A program made the translations under genes and the position numbers. A stretch of 64,000 nt of DNA, taken from the NCBI RefSeq assembly GCF_037076455.1, contig NZ_AP028679.1:4169501-4233500 (forward strand), read 5' to 3'. The notes below the pieces were generated by a model that ran no database searches, was not told where the DNA came from, and worked only from the letters and a program-made list of their open reading frames with translations. Shown here one piece after another: positions 1 through 64,000 of the stretch; positions within the stretch are counted from its first letter, which is position 1, and every line of letters starts with the position of its first letter. Source of the stretch: Desulfoferula mesophila (GTDB lineage Bacteria > Desulfobacterota > Desulfarculia > Desulfarculales > Desulfarculaceae).

Positions 1-1
1 G

Positions 2-466
2 GAGCTTTGCTACACCGGCGGCGACGAGGCCCAAGCCCGGGCCTGGCTGGGCCAGGGCTTCGTCCTGCGCGAGCAGATTCAGGGTCATCTGGGCGAGCGC
101 ATGGCCGAGGCCCTGGAGCGGGCCCTGGCCCAGGGCGCGCCCCGGGCCGTGTTGGTGGGCAGCGACCTGCCCGGCCTGGGCGCCCCGCTGTTGGCGCGGG
201 CTTTTGCCGCGTTGGAGAGCTCCCCCCTGGTGCTGGGTCCCAGCGCCGACGGCGGCTACTATCTGGTGGGCCAGAGCCGCACCGCGCCGGGGCTGCTGGA
301 CGATCCCCATTGGCTCGATCTGGCCGGAGTTTTGGGCCGGGCCAAGGCTCTGGGCCTGGAGCATGCCCTGCTGCCCCCCCAACGCGACCTGGACACCCCG
401 GACGACCTGGCCCATTGGCGGGCCCACGATCCCCAGGTCAGGGCCTGGACAGACCCAACAGCCTGA
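2..466 (+). CDS. TIGR04282/DUF2064 family glycosyltransferase, C-terminal part (5' end outside window)
   Basis: The reading frame is open from the first bases, so the N-terminus lies outside the window. The visible ~154 residues carry GSDLPGL and GPSADGGYYLVG, the sugar-nucleotide-transferase-like signatures of the DUF2064/TIGR04282 family. These proteins have a GT-A-like fold and commonly sit beside radical SAM genes in arsenosugar or selenodomain-associated clusters (family knowledge; the partner is not visible here). The gene ends convergently with ppsR and the two coding regions overlap by about 29 bases. The exact substrate cannot be read from the sequence. Confidence 0.85.
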   Translation, partial: ELCYTGGDEAQARAWLGQGFVLREQIQGHLGERMAEALERALAQGAPRAVLVGSDLPGLGAPLLARAFAALESSPLVLGPSADGGYYLVGQSRTAPGLLDDPHWLDLAGVLGRAKALGLEHALLPPQRDLDTPDDLAHWRAHDPQVRAWTDPTA

Positions 467-1259
467 CCACCCGCCCGGCCACCTCCTCGATGGGCAGGTT
501 GGTCACGTCCACCAGCTTGATGCCCTTGAGCATGTCGTAGACCTCGTGGCTGTAGGCCAGCTCCCGGGCCACGTCGCGGGCGTCGGTGTAGCCTTGCACC
601 ACCCGGCCCTCGTAGCGGCTGCGCCGGATGCGGGCCAGCACGTCCGGGTCGATGGTCAGCCCCACTTTACGCGGCCGTTTGAGGGTGAACAGCTTGGCCG
701 GGGGGTCCAGGCCCCGCACCAGGGGCACGTTGGCCACCTTGAGGTCGAAGTTGCACGACAGGTACAGGCTGGTGGGGGTCTTGGAGGTGCGGCTCACCCC
801 CAGGATGATCACGTCGGCCCGGCCCAGGTCGTCCAGTCCCGCCCCGTCGTCGTGGCGCAGGGTGAAGTCGATGGCCGCGGCCAGGTGCATGGATTCCTCT
901 CCGGCGGCGTGCAGCATGCCCGGATGCAGGCGGGGGCTGGCCCGGAAGCGCCGGGACATGCGGCCAAGAAGGGGCCCCAGCAGGTCGTAGGCCTCCAGGT
1001 CGCGCCGGTGGCGCTGCCCGTGCATGGCATCGCGCAGGCTTTGATCCACCAGGGAATAGATCACCAGGGCCTGGTCGCGCTCGGCCTCCTCCAGGGCCTT
1101 GGCGATCTGGGCGGGGGTCTTCAGGTGGGCGTGGCGCCGGATTTCGGCTTGGATGGAGCGGTTGAACTGGGTCAGGGCGGCCAGGGTGACGCGCTCGGCG
1201 GTCTGGCCGGTGGCGTCGGAAAAGACGTGGACCTTTACCCTGCGCCGCCGCCGGTTCAT
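438..1259 (-). CDS. ppsR: Pyruvate,phosphate dikinase / PEP synthase regulatory protein (DUF299)
   Basis: A 273-residue bifunctional ADP-dependent kinase and Pi-dependent phosphorylase that inactivates and reactivates PEP synthase or PPDK by threonine phosphorylation in the cytoplasm (family knowledge). The sequence opens with VHVFSDATGQTAERV and has the diagnostic P-loop GVSRTSKTPT at residues 154-163. It ends with the typical IEEVAGRVVRLLG helix. Length matches the family. The open frame continues upstream, but the start chosen is the ATG at 1257-1259, because it overlaps the stop of the upstream DUF3124 gene in an ATGA arrangement, which indicates translational coupling. The target dikinase is not in the window. 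Confidence 0.93.
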   Translation of the reverse strand: MNRRRRRVKVHVFSDATGQTAERVTLAALTQFNRSIQAEIRRHAHLKTPAQIAKALEEAERDQALVIYSLVDQSLRDAMHGQRHRRDLEAYDLLGPLLGRMSRRFRASPRLHPGMLHAAGEESMHLAAAIDFTLRHDDGAGLDDLGRADVIILGVSRTSKTPTSLYLSCNFDLKVANVPLVRGLDPPAKLFTLKRPRKVGLTIDPDVLARIRRSRYEGRVVQGYTDARDVARELAYSHEVYDMLKGIKLVDVTNLPIEEVAGRVVRLLGLSRP

Positions 1260-1723
1260 GGCTCCGGTTCCAGGGGCACCCCCTGGGTGGTCAGGCTGAT
1301 GCCCTGTTGCCCGGCGGTGCCCATCATCAACACCTCCACCAGGGGAGCGGGCGCCGGCTGGGCGGCGGACCAGCGGATCAAGATGCTGGGCGTGCCCGTG
1401 CCGGCCGGGCAGGCCGGGGGCAGCAGGCGCAGGGAGGCCAGGGGCTCCAGGCGCTGCTTGCCCTGGACGCACTGGGTGCCCATCTTGCCCTTGCCGTCCA
1501 CCAGGGTGACCGAATCCACGGTGATGGCCTGCTTGCGGCTGATATTGCGCACGTAGACCGTGGCCGTCAAATCCATGCGTCGGCCCCGGTGGTCCACGAT
1601 CGCCTCCTGATACAGCGGGGCGTAGATGGCCCCCTGGCGGGCGGGCTGGGCCCAAGCCGGAACGGCCCCGATCAGCAGAAGCAGGCAAAAGGCGGCGGTC
1701 CAGGCGCGGCGGTGCATGGGCAT
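1256..1723 (-). CDS. DUF3124 family exported protein
   Basis: A 155-residue protein with an N-terminal signal peptide (MPMHRRAW then a Leu/Ile-rich core, cleavage near AWA-QP). The mature part has the DUF3124 pattern: LTATVYVRNIS, ITVDSV, LEPLASL, then a C-terminal VEVLMMGTAGQQGIS. Function is unknown. I chose the ATG at 1721-1723 because AGGAGA lies seven bases upstream; a TTG further upstream would bury that site. Its stop overlaps the ppsR start by four bases, so the two genes are probably co-translated, an unusual pairing of an envelope protein with a central-carbon regulator. Confidence 0.8.
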   Translation of the reverse strand: MPMHRRAWTAAFCLLLLIGAVPAWAQPARQGAIYAPLYQEAIVDHRGRRMDLTATVYVRNISRKQAITVDSVTLVDGKGKMGTQCVQGKQRLEPLASLRLLPPACPAGTGTPSILIRWSAAQPAPAPLVEVLMMGTAGQQGISLTTQGVPLEPEP

Positions 1724-1817
1724 GGGTTTCTCTCCTAACAATGGCGATACCTATCTCTAGACTATCCCGTGGGCCCCTCTGCGAACAACGAATAAGTACC
1801 GGGAGCGAGGCCGGTCC

Positions 1818-2828
1818 CTAGCGCCAGGGGCCGGGGGGCAGGCGGAAGGCCAGGAGCAGGGTGCGCTGCAGGGGGAAGTAATTGTCGTCGGACAGCAGGT
1901 ATACCCGCAGGCCGCCCGCGGGCTCCGGCACCACCGCCAGGCCCTCGAAGTTGTCGGTGGCCAGGGGCGGGGCCAGATCGGCCAGGAGCACCGGAACCAG
2001 CTCCGCGCCGGAGCGCAGCCCCTCCGGGGGCAGCCAGCCCAGGCGGGCCCGGGCGCCCAGGACTGGGTTGTAGGCCCGCTCCAGCACCAGGCAGCCGCCG
2101 CCCGGCAGCGGGGCCAGGGCGGTGGGCTTGAAGTCGGCGTGCAGCCGGTAGCTGATTTTTTGCCAGCCTTGCCCGTCGCCCAGGGCCCCCGTGGTGCGCC
2201 CTTGCCGCCCCGAATCCTCGGCCAACAGCAGGATGCGCCCGTCGGCCAAGACGCTGACGGCCTCCACCCCGCTGTTTTTGGGCGAGGCGGTGAGCCAGGG
2301 CGGCAGGCTCAGGGGCTCCGGCCGCCCGGCCAGGCCCAGGGGCGGGGGATAAAACCACAGGCGGTGGTTGCGCTCGAAGCTCACCAAAAAGCCGCCGCCC
2401 CGGGCGGCCAGCCCTTCGGCGTCGCGGTTGCGCTTGCCCTGCAAGACCTGGCCCCGGGGGTCCAGCAGCGGCCCCAGGCGGGCCGCCTCCAGGCCCAGCG
2501 GCGCGCCGGCGGAGTTGGAGCGCAGGTCGGCCCTAAGCCACCAGCCCTGGTCGCTGACGGCCCACAGCCGCCCGAGGTCCGGCGACACCCACAGGCCCGA
2601 AAGCCCCCCGAAGGCCGCCTCCGAACTGGTCAACGACAGGCCGCCCAGATAGGTGAGGCGGCCGAAGTCGCTGCGCCGGGGATGCTCCGGGTCCAGGGAC
2701 AGATACGCGGCGCTGACCGCTATTGGGCGCCCCTCCCCCGGCGCGGGAGCCGGGCCGGGCGGGGCGCAGGCCGCGACCAAGGCCGCCAGGCCAAGCGCCA
2801 TCGTCAATATCCGCCAAACGCTACGCAA
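1818..2828 (-). CDS. Esterase-like activity of phytase family lipoprotein
   Basis: An approximately 336-residue predicted lipoprotein. The N-terminus has a basic residue, a hydrophobic core and a lipobox-like LVAAC. The body is a beta-propeller-like protein with LSGLWVSPDLGRLWAVSDQG early, NRDAEGLA in the middle and TDNFEGLAVV near the C-terminus, as in the phytase-like (PF13449) esterase family. The start is uncertain. I favour the TTG at 2826-2828, which has AAGGAAGAC about eight bases upstream and gives a normal lipoprotein signal. A TTG at 2865-2867, nearer a GGGGAGG, and an internal ATG at about 2801 are alternatives. Phosphoester or ester substrate unknown. Confidence 0.75.
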   Translation of the reverse strand: MRSVWRILTMALGLAALVAACAPPGPAPAPGEGRPIAVSAAYLSLDPEHPRRSDFGRLTYLGGLSLTSSEAAFGGLSGLWVSPDLGRLWAVSDQGWWLRADLRSNSAGAPLGLEAARLGPLLDPRGQVLQGKRNRDAEGLAARGGGFLVSFERNHRLWFYPPPLGLAGRPEPLSLPPWLTASPKNSGVEAVSVLADGRILLLAEDSGRQGRTTGALGDGQGWQKISYRLHADFKPTALAPLPGGGCLVLERAYNPVLGARARLGWLPPEGLRSGAELVPVLLADLAPPLATDNFEGLAVVPEPAGGLRVYLLSDDNYFPLQRTLLLAFRLPPGPWR

Positions 2829-2924
2829 GCTTGTCTTCCTTGCCGGCTCCGAGCCGGGACCAAACAAAGCCTCCCCTCGGGCCGGAACGACGCGGCCGCG
2901 GGGGAGGCGATCAAGACAGAGAAA

Positions 2925-3395
2925 TTAGCGGGCCGGGGGCAGGCTCCACTTGATGCTGTGCACCTGGCCGGGCGCCAGGTCCAGGGTCAGCTTCTGCTCG
3001 TAGTTCATCAAATCCACCGGCACCGTGCCCATGCCCTTGGTGCGCATCACGTAACCGCTCACGTTGAACAGGTAGGTGTGCTTGCCGGCGGGGGCCAGGA
3101 AGGTGACCTTGCGAACCAGGGGATTGACCCCCGTGATGACCTTTAACTGCTGGGGCTCGGTGGGCTGGAGCTGAGGGAACGGCCCCTGGGGCACCACCAG
3201 GTTGAAGCCCCAATCCCAGTAGACCACCTCGCTGGGATACTGCAGGAGGGCCGGGTTGGCCTTGGCGCTGAACTCCACCTCGATGCGGGCCGGGTTGGCC
3301 CCGGGGTTCAGGTAGACCGGGGCGCAGGCGGCCGCCAACAGGCAAAGGCCGGCCAAAACGTAAAGATATCTTCGACGGGACGGTACGCGTTTCAT
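2925..3395 (-). CDS. Hypothetical lipoprotein
   Basis: A 156-residue protein starting MKRVPSRRRYLYVLAGL with a clear lipobox LLAAAC, so probably anchored to the outer or cytoplasmic membrane. The rest is beta-rich, with VTFLAPAGKHTYLFNVSG and LAPGQVHSIKWSLPP, and shows no motif I recognise as enzymatic. The start is fixed by GGAGGAGA seven bases upstream of the ATG at 3393-3395. It lies upstream of the phytase-like lipoprotein on the same strand, about 100 bases apart. Function unknown. Confidence 0.7.
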   Translation of the reverse strand: MKRVPSRRRYLYVLAGLCLLAAACAPVYLNPGANPARIEVEFSAKANPALLQYPSEVVYWDWGFNLVVPQGPFPQLQPTEPQQLKVITGVNPLVRKVTFLAPAGKHTYLFNVSGYVMRTKGMGTVPVDLMNYEQKLTLDLAPGQVHSIKWSLPPAR

Positions 3396-3524
3396 CTTCG
3401 TCTCCTCCCCCAAAAAAGACACGGCTAGGTTCAAGATAAGGGTCACAGGCACGCTCTCGCGCCTGTTATCTATTATACTGGGGAGCGGCGGGATGATAAA
3501 TCAATCGTAACCAGAGGAGGGGCC

Positions 3525-3875
3525 ATGCCCAGTATATTCAGCAAGATAATCAGCGGCGAAATCCCGGCGGAGATCGTGCACCAAGATGAGTTGGTGACCG
3601 CCTTCCGGGACGCGCACCCCGCCGCGCCCACCCACATCCTCATCGTGCCCAACCAGGAGATCACCGGAGTGGACGCCCTGGAGGACTCCCAGGCCGAGGT
3701 GGCCGGCCGCATGCTCCTGGTGGCCCGCGACCTGGCCCGGCGCGAGGGGGTGGCCCGGAGCGGCTATCGCCTGATCATCAACTGCGGCCCCGACGGCGGC
3801 CAGGAGGTGATGCACCTGCACATGCACCTGATCGGCGGGCGGCCCCTGGGGCCCATGCTGGCGCGGGATAAATAA
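3525..3875 (+). CDS. hinT: HIT family purine nucleoside phosphoramidase (HinT-like)
   Basis: A 116-residue histidine triad protein of the Hint branch. It opens with [15 protein letters not shown] and ends with the catalytic HxHxH motif (H97, H99, H101 in [10 protein letters not shown]). Such proteins hydrolyse AMP-lysine and AMP phosphoramidates, including aminoacyl-adenylates, in the cytosol. The ATG is preceded by AGAGGAGGGG. The gene is alone on the plus strand between two minus-strand genes and is convergent with the PAS-domain gene. Confidence 0.93.
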
Positions 3876-3910
3876 GGCTCCGCCCAAGGCTCTTGGAGCC
3901 GGTTCCGCGT

Positions 3911-5503
3911 TTAGGCCTCCACGCTTTCGGTTATGTCCTGGACCAGGCCGAACAACAGCTGGGGCCCGCCGGGCCGCGCGGGACGGCAGAGGGCCCAGCA
4001 GTGTATGTGGCGAGTGGCGTCTCCGGGCAAGGTAACCCGGATCACCTGATCGAAAGGTCCGCCGGTTTCGGCCGACCGCCACAGGAGGGTCTCAAAGCGC
4101 GTCCAGTCCTCGGGATGAATGAACTCCTGGTGGCGTTCGTAGGAGGGCACCCCCCGAGCCGGATCTTGGCCCATGATCTCGAACATGGCCGCCGACCAAT
4201 ACACCTCCTTGCTCTGCGGATCAAGGCTCCAATAACCCAGGCGGGCGGCCCGTTGGGCCAACTCCAGGGCCGCGTTGGCTTGGCGCAGGGCGGCTTCGGT
4301 TATGCGGTGACGGCTGATGTCCCTGATGGCCGATATGAGGCACCGGCGGCCCTCCAGCTCGAAGGGCTGGGCCGACCACAAGGCATAACGTGCCTCGCCC
4401 GACTTGGTGGTGTACTGAATCTCGAAATCCCTCAGCGAGCCCTGTTCCTTTATGAGGCGCAAGGCCTCCTTGCGCCGGTGCCCGTCGGTCCACAGCCCCA
4501 CCTCCGTGGGGGTGCGCCCCAACACTTCGCCGCGGGTGTAACCGGTCAACTCGGTGAAAAAATCGTTGGTGTCCAGCAGGACCCCGTCTTCCAGACTGGT
4601 GATGGCCATCAACACCGGGCTGTTTTTGAACACCAGGGAGAATTTTTCCTGGCTCTTGGCCTGGGCCATTTGGGCCTGCTTGCGTTCGGTAGCGTCCTCG
4701 GAGACCCCCAACACCCGCACCGCCCGGCCCTCCGGGCCCCTCACGCACACCGCCCGCTCCCTGATCCAGCGCACCGGACCCCGCGGGTGCTGGAAGCGAA
4801 ACTCCACCTCGGTGTCGGTGCCGCGCACCCGGTGATCGGCCAGGGCCCTTTCCAGCGCCGGCCGGTCCGCCGGCAACACCAGCTCCAAAACACTCAGGGG
4901 ATGGTCGTACATGTCCTGCAGGGACAAGCCGAATATTTCCTCCGCCGCCGGGCTGATGTACTCCAGTCGGCCGCTCTGGGGATCGCGCACCCAAAAGACC
5001 TCGCGGATGCTCTCCACCAGCTCCTTGAAGCGGACCTCGCTGACGGCCAGGGCCTTTTCCGCCTCCACCTGGCGGGTGATGTCGTGCATCACCGCCAGCC
5101 AGCCTTCCGTCTCGCCGGGCAGGGGCTCGTCGGCCACCGCCGAAAGCAGCACTTGGACCAGGGCTCCGTCCTTGCACACCATGGTCAGGGGCAGATCGTT
5201 CAAAGGCCCCCCGTTTTTCAGCCCGCCCCGCCGGGCCTGTTCGTAACGCCGCTGGGATTCCTCGGTGAAAAAGTCGGACTCCGCCCGGCCCAACACCTCG
5301 TGTCGCTGGTAGCCCAGCCTCTCCAGCCAGCGGTCGCTGATGTTGACCAAACGGCCCAGAAAACCGCAGCAATGCAGCATGGCCGGGGTGTGCTGATACA
5401 GGGCCCGCTGGCGGTCCTTGGCCTGGGAGAGCAGCCGCGCCTGGGCCCGCAACTGGTCCAGTTCGGCCTGATCCACGGTCTGCTTGGGTTGGGAGTCGTC
5501 CAT
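3911..5503 (-). CDS. Multi-PAS domain protein without a recognised output domain
   Basis: A 530-residue cytoplasmic protein made of an N-terminal coiled segment and four PAS/PAC units. PAC-type ends are visible at VMHDITRQVEAEKAL, VSEDATERKQAQ, IRDISRHRI and the C-terminal LVQDITESVEA. No transmembrane segment, H-box, HATPase, GGDEF or EAL motif is present, and the protein stops right after the last PAC. It may act as a sensor that works through a partner, or as a truncated kinase. The start used is the ATG at 5501-5503; a TTG five codons upstream is possible and ribosome-binding evidence is weak for both. Confidence 0.85.
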   Translation of the reverse strand: MDDSQPKQTVDQAELDQLRAQARLLSQAKDRQRALYQHTPAMLHCCGFLGRLVNISDRWLERLGYQRHEVLGRAESDFFTEESQRRYEQARRGGLKNGGPLNDLPLTMVCKDGALVQVLLSAVADEPLPGETEGWLAVMHDITRQVEAEKALAVSEVRFKELVESIREVFWVRDPQSGRLEYISPAAEEIFGLSLQDMYDHPLSVLELVLPADRPALERALADHRVRGTDTEVEFRFQHPRGPVRWIRERAVCVRGPEGRAVRVLGVSEDATERKQAQMAQAKSQEKFSLVFKNSPVLMAITSLEDGVLLDTNDFFTELTGYTRGEVLGRTPTEVGLWTDGHRRKEALRLIKEQGSLRDFEIQYTTKSGEARYALWSAQPFELEGRRCLISAIRDISRHRITEAALRQANAALELAQRAARLGYWSLDPQSKEVYWSAAMFEIMGQDPARGVPSYERHQEFIHPEDWTRFETLLWRSAETGGPFDQVIRVTLPGDATRHIHCWALCRPARPGGPQLLFGLVQDITESVEA

Positions 5504-5603
5504 GGCCTTCACTCGCAATGGTCGGCGAAAAACTTGGCAGCGGCCTATCTTATCTCGAAAGGCCCCCCGCCTGTCCAGACGGCCCGGCCCCTTGGCGGCG
5601 GGG

Positions 5604-6719
5604 TCAGGAGGCCTGACCTTGGCTCAGGGCCAGGGCCAGCCGGTAATAAAGCTCGCTGGCGGTGGCCACCTGGCTGAAGCTCACCCACTCCTGGGGGCGA
5701 TGGGCCGCCTCCAGGCTGCCCGGCCCCAGGATGATGGGCTTTACCCCGGCGGCCCAAAGCTGGTTGGCGTCGGAATGGCTGCGGAAGGCCCCGGGCAGCC
5801 AGGGGCGCCCCATCTGGCTCACCGCCTTTTGCAACGCCTCCACCACCGGCCCCCGGGGGGGCAGCTCGTAGCCCGCCTGCACCGTCTCGAAATCCAGCCG
5901 CAGGTTCAGGCCGTCGTCGCTGTTTTTCTCGGCGGCCACCAGCTCCTCGATCTCCACGGCCACTTCCCCGGCCGGGGAGTTGGGGGGCAGGTGCAGATCC
6001 AGCCAGGCCTCGCATTCCTCGGGCACCACGAAGCCGCCCCCGCTGCTGAACAGATCGCGGATGTTGTAGATCACCTCGGGCCGCCGGTTTTGCAGATGGG
6101 CGGTGAGGGTGAGCAGCAGGCGCAACATGTCCTCCACCGCCTTGCGGCCGCCCCCGGCCAGCGAGGCGTGGCGCCGCTCGCCCCGGGTGACCAGCTTCAG
6201 CTCCATGTAGCCGTAGTTGTGCAGACAGGGCTCCAGACGGGTGGGCTCGCCCACCACCGCCCAGGGGAAGCGGTACTCGCCCACCAGGGCCTCGGCCCCG
6301 TCGCCCGCCTCTTCCTCGCCCACCACCAGGGCCAGGGTCAGGGGCAGCTCGCGCACCCCCTGCTCCCACAGGGAGACCACGGCCTCGATCATGGCCGCGC
6401 AGCCGCCCTTCATGTCCGCCGAGCCCAGGCCCCACACCCGGTCGCCCTCCTGGCTGTAGCCGAAGTCCTCCAACTCGTGGGCGCTCACCGTGTCGAGGTG
6501 GCCGATCAGGGCCAGCTCGGCCTCCTCGCCCCCCAGAGCCACCACCAGGTTGCCCCGCTCCTCGTCCACCTCCTGGCGCACCACCGGCAGGCCCCGGCGT
6601 TTCAGCCAGCCCTGCAGATAGCCGCACAGGTCCTCTTCCTTGCCCGAGGGGCTGTAGATGTCGAGCATGGCGGCCAAAAGCTTCTTGAGGCGGGCCTGGT
6701 TGACGGGGGTGTCGTTCAT
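5604..6719 (-). CDS. M20 family metallopeptidase (ArgE/DapE-like deacylase)
   Basis: A 371-residue zinc hydrolase related to acetylornithine deacetylase and succinyl-diaminopimelate desuccinylase. The metal and catalytic motifs are visible: GHLDTV (H74, D76), GSADMKGG (D102) and VVGEEEAGD (catalytic Glu-Glu about 136-137). A dimerisation-domain RHASLAGGG follows, and FRSHSDANQL lies near the C-terminus. The ATG at 6717-6719 shares a base with the stop codon of the upstream acetyltransferase gene (TAATG), so the two are translationally coupled. The pairing of an N-acetyltransferase with an N-deacylase suggests matched acylation and deacylation or amino-acid turnover. Substrate is not determined. 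Confidence 0.85.
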   Translation of the reverse strand: MNDTPVNQARLKKLLAAMLDIYSPSGKEEDLCGYLQGWLKRRGLPVVRQEVDEERGNLVVALGGEEAELALIGHLDTVSAHELEDFGYSQEGDRVWGLGSADMKGGCAAMIEAVVSLWEQGVRELPLTLALVVGEEEAGDGAEALVGEYRFPWAVVGEPTRLEPCLHNYGYMELKLVTRGERRHASLAGGGRKAVEDMLRLLLTLTAHLQNRRPEVIYNIRDLFSSGGGFVVPEECEAWLDLHLPPNSPAGEVAVEIEELVAAEKNSDDGLNLRLDFETVQAGYELPPRGPVVEALQKAVSQMGRPWLPGAFRSHSDANQLWAAGVKPIILGPGSLEAAHRPQEWVSFSQVATASELYYRLALALSQGQAS

Positions 6720-7261
6720 TAGCGTCCCTCCTCGTGGCCCCGGTGCGACTGCGCCCGGTGGCCCGAGAGGTTCAGGCTCATGTACAGGTGCTCCGAGGGC
6801 TTGCCGAATCCCAGCTTGCGGAAAAAGCGGATGGCCGGCAGGTTGTCGGCCTCGGTGTCCACCATCATGATGCGCACCCCGGCCTCCAGGTAGCGGTCGC
6901 GCAGCAGGTTGAACAGGCGCGAGCCCACCCCGTGCTCCTGCCAGGCCGGGTCCACCCCCAGCCACACCAGGTGGCCGTATTTCCAGGCGCTGCCGCTTTT
7001 GGTGATGGTGGTGCCCAGGGCGAAGCCCACCATGCGCCCCTGCTCCTCCTCCTCGGCCACCAGGCAATAATCGGTGTCGGAGGTGAACAGCCCCACCACC
7101 TCGAACTCGTCCCAGGTGCGGTAGAGGTTGGGCACCTCCTCGGCGGTGAACAGCTCCTCGCCCAGGTGGAACACCGGGGCCAGGTCGTCGATCTCCATGG
7201 TGCGCACGGTTATGCCGGGGCGTCTTTTGCCCTCGCCGTTGGGGCCTACGTGATAGCGCAC
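6719..7261 (-). CDS. GNAT family N-acetyltransferase
   Basis: A 180-residue protein with the GNAT acetyl-CoA fold. Motif A is seen as VDPAWQEHGVGSRLF and motif B as AIRFFRKLGFG; the N-terminal ITVRTMEIDDLAPV strand-helix is typical. The GTG start at 7259-7261 is preceded by GAGGAA. The stop overlaps the M20 peptidase start (TAATG), so both are made from one message. It acts in the cytosol on an unknown amine. Proteins of this kind may modify free amino acids or N-termini; no RimI-specific feature was recognised. Confidence 0.85.
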   Translation of the reverse strand: MRYHVGPNGEGKRRPGITVRTMEIDDLAPVFHLGEELFTAEEVPNLYRTWDEFEVVGLFTSDTDYCLVAEEEEQGRMVGFALGTTITKSGSAWKYGHLVWLGVDPAWQEHGVGSRLFNLLRDRYLEAGVRIMMVDTEADNLPAIRFFRKLGFGKPSEHLYMSLNLSGHRAQSHRGHEEGR

Positions 7262-7470
7262 GTCTTCCTCGCTGCTTGCGTGATGGTGGTTGAACTTAAT
7301 TCTAGCGCATGAGCGGAGTTAAGTCAGATGCCGAACCGCTGGCCTGTAACGATGCCGGTCCGCTTGGCCAGGGAGGGTCAGGCAAGGCAGCCGGCGAGCG
7401 CAGACCGCAGGCGGATTGCCAATACGCCGAGGCCCAAGCGATGCGGCCCCCCGTCGTCCGGCGAAGCCGC

Positions 7471-8292
7471 CTAAGACCTGACCACCACGTCGCGCTGAGG
7501 GTCAAAGGGATTGAGCCGCACCGCCAGGGAGAAGAGATAGGGGTGGCGGCGGCTGAGGTGCCCGGCGTAGCTGAGCCAGCGCATCACCAACTGGCGGTAC
7601 ACCCGCTTGAGGTCCCCGGCCAGGTGGGCGGTGTCGCTGGCGGGCAGCTCAACCAGGTTGCGGCGGTGGTACAGCTCGTCCTTGAGGTGAAACACCGCCC
7701 GCAGGCAGTCGGTGAAGCCGTCGTCCTCGCTGATGGCCGGGTTTTCCAAAAGGCGCAACAAAATGCCCGTCTTGGCCGCCAGCAGCCGGCGCACCTCCTT
7801 GAGGTCCACCAGGGCGGGGTCCACCTCATAGCCATAGGCCACCAGGCGCTCTTGCAGGCGGCTGAAGTCGCCGGGGCTCCAGTCGGCCTTGACCCTGAGC
7901 TCGCCGGACAACTCCTCCCGCTGGGGGTCGCCCCGGGTGATCAGGTGCAAAAGCTCCGAACCCAGCTCGGAGAAGAAGATGCCCTCCACCATGTAGAGCT
8001 TGAGCTCGCGGGCCGCCTTTTCCCGGCGGCTGATGAGCATCTCGGTGAAGTTGGCCACCACCCCCATGAAGGTGCCCACCCCGCCCAGGATCAGGAAGAT
8101 GGCCAGCACCTTGCCCAGGGGGGTGTGGGGGCTGATGTCGCCGTAGCCCACGGTGGTCACGGTGACGATGCTGAAATACACCGCGTCGTACAGGGGCAGG
8201 CCCTCGGCCAGGGTGAAGCCCACCGTGCCCAAAACCAGCACGGCCAACATCACTCCCAGGAATATGCGCAAACGAAAACGAGTCTGGTCCAT
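7471..8292 (-). CDS. Two-TM potassium channel family protein
   Basis: A 273-residue inner-membrane protein. TM1 is at about residues 9-27, the pore helix and selectivity filter TVGYGD at residues 47-52, and TM2 at about 62-82, the Ion_trans_2 layout. The ~190-residue cytosolic C-terminal part is helical and charged; I see no Rossmann glycine motif of an RCK/TrkA_N domain. Tetrameric K+ conduction is expected from the filter. The gene stands alone between the GNAT operon and the thioredoxin-like pair. Confidence 0.85.
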   Translation of the reverse strand: MDQTRFRLRIFLGVMLAVLVLGTVGFTLAEGLPLYDAVYFSIVTVTTVGYGDISPHTPLGKVLAIFLILGGVGTFMGVVANFTEMLISRREKAARELKLYMVEGIFFSELGSELLHLITRGDPQREELSGELRVKADWSPGDFSRLQERLVAYGYEVDPALVDLKEVRRLLAAKTGILLRLLENPAISEDDGFTDCLRAVFHLKDELYHRRNLVELPASDTAHLAGDLKRVYRQLVMRWLSYAGHLSRRHPYLFSLAVRLNPFDPQRDVVVRS

Positions 8293-8375
8293 GGCCCACC
8301 CGATTCAGGGATCGCGCGTTAGAGGCGGTTCACCAATGCCTACTCGTTAATAATAGCATTGGCGCGCGATAACGT

Positions 8376-8912
8376 TCAGGGTCGGCCGGAGAAAGCCTCC
8401 CAGCTCATGCGGTGGTGGTGGCCCATGCTCACGAACCTCAGGGCCTTGGTAAGGTCGGCGCGGTTCTGATAACCGGTGAGGCGCAGGGCGGGCTTGCCGC
8501 CGGGGTCCAGGAAAATGGTGGTGGGCACTTGCTTGATCTCGTAGATCTCCCCCAGGCGCGGCTCAGTGGTCACGTCCACCAACACCGCGTAGGCCTGCTT
8601 TTGCAGGTGCCCGGCCAGCTGGGGATCGCTGAAGACCAGGCGCTGCATCTTCTTGCACAGGTAACACCAGGGGGCCGAGAAAAACAGCATGATGGGCCGG
8701 GGGGTCTCGCGGGCCAGCTGGGCGGCCTGGTCATAGCTCAGCCAGGTCACTCCGCCCTGGGCCGGGGTCGGGTCTTGGGCCCGGGCCGGGGCGGGCGTCA
8801 GCCATAGCAAGGCCAACAGCAGACAAAATGCCGCCCGCCGACCCCGCCCGGCCACGAGGGGTGGAGGGCCGGGCGGGGTCGGGGCGGTCGCGATGCCGGG
8901 GAGGGCAGGCAA
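8376..8912 (-). CDS. Exported thioredoxin-like protein with CYLC motif
   Basis: About 178 residues, with a hydrophobic export segment (AFCLLLALLWLTPAPARA) and a thioredoxin fold of the DsbD-gamma/thioredoxin_7 type. The FFSAPWCYLC motif has redox cysteines C83 and C86, and the cis-proline region is VPTTIFLDPGG. It should act in the periplasm as a thiol reductant or disulfide carrier. The start is uncertain: a TTG at 8910-8912 gives a long pre-segment, while a GTG about twenty codons in would give a more usual signal peptide. It is downstream of, and nearly touching, the second thioredoxin-like gene, so the two probably form one operon. Confidence 0.8.
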   Translation of the reverse strand: MPALPGIATAPTPPGPPPLVAGRGRRAAFCLLLALLWLTPAPARAQDPTPAQGGVTWLSYDQAAQLARETPRPIMLFFSAPWCYLCKKMQRLVFSDPQLAGHLQKQAYAVLVDVTTEPRLGEIYEIKQVPTTIFLDPGGKPALRLTGYQNRADLTKALRFVSMGHHHRMSWEAFSGRP

Positions 8913-8916
8913 AGGC

Positions 8917-9372
8917 CTAGTGACCTTTCATGAACTTATCCAGGCTTTGCTTTTTATAGGCCTGGGTGCTTATGTAGTCCAAAAGGCCGAGGAATCGCTC
9001 CACGCCGATCACCCCCTTGTCGCGGTACACCTCCTTGCCTGCTGCGTTGAGAAAAACATAGGTGGGGGTGTATTGGGAGTTGAAAAGCTTCGTCGTGGCT
9101 TTGTCCTTGTCCGCATCCACCTTGGCGGCAATGAAGTCACGGTTGAGCTTGTCGATCACCGCCGCCTGGCTGTAGACCCTTATCTTCATCTCCTTGCAAC
9201 GGTAGCAATAGGGCAGATGAAAATAGATCAACATGGGCTTGGCCTGCTTTTTCTGGGCGGCCGCGGCGGCCGGGTAGTCCAGCCAATGGATACCGCCCTC
9301 AGCGGCCTGGACCGGGGTCCAGACCAAAAGGCTCAGCAGGATGAGACCCACCAGGGCTGTGAGGCGTGGCAT
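8917..9372 (-). CDS. Exported thioredoxin-like protein with CYRC motif
   Basis: A 151-residue periplasmic protein. The signal peptide is MPRLTALVGLILLSLLVW, cleaved near VQA-AE, followed by a thioredoxin-like domain with LPYCYRCKEM (C56, C59) and the cis-proline motif TPTYVFLNAAGKEV. GGAGGGAG precedes the ATG. It shares the GGIHWLDYPAAA opening with its neighbour's GGVTWLSYDQAA, so the two genes look like diverged paralogues. Likely role is periplasmic disulfide reduction or isomerisation. No DsbD-like electron donor is visible in the window. Confidence 0.83.
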   Translation of the reverse strand: MPRLTALVGLILLSLLVWTPVQAAEGGIHWLDYPAAAAAQKKQAKPMLIYFHLPYCYRCKEMKIRVYSQAAVIDKLNRDFIAAKVDADKDKATTKLFNSQYTPTYVFLNAAGKEVYRDKGVIGVERFLGLLDYISTQAYKKQSLDKFMKGH

Positions 9373-9394
9373 GGCTCGTGTCTCCCTCCGGTTT

Positions 9395-10648
9395 TTAGAA
9401 ACGATAGCTGATCATGAAACTGGCCGTGTCCTGGTACATGCTCACCTCGGTGCCCGCGAAGGGGTTGGTCGGCGAGGGAGCGCCGTCGTTGGTCTGGTCG
9501 TTGTTAAAGGCGTGCACAAAGGCGAAGTCGAAGTCCCAGTCGTGGTAGGTGTAGGTGAAGCCTGCGGTGATGTGGTGCTCCACGATGGCCGGGAACAGGG
9601 GGTTCAGGGTATCGTCGGGCACCGGGTTCTGGCCGTAGTTGTAGCCCGCCCGCACGGTCCAGGAATCGTTGATCTCATACTGGGCGCCCAGGGCGAAGAC
9701 CCACTGGTCCTCCCAGTTCATGATAAAGGGCACGGTCAGGTTCTCGTAGCCGGGGGGCACCGGCGCGTTGGGGTTGGAGGCGGTCACGGTCACGGTCTGG
9801 ATGGCCGAGGCCCAGTTCACCCAGCTTACGTCGAAGGCCAGCAGCCACTTGGGGGTGGGCCGGAAAGAGACACCCGCTTCCACCTGCTGGGGCCAGGTGA
9901 AGTTGTCCATCTTGGCGTTCTGGTAGGTCACGTCGCCGGCGGGGCCGAAGTTGACCCGCATATCGCCGTCGTCCAGGTCCATGGAGCTCTCGCTGGTGTA
10001 GGTGGCGCCCACGGCCCACTGGTCGTTGATCTGGTAGTTGAGGCCGAAGCGTCCCGCCAGGGTGAACGAGGACAGGCCGGAGACTTTCTGGCCGCCCACC
10101 ATGTTGGGGAAAAAGTTGTAGTCGACGGTGGCGTAGCCCGCGAAGGCGGTGATGCCCATGGTCAGCTTGTCGGTGACGTTATAGGCCACCGAGGGGGCCA
10201 GGCGCAAAAAGGCCACCTCGGAATAGAGGCTGTCGTCCTGGCCCATGAAGTTCTTGACGTTGTTGAAGTCCACGCCCATGCCGCCCTGGGCGAAGATGCC
10301 CACGCCCCACGACCAGCGGCTGGTGCCGATGCGCTGGGCATAGCCGGCGAAGGGCAAGGGGAACAACTGGAACTCGTTGTCCACCCCGCTCTGGCCGGGC
10401 ATGGTCACTTCCATCTGGGGATTCAGGAACGTCCCGCCCACGCTGACCACCTGGTTACAGGTGGTGGCCAATTGAGCCGGGTTGCCGGCAATGGCTGTAC
10501 AGCCGGCGGGCACGGCCACGTCGGCCCCGCCCATGCCCATGGACACCGCCCCGGTGCCGATCATGTTCATACCGTTGGTGGCCCAGGCCCCCAGGGGGGC
10601 GCCGAGCACCAGCAAAGCAGTCAGAATAGCTCCCAGCATCCTTCTCAT
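9395..10648 (-). CDS. OmpP1/FadL/TodX family outer-membrane transporter
   Basis: A 417-residue beta-barrel protein. The signal peptide ends near AWA-TN, giving a mature N-terminal hatch (NGMNMIGTGAVSMGMGGADVA, read in two parts) with the Asn-Gly start typical of FadL proteins. Many amphipathic strands follow, and the last strand ends in the terminal aromatic SYRF required for Bam-mediated insertion. The family moves long-chain fatty acids or aromatic hydrocarbons across the outer membrane; which one cannot be told here. A conserved NPA motif (AGNPAQLA) is present. It is followed by the thioredoxin-like pair after only about 22 bases and may be co-transcribed. Confidence 0.88.
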   Translation of the reverse strand: MRRMLGAILTALLVLGAPLGAWATNGMNMIGTGAVSMGMGGADVAVPAGCTAIAGNPAQLATTCNQVVSVGGTFLNPQMEVTMPGQSGVDNEFQLFPLPFAGYAQRIGTSRWSWGVGIFAQGGMGVDFNNVKNFMGQDDSLYSEVAFLRLAPSVAYNVTDKLTMGITAFAGYATVDYNFFPNMVGGQKVSGLSSFTLAGRFGLNYQINDQWAVGATYTSESSMDLDDGDMRVNFGPAGDVTYQNAKMDNFTWPQQVEAGVSFRPTPKWLLAFDVSWVNWASAIQTVTVTASNPNAPVPPGYENLTVPFIMNWEDQWVFALGAQYEINDSWTVRAGYNYGQNPVPDDTLNPLFPAIVEHHITAGFTYTYHDWDFDFAFVHAFNNDQTNDGAPSPTNPFAGTEVSMYQDTASFMISYRF

Positions 10649-10728
10649 GACGAATCCCTTCCTCTCGTTCCCATGGTTTAAATATGGTTTAGGGAACCAC
10701 GTAACCGCACCCCTCCGGTTCCCGTTTT

Positions 10729-10798
10729 CGCTGGGGCCTGCCTTGCCCCAGCGCTCTGCTTTTGGTTTTTTTGGGGCTCCCGCTAGCCCGGGAGCCCC
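10729..10798. repeat. Two adjacent inverted repeats between DsrE2 and FadL genes
   Basis: CGCTGGGG (10729-10736) pairs with CCCCAGCG (10746-10753), and GGGGCTCCCG (10773-10782) pairs with CGGGAGCCCC (10789-10798). A run of seven T lies before the second hairpin on the plus strand, hence a run of A after it in minus-strand RNA, so neither looks like a canonical intrinsic terminator. They may stabilise the 3' end of the DsrE2 message. Confidence 0.55.
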
Positions 10799-10804
10799 TT
10801 ATGT

Positions 10805-11347
10805 CTAGACTAGTAGAGTGATGTTGCAGCCGGTGGCGTAGTTCAAGAAAGTGGCCGCGCCGCCCAGCTCGATGTCATCGATGAGCTCCTCGCGCTTGAT
10901 GCCCATGACGTCCATGGTCATCTGGCAGGCGATGATCTTGACGTCGCTCTCCACGCAGGTGTCCAACAGCTCGGGGATGGTGGGCACGCCCACCTTGCCC
11001 ATCCAGCCGTTCATCATCTTGGTGGCCATGGCGGTCATGCCCGGCAGCATGCCGATGATGTTGGGCACCGGCACCGGCATGGCCGGGTTGCCCACCGGGG
11101 GCACGCCCAAATGGGCGTTTTTGCCCTTGCGCAGGATGTCCAGGCCGTAGAAGGTGAAAAACACCTGGCATTCGATATCCAACGCCGCGCAGGTGGAGGC
11201 CAGGATCAAGGGTGGATAGGCCATGTCCAGGGTGCCCTTGGAAGCGATGATGGCCGCCTTGGAGTTTTTCTTGAGCGCGGTGGTGAACTGCTCGTCCACC
11301 GCCTTTTTCACCGCCTCATCGATATAGCTTTGAATCTCAGTGTCCAC
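10805..11347 (-). CDS. DsrE/DsrF/DrsH-like family protein (DsrE2 type)
   Basis: A 180-residue protein with the DsrE2 architecture: AAIIASKGTLDMAYPPLILASTCAAL (split here as a strand-helix), FFTFYGLDILRKGK, a GMLPGMTAMATKMM segment, and a C-terminal VKIIACQMTMDVMGI with the Cys that in this family is proposed to carry persulfide. These proteins exchange sulfane sulfur with TusA- and rhodanese-type partners. The GTG start at 11345-11347 follows GGAGCC. It lies 27 bases downstream of an ArsR gene and is presumably its regulatory target. The hydrophobic middle suggests membrane association. Confidence 0.88.
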   Translation of the reverse strand: MDTEIQSYIDEAVKKAVDEQFTTALKKNSKAAIIASKGTLDMAYPPLILASTCAALDIECQVFFTFYGLDILRKGKNAHLGVPPVGNPAMPVPVPNIIGMLPGMTAMATKMMNGWMGKVGVPTIPELLDTCVESDVKIIACQMTMDVMGIKREELIDDIELGGAATFLNYATGCNITLLV

Positions 11348-11374
11348 GGCAAGGCTCCTTTCAACCGGTCGGCC

Positions 11375-11689
11375 CTAAACGGGGCCGGCCCCCTCTGGGT
11401 TTCCGGAGGCGGGCTGGGCGCCCTCCCGGATGCAATGAATAATCTTGTAAACCTCGGGACGGGCGATGTGGTAGTAGACGCAGGCCCCCTCGCGCCGAGC
11501 CTCCAAAAGGCCCCGCACCCGCATGGCCTTGAGGTGCTGGCTGGTGGCCGCTTGGGCCGCGCCGATGGCTTGGCTTATCTCTCCCACGTTCAAGGCTCCC
11601 GGCTCCAGGCATTGAGCAATCTTGATGCGCAGGGGATGCCCCATTACCTTGAGCATCTCCGCCGCCTCCTCCAGGAACATCTGGTCCAT
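11375..11689 (-). CDS. ArsR family transcriptional regulator, candidate thiol/persulfide sensor
   Basis: A 104-residue winged-helix repressor. The recognition helix region reads AQAATSQHLKAMRVRGLL and the wing RREGACVYYHI. Cysteines at 27 (end of the second helix, IAQCLEPG), 70 and 86 (last helix, KIIHCIREG) resemble the two-cysteine layout of SqrR/BigR persulfide sensors rather than the metal ligands of ArsR or SmtB; this is inference. The ATG at 11687-11689 has GGAGA five bases upstream, better than the TTG one codon earlier. It is the first gene of a two-gene unit with DsrE2, so sulfur-responsive control is a reasonable guess. Confidence 0.88.
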   Translation of the reverse strand: MDQMFLEEAAEMLKVMGHPLRIKIAQCLEPGALNVGEISQAIGAAQAATSQHLKAMRVRGLLEARREGACVYYHIARPEVYKIIHCIREGAQPASGNPEGAGPV

Positions 11690-11737
11690 CAATTTCTCCG
11701 GGTACGCTTAATTTAAAAAATGTATATATAAGAATAT

Positions 11738-11787
11738 TAATATATGCAACTAAAAATATATATCCTTAATCACCTAGTAATATATGC
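11738..11787. promoter_or_regulatory. Repeated AT-rich motif, candidate ArsR operators
   Basis: The ~120 bases upstream of the ArsR gene are extremely A/T-rich in an otherwise GC-rich region. The ten-base motif TAATATATGC occurs twice in direct orientation, at 11738-11747 and 11778-11787, exactly 40 bases apart. The second copy also forms an inverted repeat with GCATAT at 11793-11798. This is the expected place for the ArsR/DsrE2 promoter and autoregulatory sites. Confidence 0.5.
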
Positions 11788-11817
11788 CTATTGCATATTG
11801 TGCGGCAGATCGACCGC

Positions 11818-12444
11818 TCAGAGCAAGTGGCCGCCCCCGCGGGCGGCGTCCACCAGTTTTTTAAGCTGGGCATAGGGCTGGGCCCCCACCACCAGCCGGC
11901 CCCCGGCCAGGAAGCTGGGCACCGCGCTGATGCCCACCTGGCGGCTGTAGGCCCAATCCTTATCCACCGCCGGGGCGTAGCGGCCCGACTCCACCGCCTC
12001 CAGGGCCTCATCCGGCTCCAGGCCCACCTTGGCGGCCTCTTGGGACAACACCGCAAGATCGTAGATATTCTTGCCCTCGGCAAAATAGGCGCGGAACATG
12101 GCGTCGTGGAAGGCCTCGCCCTTGCCCTGCTCCTCGGCCCACTTGCCCAGCTCCTGGGCCCGGCGGCTGTTGAAGGTCATGGTGCGCATGCCCCAGGGCA
12201 GACCCTCTTGGGCCGCCGCGGCCTTCAGGCGCTCCAGCATGGCCGGGATGTCCATGCCCCGGCCCGCGAAGAGCTGCTCCAGGGTGCTGCCCTGGGGCGG
12301 GGTCTCCGGGTGCAGGGGAAAGGCGATCCACTTGAGGGTCAGGTTTTCCTCGGCCGCCAGCTTTTCTATACGCACGGTACAGAAATAGCACCAGGGTCAG
12401 ATGTAGTCGCTGAAGACCTCGAGGGTCAGGGGGGCGTCGGACAT
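11818..12444 (-). CDS. Selenocysteine-containing DsbA/FrnE-like oxidoreductase (in-frame TGA)
   Basis: A 208-residue DSBA-like thioredoxin-fold protein of the FrnE branch, readable only if the TGA at 12397-12399 is decoded. Starting at the ATG 12442-12444 the frame reads MSDAPLTLEVFSDYI-TGA-PWCYFC, then continues VRIEKLAAEE and on to VGISAVPSFLAGGRLVVGAQP. In Cys homologues the active site is typically CPWC, so TGA replaces the first, nucleophilic Cys and gives Sec16-Pro-Trp-Cys19. A hairpin follows at SECIS distance. The cis-proline motif AVPSF is intact and no other stop interrupts the frame. A GTG at 12373-12375 would give only a truncated protein lacking the active site, so I reject it. 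Expected role: cytosolic thiol-disulfide or dithiol-dependent detoxification. Automated annotation would probably truncate it. Confidence 0.85.
12363..12385 (-). promoter_or_regulatory. Candidate bacterial SECIS element
   Basis: Eleven bases after the in-frame TGA the coding strand folds into a nine-pair stem, TTTCTGTAC with GTATAGAAA (one G-U pair), around the five-base loop CGTGC, which carries G-U in the apical loop. Spacing and shape match the upper stem-loop recognised by SelB in bacterial selenoprotein messages such as fdhF. It lies inside the coding region, as bacterial SECIS elements do. Confidence 0.7.
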
Positions 12445-12512
12445 GGCTGCTCCCTATGGATAGAGTGGTTCTCTATAGGTTAGCGCAACAAGCAGACTTG
12501 GGCAAAAGGGGG

Positions 12513-12563
12513 ATAAAGAAAACGCCGCCGCAAAGCTCCGGGGCTTTGACGGCGGCTTTTTGT
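12513..12563. terminator. Bidirectional intrinsic terminator
   Basis: A GC-rich stem (GCCGCCG...AAAGC with GCTTT...CGGCGGC, about 12524-12556) is followed by TTTTTG on the plus strand and by GTTTTCTTT on the minus strand. It would end transcription of the minus-strand LUD gene before the selenoprotein gene. Confidence 0.75.
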
Positions 12564-12576
12564 TAGAGAATAAAAC

Positions 12577-13221
12577 CTAGTAGCCCAACTTCGCGCCCAC
12601 CAGCACCACGTGGATGCGGTTAGGGATCATGGAGCCCTCGATGACGCTCCAGAAGTTGCAGATGCGCTTGGGCGCGCGGCAGTCGGCGCACAGGCCGTTT
12701 TGGTTGCAGGGGGTCTCCAGGTTCATGCGCATGGCGTTCACCGGCGCGGCGTAGTGTTTCACCCGCTCCACCGCGCACTCCAGGTCTTTCACCACCTTGT
12801 TCATACCCACCAGCAAGACCACCTTGGCCGGGCCGAAGGTCATGGCCGCCACCCGGTTGCCCATGCCGTCCAGGTTCACCAGGCGGCCGTCCAGGGTGAT
12901 GGCGTTGCTGCTGGCCACCATGACGTCGGCGGTCATTCCCTGGCGCCGCCGGGCCAGGCCCTCCTCGGGGGTCAGGCCGGGCTGGTAGGGGTTGATCAGG
13001 TTCACCCCGTCCAGGGCTTCGATCTGCTCCCATAGGCCCAGCTCGGCCACGCTGCTGGAGCCGCAGCGGAAGACCGTGCTGCCGGCCGGTATCAGCTCCA
13101 ACACCTTTTGCCGGGCCTGATCGGCGTCGGCGGCGTAGTGGCCGGCCATGCGCCTTTTTTCCAGCCAGGCGATGATGCCCAGGGCCACGGACTCGTTCCA
13201 CCTTTGTTGAGGTGCGTCCAC
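12577..13221 (-). CDS. LUD domain protein (LutC/YkgG-like lactate utilisation family)
   Basis: A 214-residue LUD-domain protein. Characteristic blocks are GSTVFRCGSSSVAELG, VASSNAITLDGRLVNLDG, GNRVAAMTFGPAKVVLLVGMNKV and a C-terminal cysteine cluster CNQNGLCADC ... RICN. Stand-alone members of this size are common in anaerobes and are annotated as lactate utilisation proteins, but their actual role is not settled. The GTG start at 13219-13221 has GGAGGAAG upstream. It is downstream of the DsrE-family gene on the same strand and ends at a strong terminator. Confidence 0.87.
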   Translation of the reverse strand: MDAPQQRWNESVALGIIAWLEKRRMAGHYAADADQARQKVLELIPAGSTVFRCGSSSVAELGLWEQIEALDGVNLINPYQPGLTPEEGLARRRQGMTADVMVASSNAITLDGRLVNLDGMGNRVAAMTFGPAKVVLLVGMNKVVKDLECAVERVKHYAAPVNAMRMNLETPCNQNGLCADCRAPKRICNFWSVIEGSMIPNRIHVVLVGAKLGY

Positions 13222-13266
13222 GTGCTTCCTCCATGTGCTTGGGTCAAAGAGGGCGGGGTCGGGCTC

Positions 13267-13614
13267 CTAGAAGGTCAACACCGGCAGCCCCGTCTGCAAA
13301 TATTCGGTGAGCGGGGCGCCCATGTAGATGACCTGGAGGCCCAACTCTTCCAGGCGCGGGGCCACGCCGTATTTGTCGGCGCAGGCCCGGCAGGCCAAGA
13401 GCTCCACCCCGGCCCGCTTCAGTTCCTCCAGCTCGGCCTGCAGCTCGGCGTCCTCGGCCAGCAGAGAGGCCGAAGGCCCCCATACCACCAGGCGCACCGC
13501 GGGCCACCAGTTTTTTAGCCGGGAATTCTTGGCGTACATGAACACCATGTTCTTGGCCACTTCGCGGTCGCGGGAAGACCATATCAATACCAGGGTGTCG
13601 GCCTTGCTTTCCAT
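13267..13614 (-). CDS. DsrE family protein
   Basis: A 115-residue cytosolic DsrE-family protein. It opens TLVLIWSSRDREVAKNMVFMY, has the WWPAVRLVVWGPSA strand, and a cysteine pair in VELLACRACADKYGV that could carry persulfide. It ends with IYMGAPLTEYLQTG. The ATG at 13612-13614 is preceded by GGAGAG, so the 42 upstream in-frame codons are not used. Together with DsrE2 nearby it points to sulfane-sulfur handling. It is followed by the LUD gene after about 45 bases. Confidence 0.83.
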   Translation of the reverse strand: MESKADTLVLIWSSRDREVAKNMVFMYAKNSRLKNWWPAVRLVVWGPSASLLAEDAELQAELEELKRAGVELLACRACADKYGVAPRLEELGLQVIYMGAPLTEYLQTGLPVLTF

Positions 13615-13891
13615 GCTCAGCTCTCCATGAGGATGTTTGGTCGATGCCGGGATGGCGCTACTGTTTATTATGCCCCAAATGTGGCCGCCGAGAAAAATAT
13701 CCGCGTTTTCGGCTTGGGCCGAGAAAGATTTACCCGGCAAATCAAGGAGTTCAGCGGAGCGCCTTGCAAAAGGCCGCCGTATAACCTACTTTATTAATAG
13801 GAAATAATGGTGGCTCAAATTCTAGAGCCGAGGTTGGCATGGTCGATGCAGTTAAATCGGGCAAACGCCAATCCCACCAAGGAGGATAGAC

Positions 13892-14236
13892 ATGAGACAT
13901 ATAACCACATTCGTCCTGGCCGCAACCTTTACCCTTCTTCTGGCCGCAGGGGCCATGGCTTGGGGCGGCGGCATGGGCGGCGGTTACGGCTGCGGCTACG
14001 GTTACGGTGGCCGCGGAGCCTCTCCGGCGTACCAAAACTACCAGGGCAATGGCTACGGGCCCGGCTACCAAGGCCGCGCTTATGGCCCGGCCTATTGTCC
14101 CGGTTGGGGATATCAAGGCAACCAGGGCCGGGGCTATATGGGCCCGGACCAAGGACAGGCACCTTACCAGGGCCAGGGCCAGGAATACAACCGGCCCGCG
14201 CCGGCCACCCCCCCGGCCGACAGCCTGGAACGATAA
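13892..14236 (+). CDS. Exported Gly/Tyr-rich small protein
   Basis: A 114-residue protein. A signal peptide (MRHITTFVLAATFTLLLAA, cleaved near AMA-WG) precedes a mature region composed almost wholly of Gly, Tyr, Gln, Pro and Asn in irregular GYG, YQGNG and GPGYQG units, so intrinsically disordered. AGGAGG lies just upstream of the ATG. No family is recognised. It is followed after about 60 bases by the YHS-type protein and the pair ends at a strong terminator, so they probably form a transcript. Envelope metal binding or surface adhesion are guesses only. Confidence 0.75.
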   Translation: MRHITTFVLAATFTLLLAAGAMAWGGGMGGGYGCGYGYGGRGASPAYQNYQGNGYGPGYQGRAYGPAYCPGWGYQGNQGRGYMGPDQGQAPYQGQGQEYNRPAPATPPADSLER

Positions 14237-14297
14237 GTCATTCCCCCGGGGGTCCGGGCAGTTGGGCTCGGGCCCCCACCTCCCCAGGAGGTGAAAC

Positions 14298-14546
14298 ATG
14301 GCCCAGATGATACGTCGAACCGAACCCTGCCCCATCTGCCAGATGCCGGTCAAGACCGACGGGGCCAAGCTGGTAACCAAGCGCGACGGCAAGCTCTACT
14401 TTTTCTGCGCTCCCGGCTGCCGGGACAAGTTCCTGGCCGGCGGCCGCGCCGCCAAGCCCAAGGGCCGCTGGGGCCGCTTTTTGGACCGCTTGGCCCGGGC
14501 CAACGCCAAGGAGTTCGGCTCTTCGGGCCCGACCTGCTGCGGCTAG
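14298..14546 (+). CDS. YHS/TRASH-type zinc-ribbon small protein
   Basis: An 82-residue cytosolic protein with the metal-binding pattern EPCPICQMPV (C-x2-C) followed by YFFCAPGCRDKF (C-x3-C), as in YHS and TRASH domains that bind zinc or copper-group metals. A basic linker and a terminal PTCCG follow. AGGAGGTG precedes the ATG at 14298. It is likely a metal sensor, chaperone or adaptor; partner unknown. Confidence 0.8.
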   Translation: MAQMIRRTEPCPICQMPVKTDGAKLVTKRDGKLYFFCAPGCRDKFLAGGRAAKPKGRWGRFLDRLARANAKEFGSSGPTCCG

Positions 14547-14666
14547 GCGCGGCGCCTGACCTGGCGGGCATTTGAGGATCACGGTAAGAGCCGCGATTCT
14601 CCCGGCTGGGTAAGTCCGTGCACCATTGGCGCCTCGATCGCCTTCGGACCGAAGCGCCATAAAAAA

Positions 14667-14699
14667 GGAGAGGACCGGCGTGTCCTCTCCCTTTTTTTT
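14667..14699 (+). terminator. Strong intrinsic terminator
   Basis: GGAGAGGAC (14667-14675) pairs perfectly with GTCCTCTCC (14682-14690) around CGGCGT, followed by eight T. Six A precede the stem, so it can also work on the minus strand. It closes the Gly/Tyr-rich and YHS gene pair. Confidence 0.9.
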
Positions 14700-14753
14700 G
14701 TCATGCCTCCCCAACCGCAGCGGCGAACGCACCGATCATCCTCGGGCCGGGGG

Positions 14754-14787
14754 CAAAAAGAAAGGGAGGGGACGTCAGTCCCCTCCC
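14754..14787 (-). terminator. Intrinsic terminator of the IscA-like gene
   Basis: GGGAGGGGAC (14764-14773) pairs with GTCCCCTCCC (14778-14787) around a four-base loop. In minus-strand RNA the stem is followed by TTTCTTTTT. It sits just past the stop of the IscA-like gene. Confidence 0.85.
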
Positions 14788-14807
14788 CTGTATTTATCCT
14801 AGAGGCC

Positions 14808-15137
14808 TCAGCAGCCGCAGCTACTGCAACTGCCGCAACTACTGCTTTCGGGCTGGGGCAAGGGCTTGGAGCTGGAAAGCATGAAGCCCTGCTGCTCGGC
14901 GTCGGTGAGATAGTCCAGTTTCATGTCGCCCACTACCTCGGCCAACTTGGCCTCGATCACATAGCTGATGCCGTCCACGTCGTAGGTGTCATCGCCGTCG
15001 CGGGCCTGATCCACGCCCATGGCCAACTGAGAGCCGCTGCATCCCGATTGCAGGAAGATGCGGATGGGGGGTTCGAGGTTTTTTTCCGCCATTACCGCTT
15101 TGAGGGCCTCGCTGGCCGCGGGGGTAACTTCCATCAT
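14808..15137 (-). CDS. IscA/HesB-like iron-sulfur protein with Cys-rich tail
   Basis: A 109-residue A-type-like protein. FLQSGCSGSQLAMGVD (C33) is the family signature and VDGISYVIEAKLAEVV follows. Instead of the usual single C-terminal CGC it ends in SCGSCSSCGC, with C101, C104, C107 and C109. Such proteins in sulfate reducers are annotated IscA-like or HesB-like and may hold iron or an Fe-S cluster. Start: ATG at 15135-15137 (a second ATG follows directly). It lies 76 bases downstream of the HdrD gene on the same strand, so it may serve that Fe-S protein. Confidence 0.85.
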   Translation of the reverse strand: MMEVTPAASEALKAVMAEKNLEPPIRIFLQSGCSGSQLAMGVDQARDGDDTYDVDGISYVIEAKLAEVVGDMKLDYLTDAEQQGFMLSSSKPLPQPESSSCGSCSSCGC

Positions 15138-15213
15138 GACTAAATAGCCTTTCGCTAGGGGTTTTCCGTTTAGAAAAACATAAGGTCCCGGCCAGCCAAT
15201 TGCAAGTGACGCG

Positions 15214-16542
15214 CTAGAATTCCATATCCAGGTCCACGCCCAGGCGCTCCCACTGGGCCGCCGCCTCGGCCTCGCCCTTGGCGACCTCTTCCTCGCTCCA
15301 GGGTTCGATGACCAGGCAATCGGCCACCAGCTCCCAGATATATTTCACCTCATATTTGTAGTCGTCGTAGTACTTGGGCAGGCGCTTCATGATCTGGTCG
15401 TGACAGTTGGAGCAGGCCACCACCACCACGTCGGCGCCGGATTCCTTGATGGACTCGTACTTCTTGCGCCCGTGCCAGGCCGCGTCGTCTTCCCAGGGCA
15501 GGGGCCAGTTGCCGCCGCCCGCGCCGCAGCAGTTGCCGTTCATGCGGTTGGGCTCCACCTCCACGAAGTTGTCCGCGCACTGACTGATGATCCAGCGGGG
15601 CTCGTCGAAGTAGCCGTGGCCGAAGTGGCTCTCTAGCTCCCGGCCGTGCTTACAGCTGTCGTGCCAGGTGAAGGTCTTGCCCGCGTACACGCTCTTGTCC
15701 AGCTTGATGCGCCCCGCTTTGATGATCTCCACCAAATAGTCGTAGAGATAGATGAAGTTGGTGGTGTTGTCCGGATCGTCGAACTCGCACATCTTCATGC
15801 CGTTGCGGCAGCCGTAGGAGCCGCCGCCGCAGTCGGGCATGATCATCCGGCCGATGTTGAACTCTTTCATCATGTCGATCTTGCGCTGGGCCAAGATGCG
15901 GGTGGCCTCGTAGTTGCCGGTGAACAGGCCCCAATCCACCGCCTCCCAGTTTTTGCTGGGGATGGTCCAGTTTTCCTTGGCCGCGTAAAAGATCTTCCAC
16001 CACCAGTACATGTCCTCGAAGTCGCCGAAGACCTCCTTGGAGTTGGGGAAGAACAGGATGTCCGCGTCCTGTTTGTCCACCGGCACGTAGAAGCCGGGGC
16101 AACAGTCCTCGGCCATTTCCACGCCCATGTCGGCCATGGTGAACAGATAGTCCTCGCGGGGGATGGCCATGTTGTTGCCGGTGTTGAGCACGTTTTCCAC
16201 GCCCTTGTGCAGGATGCCCGGCACCTTGTCGCGGGGACGCAGGCTTTTCATGTAGCCAAAGATGGCCGGCATGTCCAGGCCCATGGGGCAGGCGGCGGCG
16301 CAGCGGCCGCAGCCGGTGCACAGCCAGGGGAAGCGGCTGTTGACCACCTCGTCCAACATGCCCAGGGCCAGCATGCGGATAACCTTGCGGGTGTCCCAGC
16401 CCTGCATGTCCTCGGCGGGGTTGCCGGTGATGGGGCAGCCCCCGGAGCAGGTGCCGCAGGTCAGGCAGAGGTTGAGGTTGGCCCCTTCCAGTTTTTCCAG
16501 GACATCCTCGGGCAGCTTTTGGGGTCGAATGAGTTCAGACAC
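15214..16542 (-). CDS. HdrD-like heterodisulfide reductase subunit (Fe-S plus CCG domains)
   Basis: A 442-residue protein. The N-terminal ferredoxin domain has two [4Fe-4S] motifs: C26-x2-C-x2-C-x3-CP and C75-x2-C-x2-C-x3-CP. Two CCG-type domains follow: PDCGGGSYGCRNG, where the first is degenerate, and GNCCGAGGG ... CSNCHDQ, where the second is intact. HdrD-family proteins reduce disulfides or serve as electron hubs in anaerobes (family knowledge). GTG start at 16540-16542 with AGGTGAC upstream. It follows the MvhD gene by about 98 bases. The pairing suggests that MvhD feeds electrons into this subunit; HdrA is absent locally. Confidence 0.9.
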   Translation of the reverse strand: MSELIRPQKLPEDVLEKLEGANLNLCLTCGTCSGGCPITGNPAEDMQGWDTRKVIRMLALGMLDEVVNSRFPWLCTGCGRCAAACPMGLDMPAIFGYMKSLRPRDKVPGILHKGVENVLNTGNNMAIPREDYLFTMADMGVEMAEDCCPGFYVPVDKQDADILFFPNSKEVFGDFEDMYWWWKIFYAAKENWTIPSKNWEAVDWGLFTGNYEATRILAQRKIDMMKEFNIGRMIMPDCGGGSYGCRNGMKMCEFDDPDNTTNFIYLYDYLVEIIKAGRIKLDKSVYAGKTFTWHDSCKHGRELESHFGHGYFDEPRWIISQCADNFVEVEPNRMNGNCCGAGGGNWPLPWEDDAAWHGRKKYESIKESGADVVVVACSNCHDQIMKRLPKYYDDYKYEVKYIWELVADCLVIEPWSEEEVAKGEAEAAAQWERLGVDLDMEF

Positions 16543-16640
16543 GTGTCACCTACCGTATAAGGGCCGGGACGCGCCCGGGCCGATGTTTTCAGCCAGCCGG
16601 AGGCGGCCCGGCGGGCCTGAATTGTCTTGGGCCGCGGGGC

Positions 16641-17075
16641 CTAGGCTCCCGCGGCGGCTTGTCGGGGCTGGGGGTACAGCGGCCCCAGCTGGCGTATTCT
16701 CTCGGTAAAATCGTTGCAGGTCTGGGCGAACTGGGGGCCCATGGCCGAGGAATTGAAGAACATCTCCACCCGCTCGGGCTCGATGCCCAGGGCCTCGAGC
16801 ATCTCCTTGGCCTTTTCCACCCGTTTGAGCGCCTTGTAATTGCCGTTGACGTAATGGCAATCGTCCAGCAGGCAGCCCGACAGAAACACCCCGTCCGCTC
16901 CGTCTTCCAGGGCGCGCAGCAAATACAGCAGATCCACCCGCCCGGTACAGGGAACCTGGATGATGCGCACGTTGGGCGGGTATTGCAGGCGCATGCTGCC
17001 AGCCAAGTCGGCGGCGGCATAGGAGCACCACTGGCAGCAATAGGCCAGTATCCTGGGCTCGAATTCCTCGGACAT
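16641..17075 (-). CDS. MvhD-like hydrogenase iron-sulfur subunit
   Basis: A 144-residue [2Fe-2S] protein of the methyl-viologen-reducing hydrogenase delta-subunit family. The motifs ILAYCCQWCSYAAADLAG (C13, C14, C17), VPCTGRVD (C43) and GCLLDDCHY (C68, C73) are all present with Cys, none replaced by Sec. In known complexes MvhD passes electrons from a hydrogenase or dehydrogenase to Hdr. ATG at 17073-17075 with GGAAAGAGG upstream. It is the first gene of the MvhD-HdrD unit. No hydrogenase is nearby, so the donor is unknown. Confidence 0.9.
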   Translation of the reverse strand: MSEEFEPRILAYCCQWCSYAAADLAGSMRLQYPPNVRIIQVPCTGRVDLLYLLRALEDGADGVFLSGCLLDDCHYVNGNYKALKRVEKAKEMLEALGIEPERVEMFFNSSAMGPQFAQTCNDFTERIRQLGPLYPQPRQAAAGA

Positions 17076-17390
17076 AAACGACCTCTTTCCGCGCCCGCTC
17101 CGGCGGGGGCTCCCGGCCAAATCACGGCCAGAATGGATCCCGCGCAGGACCGCCGGCCCGGCAACCTGTCTGGTTCAGCGATTAATTGGAAACTAGCCGG
17201 AGGGGGAACCGGAGTCAAATAGGTAATAACTATTAGGCGTTTACCTTGGCCTGGGTTTAGTCGATAGAAGAAGGGGGCCGAGCCGCGGCGAATTGCCGTC
17301 AAAACGTCAAGTTGATCCCGGCCGAGTCGGCGTAGTCTGGGAGGGCAGGGTTTTGCCCCAAGGCCAGGTCCACTAGCTGGAGGACAAGAG
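17076..17390. other. Divergent intergenic region
   Basis: About 315 bases between the minus-strand MvhD gene and the plus-strand phosphatase gene. It must contain both promoters, but I see no clear sigma-70 or sigma-54 hexamers, no RNA gene and no strong hairpin. Confidence 0.5.
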
Positions 17391-19046
17391 GTGGCTCGCG
17401 TCAAGTCATTGTTTTTAAAGGCTATAATTCTGCCAATCTTGCTCACCCTCCCTCTGTCCGCCCCCGGCGCCCCGCCCCCCCGCAACTTCATTGTGATGAT
17501 CGCCGACGGTTGCGGCAGCGAGCAATACACCCTGGCCCGCTGGTACAAGGGCGCGCCCCTGGCCCTGGACACCATGGCCGTGGGCCAGGTGCGCACCTAC
17601 ATCGCCAACTCGGTGATAGCCGATTCGGCCCCGGCGGCCACCGCCTTTGCCACGGGGGTGAGGAGCGGCCAGAGGGTCATCGGCATGGCCCCGGCCGAAA
17701 CCACCCTGCCCGGCCTGCCCGCCCCGGCCGAGCCCTACCGCCCCCTGGCCACGGTGGCCGAAGGGGCCCGCCTGGCCGGCAAGTCGGTGGGCTTGGTGGC
17801 CACCTCGCGCCTGAGCCACGCCACCCCGGCGGCCTATCTGGCCCATGTGCCCTCCCGCTACCAGGAAAGCGACATCATGGAGCAGATGCTGCATCAGGGG
17901 GCCACGGTGCTCCTGGGCGGCGGCCGCCGCCTTTGCCTGCCCCAGGCCCAGGGCGGCAAGCGCGGCGACGGGCAAGACCTGTGGGCCCGGCTTTCCGGCC
18001 GGGGCTACCAACTGCCCCGGAGCGCCGAGGAGCTGGCCCAGGCAAAGCCGGGCAAGGTGGCGGGCTTTTTCGCGGGCAGCCATCTGGCCGCCGAGATCGA
18101 CCGCCCCACCCTGGCCCCCGGGCAGCCCACCCTGGAGGCCATGACCGCCAAGGCGCTGGAAATCCTTGACGCCAACCCCAAGGGCTTCTTTTTGATGGTG
18201 GAGGGCAGCCAGATCGACTGGGCCTGCCACGCCAACGACCCGGCCCACCTGATCGGCGATTTGCTCATGTTCGACCGGGCGGTGCAGGTGGCCCTGGATT
18301 TCGCCAAAAAAGACGGCCACACCCTGGTGCTGGCCTTTTCCGACCACAACACCGGGGGCATGACCCTGGGCAACGCCTCCACCCAGATCGACTACATGAC
18401 CACCGGCCTGGAGCAAATGCTGGCCCCGCTCAGGGCCATGCGCATGTCCGCCCCGGCCATCTGGCGCACCATGGGCGACAACCCCAACCCGGTGAAGCTG
18501 CGCCGGGCCCTGCGGGAACACTGGGGCGCGGCGGTAAGCCCCTCCGAGGCCCAGGCCATGATCGCCGCCGCGAGCCAGGCCAAGCTCTACCCCAAGAAAT
18601 ACGAGCCCTGGTTCGGCGTGGGCGAGATATTCTGCCGCTCCCACACCGTGGTGGGCTGGACCACCCACGGCCACACCGGCGGCGACGTGCCCCTGTTCGC
18701 CTACGGGCCGGGCAGCCCCCACGGCACCTTGGACGGCCCCCAACTGGGCCGCTTCACCGCCCAGGCCCTGGGTCTGGACCTGAAGGCGCTTAGCCAGAGG
18801 CTGTTCGTGGAGGCGCAGCAGGCCTTCGGCCCCGAGCGGGTGAGCCTGCGGCAAGAGGCCTCGGGCCAGAGGGTGGTGGAGATAAGACGCCAGGGCGGCG
18901 CTGCCCGCCTGCCGCTCAACCAAAACCGGCTGCTGCTGGACGGGCGCGAGATCGCCCTGGAAGGGGTGGTGGTCTATGCCGAACCCACCGGCAAGATCTA
19001 CCTGCCCCGCCAGGCGGTGGAGCTTATCAAGGCCCCAAAGCCCTAG
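17391..19046 (+). CDS. Alkaline phosphatase (PhoA superfamily), exported
   Basis: A 551-residue periplasmic phosphomonoesterase. A signal peptide (AIILPILLTLPLSAPGA) is followed by the metal-site MIADGCG (D39), the nucleophile region IADSAPAATAFATG (S79), TSRLSHATPAAYLAH, MVEGSQIDWACHANDP, the metal-binding SDHNTGGM and TTHGHTGGDVP. All expected zinc/magnesium ligands appear present. GTG start with GGAGGACAAGAG upstream. The C-terminal ~60 residues are a beta-rich extension with no family I can name. It stands alone; a hairpin without a T-run (19066-19092) follows. Confidence 0.9.
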   Translation: MARVKSLFLKAIILPILLTLPLSAPGAPPPRNFIVMIADGCGSEQYTLARWYKGAPLALDTMAVGQVRTYIANSVIADSAPAATAFATGVRSGQRVIGMAPAETTLPGLPAPAEPYRPLATVAEGARLAGKSVGLVATSRLSHATPAAYLAHVPSRYQESDIMEQMLHQGATVLLGGGRRLCLPQAQGGKRGDGQDLWARLSGRGYQLPRSAEELAQAKPGKVAGFFAGSHLAAEIDRPTLAPGQPTLEAMTAKALEILDANPKGFFLMVEGSQIDWACHANDPAHLIGDLLMFDRAVQVALDFAKKDGHTLVLAFSDHNTGGMTLGNASTQIDYMTTGLEQMLAPLRAMRMSAPAIWRTMGDNPNPVKLRRALREHWGAAVSPSEAQAMIAAASQAKLYPKKYEPWFGVGEIFCRSHTVVGWTTHGHTGGDVPLFAYGPGSPHGTLDGPQLGRFTAQALGLDLKALSQRLFVEAQQAFGPERVSLRQEASGQRVVEIRRQGGAARLPLNQNRLLLDGREIALEGVVVYAEPTGKIYLPRQAVELIKAPKP

Positions 19047-19065
19047 GCGGCGCGCCGGGAAACCG

Positions 19066-19092
19066 AATCGGGCCCCTCGGGGCCCCCCCGAT
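19066..19092. repeat. Hairpin after phosphatase gene
   Basis: ATCGGG and CCCGAT flank an inner GCCCC/GGGGC pairing. No T-run follows, so it is at most a weak or factor-assisted terminator. The remaining ~215 bases up to the upp gene show nothing else I can name. Confidence 0.4.
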
Positions 19093-19306
19093 CAGAACCA
19101 GAAGAATGTCGTCCACCGCCGTTGGGGGGGCGGCGGTCCGTCCACGCGCTCAAAACGGGCGGCCCAATTACCGGGCCGAGAGCGAATCGATTATGGTTTC
19201 AGTAAACGGCGGAAATCGGACGGGGCAACAAGCGGGTTGACCCGGGGGTTGTGTTCCATTAGAAAAAGGAAGCTTTTCACGCACCCTCACCCGCAAGGAG
19301 GCCCCC

Positions 19307-19933
19307 TTGGCTGTTTTCGTCGTCGACCACCCCCTGGTCCGCCACAAGCTGGGACTTTTGCGCAAGCACGACCTGAGCACCTCCAGCTTCCGGGCCCTGG
19401 CCAGCGAGGTGAGCCTCTTGCTCACCTACGAAGCCACCAAGGACCTGACCACCGAGCCCAAGACCATTCGGGGCTGGGCGGGCAAGGTGGAGGTGGAGGA
19501 GATCAAGGGCAAGAAGATCACCGTGGTGCCCATCCTGCGGGCCGGCCTGGGCCTCATGGACGGGGTGCTGGACATGATCCCCGGAGCCAAGGTGAGCGTG
19601 GTGGGCTTTTACCGCAACGAAGAGACCTTGCAGCCGGTGCAGTATTACGTCAAGCTGGCCAAGCACATGAAGCACCGCATGGCCCTGATCCTGGACCCCA
19701 TGCTGGCCACCGGCGGCACCCTGACGGCCACCATCGAGCTGCTCAAGCAGGCGGGCTGCACCCAGATCCGGGGCATCTTCCTGGTGGCCGCGCCCGAGGG
19801 CATCGCCCGGGTGGAGGCCGCCCACCCCGACGTGGACATCTACACCGCCTCGGTGGACGACGGCCTGGACGAAAACGGCTACATCCTGCCCGGCCTGGGC
19901 GACGCGGGGGACAAGATCTTCGGAACCAAATAG
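19307..19933 (+). CDS. upp: Uracil phosphoribosyltransferase
   Basis: A 208-residue enzyme converting uracil and PRPP to UMP. It has the N-terminal [15 protein letters not shown], the RAGLGLMDG loop, the PRPP-binding [12 protein letters not shown] and the uracil-binding [18 protein letters not shown]-terminus. Full length for the family. The start is a TTG at 19307, chosen because AAGGAGG lies seven bases upstream and the next Met is far inside. It is followed after 40 bases by a uracil permease gene and a shared terminator, a classical salvage operon. Confidence 0.96.
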
Positions 19934-19973
19934 GTTCTTTTATATTGCTTCACCTTCCAGCCGGGGAGTGGCC

Positions 19974-21275
19974 ATGAGCGAGCTTTCCAATCCCGATTAC
20001 CATTTTTCGCCCAAGGGCCTCCTGCTGGGAGCCCAGATGCTTTTCGTGGCCTTCGGGGCCCTGGTGCTGGTGCCCCTACTCACCGGCCTCAACCCCAACG
20101 TGGCCCTGTTCACCGCCGGGGCGGGCACCCTGCTGTTCCAGATCATCACCAAGGGCAAGGTGCCGGTTTTCCTGGCCAGCTCCTTCGCCTTCATCGCCCC
20201 GATCATCTACGGCACCCAGACCTGGGGGGTGCCGGGCACCCTGTGCGGCCTGGCCGCGGCCGGCGGGCTCTACGTGATCATCAGCTTCGTGGTGCGCATC
20301 GGCGGGCCGGACATTCTCAAGAGGGTGTTGCCCCCGGTGGTCACCGGCCCGGTGATCATGGTTATCGGCCTGGTCCTGGCCCCGGTGGCGGTCAACATGG
20401 CCCTGGGCAAGACCGGCGACGGCTCGGCGGTGCTTTTCCCCCAAAGCACCGCCCTGATCATCTCCCTGGTGTCGCTGGCGGTTACCATCACCGTGTCCCT
20501 GCTGGCCAAAGGCTGGCTGCGCCTGGTGCCCATCCTGGTGGGCATCGGCGTGGGCTACGCCCTGGCGCTTTTCTACGGCATCGTGGACTTTTCCTCGGTG
20601 GCCAAGGCCCCCTGGCTGGCGATGCCGGCCTTCACCCTGCCCACCTGGAACCTGGAGGCGGTTCTCTACATCGTGCCCATCGCCATCGCCCCGGCCATCG
20701 AGCACTTCGGCGACATCCTGGCCATCGGGGGCATCACCGGCCGCGACTACCTCAAGGAGCCGGGCATCAAGAACACCATGCTGGGCGACGGGCTGGCCAC
20801 CAGCCTGGCCTCTTTTCTGGGCGGCCCGCCCAACACCACCTATTCCGAGGTGACCGGCGCGGTGGCCCTCACCCGGGCCTTCAACCCGGCCATCATGACC
20901 TGGGCAGCCATCGTGGCCATGGCCCTGGCCTTCGTGGGCAAGCTGGGGGCCTTCTTGCTCACCATTCCCGCCCCGGTGATGGGCGGCATCATGGTGCTCT
21001 TGTTCGGGGCCATCATGGTGGTGGGGGTCAACACCCTGGTCCGGGCCGGGCACGACCTCATGCACCCCAGGAACATGACCATCGTGGCCCTGATCGTCAT
21101 CTTCGGCACCGGAGGCATGGCCCTGCCCATCGGCACCTTCAAGCTGGCGGGCATCGGCCTGGCCGGGGTGCTGGGGGTGGTTTTGAACCTGGTGTTGCCC
21201 GGGCGCAAGGCGGCCGACGCCTCTCTGTGCGCCCCTGGCGAGGCCAAGCCCGACGAGCGCATCCTGGTGGACTGA
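19974..21275 (+). CDS. uraA: Uracil:cation symporter (UraA, NCS2 family)
   Basis: A 433-residue inner-membrane permease with about 14 hydrophobic segments. NCS2 motifs are visible, including FGALVLVPLLTGLNP, the substrate-site region IAPAIEHFGDILAIGG and GGPPNTTYSEVTGAVALTR. The ATG at 19974 follows GGGGAG, better than a GTG two codons earlier. It imports uracil for Upp, encoded immediately upstream, and ends at an intrinsic terminator. Confidence 0.95.
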   Translation: MSELSNPDYHFSPKGLLLGAQMLFVAFGALVLVPLLTGLNPNVALFTAGAGTLLFQIITKGKVPVFLASSFAFIAPIIYGTQTWGVPGTLCGLAAAGGLYVIISFVVRIGGPDILKRVLPPVVTGPVIMVIGLVLAPVAVNMALGKTGDGSAVLFPQSTALIISLVSLAVTITVSLLAKGWLRLVPILVGIGVGYALALFYGIVDFSSVAKAPWLAMPAFTLPTWNLEAVLYIVPIAIAPAIEHFGDILAIGGITGRDYLKEPGIKNTMLGDGLATSLASFLGGPPNTTYSEVTGAVALTRAFNPAIMTWAAIVAMALAFVGKLGAFLLTIPAPVMGGIMVLLFGAIMVVGVNTLVRAGHDLMHPRNMTIVALIVIFGTGGMALPIGTFKLAGIGLAGVLGVVLNLVLPGRKAADASLCAPGEAKPDERILVD

Positions 21276-21297
21276 CCCAACCCATTTCGGCAAAAAG

Positions 21298-21322
21298 CCG
21301 GGCCTTCGGGCCCGGTTTTCTT
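21298..21322 (+). terminator. Intrinsic terminator of upp-uraA
   Basis: CCGGGCC (21298-21304) pairs with GGCCCGG (21309-21315) around a TTCG tetraloop, followed by TTTTCTT. Confidence 0.9.
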
Positions 21323-21476
21323 GTGCCCGCCGCCCGCCTAAACGTACCCCGAGGTATCTAAGCGGCGGCGTCCTTACCGCGGCGTAATACTTTGCTCTGC
21401 CGCCCCCCAATTATCCCGGCATCTTTTTTGTTTCATAACAGCCCGTTACCCTTTGTCTTTCCCCTTCGCGCCCACA

Positions 21477-21493
21477 TGGCATGCTCGTTGCTT
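21477..21493 (+). promoter_or_regulatory. Candidate sigma-54 promoter
   Basis: TGGCATGCTCGTTGCTT fits the -24/-12 consensus TGGCAC-N5-TTGCT with GG and GC ten bases apart. It lies in a 545-base gene-free stretch and would start RNA near 21503. Confidence 0.5.
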
Positions 21494-21502
21494 CTAAGGT
21501 CC

Positions 21503-21674
21503 ATAGCCAAAATCGGACGTCTCTACCTGGCTTTTCATCAGGGAACGTCCTTTGTGAATTTTGCTTTGCCTAAGCTGCGAGACCGGATCGTGGCTTTCCT
21601 GGGTCATCGCCAAGCGGCGTGACCCTTTTCCCTCCTGATGCCGGGCCGGGGCCGTTGTGGCCCCGGCCCATTTT
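21503..21674 (+). ncRNA. Possible sigma-54-driven small transcript (sRNA or micro-ORF)
   Basis: Between the sigma-54-like promoter and a strong terminator lie about 170 bases with no annotated-type gene. GGACGT and ACGTCC at about 21515-21547 can pair. A 22-codon frame from GTG 21554 to TGA 21622, with AGGGA upstream, could encode a small basic peptide. I cannot decide between a regulatory RNA and a micro-protein. The rest of the 21323-21820 gap shows only a TATAAT at 21752-21757 that may be a -10 element for the MFS gene. Confidence 0.35.
21643..21674 (+). terminator. Intrinsic terminator without an assigned upstream gene
   Basis: An 11-base perfect stem, GGGCCGGGGCC with GGCCCCGGCCC, around a five-base loop, followed by ATTTTCG. 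Confidence 0.7.
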
Positions 21675-21778
21675 CGCCCGGCCCCTCGCCTCGGCGGGCG
21701 GCGACAAACCCTGCCGTAGGGGGTATGCTTTTCTTGGGGCTTGACCGCCCCTATAATATTTTAGGTAGGTAATATTTC

Positions 21779-21800
21779 CGGCCGGTCCCTGGACCGGCCG
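21779..21800. promoter_or_regulatory. Perfect 10-base inverted repeat upstream of MFS gene
   Basis: CGGCCGGTCC (21779-21788) and GGACCGGCCG (21791-21800) are separated by two bases, 21 bases before the MFS start and 22 bases after a TATAAT. It is either an operator or a leader hairpin. Confidence 0.45.
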
Positions 21801-21820
21801 TAGCTCATAGTGGATTTCTC

Positions 21821-22996
21821 ATGGACGCCAAAGCCCTCATCCTGTTGATCCTGGCCCACCTGGTCACCGACACCACCACCGGTGCCCTGCCCGCCTTTTT
21901 GCCCATACTCAAGCAGGTGCATTCCCTGAGCTACGCCCAGGCCGGAGCCCTGATCATGGTGATGAACCTCACCTCCTCGGTGATCCAGCCCCTGTTCGGC
22001 GACCTCACCGACCGCCTCAGCCTGCGCTGGCTGGTGCCGGCGGGGGTGGCGATTTCCGGGCTGAGCTTCGGGCTGGTGGGGTTGTGCCCCAGCTACCTGG
22101 CCCTGATGGCGGTGGTGGTGTTCTCCGGCCTGGGGGTGGCCAGCTTCCACCCCGAGGCCTTCAAGGGAGTGCTGGGCTCCGCCGGATCGCGCAAGGTGGT
22201 GGGGGTGAGCTGGTTCATGGTGGGGGGCAACGCGGGCCTGGCCCTGGGCCCGGTTATGATCATGGCCTTCTACGCCTGGGGCGGCATGCACGGCACCCTG
22301 CTGTTCAGCCTGCCCGGCCTGGCGGCGGCCGGAGCCATCGTGGCCTATTGGCGCCACCTGACCCACAAGAACGGCAAGACTCCCCAGCGGGAGGCCGCGG
22401 CCCAGCGCAAGCCGCTGCGGGGCCGGCTCAAGCCCCTGGGCATCCTCATGGGCGCGGTGACCCTCCGGGCCTGGGTGCACACCGGCATCGCCACCTTCAT
22501 ACCCTTTTATTACGTCAACGTGCTGCACGGCGACGCGGTGACCGGCGGCTCCCTGCTGACCGTCTTTTTGGCCGCCGGGGCGGTGGGCACCCTGGCCGGT
22601 GCCCCCTTGGCCGAGAAGGTGGGCCCCAAGCTCTTCTTCGTGGTGAGCATCGCGGTGATCACCCCCCTGATGATCTGGCTGCAGATGCTCCAGCCGGGCC
22701 TGATGCTCTATATCGTGCTGGCCCTGGTGGGCGGGGTGCTGTTGTCCACCTGGTCGGTGGTCATCGTCATGGGCCAGCAGATCCTGCCCGACCGGGCAGG
22801 CACCGTGTCGGGCCTGTTGGTGGGCTTCGCGATGGGCCTGGGCGGCATCGGAGCCACCCTCATGGGGGCGGTGGCCGACCAGTGGGGCGTGGCCACGGTG
22901 ATGCACATCGTCACCGTGCTGCCCCTGCTCAGCGCCCTGGTGGCCCTGTTCATCCCCGCCGGGGAACGCGGCTACGCCCAGACCGGCCAGGCCTAG
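21821..22996 (+). CDS. MFS transporter, fosmidomycin-resistance (Fsr)-like
   Basis: A 391-residue inner-membrane protein with 12 predicted helices. LILAHLVTDTTTGALPAFLP and VFSGLGVASFHPEAFKG resemble the Fsr branch of the major facilitator superfamily (TDxxxGxxPAxLP and the FHPE motif). The central cytoplasmic loop (about residues 180-210) is basic. Drug or sugar-phosphate-like export is expected of the family; the natural substrate is unknown. ATG at 21821; the ribosome site is weak. Followed by a small cupin gene after 45 bases, possibly the same transcript. Confidence 0.87.
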   Translation: MDAKALILLILAHLVTDTTTGALPAFLPILKQVHSLSYAQAGALIMVMNLTSSVIQPLFGDLTDRLSLRWLVPAGVAISGLSFGLVGLCPSYLALMAVVVFSGLGVASFHPEAFKGVLGSAGSRKVVGVSWFMVGGNAGLALGPVMIMAFYAWGGMHGTLLFSLPGLAAAGAIVAYWRHLTHKNGKTPQREAAAQRKPLRGRLKPLGILMGAVTLRAWVHTGIATFIPFYYVNVLHGDAVTGGSLLTVFLAAGAVGTLAGAPLAEKVGPKLFFVVSIAVITPLMIWLQMLQPGLMLYIVLALVGGVLLSTWSVVIVMGQQILPDRAGTVSGLLVGFAMGLGGIGATLMGAVADQWGVATVMHIVTVLPLLSALVALFIPAGERGYAQTGQA

Positions 22997-23041
22997 GACC
23001 GGCGGCACCGGCAGGCAAAACCCAGCCAAAGGGGGGAGATC

Positions 23042-23386
23042 ATGAAAGTCGTCAGCCCGGATAACGCCGAACACTACACCTGGGGCGAAATCTGCGACGG
23101 TTGGCACCTGCTCAAATCGGAGGCCCTCAGCGTGATCGAAGAACGCGTACCTCCCGGCGGGGCCGAGGCGCACCACTACCACCGGCGCTCCCAGCAGTTT
23201 TTATACGTCCTGTCCGGCCAGGCCACCATGGTGTTGCCGGGTGAAACCGTCACCATCGCCGCCCGCCAGGGCCTCGCCGTGCCGCCGGGCACCCCCCACC
23301 GCCTGCTCAACCAGGGAGGGGAGGATCTTTGTTTCCTGGTGGTCTCCACTCCCCCGAGCCACCAGGACCGGGTACCGATGGATTAG
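23042..23386 (+). CDS. Single-domain cupin protein
   Basis: A 114-residue beta-barrel protein. The metal-binding motif 1 reads GGAEAHHYHRRSQQFLYVLSG (quoted to show HHYHR and the later Gln/Glu position) and motif 2 PPGTPHRLLN. AGGGGGGAGATC precedes the ATG. Cupins of this size are isomerases, dioxygenases or small-molecule sensors; nothing here distinguishes them. It lies directly behind the MFS gene, so it could act on the same compound. Confidence 0.83.
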   Translation: MKVVSPDNAEHYTWGEICDGWHLLKSEALSVIEERVPPGGAEAHHYHRRSQQFLYVLSGQATMVLPGETVTIAARQGLAVPPGTPHRLLNQGGEDLCFLVVSTPPSHQDRVPMD

Positions 23387-23536
23387 CCAGGGACCAACCG
23401 GCTCCGGTCTCGCCTTTGTTTCGGCCTAAATTTGGCGATAACGCTGGCCATCGCGCCGAATTAGTGGCACAAAAAAACTAGATGCCGGGGCCAAGCGGCC
23501 CAATATAGTTCTTAACCAGATGCAAAGGAAGTTGTG

Positions 23537-24016
23537 ATGCCCGCCGATCAAATGGAAATTAAGAAGATAGTTGCCGCCATAGATCTTTCCAAATACTCCG
23601 AGGACACCTTCCTGCACGCCCTGATGCTGGCCAGAGCCCTGGGCGCCAAGCTGGTCCTGCTCAACGTCATCGATACCCGCTATCTGGACACCCTGGCGCA
23701 ATACGACGTGGAGGGCCTGGATCGCGACAAGATCATCCGGGAAACCGTCGACGCGCACCGGGAGTCGATCGAAAAAGACTACCTGACGCGGTCCCAGGGC
23801 GTGGACATCGAGGTCATGTTCAAACATGGCCTTCCCTGGGAAGAGGTAATCCACGCCGTAAAAGAAATGGGGACGGACCTCTTGGTGGTGGGCAGCAAGG
23901 GGCACAGCGACGTGGCCGGGGTGCTCTTTGGCAGCGTGGCGGAAAAACTGCAGCGCCATGCCCCCTGCCCGGTGCTGGTGGTGCGCGGCCCCGAGCATAT
24001 GCGCGCCGCCAAATAA
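23537..24016 (+). CDS. Universal stress protein UspA family
   Basis: A 159-residue cytosolic UspA protein. The N-terminal IKKIVAAIDLSKYSEDTF strand-loop is followed by LVLLNVIDTRYLDTL and the ATP-binding loop GSKGHSDVAGVLFGSVAEKL, matching G-x2-G-x9-G-[ST]; it ends CPVLVVRG. An ATP-binding type is therefore likely. ATG at 23537 with AAGGA seven bases upstream; a GTG one codon earlier is possible. It is monocistronic, closed by a strong terminator. Confidence 0.9.
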   Translation: MPADQMEIKKIVAAIDLSKYSEDTFLHALMLARALGAKLVLLNVIDTRYLDTLAQYDVEGLDRDKIIRETVDAHRESIEKDYLTRSQGVDIEVMFKHGLPWEEVIHAVKEMGTDLLVVGSKGHSDVAGVLFGSVAEKLQRHAPCPVLVVRGPEHMRAAK

Positions 24017-24045
24017 ACCCCGCGCCGCCGTTTCATATTCCACGC

Positions 24046-24077
24046 GTCCCGGCCCTTGGCGGCCGGGACTTTTTTTG
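24046..24077 (+). terminator. Intrinsic terminator of uspA-like gene
   Basis: GTCCCGGCC (24046-24054) pairs with GGCCGGGAC (24061-24069) around CTTGGC, followed by eight T. The rest of the gap to 24293 is A/T-richer and holds a short CGCGC/GCGCG hairpin with TTTTTT near 24220-24246. Confidence 0.9.
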
Positions 24078-24293
24078 GGCCCCCACGGGGCAAAAAATTT
24101 TCCCATCCCCCCGGGCAACCGTATAAAAAAGTTACAGTTATTGTCTCCCCCGCCGAGTCCCTGCCAAGAAACTCGACAGCAACTCTTCGGTTAAACTGAG
24201 TATTCACTCAAATTTTCGCGCGCAGCAAGCGCGGGCATCTTTTTTGCTTACCGAATAACCACGCCTTATGCTTTGTATTAAAGGAGGAAAAAC

Positions 24294-24995
24294 ATGTTGC
24301 GCTTAGACAAAGCCCCTCGCAGCGCCATGCTCATAGTATTTGCCGTCCTGAGCCTTTGCATCCTTGGCCTTGCCTCGCCCGCCGCGGCCCAGGGGCGCGG
24401 CGGCGGCCACGGCGGCGGTTGGGGAGGCGGGCCCGGCCGCGGCCCCGGATATGGCCCCGGCGGACCCGGCTGGTACGGACGGCCGCCCGCGGGCCATTAC
24501 CGGGTGGTGTACCGGGGCGCCCCCTACTGGTTCTGGGGCGGGCGCTACTACCGGCCCTGGCGGGGAGCCTATTGGCCCGTGTTTCCGCCGTTGGGCCTGA
24601 CGATCGGCGTCCTGCCTGCCGGTTTCCGGGTGGTGCTATTCGGCGGGGTCAATTATTATACCTACGGCGGGGTTTACTACCGGCCCGCGCCGGGGGGCTA
24701 CGTGGTGGTGTCGCCTCCCGTGGCCGTGACCTCTCCCGGCGTGCTCAGCGCCCCCAACGGCGTGGTGGCTCCGGCCCAAGGCTCCTCCGGCGTGGCCACG
24801 GTCATCTCCCAGGCCTTGAACGTGCGTAGCGGTCCCGGCCTGGCCTACCCGGTGGTGCAGGTGGTCAACCTGGGGGTCGACCTGGCCATCCAGGGGCGCA
24901 GCGGTTCCTGGGTCTACGTGCGCACTCCGGGCGGCGTGATGGGCTGGGTGTCCCAGGATTACGTCACCCAGAGCGCGGTGGGAGCCAGCGGATAG
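24294..24995 (+). CDS. Exported DUF6515-like protein with C-terminal bacterial SH3 domain
   Basis: A 233-residue envelope protein. It has an N-terminal signal (VFAVLSLCILGLASPAAA), a Gly/Arg/Pro-rich linker to about residue 68, a DUF6515-type Tyr/Trp/Gly-rich module (YRGAPYWFWGGRYYRP, VLFGGVNYYTYGGVYYRP), and an SH3b domain at about 165-228 (QALNVRSGPGLAYPVV, GVMGWVSQDYV). SH3b domains bind peptidoglycan peptides. AAGGAGG lies upstream of the ATG. Likely a periplasmic cell-wall-associated protein. Followed by a lipoprotein gene after 51 bases. Confidence 0.82.
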   Translation: MLRLDKAPRSAMLIVFAVLSLCILGLASPAAAQGRGGGHGGGWGGGPGRGPGYGPGGPGWYGRPPAGHYRVVYRGAPYWFWGGRYYRPWRGAYWPVFPPLGLTIGVLPAGFRVVLFGGVNYYTYGGVYYRPAPGGYVVVSPPVAVTSPGVLSAPNGVVAPAQGSSGVATVISQALNVRSGPGLAYPVVQVVNLGVDLAIQGRSGSWVYVRTPGGVMGWVSQDYVTQSAVGASG

Positions 24996-25046
24996 GCGGA
25001 CGGGCCCACGGCGAAGAAAACCACTTTTTAACTTGGAGCATCAAAT

Positions 25047-25553
25047 ATGGTCCGCTACCTGATCCGATACCTGGTCCCCTTCCTGCTTCTGGCCGCGGCC
25101 GTGGGCTGCGGCGGCGACCCCCGCCCGGCGCCCGCCGGCCTGCCGCCGGTGCCGCCTCCCGGCGACGGGCAGACGCTGGACCCCGCCCAGCGCCTGGATA
25201 AAACCATGGCGGAGCTGACTCCGCTTTTGAAACTAAAGCCCGAGCAGGCGGTTCAGGTAAAGCAGATCCTCAAGGCGGGCGAGGACAAGAAGGCCGCGCT
25301 GTTCGCCCAGTGCGAAGCCAGCAACAACCCTCAGGAGATGGCCAAGACCTTTGAACAGGTGCATCAGGTGGACCTGCGGACCCAGACGGCCCTGAGCAAG
25401 GTGCTCAGCAAGGGCCAGATGGAAGGCTACCAGGAATACCTCGAACAACAGCGCAAGCGTTTCGAAACTCGCAAGCGCTCCAAGAGCAAGTCCGGCAAGG
25501 GCGACAAACCGCCTGCCACCAAGCCGGTGGGCAAGCCGGGCAGCGGCATGTAG
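25047..25553 (+). CDS. Hypothetical lipoprotein with helical domain and basic tail
   Basis: A 168-residue protein. A signal with lipobox AAAVGC (Cys about residue 21) is followed by a Pro-rich spacer, a helical segment (TMAELTPLLKLKPEQAVQVKQ, then TQTALSKVLSKGQMEGYQEY) reminiscent of Spy/CpxP-like LTxxQ repeats without the exact motif, and a Lys/Arg/Ser-rich C-terminal tail. TTGGAGC precedes the ATG. Role unknown; a periplasmic chaperone-like or peptidoglycan-associated role is a guess. The ~215 bases downstream contain no gene. Confidence 0.7.
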   Translation: MVRYLIRYLVPFLLLAAAVGCGGDPRPAPAGLPPVPPPGDGQTLDPAQRLDKTMAELTPLLKLKPEQAVQVKQILKAGEDKKAALFAQCEASNNPQEMAKTFEQVHQVDLRTQTALSKVLSKGQMEGYQEYLEQQRKRFETRKRSKSKSGKGDKPPATKPVGKPGSGM

Positions 25554-25770
25554 GGCCCGAGGGCGCGGGTAGCGCTTACGCGAACCCCACTATCGCGGCC
25601 AGATCCCCGCGCCATCGGCCCGCCGTCGGCATTCGGACAAGAGGGACGGGTGAGCAATCCTCGCCAAGCCCCTTGCCCGGCGGCCGACGGTTTTTGTTTG
25701 GGCCATAACCAACCCGGCGCTCCCGGCGGGTAAGCCGACTTTTCCAGCCGGCGCCGACAAGGAGGCGGAC

Positions 25771-26295
25771 TTGGCGCTCTATGAATTCGAAGGCAAGACG
25801 CCCCGGGTGGACCCCGGCGCCTACGTGCATCCCCAGGCGACGCTCATCGGCGAGGTGAGCGTGGCGGCGGGCTGCTTCATCGGAGCCGGGGCGGCGCTAC
25901 GGGGCGATCTGGGGCGCATCGAGGTGGGCCGGGGCAGCAACGTGCAGGAAAACTGCGTGCTGCACATGAACCCCGGCCGGGCGGTGATAATCGGCCAAGG
26001 GGTGATCGTGGGCCACGGGGCCATCCTGCACGATGCGCTGGTCTATGACCGGGCCTTCATCGGCATGGCGGCGGTGCTCCTGGCCGGGGTCAAGGTGGGG
26101 GCCGAGGCCATGGTGGCCGCGGGCTCTTTTTTGCCCACCGGCATGGAGGTGCCCCCCGCTCACCTGGCCCAGGGCAACCCGGCCCAGATCAAGGGCCCGC
26201 TCAGCGAGCGGCGCCTGGCGGCCACCGCCCAGGGGCTAAAGATCTACCAGGAACTCACCGAGCGCTGCCTGCGCGGCATGAAGCGGGTGGGCTGA
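25771..26295 (+). CDS. Gamma-type carbonic anhydrase-like hexapeptide protein
   Basis: A 174-residue left-handed beta-helix protein of the gamma-CA/PaaY/YrdA family. Hexapeptide turns run through most of the protein, and the three zinc histidines are placed as expected in NCVLHMNPG and VGHGAILHDA; LRGDLGRIEVG is also typical. Possible CO2 hydration, but many members are ferripyochelin-binding-like proteins without proven activity. TTG start at 25771 chosen because CAAGGAGG lies six bases upstream. Convergent with the cyclase gene. Confidence 0.88.
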   Translation: MALYEFEGKTPRVDPGAYVHPQATLIGEVSVAAGCFIGAGAALRGDLGRIEVGRGSNVQENCVLHMNPGRAVIIGQGVIVGHGAILHDALVYDRAFIGMAAVLLAGVKVGAEAMVAAGSFLPTGMEVPPAHLAQGNPAQIKGPLSERRLAATAQGLKIYQELTERCLRGMKRVG

Positions 26296-26321
26296 GGCCG
26301 GTCTGCCCCGAGCCACGAAAC

Positions 26322-26421
26322 GGGGCCGTAAACGCCGCCCTGCGGGCAAGACGCCTACGGCCCCCGGGAGAGGGCGCCGGGCGGACCGGGTGATGCGTCA
26401 AAGGATGCGCCGCCCGGCGCC
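26322..26421. repeat. Two strong inverted repeats between convergent genes
   Basis: GGGGCCGTA (26322-26330) pairs with TACGGCCCC (26356-26364), and GGCGCCGGGCGG (26373-26384) pairs perfectly with CCGCCCGGCGCC (26410-26421). Neither has a T-run. Their place between convergent genes suggests a two-way transcription or RNA-decay barrier. Confidence 0.6.
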
Positions 26422-26438
26422 AGGTAGGTTCTTGGCCG

Positions 26439-27425
26439 CTACTTGATGGCTATGGGCTGACCGATGCCCTGCACCGTCCCCTTGATCTTGGGGTGGGTGA
26501 AATTGAAGAAGAACGCGTACTTGCCGTCCTTTTTGCAGGCCGCGGCCAGATCGGCCAGGCGCAGGTTCTGGAACTGGTAGATGCCGTTGCCCAGCAGAGC
26601 CACGTGGCCGGGTAGGAAGGCCGCGTTATAGAGGTCCTTGGGGAATCCCTTGTGGGGGTAGACCTCGGTGCACCACTGGTCGGTGCCCACGCCGACCACT
26701 CCCTTGCCCACCAGATACCAGGCGACATCTTCGCTGATGCCGGGGTTGCTGGAGGCGAACCTCTTGTCTTCCTTGCCCAGCAGGCGCATCCAGCCGGTGT
26801 TGACCAGCACCGCGTCGCCGGGTTGGATAGTGAGCTTATGCTTGGCCAGGCAGGCCTCAAAGTCCTTCAGGCTGATCTCCTCGGCGTCGCCCAGGTTGCG
26901 CCCGAAATAATCCACCATGTCCACCAGCACCGCCCGGGTCACCAGGGGCGGCACGGTCTCCATGCCGAACTTCTTGGCGCCGGAGGCGGCCACGATGTCC
27001 TTCTGGGGGGTGGCGTTATAAAAGACGTGGTTGTGCCCTACGTGGGCGAAGCCGTCCAACTGGGTGGACAGGCCGGTGGACATGGCCACGAATTCCTCCA
27101 TGTCCGTGGCCTTGTCGTAGCCGCGCGGGGGGTCCACCGTCAGGCCGTGGACCAACAGCCAAACAAAAACGTCGCGGGGGGGGTAGGCGGGGAAACCCTT
27201 GTAATACTCGTTGCCCAGGTCGAAGACCTTGCCCTCCTTGACCAGCTTTACCGCCTCCATGACCTTCTTGGGGGTCAGGTAATTGGCGTTGCCGATCTGG
27301 TCGTCCGGTCCCCATTTAGAGGGTTTGGGCATGTACTTGTTTTCCGCCATGGCTTGTCCGGCCACGGACAAGAACGCAACAGTCACCAGAAGAAGTAGAA
27401 CCAGCTTAACCAGACTCTGTCTCAC
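26439..27425 (-). CDS. Exported cyclase family protein (kynurenine formamidase-like)
   Basis: A 328-residue protein. The signal peptide MRQSLVKLVLLLLVTVAFLS is cleaved near AMA-EN, followed by a cyclase/putative amidohydrolase domain (PF04199): WGPDDQIGNANYLTP, then STGLSTQLDGFAHVGHN at the metal site (the usual HxGTHxD is altered), and QPGDAVLVNTGWMRL. Family members hydrolyse N-formylkynurenine or related amides and esters using a metal. Export of such an enzyme is unusual. GTG start with GGGGAGGAAT upstream. Alone on its strand. Confidence 0.83.
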   Translation of the reverse strand: MRQSLVKLVLLLLVTVAFLSVAGQAMAENKYMPKPSKWGPDDQIGNANYLTPKKVMEAVKLVKEGKVFDLGNEYYKGFPAYPPRDVFVWLLVHGLTVDPPRGYDKATDMEEFVAMSTGLSTQLDGFAHVGHNHVFYNATPQKDIVAASGAKKFGMETVPPLVTRAVLVDMVDYFGRNLGDAEEISLKDFEACLAKHKLTIQPGDAVLVNTGWMRLLGKEDKRFASSNPGISEDVAWYLVGKGVVGVGTDQWCTEVYPHKGFPKDLYNAAFLPGHVALLGNGIYQFQNLRLADLAAACKKDGKYAFFFNFTHPKIKGTVQGIGQPIAIK

Positions 27426-28019
27426 GATTATTCCTCCCCTAATCTCTTCGAAAAAAACTAAAAAATAGTAAAAAATTAATGGATCTAAGCCGTCAAGGAG
27501 GACGTATCAGAGGTGTGGCTTGGCAAAAATCTGTTCGGTGATTAATTCCAAGCATCAAGCCATAGGCGCACTCCTCCGCTGGGTTTCAGGAAACCACGGA
27601 CCAATCGACATTTTCTTCACCGGGTTTGGGGCAGGAACCAATTATCGGAGAAAAAATACGGACCAACCTAATTATTGCAAGTATGTTTTGTGTTTCTTAG
27701 AGCAACATTTATGCCACTTGTCGGCCTAACTTAACGTTAAGGATAAGCGCTTAGATACAGTCAATGTTTTTAATCGATACTTAATAGATGGTATTTTTCT
27801 CTGGCCGGAAATGTCTTTCCAAACTGCTACACATGTCTCAACATTTGACACGAATGCGACACTAACCATAGTTTGGCGCTAAGGCTTATGGCCGCCAATT
27901 TCCGGTGCCCGCCGTGGCCATCGCAGTCCGCGCCGCTTGCGTTAGGCCTCCCCAAAAAGGTATTGCTGGGTAAACACCAACCCAGGCAGGGGCTTTGGGC
28001 GGCCCCGGGGAGAGGCGCT
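27426..28019. other. Divergent A/T-rich intergenic region
   Basis: About 590 bases between the exported cyclase and the exported nitrilase, distinctly A/T-richer than its surroundings. A palindrome CTTAACGTTAAG lies at about 27729-27740. Short frames here have no ribosome site or family resemblance, so I call no gene. It probably holds both promoters. Confidence 0.5.
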
Positions 28020-29171
28020 ATGAAAAGGTTGTTACTGGCTCTGGGGCTGACCTTGACCCTGGCGGCATCGGCCGGGGCCGGCCCGGTGCCCGATTGCTGC
28101 TCGCCCCGCTACGACGCCAAGGTGATGCAGAGCTACCGCCAGCTCATGTTCAAGATGAGCGTGTACGCCGCCGTGCCCCGGCCGGGCCAGGGGGTGCGCC
28201 TGGGGATCTACCAGGCCCAGGGGGCCTACGGCCAGGGAGCCGTGGCCAAGAACCTGGCCCGCCTGGAAGAGGCGGTCAAGCAAGCGGCCCAGCGCGGGGT
28301 GCAGTTGCTCAGCTTCCCGGAGCTCTACGTCAACGGCTACACCATGAGCCGCCCCGAGGCCCACCAGGAGGCCCAGACCGTGGACGGCCCCATCGTCACC
28401 CAGTGCCGGGCCATAGCCAAGAAATACAACATGACCCTGTTGGTGCCCTACGCCGAAAAGGCCAAGGGCCCCGGCGGCAAGACGCAATACTTCGACAGCG
28501 TGGCGGTGATCGGGGCCGACGGCGGCCTGGTGGTCAGCTACCGCAAGACCCACCTATGGGGCCGGGACGAGCGGGCCAACTGGAGCTTCGGCCAAAAGCT
28601 CTGCCCGGTGTTCATGGTCAACGGCTTCCCGGTGAGCGTGCTCAACTGCTACGAGTGCGAGTTTCCCGAGCTGACCCGCGCCCTGGCCCTCCGGGGGGCC
28701 AAGCTGGTGGTGGGCCCCACCGCGGCCGACTGCTACGCCACCCAGCCGGACGGCAAGCGCAGCGCCATCCCCTACCCCGACATCTCCCGCTTGCTCATCC
28801 CGGCCTACGCCTACGCCAACAACATCTTCTTCGCCTACAGCAACCACTGCGGCTACGAGTCGCTCCAAGGGGTCGAGTGGCACTACCGGGGCAACTCCAT
28901 CATCTGCGGGCCCCACGGCGACGTGATCGTGGCCGCGGGCCATCAGCAGGACACCATGCTGGTCGCCGACGTGGTCCCGGCCTATTACGGGGCCAGCCAC
29001 CCGGAAAGCAACTACCTCAAGGACCGGCGGCCCGAGTTGTACAAGGAGTTGGTGGCCCCCAAGGTCGGCTTCGTGCCCGGCGGCTGGGTCTACCCCGCCT
29101 ATGGCAGCGGCAAGGAAGTGATGCCCAAGGGGGAGAAGCTGCCCAAGGGCGAAAGGCCCGCGTCCAAATAG
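28020..29171 (+). CDS. Exported nitrilase/cyanide hydratase superfamily amidohydrolase
   Basis: A 383-residue carbon-nitrogen hydrolase with a signal peptide (LLLALGLTLTLAASAGA). The catalytic triad is intact: E101 in LLSFPELYVNG, K176 in SYRKTHLWG and C210 in LNCYECEFPE. Substrate would be a nitrile, amide or carbamoyl compound in the periplasm; most relatives are cytosolic, so the export signal stands out. ATG at 28020 with GGGGAGAGG upstream; in-frame upstream codons are not needed. The C-terminal ~25 residues are Lys/Gly/Pro-rich. Confidence 0.87.
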   Translation: MKRLLLALGLTLTLAASAGAGPVPDCCSPRYDAKVMQSYRQLMFKMSVYAAVPRPGQGVRLGIYQAQGAYGQGAVAKNLARLEEAVKQAAQRGVQLLSFPELYVNGYTMSRPEAHQEAQTVDGPIVTQCRAIAKKYNMTLLVPYAEKAKGPGGKTQYFDSVAVIGADGGLVVSYRKTHLWGRDERANWSFGQKLCPVFMVNGFPVSVLNCYECEFPELTRALALRGAKLVVGPTAADCYATQPDGKRSAIPYPDISRLLIPAYAYANNIFFAYSNHCGYESLQGVEWHYRGNSIICGPHGDVIVAAGHQQDTMLVADVVPAYYGASHPESNYLKDRRPELYKELVAPKVGFVPGGWVYPAYGSGKEVMPKGEKLPKGERPASK

Positions 29172-29620
29172 TCGAGCGCCCTGGCCGGTGCCGCCCGCAG
29201 GAGGCGGCCCGGCCGGGGCCAGAGGAGGCCGCCGCCTTCCTTCACCCGGATCGCCACATGCTTGGCGCCCTCCGGTGAGCCGCCTTTCGTTGAATTATGA
29301 AACACCTGCAAGCGCCTCGTTATATTTGCTATAATTGCCTGAAATAGCCTGGCTATTTGGCGATTATCCCCCCCATGGGTGTTGCATATGGCAACGGCGC
29401 CACCGGCCGGGACCGAGCGGCGATTGAGGTAAATTTCACAACTATAATCACCGGTTGGGTCGTGGCTTATATCCCCTTGGCATGAATCTTACATGCAATC
29501 AGGGGTATGCAAGCCGGAATCGCGCATAGGCCGGGCCCGTTGCCGGCCGGATTTCGGGGCCTGTTCGCGGGCCTCCGGGGGCGCCGATCCCTACCGGCCG
29601 GGGCAAGAGCGGAGAACGCC
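29172..29620. other. Leader region of the SulP signalling operon
   Basis: About 450 bases ahead of the first kinase gene. TATAAT at about 29330-29335 could be a -10 element. TTGGCATGAATCTTAC near 29479 resembles a sigma-54 site but lacks the GC at -12. No gene or RNA is recognised. Confidence 0.4.
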
Positions 29621-31057
<1,437 letters not shown>

Positions 31058-31060
31058 AGG

Positions 31061-32419
31061 ATGAGCCCCAAGCCCAAGCTCCTGATCGTGGAAGACGACG
31101 CCCTGGCCCGGCGCAACCTGCAGCACATCCTGGAGCACGGCGGCGAGTACCAGGTGACCGCCGCCTCCGGCGGCACCGAGGCCCTGCAGCTTTTGGCCAA
31201 GCGCTCCTTCGACCTGGTGCTCACCGACCTGCGCATGGAAAAGGTGGACGGCATGCGGGTCTTGGAGGAGGTCAAGCGCTCCACCCCGGACACCGAGGTG
31301 ATCATGCTCACCGCCTTCGCCTCGGTGGACTCGGCCATCCAGGCCATGAAGCGCGGCGCCTTCCACTACATCGCCAAGCCCTACAAGATAGACGAAGTGC
31401 GGGCCCAGGTGGCCCACGCCCTGGAAAAGGCCCGCCTCACCAAGGAGGTGGAGAGCCTCAAGCAGGATCTTCGGGCCCGCGACGGGGTGGAAGGCATCGT
31501 GGGCAACCACCCGCGCATCCAGGAGCTGATCCGGGTGGTGGCCCAGGTGGCCCCCAGCGACAGCAGCGTGCTCATCGTGGGCGAGACCGGCACCGGCAAA
31601 GAGCTGTTCGCCCGGGCCCTGCACCACGCCAGCCATCGGGCCGAAAAGCGCTTCGTGGCCTTCAACTGCGCCGCCTTCGCCCAGGAGCTTCTGGTCAGCG
31701 AGCTGTTCGGCCACGAGAAGGGCTCCTTCACCGGGGCCACCGCCACCAAGCCGGGGCTCTTTGAGGCGGCCAACGGGGGCACGGTTCTGTTGGACGAGAT
31801 CGGCGACATGCCCAAGGCCATGCAGGTCAAGCTCCTCAGGGTGATCCAGGAAAAGGAGCTGACCCGGGTGGGCGGCACCGAGCCCATCCCGGTGGACGTG
31901 CGCATCGTGGCCGCCACCCATCGCGACCTGGGGTCCCTGGTGGAGCAGGGCGTGTTTCGTTCGGACCTTTACTACCGCATCAACGTGGTGCGTCTGGAGC
32001 TGCCGCCGTTGCGCTGGCACCGCGACGACATCCCGCTGCTGGCCCAGCACTTTTTGCGCAAGCACGCCGAGCGCCAGGGCAAGGAGGCCAGCGAGCTGTC
32101 GCGGGAGGCCATGGAAATGCTCATGGCCTATCGCTTTCCGGGCAACGTGCGCGAGCTGGAGAACATCATCGAACGGGCGGTGACGCTGCGCTCCGGGGGA
32201 GGCCTGGAGGTGGCGGACTTGCCCGAGGAGGTCAGGGCCGCGGCGGGGGCCGCGGATCAGGAGGAGGGGCGGCTGCCCACCCTGGAAGAGAAGGAGTGCG
32301 AGTACATCAGGCAGGTGCTCGAGCACACCGGGGGCAACAAGACCAGGGCGGCCGAAATACTGAGCATCGATCGCGTGTCCTTGTGGCGCAAGATCAAAAA
32401 ATTCGGACTGGAAGAATGA
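31061..32419 (+). CDS. NtrC-family sigma-54 response regulator
   Basis: A 452-residue protein. The receiver domain occupies 1-~120 (phospho-site D56 in LTDLRME, K in IAKPYK), the AAA+ sigma-54 activation domain ~148-375 (Walker A GETGTGKE, GAFTGA-loop variant GSFTGAT, Walker B GGTVLLDEIGDM), and a Fis-type HTH at the C-terminus (NKTRAAEILSIDRVSLWRKIK). It activates sigma-54 promoters when phosphorylated. Its stop overlaps the SulP start (ATGA). Targets could include this operon or the candidate site at 21477. Confidence 0.95.
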   Translation: MSPKPKLLIVEDDALARRNLQHILEHGGEYQVTAASGGTEALQLLAKRSFDLVLTDLRMEKVDGMRVLEEVKRSTPDTEVIMLTAFASVDSAIQAMKRGAFHYIAKPYKIDEVRAQVAHALEKARLTKEVESLKQDLRARDGVEGIVGNHPRIQELIRVVAQVAPSDSSVLIVGETGTGKELFARALHHASHRAEKRFVAFNCAAFAQELLVSELFGHEKGSFTGATATKPGLFEAANGGTVLLDEIGDMPKAMQVKLLRVIQEKELTRVGGTEPIPVDVRIVAATHRDLGSLVEQGVFRSDLYYRINVVRLELPPLRWHRDDIPLLAQHFLRKHAERQGKEASELSREAMEMLMAYRFPGNVRELENIIERAVTLRSGGGLEVADLPEEVRAAAGAADQEEGRLPTLEEKECEYIRQVLEHTGGNKTRAAEILSIDRVSLWRKIKKFGLEE

Positions 32420-34608
32420 GCAAAAGCAACGGCAAACTCGCGGAGCCGGGCATTCTAGTGCGCCTGCTGCCCTTTTTGGGCTGGTTCCGCAACTACAGCG
32501 CATCGGCCTTTCGGGTGGACGCCATTGCCGGCATCACCGTGGCCCTGGTGTTGATACCCCAATCCATGGCCTATGCCCAGTTGGCGGGGCTGCCCGCCTA
32601 CTACGGCCTCTACGCGGCCTTTTTGCCGCCCATGATCGCCGCCTTGTTCGGAAGCAGCATGCAGCTGGCCACCGGCCCGGTGGCGGTGGTCTCTCTGATG
32701 ACCAGCGCCTCCCTGGAGCCCCTGGCCACGGCGGGCAGCGAGGCCTTCATCGCCTACGCCATCCTCTTGGCCCTGGTGGTGGGCATCTTCCAGCTGGCCC
32801 TGGGCATACTGCGCCTGGGCCTGGTGGTCAACTTCCTGTCCCACCCGGTGGTCAACGGCTTCACCAACGCGGCGGCCATCATCATCGCCTCCAGCCAGCT
32901 CTCCAAGATGTTCGGGGTCTACGTGGACAAGGCCGAGCATCACTACGAGACGATCTGGCGGGTGATCCTGGCCGCCTTCGACTACACCCACTGGCCCACC
33001 CTGGTCATGGGGGTGGGGGCCTTCGCGGTCATGTACGGGCTGAAAAGGCTCAACCCCAAGATCCCCTATGTGCTGGTGGCGGTGGCCGTGGCCACCCTGG
33101 TCTCCTGGGCCACCGGCTTCCACCACGACGCCAGGGTGGATATGGCCGCCATCATGTCCCCCGAGGTGCGCGGGCAGATCAGCGAGTTCAACCACGAGGT
33201 GAGGCGCATCACCGAGTTGGGCGACGCCCGGGCCCAGGTGAACCAGAAGGTGCAGCAGGTCACCCAGAGCCAGGGCAACGAGTCGCTGGAGGGCCTCAAG
33301 CTCAAGCAGGAGGCCTCCCTGGACACCGCCCTCATCGAGCTGGAAAAAAGCAAGGCCCACCACCTGCGCACCACCCTGCGCGACCACAAGTTCGTGGGGG
33401 TGCCCCAGCCGGACGGCGGCCTGCGCTTCTACCTGGAGGGAACCCAGCCGACGGGCAGCCAGACCGACGGCCGCACCTGGCGCGTAAAGGTGGGCAACCG
33501 TCCCCTGGACACCGCCAAGCTGACCATGATGGGCGGCGGCGCGGTGGTGGGCGAAATCCCGCCGGGCCTGCCCACCCTGTCCATCCCCAAGCTGGACTGG
33601 GGCGTGGGCCTGCAACTTTTCCCCTACGCCATCATCATCTCGCTGTTGGGCTTCATGGAGGCCATCAGCATCGCCAAGGCCATGGCCGCCAAGACCGGCC
33701 AGCGCCTGGACCCCAACCAGGAACTGATCGGCCAGGGCCTGGCCAACATCATCGGCTGCCTGGGCAAGAGCTATCCGGTGTCGGGCTCCTTCTCCCGATC
33801 GGCGGTGAACCTGCAGGCCGGCGCCTTCACCGGCCTGTCCAGCGTGGTGACCAGCCTGATGGTGGTCATCGTGCTCTTGTTCTTCACCCCCCTGCTCTAC
33901 AACCTGCCCCAGGCGGTGTTGGCCGCGGTCATCATGATGGCGGTGGTGGGACTGATCAACGTCACCGGTTTCGTGCACGCCTGGCGGGCCCAGTGGTATG
34001 ACGGGGCCATCAGCATCATCACCTTCATCTGCACCCTGGCCTACGCCCCCCACCTGGACAAGGGCATCATGATCGGCGTGGTGCTCTCGTTGCTCATGTT
34101 CCTCTACAAGAGCATGCGGCCCAAGGTGGCCGCCCTGGCCATGCACAACGACTGCGCCCTGCGCGACGCCGAGCACTTCCAACTGCGCCAGTGCGAGCAC
34201 GTGGCGGTGATCCGCTTCGACGGACCCTTGTTCTTCGCCAACGCCAGTTTCCTGGAGGATCAGATCGACGAGAGAATCCGCCACATGCCCAACCTGAAGC
34301 ATATACTGGTGGTGGCCAACGGCATCAACGACATAGACGCCTCGGGCGAGGAGGCCTTGTCGCTGGTCATAGACCGGGTGCGCAGCGCCGGCTACGACAT
34401 CAGCTTCTCCCACATCAAGGAGGGGGTGATGGACGTGATGCAGCGAACCCACTTGCTGGCCAAGATCGGGGAAGATCACATCTATCCCCTGGCGGCCAAC
34501 GCCATCGCCGCCATCCACGAGTCGGCGCACCGGGATTCCCGCGAGGAGTCCTGCCCCCTGACGTCGGTCTGCCCGCTGGACCAGGTCCACGTGGGCGAGG
34601 GAGCATAA
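32416..34608 (+). CDS. SulP family anion transporter with large internal insert and STAS domain
   Basis: A 730-residue inner-membrane SLC26/SulP protein. The N-terminal membrane domain has the signature AYAQLAGLPAYYGLYAAF and TGPVAVVSLMT. The second part of the membrane domain resumes at GEIPPGLPTLSIP and includes GSFSRSAVN. A STAS domain lies at about 590-690 (VAVIRFDGPLFFANASF). Between residues about 236 and 376 an extra ~140-residue soluble region is present, helical and Gln/Glu-rich and then beta-rich, absent from ordinary SulP proteins. Substrate could be sulfate, bicarbonate or a dicarboxylate. A beta carbonic anhydrase in the same operon favours bicarbonate. Confidence 0.92.
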   Translation: MSKSNGKLAEPGILVRLLPFLGWFRNYSASAFRVDAIAGITVALVLIPQSMAYAQLAGLPAYYGLYAAFLPPMIAALFGSSMQLATGPVAVVSLMTSASLEPLATAGSEAFIAYAILLALVVGIFQLALGILRLGLVVNFLSHPVVNGFTNAAAIIIASSQLSKMFGVYVDKAEHHYETIWRVILAAFDYTHWPTLVMGVGAFAVMYGLKRLNPKIPYVLVAVAVATLVSWATGFHHDARVDMAAIMSPEVRGQISEFNHEVRRITELGDARAQVNQKVQQVTQSQGNESLEGLKLKQEASLDTALIELEKSKAHHLRTTLRDHKFVGVPQPDGGLRFYLEGTQPTGSQTDGRTWRVKVGNRPLDTAKLTMMGGGAVVGEIPPGLPTLSIPKLDWGVGLQLFPYAIIISLLGFMEAISIAKAMAAKTGQRLDPNQELIGQGLANIIGCLGKSYPVSGSFSRSAVNLQAGAFTGLSSVVTSLMVVIVLLFFTPLLYNLPQAVLAAVIMMAVVGLINVTGFVHAWRAQWYDGAISIITFICTLAYAPHLDKGIMIGVVLSLLMFLYKSMRPKVAALAMHNDCALRDAEHFQLRQCEHVAVIRFDGPLFFANASFLEDQIDERIRHMPNLKHILVVANGINDIDASGEEALSLVIDRVRSAGYDISFSHIKEGVMDVMQRTHLLAKIGEDHIYPLAANAIAAIHESAHRDSREESCPLTSVCPLDQVHVGEGA

Positions 34609-34611
34609 ATC

Positions 34612-35838
34612 ATGAGCGTGGTTACCATTATGAGCGGCTCCTTTTGCGGAGCCGAGGAAGTGGCCCAAGACGTGGCTTCGCGCCTGAACGTGGAGCTGAT
34701 GCGCGACGAGGACCTGATCGGCATGGTGGACCGCAACGGCGGCCCGGCGGCGGGCATAGTGCGCCGGGCCATCTACGGCCGCACCTCCATCTTCAACCAG
34801 TTTTCCCACGAAAAGGAGCGGGCGGTCGCCGCCCTGAAGCTGGCCACGGCCAAGCTACTCGTCGAGAAGGAAGGCCTGGTGCTCTTGGGCCACGTCTCCC
34901 TGTTGGTGCCCCGCTCCATCACCCACGTGCTGGAGGCCTGCCTCATCGCCGAGACCAAATGGCGGGCCGCCCGGGCCGCCCGGGAGCTGGGCCTGAGCGA
35001 AAAGGAGTCCCTGGCCCGGGTGCACCGCGACGACGAATCGACCATCCGCTGGGCCGAATACCTTCTGGAGAGCGATCCCTGGGACGCCAAGCTCTACGAC
35101 ATCCTCCTGCCCATGGAAAAAAGCGGCCCCGCCGAGGCGGCCAAGTTCATCGCCGGGCAGGCCCAGGGGGGCCCCCTCCAGGTGAACGACGCCTCGCGCC
35201 GCGCCGCCCAGGACTTCCTTTTGGCCGCCCAGGTGGAGCAGGCGCTCACCGCCCAGGGGCACAGCAACAAGGACATCCAGGTGTCGGCCGTGGGCGGCAA
35301 GATAGACATCCAGGTGAACAAGAAGGTGCTGCGCCTGAACAAGCTGAGCGCCGAGCTGGAAGAGCAGGCCCGCAAGGTGGCGGGGGTGGGAGAGGTCTCG
35401 GTGGAGGCCGGCCCCGGCTTCTACCACGCCGACGTGTATCGCCAGGCCGACTTCCATCTGCCCTCCAAGGTGCTCCTGGTGGACGACGAGCGCGAGTTCG
35501 CCCAGACCCTGTCCGAGCGCCTGTTGCTCAGGGAGATCGGCTCGGCCGTGGCCTACGACGGCGAGCAGGCGCTCAAGATGGTGGCCGAGGACGAGCCCGA
35601 GGTGCTGGTGCTGGATCTGAAGATGCCGGGCATCGACGGCATCGAGGTGCTCAAGCGCATCAAGCACGACTACCCCAAGGTGGAGGTGATCATCCTCACC
35701 GGCCACGGCTCGGCCCGCGACATGGAGCAATGCATGGGCCTGGGGGCCTTCGCCTACCTGGAGAAGCCGGTGGACATCGACAAGCTCTCGGAGACCATGC
35801 AGGCCGCCTATGAGAAGGTGCGCTCGCAGGGAGATTGA
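34612..35838 (+). CDS. Cytidylate-kinase-like / BON-like / response-receiver fusion protein
   Basis: A 408-residue cytosolic fusion. Residues 1-~195 resemble the cytidylate kinase-like family (PF13189): an N-terminal VVTIMSGSFCGAEEVAQDVA replaces the usual SREYGSGG P-loop and lacks a P-loop Lys, followed by VLLGHVSLLVPR and an Arg-rich lid. Residues ~205-265 look like a BON fold (AAQVEQALTAQGH, VGGKIDIQV, VAGVGEVSVEA). Residues ~282-402 are a complete receiver with D335 (LVLDLKMPG) and the Lys in LEKPVD. Three bases separate it from sulP. Possible role: phosphorylation-controlled nucleotide sensor for the transporter (inference). Confidence 0.8.
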   Translation: MSVVTIMSGSFCGAEEVAQDVASRLNVELMRDEDLIGMVDRNGGPAAGIVRRAIYGRTSIFNQFSHEKERAVAALKLATAKLLVEKEGLVLLGHVSLLVPRSITHVLEACLIAETKWRAARAARELGLSEKESLARVHRDDESTIRWAEYLLESDPWDAKLYDILLPMEKSGPAEAAKFIAGQAQGGPLQVNDASRRAAQDFLLAAQVEQALTAQGHSNKDIQVSAVGGKIDIQVNKKVLRLNKLSAELEEQARKVAGVGEVSVEAGPGFYHADVYRQADFHLPSKVLLVDDEREFAQTLSERLLLREIGSAVAYDGEQALKMVAEDEPEVLVLDLKMPGIDGIEVLKRIKHDYPKVEVIILTGHGSARDMEQCMGLGAFAYLEKPVDIDKLSETMQAAYEKVRSQGD

Positions 35839-35840
35839 TC

Positions 35841-37604
35841 TTGGGCATCTGGGGTAAAATCAAGCCGCCTTTTTGGAATCGCAGCGATTCCGAGCTGGAG
35901 CTCTTGAACTATCGCCGGCTGTGGCGCACCACCCTGTTTTCGGCCATAGCGGTCACCCTGGCCCCCCTGGTGTTTTTGGCGGGCATAAACTTCTACCAGT
36001 TCGAAGAGCAGTATCAGCTGCAACGCAACGAGATAACCAACCACGTGCAGCGCCTGTTGGCGGTCAACAAGGTGCAGCTGGCCAACTTCCTGGAAGAGCG
36101 CCGCAGCGCCCTCACCTACGTGAACCTGGCCAACTCCTTTGAGCAGCTGGCCGACCTGCGCCACATAGCCACGGTGTTTCGGCGCCTGCGCATGAGCTTC
36201 GGCGGCTTCGTGGACCTGGGACTCATCGACAGCCAGGGCATCCAGCGGGCCTACATCGGCCCCTACAACCTGGAGGGGCGCGAATACAAGGACCAGGACT
36301 GGTACAAGGAGGTGCAGATCCGGGGCATCTACATCAGCGATGTGTTCCTGGGCCACCGCAACTTCCCCCACTTCGTCATCGCGGTGCGCCACGAGGGCCC
36401 CGACGACCAGACCTACGTGCTACGGGCCACCATCGACACCGGCAAGCTCAACAGCCTGCTCTCGGCCACCGACCTGCACCCTATCGGCGACATCTTCCTG
36501 GTCAACAGCGAAGGGGTCCTGCAGACCCCCTCCACCTGGTTCGGCGGGGTGCTCACCCGCCTGAAGGCCCTGCCCCAGCCCTTGGCGCAAAGCGGCGTGG
36601 TGAGCGAGACCAACCCCAACGGCGGCCCGCCCTTCCTGGTGGCCACGGCCAAGGTGGAGGGCTCGCCCTTTTATCTGGTGGTGGCCAAGCAGCCGGCGGC
36701 CGCGCTGCAAAAGTGGGACCTGCTTAGGATCAACGTCATCGTGATGGTGGCAGTCTCGGTGGCCGCCATCCTGGTGGTCATCTGGTGGGGCTCGGCCACC
36801 CTGGTCAACCGCATCTACGAGGCCGACCTCAGGCGGGTGGCCATGCTGCACGAGGTGGAATACACCAACAAGCTGGCCTCCATCGGCCGCCTGGCCGCGG
36901 GGGTGGCCCACGAGATCAACAACCCGGTGGCCATCATCAACGAGAAGGTGGGCCTGATGGGCGACATCCTGTCCATGGGCGAGGACTTCCCGCGCAAGGA
37001 CAAGTTCATGGACCAGATCAAGGTGATCAAGGACTCGGTGCGCCGGGTGAGCGAGATCACCCACCGCCTGCTGGGCTTCGCCCGCCATCTGCCGGTCAAG
37101 TCCGAGCAGATCCACCTGGAGCCGTTGATCAAGGAGGTGCTGGGCTTTTTGGGCCGGGAGGCCCAATACCGCAACATCGACATCAACGTGGACATCCCCG
37201 GCGACGTGCCCGCCCTGGAGGCCGACAAGGGCCAGATCCAGCAGGTGCTGCTCAACATCCTCAACAACGCCCTGGCCGCGGTGGAAGACGGCGACAAGAT
37301 CGACATCTCCGTGGCCAACCGGGCCCATGAGCAGGTGGCCATAACCATCACCGACAACGGGATGGGCATCGCCAGCCAGGATTTGCAGAACATCTTCGAG
37401 CCCTTCTTCTCCACCAAGGGGGAGAAGGGCACCGGCCTGGGTCTGTCCATCACCTACGGAATCGTGCAAAAGCTCGGCGGACACATCGAAGTGGTGAGCG
37501 AGTTGGGACAGGGCACGTCTTTCATCGTGTACCTGCCCGTCAAGCAGCGTCCCCACCGCCTGGAAGGCCCCGGTGGCGAGGACGCCGCAAGAATGGAAGT
37601 TTGA
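35841..37604 (+). CDS. Membrane sensor histidine kinase with extracytoplasmic Cache-like domain
   Basis: A 587-residue kinase. TM1 at about 33-53, a periplasmic dCache-like sensor at about 54-300 ([40 protein letters not shown]), TM2 at about 302-322, H-box GVAHEINNPV with H357, and ATPase boxes NILNNALAAV, DNGMGI and FFSTKGEKGTGLGLS. The start is the TTG at 35841, eight bases after GGGAG; a TTG at 35835 is too close to that site. It follows the fusion gene by two bases and precedes a receiver gene by one. Confidence 0.92.
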   Translation: MGIWGKIKPPFWNRSDSELELLNYRRLWRTTLFSAIAVTLAPLVFLAGINFYQFEEQYQLQRNEITNHVQRLLAVNKVQLANFLEERRSALTYVNLANSFEQLADLRHIATVFRRLRMSFGGFVDLGLIDSQGIQRAYIGPYNLEGREYKDQDWYKEVQIRGIYISDVFLGHRNFPHFVIAVRHEGPDDQTYVLRATIDTGKLNSLLSATDLHPIGDIFLVNSEGVLQTPSTWFGGVLTRLKALPQPLAQSGVVSETNPNGGPPFLVATAKVEGSPFYLVVAKQPAAALQKWDLLRINVIVMVAVSVAAILVVIWWGSATLVNRIYEADLRRVAMLHEVEYTNKLASIGRLAAGVAHEINNPVAIINEKVGLMGDILSMGEDFPRKDKFMDQIKVIKDSVRRVSEITHRLLGFARHLPVKSEQIHLEPLIKEVLGFLGREAQYRNIDINVDIPGDVPALEADKGQIQQVLLNILNNALAAVEDGDKIDISVANRAHEQVAITITDNGMGIASQDLQNIFEPFFSTKGEKGTGLGLSITYGIVQKLGGHIEVVSELGQGTSFIVYLPVKQRPHRLEGPGGEDAARMEV

Positions 37605-37605
37605 G

Positions 37606-37971
37606 ATGAAGGTATTGCTCATCGACGATGAGAAGGAGTTGGTGACCACCCTGTCGGAGCGCATGGAGATCCGCGACATCGACAGCGACTGGGCCACCAG
37701 CGGGGAGCAGGGCTTGAAGATGATCCAGCAGCAGCCCTACGACTGGGTGGTGCTGGATTTGAAGATGCCCGGGTTGAGCGGCTACGAGGCCATCCAGGCC
37801 ATCAAGGCGGCCCGGCCCGAGGCGCGCATCATCCTGCTGACCGGCCACAGCTCGCCGGAAGACCTGGACCGCGCCCTGGACATGGGGGCCGATCTGTACC
37901 TGGTCAAGCCGGTGGACATCGACGACCTCGTCGCCCAGATGCAGGGCGGCGGGAAAACGGAGCAGAGCTGA
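37606..37971 (+). CDS. Single-domain response regulator
   Basis: A 121-residue CheY-like receiver. The acidic pair is in LLIDDEKE, phospho-site D51 in VVLDLKMPGLSG, switch Thr in LLTGHSS and Lys in LVKPVD. No output domain, so it must act by protein contact or phosphotransfer. ATG at 37606 directly after the kinase stop; its own stop overlaps the next start (TGATG). Confidence 0.93.
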   Translation: MKVLLIDDEKELVTTLSERMEIRDIDSDWATSGEQGLKMIQQQPYDWVVLDLKMPGLSGYEAIQAIKAARPEARIILLTGHSSPEDLDRALDMGADLYLVKPVDIDDLVAQMQGGGKTEQS

Positions 37972-38609
37972 TGCCGGAGGGCAACGCGGGGCAAGCCGGG
38001 TACGCGGAGCTGTTCGGGCAGGTGACGCGCAACGCCACCCACGAGATCAAAAACGAGCTGGCGGTGATCAACGAGCAGACCCACCTGATCAGCGAGATGC
38101 TGGAGATCGCCGCGGCCAAGGGCCGCGAGGCCGACCCCGAGCGGCTGCACCAGCTCATCGGGCGGGTGATCGAGCGGGTGGGCCGGGCCGACCAGGCGGT
38201 CAAGCGCCTCAACGCCTTCGCCCACAGCGCCGAGGAAACCGGCCCGGTTTGCGACGCGGCCAAGGGGGCCCGGCTCATCGCGGGGATCTTCGCCCGGCAG
38301 GCGGCGCTCAACAACGTCACCCTGGAGCTGGATTTGCCCGAGAGCCTGAGCGTGGGCCTGGCCACCCTGGATTACGAGCGCCTGCTGTGGCGGGCCCTGG
38401 CCGCGGTGGTGGCCGCAGCGGCTCGGGGTTCGCTGCTGCGCCTGGTCCTAACCAGCGGCGACGAGGGGGCGCTGCTCAGCCTGGAGACGCAGCTGGAGAG
38501 GGAGCCGGAGCCGCTGCCGGGGGAATTGTTGGAGCAAATGGGGGTAACTTTGCGCCAGGGCGGCGTCTGGCAGCTCGGATTGCCGCCGGCGCGGGCCACG
38601 GGAGGGTAA
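37971..38609 (+). CDS. ChpT-like histidine phosphotransferase / degenerate histidine kinase
   Basis: A 212-residue cytosolic protein. An H-box NATHEIKNELAVINE with H24 opens a two-helix DHp region, followed by a domain at the position of HATPase. That domain lacks the N-box (LLWRALAAVVAAAARG where an Asn is expected) and both G-boxes, so it is unlikely to bind ATP. DHp plus pseudo-ATPase is the architecture of ChpT and Spo0B phosphotransferases (established for those families; homology here is inferred from layout). It overlaps the preceding receiver gene by one base and lies between three receiver proteins, so a relay role is attractive. Confidence 0.75.
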   Translation: MPEGNAGQAGYAELFGQVTRNATHEIKNELAVINEQTHLISEMLEIAAAKGREADPERLHQLIGRVIERVGRADQAVKRLNAFAHSAEETGPVCDAAKGARLIAGIFARQAALNNVTLELDLPESLSVGLATLDYERLLWRALAAVVAAAARGSLLRLVLTSGDEGALLSLETQLEREPEPLPGELLEQMGVTLRQGGVWQLGLPPARATGG

Positions 38610-38615
38610 AATAAG

Positions 38616-39347
38616 ATGAGCAAGGAAAAAGCCGCCGGACACCAAAGGAAGCCGGACAAACCCGAGCCCCAAAAGGTGTTGGACGAGTTGAGCGAGGGCA
38701 ACCACCGCTTCACCCACGACATCCGCCACCATCCCCGCAGCGACCGAGAGCGGCGTCAGCAGGCCCACCTGGGCAACCAGGCCGACCACGCCATGGCCAC
38801 GGTGGTCTCCTGCTCCGATTCGCGGGTACCGGTGGAGATAATCTTCGACGTGGGCATCATGGACCTGTTCGTGGTGCGCACCGCGGGCCACGCCCTGGAC
38901 TCCGCCGCCTTGGCCTCGGTGGAGTACGGCATGATGCACGTGCACACGCCCCTGCTGGTGGTGCTGGGCCACACCGGCTGCGGGGCGGTCACCGCGGCCA
39001 TGGAAATGGTGCAAGGCGGCGACCATCCGCCGGAGCAGGGCCTGCGCGATCTGCTCGACGGCATAGCCCCGTCGGTGCACCGGGCCATGGCCGACATGCC
39101 CCAGGCCGAGGACGGGCAGGTTCTGAACCGGGCCATCGAGGAAAACGTCCGGCAGACCCTGCGGACGATTCTGGACAAAAGCGAGGCCATCCGGGAGGGG
39201 GTCGCCTCGGGCGCCTTTTGTGTGGTGGGAGCCATATACGACCTGGCCCATGGTCGTGTAAGATGGCTTGAGTTTCCCCAATCGGCCTGCGTGCCCGATT
39301 CACAGGACCAAGCGGCCGCTCAAAGCCGCGACGCAATAGGAGGGTAG
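38616..39347 (+). CDS. Beta-class carbonic anhydrase
   Basis: A 243-residue zinc enzyme interconverting CO2 and bicarbonate. Ligands are intact: C66 with the D68-R70 dyad in VSCSDSRVP, H119 and C122 in LGHTGCGAV. The N-terminal 30 residues are charged and there is no signal peptide, so it is cytosolic. It sits seven bases after the ChpT-like gene within the SulP operon; SulP transporters and beta carbonic anhydrases are often genetically linked or fused in bacteria. Good evidence that inorganic carbon is the theme of this operon. Confidence 0.93.
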   Translation: MSKEKAAGHQRKPDKPEPQKVLDELSEGNHRFTHDIRHHPRSDRERRQQAHLGNQADHAMATVVSCSDSRVPVEIIFDVGIMDLFVVRTAGHALDSAALASVEYGMMHVHTPLLVVLGHTGCGAVTAAMEMVQGGDHPPEQGLRDLLDGIAPSVHRAMADMPQAEDGQVLNRAIEENVRQTLRTILDKSEAIREGVASGAFCVVGAIYDLAHGRVRWLEFPQSACVPDSQDQAAAQSRDAIGG

Positions 39348-39349
39348 CG

Positions 39350-39781
39350 ATGCAAGACATCAGGGTGTTGGTAGTCGACGACGATCCGGACTTTCTGGAA
39401 AGCGTCAGCGAGCGCCTGAACAACCGGGGCTGCGTGGTGGACACGGCCCTGGACGGGGCCATGGCCCTGGAGAAGATCGGGCAAAACCTCTATGACGCCA
39501 TCGTGCTGGACCTGCAGATGCCCAAGGTGGACGGCATGGAGACCCTCAAGCAGGCCCTGGCCAACAAGCCCAGCCTGCAGATCATCCTGCTCACCGGCCA
39601 CGCCAGCGTGCAGGTTGGGGTGGAGGCCATGCGCCTGGGGGCCCTGGACTTCATGGAAAAGCCCGCCGACCTGGATCAGCTGGTGGAAAAGATCAAGGAA
39701 GGCAAGGCCAGGCGCATAGACATCGACGATCAGACCAGAGAAGCCGCGGTCCGCGAGGCCCTCAAGAAGTACGGCTGGTAG
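39350..39781 (+). CDS. Single-domain response regulator, last gene of the SulP operon
   Basis: A 143-residue receiver with LVVDDDPDF, D54 in IVLDLQMPKVDG, LLTGHAS and MEKPADL. The C-terminal ~25 residues are a charged helix (DDQTREAAVREALKKYG) without DNA-binding features. Three bases separate it from the carbonic anhydrase stop; AGGAGGG precedes the ATG. It could be a terminal phosphate acceptor or sink for either kinase in the operon. Confidence 0.92.
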   Translation: MQDIRVLVVDDDPDFLESVSERLNNRGCVVDTALDGAMALEKIGQNLYDAIVLDLQMPKVDGMETLKQALANKPSLQIILLTGHASVQVGVEAMRLGALDFMEKPADLDQLVEKIKEGKARRIDIDDQTREAAVREALKKYGW

Positions 39782-40177
39782 ACCCCGGCCCAAGCAAGGT
39801 GGCGGCGGCCGCCCCCCGGCCCGCGCGGCGGGGGGGCGCGGCCGGCCGCCCTGTTGTTTGCAACTTGCTTGCCCTGACGGCGATTGCCTGCCTCGCGGCC
39901 GGCGCAACGCCCTTCGCTCAGCCGAGACCGCAAGCTGAGCAAACCCCGCATCCCCGCCCAGGCCCAAGAGTCAGAGAGAATTTTCAAGGCTCAGCCTGAA
40001 AAAGACTCTCAAGCAATGGGTCGATAAATCCTTTGCAAGATGTATCGCAAGCCGCCGGAATCGGCCAACGGGTTTCACGGACTCCAGGGCTTGATGATGG
40101 CCCAAGCCTCGCCGAAGCGGGTGCGATGACTCATAGGTAAAGGCGGACAACTCCAAAATTCATATTGGCGATTACTC
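39782..40177. other. Intergenic region after the SulP operon
   Basis: About 395 bases. The first 70 bases are a dense GC palindrome-like stretch (GGCCGCCCCCC facing GGGGGGGCG and GGCC, about 39805-39850) that may end the operon transcript. The rest holds nothing recognisable; the frames present have no ribosome site. Confidence 0.4.
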
Positions 40178-40519
40178 TTACGCCAGGTCCTCTTCTAGTT
40201 GAACGGACTGGGTGCATCCCACAAACTCACCGTCTTTCAGGATAGGCGCGAGTATCACCAAGATGGTTCTCCCGTACGGCTTAGTTTTATAGCGAAAAGG
40301 CTCCGTCCTCCCTTTTTGGAATTCCTGAAGCATCAGATCGACTTTTTTATTGGAGGCTTCTTTCTTGTGGTGCGAGTGGATATCCTCACCGATGTATTCC
40401 GGCTTGCGGTCGAGAATCTTGGCCGCTTGCCTATTGTAATAAACGATGTTGCCTTCAGGATCGATTATGGTTACCGCGACCCCCGAGGACTCCATTGCAA
40501 GGCTGATAAGATTCTCCAA
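40178..40519 (-). CDS. Small stand-alone PAS domain protein
   Basis: A ~113-residue protein formed by one PAS fold: SGVAVTIIDPEGNIVYYN, ILDRKPEYIGEDIHSHH, then a PAC-like ILAPILKDGEFVGCTQSV. It resembles the PAS module found after DUF438 in other proteins. The start is unclear: a TTG at 40517-40519 or an ATG at 40496-40498. Codons are A/T-richer than in neighbouring genes. Function: ligand or redox sensing by interaction, partner unknown. Confidence 0.75.
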   Translation of the reverse strand: MENLISLAMESSGVAVTIIDPEGNIVYYNRQAAKILDRKPEYIGEDIHSHHKKEASNKKVDLMLQEFQKGRTEPFRYKTKPYGRTILVILAPILKDGEFVGCTQSVQLEEDLA

Positions 40520-40649
40520 TTAATTGCCCACCCTTCATCCCATTCTTAATCCGAGATCGCGCGACAGTCGGCGCGTCTGTCCTCTTTTTGGATTTTTGTC
40601 CCACATTACGGGGCAAAGCCGGGAAAACGGATTTGCCGTGCAATGTGGG

Positions 40650-41234
40650 TTACAAGGCCTTTTTGGCCAACAGCTCCTTGCCCAGCTCGAAGCCGCCGCC
40701 CACCACCCGGCTCAGGCCCAAATATAGCTTGGCGTCGGGCAGATAGGCCAGGGGCTCGAACTTGACCGGGTCCAGGTTGCCCGCCTGGTCCATGACCGCC
40801 TCTTCCAGCTTCACGTCCAGCACCTCGCCCACGAACTGGGTGTGCAGCCCCAGCTCGTTGGTCACCACCACCTTGCACTCCAGGCACAGCGGAACCTCGG
40901 CCACCAGGGGGGCGTTGACCAGCTCGCTGGGCACCGCGCTCCAGCCCAGCTCGGCGAACTTGTCGCGGTCGCGGCCGCTGGCCATGCCCACGAAATCCAC
41001 CTCCCGGACCTGGGCGGCGCTGGGCACGTTCAAGGTGAAGGTCTGGTTGCGCACGATCTGCCTGTGGCTGTAGGTGGCGGCCCGCAGGCTAACGTTCACG
41101 CAAACCGGCTTGGAGCAGCAGATGCCGGCCCAGGCGGCGGTCATCAGGTTGGGCTTGCCCGCCTGGTCGTAGGTGCCCACCAGCACCACCGGGGTGGGGC
41201 AGAGCAGGGTCTTGGGTCCCAAGGATTTCTTCAT
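40650..41234 (-). CDS. Flavoredoxin / flavin reductase-like FMN-binding protein
   Basis: A 194-residue protein of the flavin reductase-like family with MKKSLGPKTLLCPTPVVLVGTY at the start (quoted in part: PTPVVLVGTYD), MTAAWAGICCSKPVCVNVS, the FMN-site RAATYSHRQI and TLNVPS. It matches Desulfovibrio-type flavoredoxins, which carry electrons in thiosulfate and sulfite metabolism and in reductive stress. GGGAGAA precedes the ATG. It lies on the chromosome side of the IS21 element. Confidence 0.9.
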   Translation of the reverse strand: MKKSLGPKTLLCPTPVVLVGTYDQAGKPNLMTAAWAGICCSKPVCVNVSLRAATYSHRQIVRNQTFTLNVPSAAQVREVDFVGMASGRDRDKFAELGWSAVPSELVNAPLVAEVPLCLECKVVVTNELGLHTQFVGEVLDVKLEEAVMDQAGNLDPVKFEPLAYLPDAKLYLGLSRVVGGGFELGKELLAKKAL

Positions 41235-41303
41235 TTCGTTCTCCCGTGAGGTTCACTCATCATAGTTTAGGGCCCATGGCCTCAAAGGCCAAGTAGCCAC
41301 CGG

Positions 41304-41340
41304 CTCCCCGCCCTGGGCAAACCAGGGAGGGGAGTCTTTT
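41304..41340 (+). terminator. Plus-strand intrinsic terminator with no upstream plus-strand gene
   Basis: CTCCCC-G-CCCTGG pairs with CCAGGG-A-GGGGAG (41304-41316 with 41322-41334), followed by TCTTTTT. The nearest gene to its left is on the minus strand, so it may be left over from a lost gene or insulate the flavoredoxin promoter. Confidence 0.7.
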
Positions 41341-41582
41341 TATGCCCCAAACTCCCCCCTGTCCTTGCCCGCACGGCGGATTTACCCTTCGGCCTGCGCT
41401 CAAACCATAAAACCATCCGAATTTCACAAATTTCTTAGGGAATGTAAATGGCGGTCCAAAAGCGAGACGATTTTAGTGGCGGTTGAAAACCGTGACACAC
41501 CGATTCAGTTTTCTTCAGGTGTTTTGGTGCGATGGAGGCCATGGTGGCTTCCAGGCCAGGACTCTCTGGAGGAGCGGAAGGG

Positions 41583-43094
41583 GTGTACACGGACATGGAT
41601 CAATGGGCCCGGATCAGACTTGAGTTGCGCGATGGCCAGGCGAGCAAGCGCGAGTTAATGCGTAGAGAGGGCATCCATTGGGATACCCTGCAAAAGATTC
41701 AGAATTTTCCCGAGCCTCCCGGATACCGGCTCAGCACCCCCCGAGCCAAGCCCAAGCTTGGCCCCTACCTTGAGTTGATCGCCCGGATCATAAAAGAGGA
41801 CAAAAAGGTTCCCAAGAAGCAAAGGCACACGGCCACGCGCATATATCACCGCATCAAGGAGGCGGGTTATCAGGGCAAGTACACCCAGGTAAAGGAGGCG
41901 GTGCGCGCAATCAAGCGCGTGAGCCAGGAGGTGTACATGCCCCTGGTCCATCGTCCCGGCGAGGCGCAGGTGGACTTTGGCTATGCCCTGGCCAAGGTTT
42001 CCGGGGAGCTTCGCAAGATAGCGCTTTTTATCATGGCCTTGCCGTACTCCGATGCCTTTTTCGTGGCGGCCTTCGACAAGGAGTGCAGCGAGAGCTACTG
42101 GGAAGGGCATGCCAGGGCGTTCGAGTTTTTCGGTGGGGTGCCCCACCGGATCAGTTACGACAATAGCAAGGTCCTGGTTTCCAAGATCATAGGGCCTCAT
42201 GAGCGCAAGCTGACCGATGGTTTTCTCAAGCTGCAGAGCCATTACCTTTTTCGGGAGCATTTTTGTCGGGTGCGGCGTCCAAACGAGAAGGGCGTGGTGG
42301 AAGGGGTGGTCAAGTACGCCCGGCAGAATTTTTTGGTGCCAGTGCCCCAGGTGAAGGACCTGGCCGAGCTCAATGCCATGCTTTTAAGGCAGTGCCGCGA
42401 CGACATGAAGCGCCGTTTGCGTGGCAAGGGCGGTAGCAAGGCCGAGGTTTTGCAGGAAGACCAGACAGCCTTTGTCCCCCTGCCTCCCTCCCGCTTCGAT
42501 GCCTGCCGCAAACAGCCTACCCGGGCCAATTCATTGTCCCTGGTCCGCTTCGACGACAATGACTACTCGGTGCCGGTGGCTTGTGCCCACCATGAAATTG
42601 TGGCCAAGGGCTATGTGGATCGGGTGGTGCTCTGCCACCATGACGTGGTGGTGGCCCGCCACTCCCGATCCTGGGGCAAGGAAGGGGTGTTTTTCGACTA
42701 CCGGCATTATCTGCCCTTGCTGGAGCGCAAGCCTGGCTCCCTGGACCACGCCCGCCCCCTGGCTGACCTAGATCTGTCTGAGTGCTTTGAGGTCTTGAGG
42801 CGGCGGCTGGTGGCCGGGGAAGACATGCCTGGCCAGGGCACCCGTAAATACATAAAGGTCCTACGTTTGCTGGAGGACCACTCCATGGCCAGACTGAAGC
42901 GGGCGGTGGAGCAGGCATTGTACGCGGGAGCCTATGCCCCGGAGGCCATTGTCCACCTGCTGGAGCCGCCATCATCAGGGCCCGCGGCCACCTTCCTGCT
43001 GGACGGTCGTGAGCACCTGGGCCGAGTGAGCGTGGCCGGGCCCGATATCACAGTCTATGACTCCCTCCTCGCGCAGGGAGGGGCGCTGTCATGA
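41583..43094 (+). CDS. istA: IS21 family transposase IstA
   Basis: A ~503-residue DDE transposase. An N-terminal helix-turn-helix (ASKRELMRREGIHWDTLQKI) is followed by the retroviral-integrase-type core with the first Asp in QVDFGYAL, the second in SYDNSKV and the Glu in GVVEGVVKYAR, then a C-terminal beta domain. The start is uncertain: GTG at 41583 with GGAGGAGCGG upstream is favoured over the ATG at 41532. It overlaps istB by four bases. Confidence 0.92.
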   Translation: MYTDMDQWARIRLELRDGQASKRELMRREGIHWDTLQKIQNFPEPPGYRLSTPRAKPKLGPYLELIARIIKEDKKVPKKQRHTATRIYHRIKEAGYQGKYTQVKEAVRAIKRVSQEVYMPLVHRPGEAQVDFGYALAKVSGELRKIALFIMALPYSDAFFVAAFDKECSESYWEGHARAFEFFGGVPHRISYDNSKVLVSKIIGPHERKLTDGFLKLQSHYLFREHFCRVRRPNEKGVVEGVVKYARQNFLVPVPQVKDLAELNAMLLRQCRDDMKRRLRGKGGSKAEVLQEDQTAFVPLPPSRFDACRKQPTRANSLSLVRFDDNDYSVPVACAHHEIVAKGYVDRVVLCHHDVVVARHSRSWGKEGVFFDYRHYLPLLERKPGSLDHARPLADLDLSECFEVLRRRLVAGEDMPGQGTRKYIKVLRLLEDHSMARLKRAVEQALYAGAYAPEAIVHLLEPPSSGPAATFLLDGREHLGRVSVAGPDITVYDSLLAQGGALS

Positions 43095-43867
43095 AGGACC
43101 AGGACAAACCCACCGTGCTCTTGGAGTACCACCTCAAAAAGCTGAAGCTGCCCACCATTCTCCGGGAATACGCGGCCATGGCCAAGGTCTGCAGCCAAGA
43201 CCGCTCCGATTACATGACCTACCTGCTGCGCCTGACCGAGCGGGAGCTTCTGGACCGCGAGAAGCGGGCAGCCGAAAGGCGCATCAAGCAAGCCGCCTTT
43301 CCGGTGATCAAGACCATGGACACCTTTGATTTCAAGGCACAGCCCTCCATCAATCAGCAGCTGGTCAGGGAGCTGATGAGGGGCGAGTACATCGCCAAAA
43401 AGGAAAACGTGCTCCTGATCGGAAACTCCGGCACCGGCAAGACCCACCTGGCCAGCGCCATGGCCTTTGCGGCCTGCGCCCAGGGAAGCAAGGTGAAATT
43501 CTACAGCGCCACCGCCCTGGTCACAGAGCTCATGGAATGCCGCGAGGAAAGACGTCTGCAACGCCTGCAGAAACAGCTCCAGCGCCTACACCTGCTGGTC
43601 ATCGATGAACTGGGCTATGTGCCCTTCTCCAAGATAGGCGCTCAAATGCTATTCGAGGTGGTGGGTAGGGCATATGAACAACAAAGCCTCATGATCACCA
43701 CCAATCTCCCTTTCCAGCAATGGACGGAGGTCTTCGGCTCCGAAAGACTCACCGGTGCACTGCTGGACAGACTGACCCATAGGTGCCACATCATCGAGGC
43801 CAATGGAGAAAGCTACCGGCTCCGCCAAGCCAAAAGACGATCCCAGGCAAAGCCCAAAACCAACTAA
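43091..43867 (+). CDS. istB: IS21 family helper ATPase IstB
   Basis: A 258-residue AAA+ ATPase related to DnaC. Walker A is GNSGTGKTHLA, Walker B LLVIDELGYVP, and the arginine region ERLTGALLDRLTHRC. It assembles on DNA and regulates IstA transposition. Full length; the start overlaps the istA stop (ATGA). Confidence 0.95.
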   Translation: MKDQDKPTVLLEYHLKKLKLPTILREYAAMAKVCSQDRSDYMTYLLRLTERELLDREKRAAERRIKQAAFPVIKTMDTFDFKAQPSINQQLVRELMRGEYIAKKENVLLIGNSGTGKTHLASAMAFAACAQGSKVKFYSATALVTELMECREERRLQRLQKQLQRLHLLVIDELGYVPFSKIGAQMLFEVVGRAYEQQSLMITTNLPFQQWTEVFGSERLTGALLDRLTHRCHIIEANGESYRLRQAKRRSQAKPKTN

Positions 43868-43964
43868 GGCAAGATCATGATTGACAGCATGAACAACAGG
43901 ACTATATCTCTAAAACAAGTGTCACGGTTTTAGACCGCCAACTGTCCCGCACTTACTCCGCCAT

Positions 43965-44546
43965 TCACAGCTGTTCCTGGGCAATCCGGACAACGTGGAA
44001 GAGATAGCCAAGCTAACCATCCAGATGATTGGGGAACGCGGGCGAGAGAGACCCAAGGGCATCTTGGCCATAAGGGCTCGGCTACAGAAGGTCTCCAACC
44101 AAAAGGCCAACCTGATCGCCAACCTCAAGGACGCGCCAGAGCTGGGCAGGATCCTAAAAGACGAGCTCGTGGCACTGGACATTGAGGAGAGGCGCTTGCA
44201 GGAGACCTTGGAGGTGGCGGAATCAAGCCAGCATCAGGGCGAGGCTACCGACTTGGCCAGCCGGGTGCGCCAGGCTTGCGAGGAAATCTTGGCCGTGTGG
44301 GAGAGGGCTCCGGTCAAGAAGAAGAACCAGCTACTGAAGGCCCTGGTTCACCGGGCTGAGGTGGACGCCGAGAGCAAGGAAGTCACCTATTACCTGGCCA
44401 TCCCCCTGAACTTACTGACCGGACCAGAAAACACCCACCCCGGGGGTGGATCCAGAGGTGGGTGCACGCAGGTCGTGGCGGAAGTGCATGGGAATCGAAC
44501 CCACCTACCGCCTTACTCAGACGGTACACCGGATTTGAAGTTCTAA
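43965..44546 (+). pseudogene. C-terminal remnant of a large serine recombinase
   Basis: Directly right of the IS21 end an open frame reads FLGNPDNVEEIAKL and continues through a long charged coiled coil (IRARLQKVSNQKANLI, EERRLQETLEVAE) to a NQLLKALVHRAEVD segment, the C-terminal coiled-coil region of Pin-related large serine recombinases. The catalytic N-terminal domain and zinc ribbon are absent, replaced by the IS21 element. The last ~23 codons overlap the selC 3' fragment on the opposite strand (HGNRTHLPPYSDGTPDLKF), so the gene's 3' end is its attachment site. A GTG at 43995 is a possible but probably non-functional start. Confidence 0.75.
44476..44541 (-). tRNA. selC: 3' fragment of tRNA-Sec (selC), attachment-site scar
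   Basis: Read on the minus strand the bases run from the anticodon loop CTTCAAA (anticodon TCA), through TCCGG (3' side of the anticodon stem), a long variable arm with TACCG and CGGTA pairing, the T arm GTGGG-TTCGATT-CCCAT and the eight-base acceptor strand GCACTTCC to GCCA. This is the layout of bacterial tRNA-Sec, whose 3' end is also CTTCCGCCA in E. coli. Upstream of the anticodon loop the sequence no longer pairs, so the 5' half is missing. It is a recombination product, not a working tRNA. Confidence 0.85.
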
Positions 44547-44983
44547 CGTAAGGATCATAATATCAATAAGTTAAGCTGGTTGGGGTTGCAGGAGAATGCA
44601 AATTCATGCACCCTGTGCCCCCAATCCGCACCCTATGCGCACCCAACCACATCCTACCCCTGTTACATTTATTGGAGAGAAGTCAAAAACAAAGTCTGAC
44701 TCAAAAAATGATGCCCCAGGTGCCAGCGCAACCAACTGGCGCTTTCTTGGAATCGACGCCCGCCCTGCCGCCTCCTGAAAGAATGGGGTGTCAGCCACCA
44801 ACCAATCGTTCAGGGAGGGATACTCACTGAAATCGGTGCCGTGTTTTTTTGACAAAATAGATGAAGCGGCTGAGATTGGTCTGTGCCACGCGCTGAGCGG
44901 ACGGCTCCCACGGTTTTTCAGCCATTCTCTCTCTCAATGGCAAAGGCATGGATAATAAACCCTGACCCGGCTTCCGGCCTGCC
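44547..44983. other. A/T-richer gap beyond the selC scar
   Basis: About 435 bases. Near 44600-44660 there are several CACCC/CCAACC-type short repeats, and GCCAG/CTGGC pair near 44723-44741. An 83-codon minus-strand frame (44604-44855) has no ribosome site or recognisable family. I see no supported gene. Composition changes here from the GC-rich left part. Confidence 0.45.
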
Positions 44984-45898
44984 TCATTCCTGTGGCGCGG
45001 CCGTGGGCGGCGCCTCCACCCTCACCCCCAGCACCTGCTCCCACACCTTGATCATGGCCCCCTTGTTCTCCGCCCCGTGACCCAGGGCCTGGGCCAGTTG
45101 ATAGGTGTGCATGGTGCCCGAGGTGACCGGCAGGGGGATATGGTGCAGGGTGGCCAGTTCAAGGAGGTTGGCCATGTCCTTGTAGGCGTTGTCCAGGGAG
45201 TAGCCCACCGAGAAGTTCCGCTCCAGGGTCAGGGGCGCGAAGAAATCAAAACCGTAACTCTGGCCCGAGCTGCGGGAGACCAGGGAGCAGAACTCCCGGG
45301 CCGGGATGCCCATTTTCACGGCTACAGGCAGGATCTCGGCCATGGCTGCGCAGGAGATGTCAAAAAGCACGTTGTTGAGGGTTTTGGCCAACTGGCCGTT
45401 GCCTGTGCCTCCCAGGTAGACTAGGTGGTTGCCCATGGCGGCCAGCAGGGGACGCGCCGCCTCGTAAGCGGCCTCCTCGCCGCCGATCATTATGGTCAGC
45501 CGCCCTTCCCTGACCTTCTCTTGCATGCCCGAGATGGGAGCGTCCAACACGGTGACCCCCTTGGGCCGCAGCCGTTTTGCCATCTCCTGGGCGAAAAGGG
45601 AGTTGGTGGTGCTGCAATCGATGATCAACTGGCCGGTGCTCAGGGACGGCTCCAGCCCCTGCTCCCCCAAAAGAACCGACCGCACCACTTCGGCGTCGGG
45701 CAGGCTGAGGATGATCTGCCCGCAGGACCGGGCCAGCTCCCCCAGGTCCCCCGCGGCCTCGGCCCCCTGCTCTGTAAGCTCGGCCACGGCCTCCGGCCTG
45801 ATGTCGTGGACCATCAGGGGAAATCCCGCCTTAAGAACATTGAGAGCCATCCATTTGCCCATCTGCCCCAAACCGATAAAACCAACCTTTTGAGCCAT
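44984..45898 (-). CDS. 3-hydroxyisobutyrate dehydrogenase family NAD(P)-dependent oxidoreductase
   Basis: A 304-residue beta-hydroxyacid dehydrogenase. The Rossmann motif VGFIGLGQMGKWMA starts the protein, substrate motif DAPISGMQEKVREG follows, and the catalytic Lys is in GNGQLAKTLNN. ATG at 45896-45898 chosen because the Rossmann strand begins immediately after it. Last gene of the minus-strand cluster headed by the GntR gene, following the HCDH-like gene. It would oxidise a 3-hydroxyacid or reduce a semialdehyde in the pathway; the substrate is unknown. Confidence 0.9.
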   Translation of the reverse strand: MAQKVGFIGLGQMGKWMALNVLKAGFPLMVHDIRPEAVAELTEQGAEAAGDLGELARSCGQIILSLPDAEVVRSVLLGEQGLEPSLSTGQLIIDCSTTNSLFAQEMAKRLRPKGVTVLDAPISGMQEKVREGRLTIMIGGEEAAYEAARPLLAAMGNHLVYLGGTGNGQLAKTLNNVLFDISCAAMAEILPVAVKMGIPAREFCSLVSRSSGQSYGFDFFAPLTLERNFSVGYSLDNAYKDMANLLELATLHHIPLPVTSGTMHTYQLAQALGHGAENKGAMIKVWEQVLGVRVEAPPTAAPQE

Positions 45899-45951
45899 TG
45901 ACTTTTTCCCGCCTAACCTGAAAGTTAAATGCCGCCGCCCCCGAGGCCCGG

Positions 45952-46881
45952 CTACTTGATGCCTTCTTTTTGCAATATCTCCAGCGCCGCCATCAGGGCG
46001 CTCTTGTAGCGGGTCTTTTCGGCCCGGATGCTCTCCTCGTCCCAATCATAGAAGCCCTTCTTGGACTTGACCCCGATTTCTCCGGCAAGGACCTTATCCT
46101 TCAGACAGGGGCTGGGCTGGGCGTCGTTGCACAGGTCGGGGTAGACCCCCTCGGCGGCGGCGCATTGGATGTCCAGCCCGGAGAGGTCCTTTTGCAACAG
46201 GGGGCCGGCGGCCACATAACGGAAGCCGAAGCCGTAACGCACCGAGGCGTCCACGTCCTCCGGCGAGGCGATGCCTTGCTCCACCAGGGCGAAGGTCTCG
46301 CGCATCAGAGCGTGCTGTATGCGGTTGGCCAAGAAGCCGGGGATGTCGCGCTTGACCCACACCGGACGCTTGCCGATGTCCGCCGCGATCTCCGATACCC
46401 GGCGGGCCACCGCGGGATCAGTGTCCTGGGAGCTGACCACCTCGACCAGCGGCACCAGGTGAGCGGGCATGAAGTAGTGCAGGCCCAGCATGCGGCGGCG
46501 GGTCTGCAGGCCTTGCGCGATCCGGCTGATGGGGATGCCCGAGGAGTTGCTGGCCAGGGGGATGTCGGGCTTGGCCCGGCGCTCTAGCTCGGCGAAAATC
46601 TTCTGCTTAAGGGCCAGGTTCTCCGAAACTGCCTCCACCACCAGGTCGATGCGATCCCAGTCGATGTCCTTCATATCGGCGTACAGGGCTAGCGCCTCAG
46701 TCTCCACGCTGGACTTCAGTTCGCCAAGCGAGACTGCCAGGCGCTGGGCCGCCGTGGCGGCCACTTCCTTGACCGGCTCCACCAGATGCACCCGCCAGCC
46801 TCCGGCCGCGAAACCCGCCGCGATGTCTACCCCCATCGTGCCACCGCCGATTACGGCGATGTTTGCTTTAGCTTGAGGCAT
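45952..46881 (-). CDS. 3-hydroxyacyl-CoA dehydrogenase-like protein (possible L-carnitine dehydrogenase relative)
   Basis: A 309-residue NAD-dependent enzyme. IAVIGGGTMGVDIAAGFA is the nucleotide-binding motif and VEAVSENLALKQKIF, LASNSSGIPIS and GLHYFMPAHLVPLVEVV are 3HCDH-family blocks (the usual HFFNP is HYFMP). The C-terminal domain has GVKSKKGFYDW. Enzymes of this size linked to BKACE proteins include L-carnitine dehydrogenase, which makes a 3-keto acid for BKACE cleavage. That functional link is inference from the neighbouring BKACE gene. ATG at 46879-46881 after AGGGAGAAG. Confidence 0.88.
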   Translation of the reverse strand: MPQAKANIAVIGGGTMGVDIAAGFAAGGWRVHLVEPVKEVAATAAQRLAVSLGELKSSVETEALALYADMKDIDWDRIDLVVEAVSENLALKQKIFAELERRAKPDIPLASNSSGIPISRIAQGLQTRRRMLGLHYFMPAHLVPLVEVVSSQDTDPAVARRVSEIAADIGKRPVWVKRDIPGFLANRIQHALMRETFALVEQGIASPEDVDASVRYGFGFRYVAAGPLLQKDLSGLDIQCAAAEGVYPDLCNDAQPSPCLKDKVLAGEIGVKSKKGFYDWDEESIRAEKTRYKSALMAALEILQKEGIK

Positions 46882-47038
46882 GGTCTTCTCCCTGTTGCCC
46901 GGTGTTATGTCCGATGCTTTGGTGCCGGCCACCGCATTGGCCGCCGTATTTGGTGTGCTTACCGCGAGGCCCGTAACGGCGGAGGATGCAAGTTCATCGT
47001 TTCGCCAGGTCTTTGCGCTGGTCGGGTCGTCGCACGGC

Positions 47039-48589
47039 CTACTCCTTAATCCTGCTGAGGAAGCCCCTGGTGAGCGAGATCACCGCCAGGATAGTGAGGA
47101 CGTAGAAGACTATGGCGATGGGGCTCAGCAGGATGGTGGGATCGCCGCCGGAAATGGTCAGGGAGCGGCGCAAACCCTTCTCCAGCATGGGCGCCAGGAC
47201 GAAGGCTATGAGGAAGGGCACCGTGGGTATCTCGAATAGGCCCATGAAATAGCCCGCCACCCCGAAGGTAACCATTATAAAGATATCGAACAGGCTGTTG
47301 TTGATGGAGTAGCTGCCGAAGACGCAGAGTATCAGGATGGCCGGGAAGATGATGGAGGTGGGGATGCCGGTGGCGATCTTCTCCGCGTATCGGATGAAGA
47401 TGACCCCCACCACGCGCAGGGCCACGTCACACATGATCAAGGCGCAGAACAGGCCGAAGATCAGGTCGATGTGCTCCACGAAAAGCATGGGGCCAGGCTT
47501 GAGGTCAAAGATCATGAAGGCGCCCAGCATCACCGCGGTGATGACGTCGCCGGGGATGCCCAGGGTGAGCAGGGGCACCAAGGTGGCTCCGTTGACCCCG
47601 TTGTTGCCCGACTCGGCGGCCGCGACTCCCTCCAGGGAGCCCTTGCCGAAAAGCTCCGGGTGGGGGGAGTTCCGTCGCGCCCGTTCGTAGCTCACGAAGG
47701 AGGCCGGAGTGGCCCCCAGGCCGGGAATCAGGCCCAGGATGAGCCCCACGATGCCGCCGCGGACCATGTGCCGGAAAGATCCCTTGAACTCGACCCAGGA
47801 GAGATTTTTGTCGGCCTTGCTGTGGGCCTCCACTACGTTGATGCGGGCTTGGCCATCCATCTGGCGCGAGCGGTTGAGTTGCAGGATCACCTCGGGTATG
47901 GCGAACAAGCCGATGAGCAGGGGCACGAAGCTGAAGCCCTTGGTCAACTCCAGGGAGCCGAAGTCGAAGCGTCCGAGGCCGGTGAAGGGGTCCATGCCCA
48001 CCATGGCCACCAAAAAGCCCAGCGCTCCGGCAATGAGCCCCTTGACCATGGATTGGCCGGATAACCCGCCGATGATGGTCACCGAGAACAACACCAGGGC
48101 GAAGTACTCCGGCGAGTTGAAGTACAGGGCAGCGGATCCCAGCAGGGGGCAGATCAGGATCACGATGGTGGTGCTGGTCAGATCGCCCACGCAGGAGGCC
48201 CAGTTGGCCATCTGCAGGGCCTTGGCTGCCTGCCCTTTTTGAGACAGAGCGAAGCCGTCCATGCAGGTGCAGGCTGCGGCCGGAGTGCCCGGGGTGTTGA
48301 GCAAGATGGCGGAGATGGAGCCGCCGTAGATGGCCCCCACGTAGACCGCCAGCAATAGGGAGATGGCGGTGAGGGGCTCCAGGTTGAAAGTGAAAGGCAT
48401 GACCAGGGCCACTGACATGGTGATGGTCATGCCCGGCACCGCCCCAAAGAAGGTGCCGATGGCCACTCCCGCGAAGACGGTCAGTACGTTTTTTATGGTG
48501 AAGAAGTAGGCTATGCCCACCCCGAAGTTGTGTACGTAGGTATCAATGTATGCAATAACCGCGTGCCAAACTAAAGCAAGCGTATCCAT
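47039..48589 (-). CDS. tctA: Tripartite tricarboxylate transporter permease, TctA
   Basis: A 516-residue inner-membrane protein with about 11-12 helices. The TctA signatures are present: GTFFGAVPGMTITMSVAL, GGSISAILLNTPGTPAA, and the repeat GLILGLIPGLGATPASF later. It forms the channel of a solute-binding-protein-dependent secondary transporter with TctB and TctC. ATG at 48587-48589 with GAGGTGACCC upstream. It lies downstream of tctB and tctC on the same strand, the whole transporter being complete in this cluster. Confidence 0.95.
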   Translation of the reverse strand: MDTLALVWHAVIAYIDTYVHNFGVGIAYFFTIKNVLTVFAGVAIGTFFGAVPGMTITMSVALVMPFTFNLEPLTAISLLLAVYVGAIYGGSISAILLNTPGTPAAACTCMDGFALSQKGQAAKALQMANWASCVGDLTSTTIVILICPLLGSAALYFNSPEYFALVLFSVTIIGGLSGQSMVKGLIAGALGFLVAMVGMDPFTGLGRFDFGSLELTKGFSFVPLLIGLFAIPEVILQLNRSRQMDGQARINVVEAHSKADKNLSWVEFKGSFRHMVRGGIVGLILGLIPGLGATPASFVSYERARRNSPHPELFGKGSLEGVAAAESGNNGVNGATLVPLLTLGIPGDVITAVMLGAFMIFDLKPGPMLFVEHIDLIFGLFCALIMCDVALRVVGVIFIRYAEKIATGIPTSIIFPAILILCVFGSYSINNSLFDIFIMVTFGVAGYFMGLFEIPTVPFLIAFVLAPMLEKGLRRSLTISGGDPTILLSPIAIVFYVLTILAVISLTRGFLSRIKE

Positions 48590-48644
48590 GGGTCACCTCA
48601 CTCAGTCCTGGATGAGGGTGGAGGTTTTGTACCCGCTGAGAGTC

Positions 48645-49178
48645 TCAATAAAGGTCTTCAAACCAGATGCCGCGGGGGATTTGCACCTGGGCCACTTTCT
48701 CGAAAAACACGAAGAGCACAATGGGCAGCACCACGGCGATGACTACATTGATCCAGGTTTTCTTGTAACCGTATATGCGCATGAGCACGAACATGATGAC
48801 CATGCTGGAGGGTAGGAGCCCCACCAGGAGGGAAACGAAGTAAAAGAGGAATATGGAGGCGATGAAAACCACTATGGTCCAAGAGAAGCGCTTGTCCTCG
48901 CTACGGCTTACCAGGATGCTGGTGCGGGGACTTTGATATATGAGCAACAGGGACAGGAAGACGAGCAGGTACCCTATGAGGTCCGGGAGGGTGCCCGGCC
49001 GCACCTTAAGATGAGATTGAGTGAGGGGGTCGCCCACATAGTTTGGAATGAGCCAGAAAATTAGCAATAGGGCGAATAGCAAGAAGGCCAGGCCCAGGTA
49101 GAAATCCTTGACCCGAATTCTCGCCCGGAAGAACTGTTTGCTCACTTCTATCCCTTTTTTGAAAATCGCGGCAGCCAC
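48645..49178 (-). CDS. tctB: Tripartite tricarboxylate transporter small membrane subunit, TctB
   Basis: A 177-residue protein with four predicted helices (LGLAFLLFALLLIFWL, LIGYLLVFLSLLLIY, TIVVFIASIFLFYFV, VVIAVVLPIVLFVFF), as in the TctB family. GTG start at 49176-49178 with GAGGGAG upstream. It lies between tctC (66 bases upstream) and tctA (55 bases downstream). Essential but poorly understood partner of TctA. Confidence 0.9.
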   Translation of the reverse strand: MAAAIFKKGIEVSKQFFRARIRVKDFYLGLAFLLFALLLIFWLIPNYVGDPLTQSHLKVRPGTLPDLIGYLLVFLSLLLIYQSPRTSILVSRSEDKRFSWTIVVFIASIFLFYFVSLLVGLLPSSMVIMFVLMRIYGYKKTWINVVIAVVLPIVLFVFFEKVAQVQIPRGIWFEDLY

Positions 49179-49244
49179 TGGACGACTCCCTCACCCATCA
49201 ATATTTCATTGAGCCAATTACTTGGCGGATGAATAGGTCAGGGA

Positions 49245-50246
49245 TTACTTAACCAGCAGGCCCAACTCGGTGAACAACTCGCGGTAGCGCTTGAACTCCT
49301 TGTCCTCGAATGCGGTAAAGGCCTTGGAATCCAAGTAGCCCGGCTCGTCACCCAGGTTCTTGACCAGCTTCAACCAGGCCTTGTTCTTGGCGGTCTTGGC
49401 CATGGCCTCTTCCCAGGCCTTGACCACCTCGGGAGGCAGGTTTTTGGGGCCGGCTATGCCGCGGAAACCGACCAGGTCAATTTGGGGCAGGCCCAGTTCG
49501 GTAAAGGTGGGGATGTCCTTGTAACCATCGACCCGCTCCGGGGTGGTGACCGCCAAGGGCCGCACCAGGCCTCCGCGCAGGCTGCTGACCGCCTCGGAGA
49601 GGTTGCCCGAGAAGGCGTCGGCCTCGCCGCTGGCCACTGCCAGGACCGCCGCGGTGCCAGAGTCATAGGGAACGGCCACCAGGTTTTTGATGGGGATGCC
49701 CAGGGCCTTGTAGATCATAGCCGCGCTCAGGTGCTGGATGGTGCCCAAGCCGGCGGTGGCGAACTTGATCTTGCCGGGGTCCTTCTTGATGGCGGCGCGG
49801 AATTCGTCAAAGGTCTTCCAGGGGCGCTTGGCGTTTACGATGGTCACCCCGGGGTTGATCTGGGTGCGGGCCACATAGGTGAAATCGTCGTACTTGAAGG
49901 GAAGCTTGGTGTTCATGGCCGTATAGAGGGCGTTGCTGCCGATGGCCACCATAAGCATCGAGTAGCCGTCGGGCTTCTGCTTGGTCATGAAGTCCAGACA
50001 AATGCTCCCGCTGGCCCCCGGCTTGTTGATGACCACCACCGATTGGCCCAGGTAGTCCTGAACCACGCCCACCAGGACCCGGGCCGCCAAATCGGTGGCC
50101 CCGCCGGCGCCATATGGCACATACAGCTTAATTGCCTTCTGTGGATACTTGCCCTCTGCACAAAGGGCGTTTCCCATAAACATAAACGAAAATGCCAGAA
50201 ACAAGGTTGCGGTTATAAACGCCATTCTATTTTTGGTTATCGACAT
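49245..50246 (-). CDS. tctC: Tripartite tricarboxylate transporter substrate-binding protein, TctC/BugD type
   Basis: A 333-residue periplasmic binding protein. The signal peptide ends near ALC-AEG. Bug-family motifs follow: LYVPYGAGGATDLAARVL, VVINKPGASGSI, KPDGYSMLM, and the C-terminal GIAGPKNLPPEVV. The family binds carboxylates, often through two water molecules. GGGAGGAGG lies upstream of the ATG at 50244-50246. First transporter gene in the cluster. Confidence 0.94.
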   Translation of the reverse strand: MSITKNRMAFITATLFLAFSFMFMGNALCAEGKYPQKAIKLYVPYGAGGATDLAARVLVGVVQDYLGQSVVVINKPGASGSICLDFMTKQKPDGYSMLMVAIGSNALYTAMNTKLPFKYDDFTYVARTQINPGVTIVNAKRPWKTFDEFRAAIKKDPGKIKFATAGLGTIQHLSAAMIYKALGIPIKNLVAVPYDSGTAAVLAVASGEADAFSGNLSEAVSSLRGGLVRPLAVTTPERVDGYKDIPTFTELGLPQIDLVGFRGIAGPKNLPPEVVKAWEEAMAKTAKNKAWLKLVKNLGDEPGYLDSKAFTAFEDKEFKRYRELFTELGLLVK

Positions 50247-50311
50247 GCTGAATCCCTCCTCCCTTTGCAAACAAAAAGGTCACCATCAATGCCTTGTATA
50301 GGCTCCTTAAA

Positions 50312-51136
50312 TTATTTGGCAACGCCGAGAATCTGACGAGCCTCATCCGGGGTCGCGACTTCGCGGCCGTATTCCTTGGCCAGTCTCACAATTCTTTCCA
50401 CGAATACCGCGTTGTTTTTGGCTAAGACACCCCTCTCGTAATAAACGTTGTCTTCCAGTCCCACCCGTATGTGCCCTCCCATAAGCATCGCCATCATCGA
50501 CATGGGCAGGTGGGTTTTTCCGATCCCAATGACCGACCACACCGATTCATCAGGAATGTGCTCCACCAAATGCAACAAAGCTTTGGGGGTTCCGGGGGCT
50601 CCCCAGGGAGTCCCCAAAACAAACTGAAAATACATGGGCGACTTGATTTGATTTTTTTTGTTCATGTTCAAGGCGGTAATGGCCATGCCCAGATCGAATA
50701 CCTCTATCTCGGGCTTTACTCCGCTCTCGATCATTTTGGCGGCGGCCACCTCTAAAAAATCTGGAGGATTGCTAAAAACGCCGCCTCCCAAATTGATGGA
50801 GCCTGCGTCAAAAGAAGCCAATTCCGGTTTGAAGGCTAGCGGGGTTAACCGTTCTTCGTAGGGCAGGTTTCTTCCCGCAATACCTGAGGTGGTCAAAGAC
50901 AACAACAGATCGGTCTGCTCTCTTACTGGATCGACCACTCTTTTGTATAATTCGTAGTCTTGGGTGCCCAGAGCCGTCTCCAGGTCACGGACATGTATAT
51001 GGACGATTGACGCGCCGGCGCGCCAGCACTCGATGCATGATTGAGCTATCTCTTCCGGCGTAATTGGGATAAAAGGCGAGATATCCTTGGTGTTTCTGCT
51101 GCCGGTGATGGCCGCAGTTATCATTAGCTTTTCCAT
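50312..51136 (-). CDS. Beta-keto acid cleavage enzyme (BKACE, 3-keto-5-aminohexanoate cleavage family)
   Basis: A 274-residue zinc TIM-barrel enzyme that condenses a beta-keto acid with acetyl-CoA to give acetoacetate and a new acyl-CoA. Motifs include ITAAITGSRNTKDISPFIP, the metal site IVHIHVRD, PELASFDAGSINLG, and MGGHIRVGLEDNVYY. ATG at 51134-51136 with GGAG eight bases upstream, preferred over the GTG three codons earlier. Together with the hydroxyacyl dehydrogenase and the TTT it suggests uptake, oxidation and cleavage of a 3-hydroxy acid. Confidence 0.93.
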   Translation of the reverse strand: MEKLMITAAITGSRNTKDISPFIPITPEEIAQSCIECWRAGASIVHIHVRDLETALGTQDYELYKRVVDPVREQTDLLLSLTTSGIAGRNLPYEERLTPLAFKPELASFDAGSINLGGGVFSNPPDFLEVAAAKMIESGVKPEIEVFDLGMAITALNMNKKNQIKSPMYFQFVLGTPWGAPGTPKALLHLVEHIPDESVWSVIGIGKTHLPMSMMAMLMGGHIRVGLEDNVYYERGVLAKNNAVFVERIVRLAKEYGREVATPDEARQILGVAK

Positions 51137-51232
51137 GATTGCCACTCCGATTGCGCGATTATGCGATTAACTCAAACAAATTAACATTGCCGGCTCTAAT
51201 ATCTCACAGCGCCTATCTACGCCTCCATTACG

Positions 51233-51994
51233 TTAAATCTGTAGATTAATGTCGAGCCTCACATGGCTTCCGCTATAAAGTATGTCACCCAAGTAAACCA
51301 CGCTTCCTTTGCTATCAAGCACCACCCGCCGCAGGCTGGCTACGGGTGAATCTACCGCTATATCCAGGCAGCTCGCGGCGTAGGGATCAGCCGTGCCTAT
51401 CGTAAGAACCTGGCGGCCGCTCGCGATGATTGAACGAGGCATGGAATCAAGTACGGTGACAATGTTCTTACTTCTAAATTCATCAGGCGCTTTATCAAAG
51501 ATTTCTTTGGATATATATATTTCAAGCAGACAATACGGTTTCCCATCTTTGAGGTGTAACCGCTGCATAAAATGATAACTACCAGCCGGTACTCCCTCCA
51601 ACGGCCCCAAATCTGGCAAAGGCACATCTTCCTTTTCGTGCAAAATTTTTAGGGATGTTCCCTTAACCATCTTCACCAATTCCGACCATCGGGTCTGCAA
51701 ATTTAACCAGCGATGGGAGGTGTCAATGGCGCTTACAAAGGTGCCCTTGCCCTGCTTTTTCCAGAGCAGGCCTTCGGACTCCAAATGTTCAATTGCCTGC
51801 CTCATTGTAAGGCGGGCAACATTGAATTCTTTAGCCAGGGTCTCTATGCTGGGGAGTTGTGCTTCCGGTGCCCAGCGGCCACTGAAGATTCTTCTGCGGA
51901 GAATGTTTGCTACTTGAAGGTATAGAGGAATGGGGCTTCGGCTATAGAGATCAGCAATCTTATGCTTACCACTATGGTACATAGTTATACTCAT
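51233..51994 (-). CDS. GntR family regulator with UTRA domain (HutC subfamily)
   Basis: A 253-residue repressor. The winged helix spans about 20-88 (IPLYLQVANILRRRIFSGRW, SIETLAKEFNVARLTMRQAI, KQGKGTFV) and a UTRA effector domain about 105-250. It is the first gene of the minus-strand cluster running to 44984, and a perfect palindrome lies just upstream of its start, which suggests autoregulation and control of the cluster. The UTRA ligand is likely the pathway substrate. Confidence 0.92.
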   Translation of the reverse strand: MSITMYHSGKHKIADLYSRSPIPLYLQVANILRRRIFSGRWAPEAQLPSIETLAKEFNVARLTMRQAIEHLESEGLLWKKQGKGTFVSAIDTSHRWLNLQTRWSELVKMVKGTSLKILHEKEDVPLPDLGPLEGVPAGSYHFMQRLHLKDGKPYCLLEIYISKEIFDKAPDEFRSKNIVTVLDSMPRSIIASGRQVLTIGTADPYAASCLDIAVDSPVASLRRVVLDSKGSVVYLGDILYSGSHVRLDINLQI

Positions 51995-52002
51995 CTGTAT
52001 TT

Positions 52003-52016
52003 ATAGACTAGTCTAT
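52003..52016. promoter_or_regulatory. Candidate GntR operator
   Basis: ATAGACTAGTCTAT is a perfect 14-base palindrome, eight bases upstream of the GntR start codon on the minus strand. Confidence 0.6.
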
Positions 52017-52124
52017 CTAATCCAATTTGACTTTCCAATGTCAAGAGAATAATAAATATTTTTCATCAGTCTGTTTGGAGTCAGAGCCCCTGGGTGATCT
52101 TACCCGTGAACAACGGACATTTGC

Positions 52125-52240
52125 TTAAGCTACCATTTTGGTTTCGAAGGCCATTGGGCTGATGTTCCCGTTGGCACTGTGCCCCCTGGTTCGATTGTAG
52201 TCCACCTGTATGTCGTCAAAGCGTTTGGGACAAGAATTGG
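52125..52240 (-). pseudogene. C-terminal fragment of an IS3-family OrfB transposase
   Basis: The minus strand encodes KRFDDIQVDYNRTRGHSANG followed by ISPMAFETKMVA and a stop at 52125. This is the terminal VxYNxxRxHxxxGxxSPxxFE block of IS3-family integrase cores. The upstream part is cut off exactly where the inner element's terminal repeat begins. Confidence 0.75.
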
Positions 52241-52246
52241 TTTTTG

Positions 52247-53278
52247 CTAATGGAGACATTCCCGGTAGACCTCGGGTTTAATAATCTCTTCGTTTAAGGG
52301 CTTCAGTCCCAGGTTTTGGCGCCTCCTGCGCCGCATAGTCTGTTCCTTGACCAGGTTTCTGGCTGTGATGATATCCCTGACCCTGCCGTGATACACGTCA
52401 GCGGGTGTCAGGTTGTCCAGGGACTCGTGCACCCGACGGTGGTTGTAATAATCCACGAAGCGGCCTATCTGGTGCTCTAGTTCCCAGGGCAGGTAGTAGT
52501 TCTCAAGGTTGATCCGATTTTTCAATGTCCGGTGGTATCGCTCGATCTTGCCCTGAGTCATGGGGTGGTAGGGCTTGCCCCTGGTGTGTCTGATGCCATG
52601 CTGGTCCAGGTACTGCTTCAGGTCCCCGGCCAGGTAGCAGGGCCCGTTGTCCGATAGCAGCCGCGGCCGGTGCCGGACCTTGACCCCGGTAATCCCGGTC
52701 TTGGTGATGGCCAAGTCCAGAGTGTTCTTCACGTCCTCCGCCGACATGGTGCTGGTCAGAAGCCAGGCGATGATATAGCGGCTGTAGTCATCCAGGATCG
52801 TGGACAGGTAGTACCAGCCCCAGCCGATGATCTTGAAATAGGTGAAGTCGGTCTGCCAAAGCTGGTGCACCCGTTTGGTCTTGTGCCTATACTCATCGGC
52901 GGCCGTGAGCACGATATAGGCCGGACTGGCCACCAGGTCATAGTCCCTCAAGATGCGATAGACGCTGGACTCGCTGATGAAGGCCCCCTGGCTGTCGGTG
53001 ATGTGCCAGGCCAGCTCTCGGGGGGTGAGCTCAGGCATCTGCTTGGCCTCTGAAACAATATGCTTCTTCTCGCTCTCAGGGATCTTGTTCCAGAATCTCC
53101 TGGCATGGGGAGGCTGGCTGGCCAGGCCATCGTAGCCATAATCCAGATATCGTCGATACCAGCGGTAGAAGGAGCTGCGCGGCACGTCCATCTCGCGCAG
53201 CGTCTGCTTCACCGGCAGGGACGACCCCTCCACCAGCCGGATGATCTCCATCTTCTCAGCTTGGCTGAAGCGCATCAC
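52247..53278 (-). CDS. IS3-family transposase OrfB
   Basis: A 343-residue integrase-core transposase. N-terminal HTH_21-type region (LTPRELAWHITDSQGAFIS), then the DDE core with Asp in LWQTDFTYFKI, Asp in RLLSDNGPCYLA and Glu in MTQGKIERYHRTLKNRI, ending with the YYNHRRVHESLDNLTPADVY block. GTG start at 53276-53278, overlapping the orfA stop by four bases, so it may be made by translational coupling or frameshifting. Confidence 0.92.
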   Translation of the reverse strand: MMRFSQAEKMEIIRLVEGSSLPVKQTLREMDVPRSSFYRWYRRYLDYGYDGLASQPPHARRFWNKIPESEKKHIVSEAKQMPELTPRELAWHITDSQGAFISESSVYRILRDYDLVASPAYIVLTAADEYRHKTKRVHQLWQTDFTYFKIIGWGWYYLSTILDDYSRYIIAWLLTSTMSAEDVKNTLDLAITKTGITGVKVRHRPRLLSDNGPCYLAGDLKQYLDQHGIRHTRGKPYHPMTQGKIERYHRTLKNRINLENYYLPWELEHQIGRFVDYYNHRRVHESLDNLTPADVYHGRVRDIITARNLVKEQTMRRRRRQNLGLKPLNEEIIKPEVYRECLH

Positions 53279-53637
53279 TGATCCAGATCTTCGCCCGTGC
53301 CAGCCAAGCTTTTTTTAAGCACCACGTTCTTCAGGGACAGATCAGCCACCAGTTCCTTGAGCTGGCTGTTTTCCAGACGCAAGGACCGCACCTCGCCGCT
53401 GGTGGCCTGACGCTTGGTGTCGCCCATCAGGCGCCGCTTGCCAGCCTCCAGAAACTCCTTGCTCCAGCTGTAGTAGAGATTGGGGGCTATGCCCTCTCGG
53501 CGACAGAGTTCGGCGATGCTCTCCTCGCCCCTAAGACCCTCCAAGACGATCCGGATCTTCTCCTCCGCCGAGTACTTCCTTCGGGTTTTACGCCTGATCT
53601 CCCGGACCTTGTCTTCCACTGCTTCACTCTGGCTCAT
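53275..53637 (-). CDS. IS3-family transposase OrfA (helix-turn-helix)
   Basis: A 120-residue DNA-binding protein of the transposase_8 family: KYSAEEKIRIVLEGLRGEE, IAELCRREGIAPNLYYSWSK, then a leucine-zipper-like helix (LRLENSQLKELVADLSLKN). Full length. GGAGTGAGCC precedes the ATG. Confidence 0.92.
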   Translation of the reverse strand: MSQSEAVEDKVREIRRKTRRKYSAEEKIRIVLEGLRGEESIAELCRREGIAPNLYYSWSKEFLEAGKRRLMGDTKRQATSGEVRSLRLENSQLKELVADLSLKNVVLKKSLAGTGEDLDQ

Positions 53638-53784
53638 GGCTCACTCCTTTGGGTGCCGATTCTACCCAGGAGTATCCATTAGCTAAAACAACAAATCTGT
53701 CTCAGGGGCTCTGACACCAAACATTCACACCAGTTCAATATTTGGGAGAAGGTAGCTTTCATGCCAGCTTTCGATTGATACTTA

Positions 53785-54831
53785 TCAAGAATGTGTTGCA
53801 GCGATGCTAAAAGAGTATTGCAGAACGATGTAAATCGCGTACAAACTCAGAAGAAAACCACCTTGCCAGCGTTTGAACCACCCATCAGTGTTGATGAAAA
53901 TGAAAACCCTGAAGGAATACAGGATCAAAAGCATAGCCGGAAAGTGATAATAGAAAAAGTTTGGCGGTATTTCCAGGGGCCTAGCGATTGAAGCCGCGCC
54001 GAGCACGAAAAGACAGTTGAGCACGTCTGCACCCACCACGTTGCCCACCATGATCTGGGGATGGCCTTTTTTGACGGCGCTGATGGCGGTAACCAACTCG
54101 GGCAATGAGGTTCCAAAAGCCACCAGGGTAGCGGCAATGATATCCTGGGGAACCCCCAACCTGAGAGCCCCTTCGGCTGCCACGGGTATCAAGACTCGAG
54201 AACCCGCCACCACTCCAACCAAGCCCATAAAGATAAATAAAACGGATTTGCCAGGACCCCACTGATGCTCAAATTCCGCATCCGAGGGCAGACCACTCTG
54301 TTTGGCCCAACGATAGGAAAAATATAAGTAGACTCCCAGCGCGAGGAGAAAGAGCACTCCCACACCGCGGCCGATGGTCGGCGCACCCGGGCTTATATAC
54401 AACGATAAATGTGCGAACAGCACCAAAATGGTTGCCGAACCCACCTGCACCCACCCGGTACGGTTGAGGATAAAGCGCCGCACGGGCACCCGGCTTATAA
54501 GACACATCACGCCGAAGATAAGGCCGGTGTCGCAGATTATGGAACCAACACCATTGCCCAGGGCCAGGCCGGGGTTGCCGGTCCAAGCGGCCAACACCGA
54601 AACGAAGGCTTCGGGCATCGTGGTGCCCAGGCTGATGATGGTGGCCCCGATAATGATGCGGGGGAGCCCCGTGCCCTGAGCCAGGGCCACCGCACCGTCG
54701 ATCATCCAGTCCGCGCCCTTGGACAGCACGGCCAGGCAAACCGCCATCAGCACCAGCAGTCCCCAGAAAGGAAAACCGGACACTACTTGAGTAATCACCT
54801 GTTCACTAACGATATAGTTTAAAAAAGACAT
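53785..54831 (-). CDS. Calcium/sodium antiporter (CaCA family, YrbG-like)
   Basis: A 348-residue inner-membrane protein with about 10 helices and the two inverted alpha repeats of cation/Ca2+ exchangers: SLGTTMPEAFVSVLAAWTGN (first) and AFGTSLPELVTAISAVKKGH (second), each followed by a GNxxGS/GNVVGAD loop. It exchanges Ca2+ for Na+ or H+ in known relatives. It is the last gene of the right-hand minus-strand cluster, 28 bases after the lyase, so cation coupling may balance the Na+-linked uptake of acids. Confidence 0.88.
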   Translation of the reverse strand: MSFLNYIVSEQVITQVVSGFPFWGLLVLMAVCLAVLSKGADWMIDGAVALAQGTGLPRIIIGATIISLGTTMPEAFVSVLAAWTGNPGLALGNGVGSIICDTGLIFGVMCLISRVPVRRFILNRTGWVQVGSATILVLFAHLSLYISPGAPTIGRGVGVLFLLALGVYLYFSYRWAKQSGLPSDAEFEHQWGPGKSVLFIFMGLVGVVAGSRVLIPVAAEGALRLGVPQDIIAATLVAFGTSLPELVTAISAVKKGHPQIMVGNVVGADVLNCLFVLGAASIARPLEIPPNFFYYHFPAMLLILYSFRVFIFINTDGWFKRWQGGFLLSLYAIYIVLQYSFSIAATHS

Positions 54832-54859
54832 CTGGTATGTTCACCACAGCAAAAATCAT

Positions 54860-56251
54860 CTATTGGACGATCATGTTTTCTGGGGACAACAATTCATCAA
54901 GTCTGGCTTTGTCCAGCAGGTTTTTCTCCAGGACCAGGCTATATATTGACTTCCCGGTGTGAAGAGCCTCCAAGGCGATCTTCGTCGACTTTTCATACCC
55001 CAGTACGGGATTGAGCGCTGTCGCCAAGCCGATGCTCTTCTCCATCAACTCTCGACACCGTTTCGGGTTGGCGGTTATTCCGCGCACACACTTGTGACAC
55101 AGAGTATGAATACCCCTCTGCAGCAACGATAGGGATTCAAAGAGGTCGTAGGCAATGATGGGCTGCATGGCATTTAATTCCAGTTGCCCCGCCTCGGCGG
55201 CCATGGTTATGGTCAAATCATTGCCTATCACCTGGAAAGCGACTTGATTGACAACTTCCGGTATGATCGGATTGACCTTGCCCGGCATGATGGATGATCC
55301 CGGCGCCATGTTGGGCAGGTTTATTTCGCCAAGTCCGCAACGGGGACCGGACGAAAGTAGCCGTAGGTCGTTGCATATTTTCGAGAGCTTGACGGCCACC
55401 CGTTTCAAGACACCGGAAAGTTGCACATAAGCGCCGGCGTCTTGGGTGGCTTCAACCAAATTGGCTGATGTTTTCAAGCGTATTCCCGTTAGCTTAGAGA
55501 GTCTTGCCGTAATCAGCTTGGCATAGCCAATCGGCGCGTTCAATCCAGTGCCTATTGCAGTCCCCCCCAGGTTTATTTCCCTTACTAGGTCTTTTGCCTC
55601 GTCAAGCCGACATATATCTTCCGCAATCATGATTGCGTAAGCTCTGAACTCCTGTCCCAAGGTCATCGGCACCGCGTCTTGAAGCTGAGTGCGCCCCACC
55701 TTTATAATGTCCTGGAATTCGCGGGCCTTGTTTTCAAGGGACCTTTGCAGGGAAACCATCGTCGCGATCAAGTCGCGGCACATGATTATCAACGTGACTC
55801 TTAATGCGGTGGGACACACGTCGTTGGTGGACTGGGACATGTTCACGTGAGTGTTGGGGTGCAAGTGTTTGTATTGGCCCTTCTTATGCCCCAATATCTC
55901 CAGGGCCCGGTTGGCGATCACCTCGTTTGCGTTCATGTTCGTCGAGGTGCCCGCCCCTCCCTGTATTACGTCCACCACGAACGCTTCATGCCATTCACCC
56001 CGAATGATCTCATCGCACGCCTCTACAATGGCCAGGCACAAATCAGTGGGTAGCAGGCCCAACTGATTGTTCACTTGAGCTGCCGCCTTTTTTATGAAGG
56101 CCAGCGAGACGATGAAACTTGGATAGCGTGAGATGGGCCTGCCGCTGATATGGAAATTTTCCTGCGCTCGCAAGGTTTGAATGCCAAACAGGCAGGCGGC
56201 GGGAAGCCGCCTAGTGCCAATACAGTCACTCTCAACCCTTAATTTATTCAT
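54860..56251 (-). CDS. aspA: Aspartate ammonia-lyase family protein
   Basis: A 463-residue fumarase/aspartase superfamily enzyme. Conserved regions are visible: GGAGTSTNMNANEVIANRA, the THVNMSQSTNDVCPTA block, GRTQLQDAVPMTLGQEF, and the flexible catalytic loop GSSIMPGKVNP at 318-328. The GTSTNMN and STNDV patterns match aspartase rather than argininosuccinate lyase. It would deaminate aspartate to fumarate, or a related amino acid. ATG at 56249-56251. In a cluster with an M20 deacylase and AOR it may handle an amino acid released from an amide. Confidence 0.88.
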   Translation of the reverse strand: MNKLRVESDCIGTRRLPAACLFGIQTLRAQENFHISGRPISRYPSFIVSLAFIKKAAAQVNNQLGLLPTDLCLAIVEACDEIIRGEWHEAFVVDVIQGGAGTSTNMNANEVIANRALEILGHKKGQYKHLHPNTHVNMSQSTNDVCPTALRVTLIIMCRDLIATMVSLQRSLENKAREFQDIIKVGRTQLQDAVPMTLGQEFRAYAIMIAEDICRLDEAKDLVREINLGGTAIGTGLNAPIGYAKLITARLSKLTGIRLKTSANLVEATQDAGAYVQLSGVLKRVAVKLSKICNDLRLLSSGPRCGLGEINLPNMAPGSSIMPGKVNPIIPEVVNQVAFQVIGNDLTITMAAEAGQLELNAMQPIIAYDLFESLSLLQRGIHTLCHKCVRGITANPKRCRELMEKSIGLATALNPVLGYEKSTKIALEALHTGKSIYSLVLEKNLLDKARLDELLSPENMIVQ

Positions 56252-56319
56252 GGTTCTGGCTTTCTCGTAACAATAGCCCGTCAACGAGCCATTGTTACTT
56301 AGGGGTGGATACTCGCAGT

Positions 56320-57555
56320 TTATGCCCCGGCAAAAAGAAGGGCGAATACCTGAGCGTCCTTGAGGATGTTGCTTACCTTGGCGTATTCATTGGGTTGATG
56401 CGCCGTTGGCGCCACGGTAGCCCAAACGGCGGCTGGAATCCCTCGTTTGCGCAAGAACGCGGCCACAGTGCCTCCGCCGATGCCCCCGATTTCCGGCTCC
56501 ACCCCGTGGACACTCTGAACCAACCGCCGCAGGGCCACCACAACCGGGGAGTCCTTGGGGGTGGGGCGAGTGGCAGGCCTTTCTTGCACCGGCGTTACCA
56601 CCGCCTGTGCGTTTTCCTCTGCGGCGATGCCCTCGAAATATTGGACAAGATTGGCTTTCACCTCGTCGAAGGGATAATGGGGGAGTATGCGGCAGTCCAG
56701 GTAAAAAACGAATCTACCAGGGACGGTGTTCACATTTTCCACTCCTGGTTCAATGCGCGTGGGTTCAAAGGTCGATTTCGGCGGTGCAAACATCTTATCT
56801 TCTTCTTGGTAGCGTCCCGTCACTTCCCCCAGGCGCGCTATCATACGGGCTCCCACTCTAAGGGCGTTTACACCTTGTTGGGGTCGGCTCGCGTGCGCCT
56901 GCCGCCCCCTGACTTCCACCCTGAGCCACAATTGGGACTTCTCGGCCACCTGGATAAGGCTGGCGTCTTCACGGCCGGCGTCCGGCACCACTATCCAGTC
57001 ATCCGCGCGTAAGAGTTCCGGTCTAGCCTGTAGAACGAAATCAAGGCCAAAGGCCGAGCCGGTTTCCTCGTCACCCACCATCAGCAGCCCCACTTGGCCG
57101 GGTGGCGATATATGGAGGTCCAGCAAAGCTCTAAGCCCCAATAAGGAAGACACAAGGCCCGCGTTGTTGTCCTGCGTACCCCGGCCGAAGATTAGGTCAC
57201 CATCCTCTCGCAGAGTCCAAGGATCGCTGCTCCACAATTCCGCGGAACCCGGTGGTACAACGTCCAGATGACTCACCACCCAAATCCTGGGGCCTTCGCC
57301 GCCATGCAGCACAGCCGCCAAATTTGGTCGTAGTCCACCGGGCACTCGGGCATCCGGCGCGTCAATCCGCTCAAGCTCCAGCCCCATGGCCTCCAACCAC
57401 TGTTGGACCAACAGCGCCTTTTCCATTTCGCCAGTGCCGCGGTTGTCCGGCCCCACAGCTTCGGTTGCCACCAGTTGCCTCTGCAACTCAATAATGCTCT
57501 GACGATAGGTGGCGACCCGCGCCATCAGTTGCTGGATAGGGTTTAACGTAACCAT
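56320..57555 (-). CDS. M20 family metallohydrolase (ArgE/DapE/YgeY-like)
   Basis: A 411-residue zinc hydrolase. Motifs: VSHLDVVPPG (metal His, catalytic Asp), FGRGTQDNNAG (bridging Asp), MVGDEETGSAF (catalytic Glu pair) and GIGGGTVAAFLRKRGIPA with a C-terminal HQPNEY metal His. It removes acyl groups from amino acids or cleaves dipeptides. Start at 57553-57555; the ribosome site is weak. It lies between the MoaD gene and the lyase gene on one strand. Confidence 0.9.
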   Translation of the reverse strand: MVTLNPIQQLMARVATYRQSIIELQRQLVATEAVGPDNRGTGEMEKALLVQQWLEAMGLELERIDAPDARVPGGLRPNLAAVLHGGEGPRIWVVSHLDVVPPGSAELWSSDPWTLREDGDLIFGRGTQDNNAGLVSSLLGLRALLDLHISPPGQVGLLMVGDEETGSAFGLDFVLQARPELLRADDWIVVPDAGREDASLIQVAEKSQLWLRVEVRGRQAHASRPQQGVNALRVGARMIARLGEVTGRYQEEDKMFAPPKSTFEPTRIEPGVENVNTVPGRFVFYLDCRILPHYPFDEVKANLVQYFEGIAAEENAQAVVTPVQERPATRPTPKDSPVVVALRRLVQSVHGVEPEIGGIGGGTVAAFLRKRGIPAAVWATVAPTAHQPNEYAKVSNILKDAQVFALLFAGA

Positions 57556-57633
57556 CTCACTATTTGGCTTTATTGGTTTGATTAACTAGGCCGTCACCAA
57601 CGCAAACGACGATGGCTCGAGCCGACCCACAAA

Positions 57634-57885
57634 TTATCCCCCGCCGGCGGGTTGCATCAGAGTTAGACGGTCCCCGTCGCGTAATACCATTCCCGGCTCT
57701 ACCCGGTTCCCGTTGACGAACGCCAACGTGGCGTGGTCCGATGGTATTTTCAGGCGATTAGCCGCCTCTGCGACCGTGGCCCCAGCTGGTAGCGTAATCT
57801 TGCACAAAAAATCTTCGTTTGGGTGGGGAAGGTATTTTTTGAGCGCATGATAAAGCCTGACCTCTATTTCTATGGCTGTACCCAT
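57634..57885 (-). CDS. MoaD/ThiS family sulfur-carrier protein
   Basis: An 83-residue ubiquitin-like protein ending in the diagnostic Gly-Gly-Gly (LMQPAGGG), with VRLYHALKKYLP at the start and LAFVNGNRVEPGMVLRDGDRL in the middle (quoted for GDRL). It is thiocarboxylated at the C-terminus by an E1-like enzyme for molybdopterin or other sulfur transfer. Its place 26 bases after an aldehyde ferredoxin oxidoreductase gene suggests that it supplies the tungsto/molybdopterin cofactor of that enzyme. MoaD-like genes beside AOR genes are common in anaerobes. Confidence 0.87.
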   Translation of the reverse strand: MGTAIEIEVRLYHALKKYLPHPNEDFLCKITLPAGATVAEAANRLKIPSDHATLAFVNGNRVEPGMVLRDGDRLTLMQPAGGG

Positions 57886-57911
57886 ATTTTTACAGGCGCG
57901 CGATACTGCGA

Positions 57912-59825
57912 TTACCCATACTTCTCCATCAACTCGGCAAGGCCTTTGACGTTGTCCAGGAGTTTCAGGTATTCCAACACCCTTTTCGTGGGACGTCCGT
58001 TAAGGGGATCGTAATCCTGTAGCTTGTAATAGCTAGCCAGCAAGTCCTTCAATTCCGCTTCCGAGTTCATGTGCCCTTTGCGTGGTCCCCTTGCCACGGG
58101 GTCGTTCATTATGCGCCAAGGCAAGATGTCGCGACGGTCGGGGTTCTCGCGCAGGTTGAAGCACCTTTCCAACACAACGGTACGCCGCCCCACCTCCATG
58201 ACCTCCTCTTTGCTCATCCGTACATCCAGTACCGCCTCGAGAAAAGACGCAATCGAAACCGCGTCTATGATGTATGTGGTGGTGGTGGCAAAGGAACAAA
58301 TACCCAGACAATCCGTAACTGCGAACATGTCCTCATGCCAGCGGACCAACTCCGGCTTGCCCTCGGTGATGGTCGAATCGCAGTACTTTTCACTACCCAT
58401 TAGCTCTTTGACCAGGCGTTTTGCTTCTGGAGAGCGGCCGAACTCGGCCTGGGGCTGGGCATATAAATGATCCGGCCCGCGTGGATTTACAGCAAAAGAA
58501 AGCGCGTAGGCCTTGGCCACCCGGGTATCGACGCGAGATTGTTCCAACCCATTGGCCTGCACGGCCCATTTCCAGGAATCGCCGCCTATCTCTTCGGATG
58601 CCTGCTTGGTGCCCTTCGCCAAAAGGTCACCGATTCCCTCACGCTGGGTAATTCGGTGGATAAGTTCGACCATGGCCTCACCGCTGCCCCACCGCACGTC
58701 CGGGACGTCACAGTCTTCCTGGGAGATCACGCCATTTTCAACGCACTCCATCAACCAGCTGATCACACCCCCGGTAGAAATGGTGTCGAGACCATAGTCA
58801 TTGCACAGCTCGTTGCCTTTTAGGACGGCCTCAGTGTCGGTCACGTTGCAACTGCTGCCCAAAGCGGCCAAAGTCTCGTATTCGGGCCCTCCCGAGTGCC
58901 CCCGGTAAGGTCCCTCCTCGATGATCGTGTGTTTGTGGCATCCCATGGGGCACACCGAACAGGCGCTGCCCTGGTGCATATATCCTTGTTCGACCAGGTA
59001 GCTGCCCCCTAGTTTATGGCCGCCTGGAAGTTGGGCCGAGGCAAAGTTCTGCACCGGCAACGAACCGCCCTCGTTGGCCAACTCGATGGTGGCCGTGGTG
59101 CCGTATTCCAGTAACAACCCGGCCTTGACGCTTTTGTGGGCCTTGGCCAAGACTTTCTGAATCTCGTCCTGCAGCATGGTCGGGTTGGCTACCGGGATGT
59201 TGTGTGAGCCCCTCACGGCGATTAGCTTGAGCTTTTTGGCCCCCATGACCGCGCCCATGCCGCCGCGTCCTGCGGCATGGTAAAGGGAGGTCATTACGCA
59301 GGCAAAGTTGACCAGGTTCTCCCCTGCCTGTCCGATGGCCGCCGTATCCCAACCCTCCCCTCCCAGGATTGCAATGGCCTTCCGGTGCCCCTCTCTCACG
59401 GTGTCCCCCCACATGGAGGTGGCATCGTGGAAGTTGATTTCTTCGTCATCTATGGAAACGAATACCGGCGCCCGGGACACACCAGTCACCACCACACAGT
59501 CCCATCCCGCTCGGCGAAGCGCTTTGGCCCAGATGCCCCCCGTATTACTTTTGCAGTAGAAGTTGGTGGCGGGGCTTTTAGCGCTAATGGTTAGCTGACC
59601 GGCAGTGGGCACGGGCGTGCCCACGAACTTACCGGTGGAAAATATCAGCTGGTTTTCGGGGCCGAGAGGGTCCACGCCCTCCTTCTGCCCTTCGAACAAA
59701 AGCTTGGCGGCCAATCCCCGTCCGCCAAGATAGAGAAGGGTGTCGTCCGCCGGCATGGTTATGGTCGTCGCCGTCCAGTTTGACAGGTCCAAGCGGAGTA
59801 TTTTGAAGGACAGGCTCTCAATCAT
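57912..59825 (-). CDS. Aldehyde:ferredoxin oxidoreductase family tungsten/molybdenum enzyme
   Basis: A 637-residue AOR-family protein. The N-terminal domain has LYLGGRGLAAKLLF and SAKSPATNFYCKSNTGG. The [4Fe-4S] ligands are C289, C292, C296 (ACSVCPMGCHKH) and C510 (DCLGIC). Pterin-binding blocks such as GGPEYETLAALGSSC and GLDTISTGG are present. It oxidises an aldehyde to an acid, or reduces acids, with ferredoxin. It starts within the last bases of the upstream polyferredoxin gene (8-base overlap), its evident electron acceptor. The substrate branch cannot be assigned by eye. Confidence 0.93.
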   Translation of the reverse strand: MIESLSFKILRLDLSNWTATTITMPADDTLLYLGGRGLAAKLLFEGQKEGVDPLGPENQLIFSTGKFVGTPVPTAGQLTISAKSPATNFYCKSNTGGIWAKALRRAGWDCVVVTGVSRAPVFVSIDDEEINFHDATSMWGDTVREGHRKAIAILGGEGWDTAAIGQAGENLVNFACVMTSLYHAAGRGGMGAVMGAKKLKLIAVRGSHNIPVANPTMLQDEIQKVLAKAHKSVKAGLLLEYGTTATIELANEGGSLPVQNFASAQLPGGHKLGGSYLVEQGYMHQGSACSVCPMGCHKHTIIEEGPYRGHSGGPEYETLAALGSSCNVTDTEAVLKGNELCNDYGLDTISTGGVISWLMECVENGVISQEDCDVPDVRWGSGEAMVELIHRITQREGIGDLLAKGTKQASEEIGGDSWKWAVQANGLEQSRVDTRVAKAYALSFAVNPRGPDHLYAQPQAEFGRSPEAKRLVKELMGSEKYCDSTITEGKPELVRWHEDMFAVTDCLGICSFATTTTYIIDAVSIASFLEAVLDVRMSKEEVMEVGRRTVVLERCFNLRENPDRRDILPWRIMNDPVARGPRKGHMNSEAELKDLLASYYKLQDYDPLNGRPTKRVLEYLKLLDNVKGLAELMEKYG

Positions 59826-60297
59826 CGGCTTGCTTCCTCATGCCCTTTATTTCCGCGGCCCTTTTTCCAAAGGCGGCATTCATTTCGGTCAAATCCGAAT
59901 CCCTGAACTGAATGGCCCCAGGTAAGCATACGCTGGCGCAGATGGGCTCTCCTGAGCACAAGTCACATTTCCGGGCCACCGCATCGCCGACTTTTATCCC
60001 AAGGTAAATACACTCGTCCTGGCATATGCCGCAGGCGATGCACAGCTTCGGATCCACCTTGTAAATGGCCATGGCGCTGTCGAGCTGAATGGCTTCTTGA
60101 GGACAGGCCTCAACGCAGGGATGGGCATCGCACTGCAGACAAACCAGGGGCTGAAATATTCCCGCCGCCTCGTCGCGATGGATGAGGACATTGCTGTTAT
60201 CCGGGGAAGCGATGCCGGCATTCCGTAATGAGCAGACATCAACACACAAGCCGCAACCGGTACATCTGTGGAAGTCGACATACAATCTCTTGGGCAT
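59818..60297 (-). CDS. Four-cluster ferredoxin-like electron-transfer protein
   Basis: A ~159-residue iron-sulfur protein with four cysteine groups: CTGCGLCVDVC, CLQCDAHPCVEACP, CIACGICQDEC and CDLCSGEPICASVC, each suited to a [4Fe-4S] cluster, as in HycB/NrfC/AOR-associated ferredoxins. No signal peptide, so cytosolic. ATG at 60295-60297 is used; a TTG two codons earlier has better spacing to AAGG and is possible. It overlaps the AOR gene and very probably forms a complex with it. Confidence 0.9.
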   Translation of the reverse strand: MPKRLYVDFHRCTGCGLCVDVCSLRNAGIASPDNSNVLIHRDEAAGIFQPLVCLQCDAHPCVEACPQEAIQLDSAMAIYKVDPKLCIACGICQDECIYLGIKVGDAVARKCDLCSGEPICASVCLPGAIQFRDSDLTEMNAAFGKRAAEIKGMRKQADD

Positions 60298-60423
60298 GCG
60301 CAAAAATACCTTGTTAAACTAGTTTTGATCGTCGGTTGTCGTATTCCGCGGTCATTTGGCGAATCCGATACAAGTTATCGACCGGGGTCCGCGCAGGAAA
60401 ATTGGCGAAGGCAATCCGCCCTC

Positions 60424-61533
60424 TTACCGGGCTGACAATGGCTTAGCTTGGAAATCGAACCCGAAGTGTTTGGGCCCGAAAATCTCGAATCCCCTTGCGG
60501 TCTGCCATGGTTCCGTGGCGCTCATGCCAATCACCATTACTTCTTTTCCCTCCGCAAGTTGACTGCCCCAGTTGTAAACGCCTTTTCCGCTATCAGCCTC
60601 AACTATCATTATGAGGTCGGGGCATGTAGCGTCCAAAACTTCGTCTTTCCAGGACACTAGGTTTTCGTTTTTAAACCAAATATGATATTTTTTCCCCGCC
60701 TCCTCTCCGCGGCCGTTGAAATGAATATCCCCCCAAACAAAGCCGTCCCTGTTTTCTCTGGTGACTTTGGTTATTGTCCCCTCAAAAAGCTTTTTCCCCC
60801 CCGTCACATTTATCATCTTGTCTATTTTATGGTGCTTTTCTTCTCGTATGATTCGCCCTATCTCCATGGCCAGGGATATGGAGTTGGGCTGCATGGCCTT
60901 TTTGATTTCAGCCCCCTTGCTGGGGCACCTGGCCACCGCCAGGCGTCCACTGGACGCCCTGGAGAGATATCGGCACAAGTATTCCGCGCGGAAAGTGTCG
61001 CTGACCTTGTCCAGGATGATGACATCGCCGTAATGAGTCGTCGCGGCCAGGGGAGCGACCGACAAGCCAACCAGGCTGGTCAAGGAAATCGAGAGTTCCG
61101 GCTTGGCCCTGTTGCCTATGGCGTCGCCGTCGATGATGGGCTTGCCTTCCATGGCCGCCACAAGGAAATTGGCTATAATGTTCCCGGCCCCAATTTCACT
61201 GCATAGGTAGGCATCGAATTGAACATTGAGATGCCCGGCCAATTGTTCGGCGGCCTGCAGGATCGGCGTTTCCCATACTCGGGGGACATCCTGGTTGGCC
61301 GCGATTTCTTCAGGACTCACGCCGCCGCCCACATAGCCCAATATGGCTACCCATGCATGATCGTCAAGGTCGTCCAAGTTCATTAGGCGTAACTCTTTGC
61401 CCTGCGCGAATAGCGTGTCCACGATGTCACGGGCGATATCGGGGTCTCCTCCACCGCCACAACCCAACACCACGGCACCTTCAATCAAATTTTCGGTTTC
61501 TGAACGGGAAAGCGTCTTGATCGGCTTGAACAA
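60424..61533 (-). CDS. DUF917 family protein (hydantoinase-associated type)
   Basis: A 369-residue protein of the DUF917 family. It starts SRSETENLIEGAVVLGCGGGGDP and contains CSEIGAGN, PIIDGDAIGNRAKPEL and DLIMIVEADSGKGVYNW. Members are encoded beside hydantoinase/OPLAH-type genes and amino-acid permeases, but their reaction is not established. TTG start at 61531-61533 with AGAGGC upstream. It lies between the IclR gene and the ferredoxin gene. Confidence 0.87.
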   Translation of the reverse strand: MFKPIKTLSRSETENLIEGAVVLGCGGGGDPDIARDIVDTLFAQGKELRLMNLDDLDDHAWVAILGYVGGGVSPEEIAANQDVPRVWETPILQAAEQLAGHLNVQFDAYLCSEIGAGNIIANFLVAAMEGKPIIDGDAIGNRAKPELSISLTSLVGLSVAPLAATTHYGDVIILDKVSDTFRAEYLCRYLSRASSGRLAVARCPSKGAEIKKAMQPNSISLAMEIGRIIREEKHHKIDKMINVTGGKKLFEGTITKVTRENRDGFVWGDIHFNGRGEEAGKKYHIWFKNENLVSWKDEVLDATCPDLIMIVEADSGKGVYNWGSQLAEGKEVMVIGMSATEPWQTARGFEIFGPKHFGFDFQAKPLSAR

Positions 61534-61545
61534 GTTAGCCTCTTT

Positions 61546-62364
61546 TCATTTCGATGATATGTGACAATCTTTACCGCAACCCAGATTGTTAGAAATTTCC
61601 ATTGCAGCCTTAAGCACCAACTTTCCAAAAGTAGGCACCTGCTCTAAGGCAAACCTGTTAGTAAGAGCGGCAAGCACTATGGAACCGACCACTTTATTCT
61701 GCGAATCAAATATGGGAGCACCGACAACTCTGACCATTTCCTGGGTTTCGCCATCGTTGAAGGAATAACCTTTTTGCCTAATTTCTTTGAGTTCTTTGTG
61801 CAAACTACCAATGTTAGTGATGGTGTTTTTGGTAAATTTCTCTAGCTTATAATTGGATAGTATCGCATCGCGTTCCTCTTGCGGGAAAAACGCTAACGCC
61901 GCCTTGCCAGCACCGGTGGAATGGAAGGGCATATGGACTCCCATGCGAAAATGAATTCGCACGCGATCTTCTTCTCCACCTATTTGATCGACGTAAACCA
62001 CTCCCCGCTGATCGATTACTCCAAGCGCTACCGTTTCCTTAGCTTTTTGAGCCAACTTTTCCATTGCTGATACCGAAACTTGTCGCAAACCAAGATTTCT
62101 TATAATCTTTGTATTCAGTTCTAGAATCTTATATCCGACACAATACTTGCTGTCTTCAGCGCGTTGGTGGAGGTATCCTTTGGAAACCAAAGCCTGTAAG
62201 ATGCGATAAATTGTACTTTTATTTAAATTCAACTTATCGCTGAGTTCCAATACTCCGAGCGGTTTTTGCATATCAACTATATATTCCAGTATATTCAGAG
62301 CTCTTTCCACAGTCTGGGGGGAATTATTCGGCTTGTTAGGTGTCATAAGGTATCTTTGATCCAT
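61546..62364 (-). CDS. IclR family transcriptional regulator
   Basis: A 272-residue regulator. The N-terminal winged helix is at about 15-80 (TVERALNILEYIVD, LELSDKLNLNKSTIYRILQ) and the IclR effector-binding domain at about 95-265 (GVVYVDQIGG, HMPFHSTGAGKAALAF, GETQEMVRVVGAPIFD). Codons are noticeably A/T-rich. It is 12 bases upstream of the DUF917 gene and downstream of a TTT, so it probably controls this cluster. IclR ligands are typically small carboxylates or aromatic acids. Confidence 0.93.
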   Translation of the reverse strand: MDQRYLMTPNKPNNSPQTVERALNILEYIVDMQKPLGVLELSDKLNLNKSTIYRILQALVSKGYLHQRAEDSKYCVGYKILELNTKIIRNLGLRQVSVSAMEKLAQKAKETVALGVIDQRGVVYVDQIGGEEDRVRIHFRMGVHMPFHSTGAGKAALAFFPQEERDAILSNYKLEKFTKNTITNIGSLHKELKEIRQKGYSFNDGETQEMVRVVGAPIFDSQNKVVGSIVLAALTNRFALEQVPTFGKLVLKAAMEISNNLGCGKDCHISSK

Positions 62365-62471
62365 GTTTAATTGCGCTTAAAGGGAACGAGTTACCCTGCG
62401 CCGTATTTATCAGATAGTTACCGGTTTACGGCCGGGTCATGAAAGACCCGGTCGTAAACCGATAGCCGACC

Positions 62472-63455
62472 TTACTTGATTTCAATCTTTGCTTGCTTAG
62501 CCACCCGGACGAACTTTTCATCCTCCGCCTTTACGAAAGCGGAGAAATCCTCGGAGGTCCTGAAGAGGGGAACGTAGCCAATTTTCGCCAGCATTTTCTG
62601 GACATCTTTGGTGGCGCAAGCCTTGTAGAACGCATCCTTGAGCTTGTTAAAGACATCCTTGGGAATGCCCTTGGGAGCGGCCACGCCGTACCACGCGGTC
62701 ATTTTAATGGCCGGATAGCCCAATTCCGTGAAGGTTGGAGCATTGGGGAATTCTTCCAGCCGCTTTTCACCCGCCGTTGCCAATAGGCGAAGTCTGCCTG
62801 CTTGCACGGGGCCCTTGAAGTCCACCAAGTAGAAGAAACTCATATTGATATGGCCACCCAGCAAAGCCGCCATCACCTCCGGGCCGGACTTGAACGGAAC
62901 ATGGTTTATATTAAGATTGCCGGTGGCCATCTTTAAAAGTTCCATGCCAAAACCGCCCGAAGTACCAATTCCGCTAGTTCCGTAGGTAAATTTGCCCGGG
63001 TTCTTTTTGATATCCCCAACCAGTTCGGCCAAGGTTTTCCAAGGCGATTCCGCCGAGACCACTAGCCCCATAGGCTGTTCGGCATACTGACCCAACAGCT
63101 CGAAGTCGGAGTTCTTGTAGCGAACCTTGCGAGTCGCCACCGCCACTCCATTACTCCCGGAGTTAAAGACAAAAAGGGTATAACCATCAGGTTTAGAATG
63201 GGCCACGTATTCGGCCCCGATGGTGCCGCCCGCCCCCGTTTTGTTCAGCACTATCACCGGTTTTTGCAGGACTTCCCCCAGCGCACCGGCGATAATTCTG
63301 CTACCCATGGAGGTAGAGCCGCCGGCTCCATAGGGACACACAAGGGTAATGGGTTTGGTTGGAAACTCCTCGTCCGCCGCCAAGGCGGTAACCAGCGACC
63401 CCAAACAAAGTCCCATGGCCAATAAAACGACCAGACCACGCTTTATCGCACTCAT
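62472..63455 (-). CDS. TTT substrate-binding protein, TctC/Bug family (second copy)
   Basis: A 327-residue periplasmic binding protein. The signal peptide ends near ALA-ADE; Bug motifs are LVCPYGAGGSTSMGSRI, VIVLNKTGAGGTIGAEYV, KPDGYTLFVF and APKGIPKDVF. GGGAGG precedes the ATG at 63453-63455, so the 15 upstream in-frame codons are leader. It shares the fold but is clearly diverged from the copy at 49245. It follows a TctA gene by 54 bases. Confidence 0.93.
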   Translation of the reverse strand: MSAIKRGLVVLLAMGLCLGSLVTALAADEEFPTKPITLVCPYGAGGSTSMGSRIIAGALGEVLQKPVIVLNKTGAGGTIGAEYVAHSKPDGYTLFVFNSGSNGVAVATRKVRYKNSDFELLGQYAEQPMGLVVSAESPWKTLAELVGDIKKNPGKFTYGTSGIGTSGGFGMELLKMATGNLNINHVPFKSGPEVMAALLGGHINMSFFYLVDFKGPVQAGRLRLLATAGEKRLEEFPNAPTFTELGYPAIKMTAWYGVAAPKGIPKDVFNKLKDAFYKACATKDVQKMLAKIGYVPLFRTSEDFSAFVKAEDEKFVRVAKQAKIEIK

Positions 63456-63509
63456 TTTTCCTCCCTTTCTAACAAATAGTGATCGACTCACTACGGTCAT
63501 GTATGCCCG

Positions 63510-64000
63510 TTATTCGTCATCGAGCTTTTCAACAACTTGCCGCCTTGCATTTTTGAATATTCCGAAAAGAGTGGAGCCAAGCAAAGCGATGGATAACGCG
63601 ATAGTTGTAGCCGCAATTGGTCGGGTTATGAATATCGTCAAGTCACCGTATGACATTACCAATGACTGTCGGAAGGCCTGCTCCAAAATGGGGCCAAGGA
63701 TAAAACCCAACAGAATCGGAGCTTCTTCATATTCGTATTTCTTTAAAACATATCCAACCACGCCAAAGAAAAGCATAATATAAATATCGAACACCATATT
63801 TCTGACGCTGTATACCCCTATCAAGGTAAACAAAAATATCAGAGGATAGAGTATTCTTGGCGGTATTTTCAGTACTTTAATCCACAAGCCAATCAAGGGA
63901 ATATTAAGTATGAGCAGCAATCCGTTGCCCACATACATGCTGGCGATGGTGCCGAAGAAAACGTCAGGATGCTGTTTCATCAGCAAGGGGCCGGGGGTTA
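63510..64000 (-). CDS. TTT permease TctA, C-terminal part (5' end outside window)
   Basis: The frame runs to the window edge, giving about 163 C-terminal residues starting TPGPLLMKQHPDVFFGTIAS, the conserved GPLL-HPD-FG block of TctA, followed by four to five hydrophobic helices and APILLGFILGPILEQAFRQS. Strongly A/T-rich coding. With the TctC gene it forms a second transporter; its TctB must lie outside the window. Confidence 0.92.
   Translation of the reverse strand, partial: TPGPLLMKQHPDVFFGTIASMYVGNGLLLILNIPLIGLWIKVLKIPPRILYPLIFLFTLIGVYSVRNMVFDIYIMLFFGVVGYVLKKYEYEEAPILLGFILGPILEQAFRQSLVMSYGDLTIFITRPIAATTIALSIALLGSTLFGIFKNARRQVVEKLDDE

Follow-up and report, generated by a model that had tools for sequence, protein, structure and literature searches.

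The gene and its reading frame

The window, i.e. the whole stretch of 64,000 nucleotides analysed here, carries on its minus strand at 11818..12444 a gene that, when an in-frame TGA is translated as U, yields a FrnE-type DsbA-like protein of 208 residues with a UPWC active site. The assignment draws on this translation, the PF01323 domain and the match to FrnE described below. The gene starts with an ATG at 12444, preceded on the same strand by the Shine-Dalgarno-like AGGGAG (12450..12455), and both the ATG and the 15 codons between it and the TGA are conserved within the genus. The TGA is codon 16 (12399-12397) and is followed by 192 sense codons and a TGA stop codon ending at 11818, which agrees to the base with the frame proposed in an earlier note on this DNA. 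The standard ORF list contains only a GTG-started form of 185 amino acids (11818-12375) that is devoid of the active site, as the note had also anticipated.

The in-frame UGA (12397..12399, minus strand) is very probably read as Sec16, the predicted nucleophile of UPWC, at a site occupied only by TGA or Cys codons in the homologues. The predicted resolving Cys19 (12388..12390, minus strand) and Pro176 (11917..11919, minus strand), which belongs to a VP motif facing the active site of the thioredoxin fold, are invariant in our alignment, as are Pro17, Trp18 and residue 16 itself, the last being either Sec or Cys. From what is known of the family, we take Pro176 to be in the cis state. No paralogue of the gene is found in the same genome at E ≤ 0.001. 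A GC3-pattern search of the window, which short or low-contrast cases would escape, gives no convincing further TGA-containing gene. The window also encodes HesB/IscA-like (14808-15137), HdrD-like CCG-domain (15214-16542) and MvhD/FlpD-like (16641-17120) proteins, which belong or are related to families with known Sec forms; their frames are open and free of internal TGA.

Protein family and predicted fold

Pfam assigns the protein to PF01323 (DSBA; 3.6e-35), and a phmmer search against solved structures returns D. radiodurans FrnE as the nearest (5cnw, 1.4e-28). The AlphaFold model, built with a 43-row alignment, has a pLDDT of 95.3 and a pTM of 0.91. FrnE ranks at the top in both Foldseek and VIA-align, with a TM of 0.90 to 5cp1, and the predicted model fits FrnE 5coh with a Z of 27.8 and an rmsd of 1.8 A over 203 residues at 32% identity. 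S. coelicolor SCO1869 comes next, with HCCA isomerases and kappa GSTs behind. The FrnE-like DsbA assignment made in the note is therefore borne out by the sequence matches as well as by the predicted fold.

Inspection by eye of the N-terminus, MSDAPLTLEVF, reveals no apparent signal peptide. Having a FrnE-type DsbA fold, a site of the CPWC/CPFC type and a predicted cytoplasmic location, the protein belongs to the FrnE subfamily (cd03024), and the combination of a PF01323 domain with UxxC also places it in DsbA-like selenoprotein form 1. The C-terminal CX4C, which occurs in many but not all FrnE proteins and has been proposed to regenerate the active site (PMC8945050), is absent from all 74 Sec sequences, including that of the window; it is an accessory motif that membership of the subfamily does not require. 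An additional Cys22 (UPWCYFC) is present in 7 of the 74, namely the window's protein and its relatives in the genus. No NCBIfam model matches the window's Sec form over the cut-off.

Conservation of the TGA codon

Homologues were collected by scanning genome contigs together with 395 genomes of the phylum, with identities of roughly 28-87%. The active-site codon was read at 109 distinct homologous sites: 74 carry TGA, the remaining 35 a Cys codon (TGC/TGT), and none any other codon. The TGA forms comprise 58 UPWC and 16 UPFC/UPYC sequences, spread over about 49 genera in the phylum sample and extending to MAGs labelled Rokuibacteriota and Gammaproteobacteria; the marine gammaproteobacterial UPWC loci (L033, L035, L036 and L038) fall in the same tree. 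The in-frame UGA is thus aligned with the redox Cys of homologues, and the protein sequence is conserved on either side of it. Because the TGA recurs in 74 distinct homologues, it is not a sequencing error, a concern that the note itself had raised.

In the maximum-likelihood tree, the most parsimonious history involves 12 Sec/Cys changes, 8 of them forced by well-supported branches, implying that the residue has switched repeatedly, a pattern expected for a redox selenoprotein. One Cys form (L139) is nested in a Sec clade, and its genome has no selA or selB over the cut-off. Although selA is present in 62 of the 63 TGA genomes tested, its baseline in the phylum sample is already 107/118 (91%), so that co-occurrence is a weak test and was dropped as proof of Sec use. 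The exception (genome G198, locus L116) combines a TGA form and an intact SECIS-like hairpin with neither selA nor selB over the cut-off; it is a draft assembly of about 240 contigs, and mis-binning or missing contigs are likely. Separately, one Cys form (L032:684-1289) has an extra in-frame stop about 50 codons past the active site, where its near relative L031 is open. The stop may be a sequencing error of this low-coverage MAG, and the sequence was left out of the alignment because of the internal stop.

A SECIS hairpin downstream of the TGA

A bSECIS hairpin with a 9-bp stem lies at 12363..12385 (minus strand), directly 3' of the UGA. Its sequence, UUUCUGUAC-CGUGC-GUAUAGAAA, allows nine pairs around a small apical loop of five bases with G at the second position; it begins 11 bases after the TGA, and the loop is 20 bases downstream of the TGA. 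Folded alone, it has an energy of -7.2 kcal/mol and a z of -4.8, whereas the wider 52-nt stretch gives a z of only -1.1. Since the latter value is uninformative, we relied instead on conservation relative to synonymous recodings, using 200 sets drawn with each gene's own codon usage and scored in a fixed nine-pair register.

All nine pairs form in this register in 0.8% of the recodings of the window's gene. The TGA homologues average 7.39 of 9 pairs against a null mean of 5.23 (highest null mean 5.49), whereas the Cys homologues average 4.91 against 4.70 in the same register. The hairpin therefore tracks the TGA rather than the protein sequence. Covariation is also apparent in the stem: one pair is A-U in 38 sequences, G-C in 10 and U-A in 6, and another is U-A in 47 and C-G in 10. 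Position 2 of the loop is G in 57 of 58 UPWC sequences. The nine-pair stem, five-base loop and eleven-base spacing described in the note are all present, and the hairpin keeps its register in the TGA homologues only.

Selenocysteine machinery of the genome

The genome is a single contig of 4,479,191 bases and 98.7% complete. It contains an intact selC (71.8 bits), which ARAGORN calls as tRNA-Sec with anticodon tca, together with selA (612 bits), selB (393 bits) and selD (377 bits), the last having one in-frame TGA of its own. All four of selA, selB, selC and selD are hence found in the genome, which removes the other doubt raised in the note, namely that they might be absent.

Main and alternative readings

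The main claim of the note, a UPWC-type DsbA/FrnE selenoprotein, is supported by the conservation of the TGA, the hairpin, the complete set of sel genes and the FrnE fold. Judging from sequence and the structural model, we consider it very probable that the gene encodes a cytoplasmic FrnE-type thiol-disulfide oxidoreductase of the DsbA family with Sec16 of UPWC as the active-site nucleophile. The 185-residue GTG ORF would be compatible with a TGA that acts as a true stop, in a pseudogene, through a sequencing error or upstream of a gene that lacks the active site. However, the occurrence of TGA across so many genera of the phylum and beyond, the conservation of protein sequence on both sides, and of the ATG and the upstream 15 codons within the genus, and a conserved SECIS into which the GTG itself falls make such a stop highly improbable. 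That relatives have Cys at the aligned residue might suggest that the TGA is decoded as Cys or Trp, by way of an altered genetic code or a tRNA-Cys(UCA), but the Sec machinery is complete, the hairpin accompanies only TGA forms, and TGA also serves as a normal stop, for example at the end of the Sec gene itself; we give this decoding hardly any credence either. With HCCA isomerase and kappa GST the protein shares the fold superfamily (Z of 21.1 for 3fz5 and about 20 for kappa GST), which might suggest a glutathione-dependent isomerase or transferase of that type with a catalytic Sec. FrnE is nevertheless clearly closer, and the dithiol-type U/CxxC motif is invariant, so that a glutathione-dependent enzyme seems very unlikely.

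The gene neighbourhood bears on a different proposal, that the protein is an enzyme which uses Sec to handle persulfides and is dedicated to the cluster around it. DsrE, LUD, ArsR and DsrE2 genes flank it in the window, and five relatives (L140, L024, L025, L141 and L142) have the same order up to the ends of their contigs. However, these neighbours are absent around the Sec gene in L143, of the same genus, and in all loci sampled outside the genus, and no neighbour family recurs across genera in the sampled loci. Synteny being only genus-level, the neighbourhood was rejected as a functional clue. Since it is not conserved outside the genus, a dedicated persulfide role is not indicated; only some species of the genus retain the context on which the note had based this suggestion, and we regard the role as unlikely. 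A narrower form, in which the Sec-FrnE of this genus has been recruited to a sulfur-transfer unit (ArsR-regulated DsrE2, DsrE, LUD and HdrD/MvhD-like) and Cys22 beside UPWC confers persulfide or selenosulfide chemistry unlike that of ordinary FrnE, is a speculation that we hold to be quite unlikely.

Proposed function

The selenoprotein is most likely a thiol-disulfide reductase of the cytoplasm in which Sec16 is the nucleophile and Cys19 the resolving thiol. During translation, SelB with Sec-tRNA(Sec) would bind the hairpin just past the UGA, and Sec would be inserted in place of termination. Following the thioredoxin-fold mechanism, the Sec16 selenolate would attack disulfides or other oxidised sulfur, whether in client proteins or in small molecules; Cys19 would then resolve the mixed selenosulfide. 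Since the protein has no C-terminal CX4C, it is presumably recycled by another cytoplasmic thiol or reductase. FrnE is itself a disulfide reductase of the cytoplasm, and its close fit to the window's protein, together with the fact that no signal peptide is apparent, points to reduction or isomerisation in that compartment rather than to oxidation in the periplasm. Substrate, redox partner and catalytic direction are points that we can only infer.

Relation to known selenoproteins

A 2005 report on the Sargasso Sea described DsbA-like selenoproteins with UxxC and placed them in COG2761 (PMC1088965). They were counted in complete genomes in 2006, including Desulfovibrio desulfuricans (PMC1794560), counted again in the GOS data as "DsbA 1" (PMC2398784), and tabulated in a 2026 review as "DsbA-like protein form 1" with PF01323 and UxxC (PMC13188914). 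The window's gene is a further case of this kind and, the kind having been known since 2005, a well-supported but ordinary addition. It shares with form 1, whose published representatives include NIP15863.1, the PF01323 domain, UxxC with an N-terminal Sec, a downstream bSECIS with an apical-loop G and widespread Cys homologues, and differs in nothing essential, the comparison being one of domain, motif and published description. "Hidden", as the note called the selenoprotein, is consequently a fair label for the gene, although the family had been described before. In the selenoprotein literature that we found, neither the Desulfarculaceae lineage nor the motif string UPWC is named, and it contains no biochemical results for a FrnE selenoprotein.

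In the green algae of the Mamiellophyceae, Sec is inserted into FrnE by way of a 3'-UTR element. These known Sec-containing FrnE proteins (PMC6627142) resemble the window's protein in having Sec but are eukaryotic, a likeness drawn from their published description. D. radiodurans FrnE (DR_0659; PDB 5cnw, 5coh, 5xwh) has the same fold, a CPWC-type site and the same predicted cytoplasmic location, whereas the window's protein has Sec for the first Cys and no CX4C. FrnE of D. maricopensis and the founding FrnE of S. roseofulvus are likewise devoid of CX4C (PMC8945050).

A standard gene caller would begin at the internal GTG and lose the active site, so that a selenoprotein of this type is easily missed. 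As no NCBIfam model scores this Sec form over the cut-off, truncated entries for genes of this kind may be common in databases. A sound model could be built on the 74 Sec and 35 Cys sites and their SECIS, which would also serve for studying how Sec and Cys replace each other among FrnE proteins.

The selC repeat in the window

A tRNA-Sec match of 26 bits, below the gathering score, lies at 44480-44564. It reflects a 67-bp exact direct repeat (44475-44541): the intact selC (C1:4346878-4346971) lies 132,898 bp farther on in the chromosome, and the repeated part is its 3' half. The "selC scar" that the note took as support for a Sec-using lineage is therefore real, and an intact selC does exist, but a duplicated half-selC beside a mobile element is in itself no evidence of Sec use and has no bearing on the Sec gene. 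The mobile element is an IS21-type istA/istB pair (41532-43867) adjoining the repeat. After it, at the repeat, is an ORF fragment (43995-44546) for which Pfam gives no useful match and which by eye resembles the C-terminal part of a recombinase. The repeat is probably the second attachment site of an island of about 133 kb inserted in selC.
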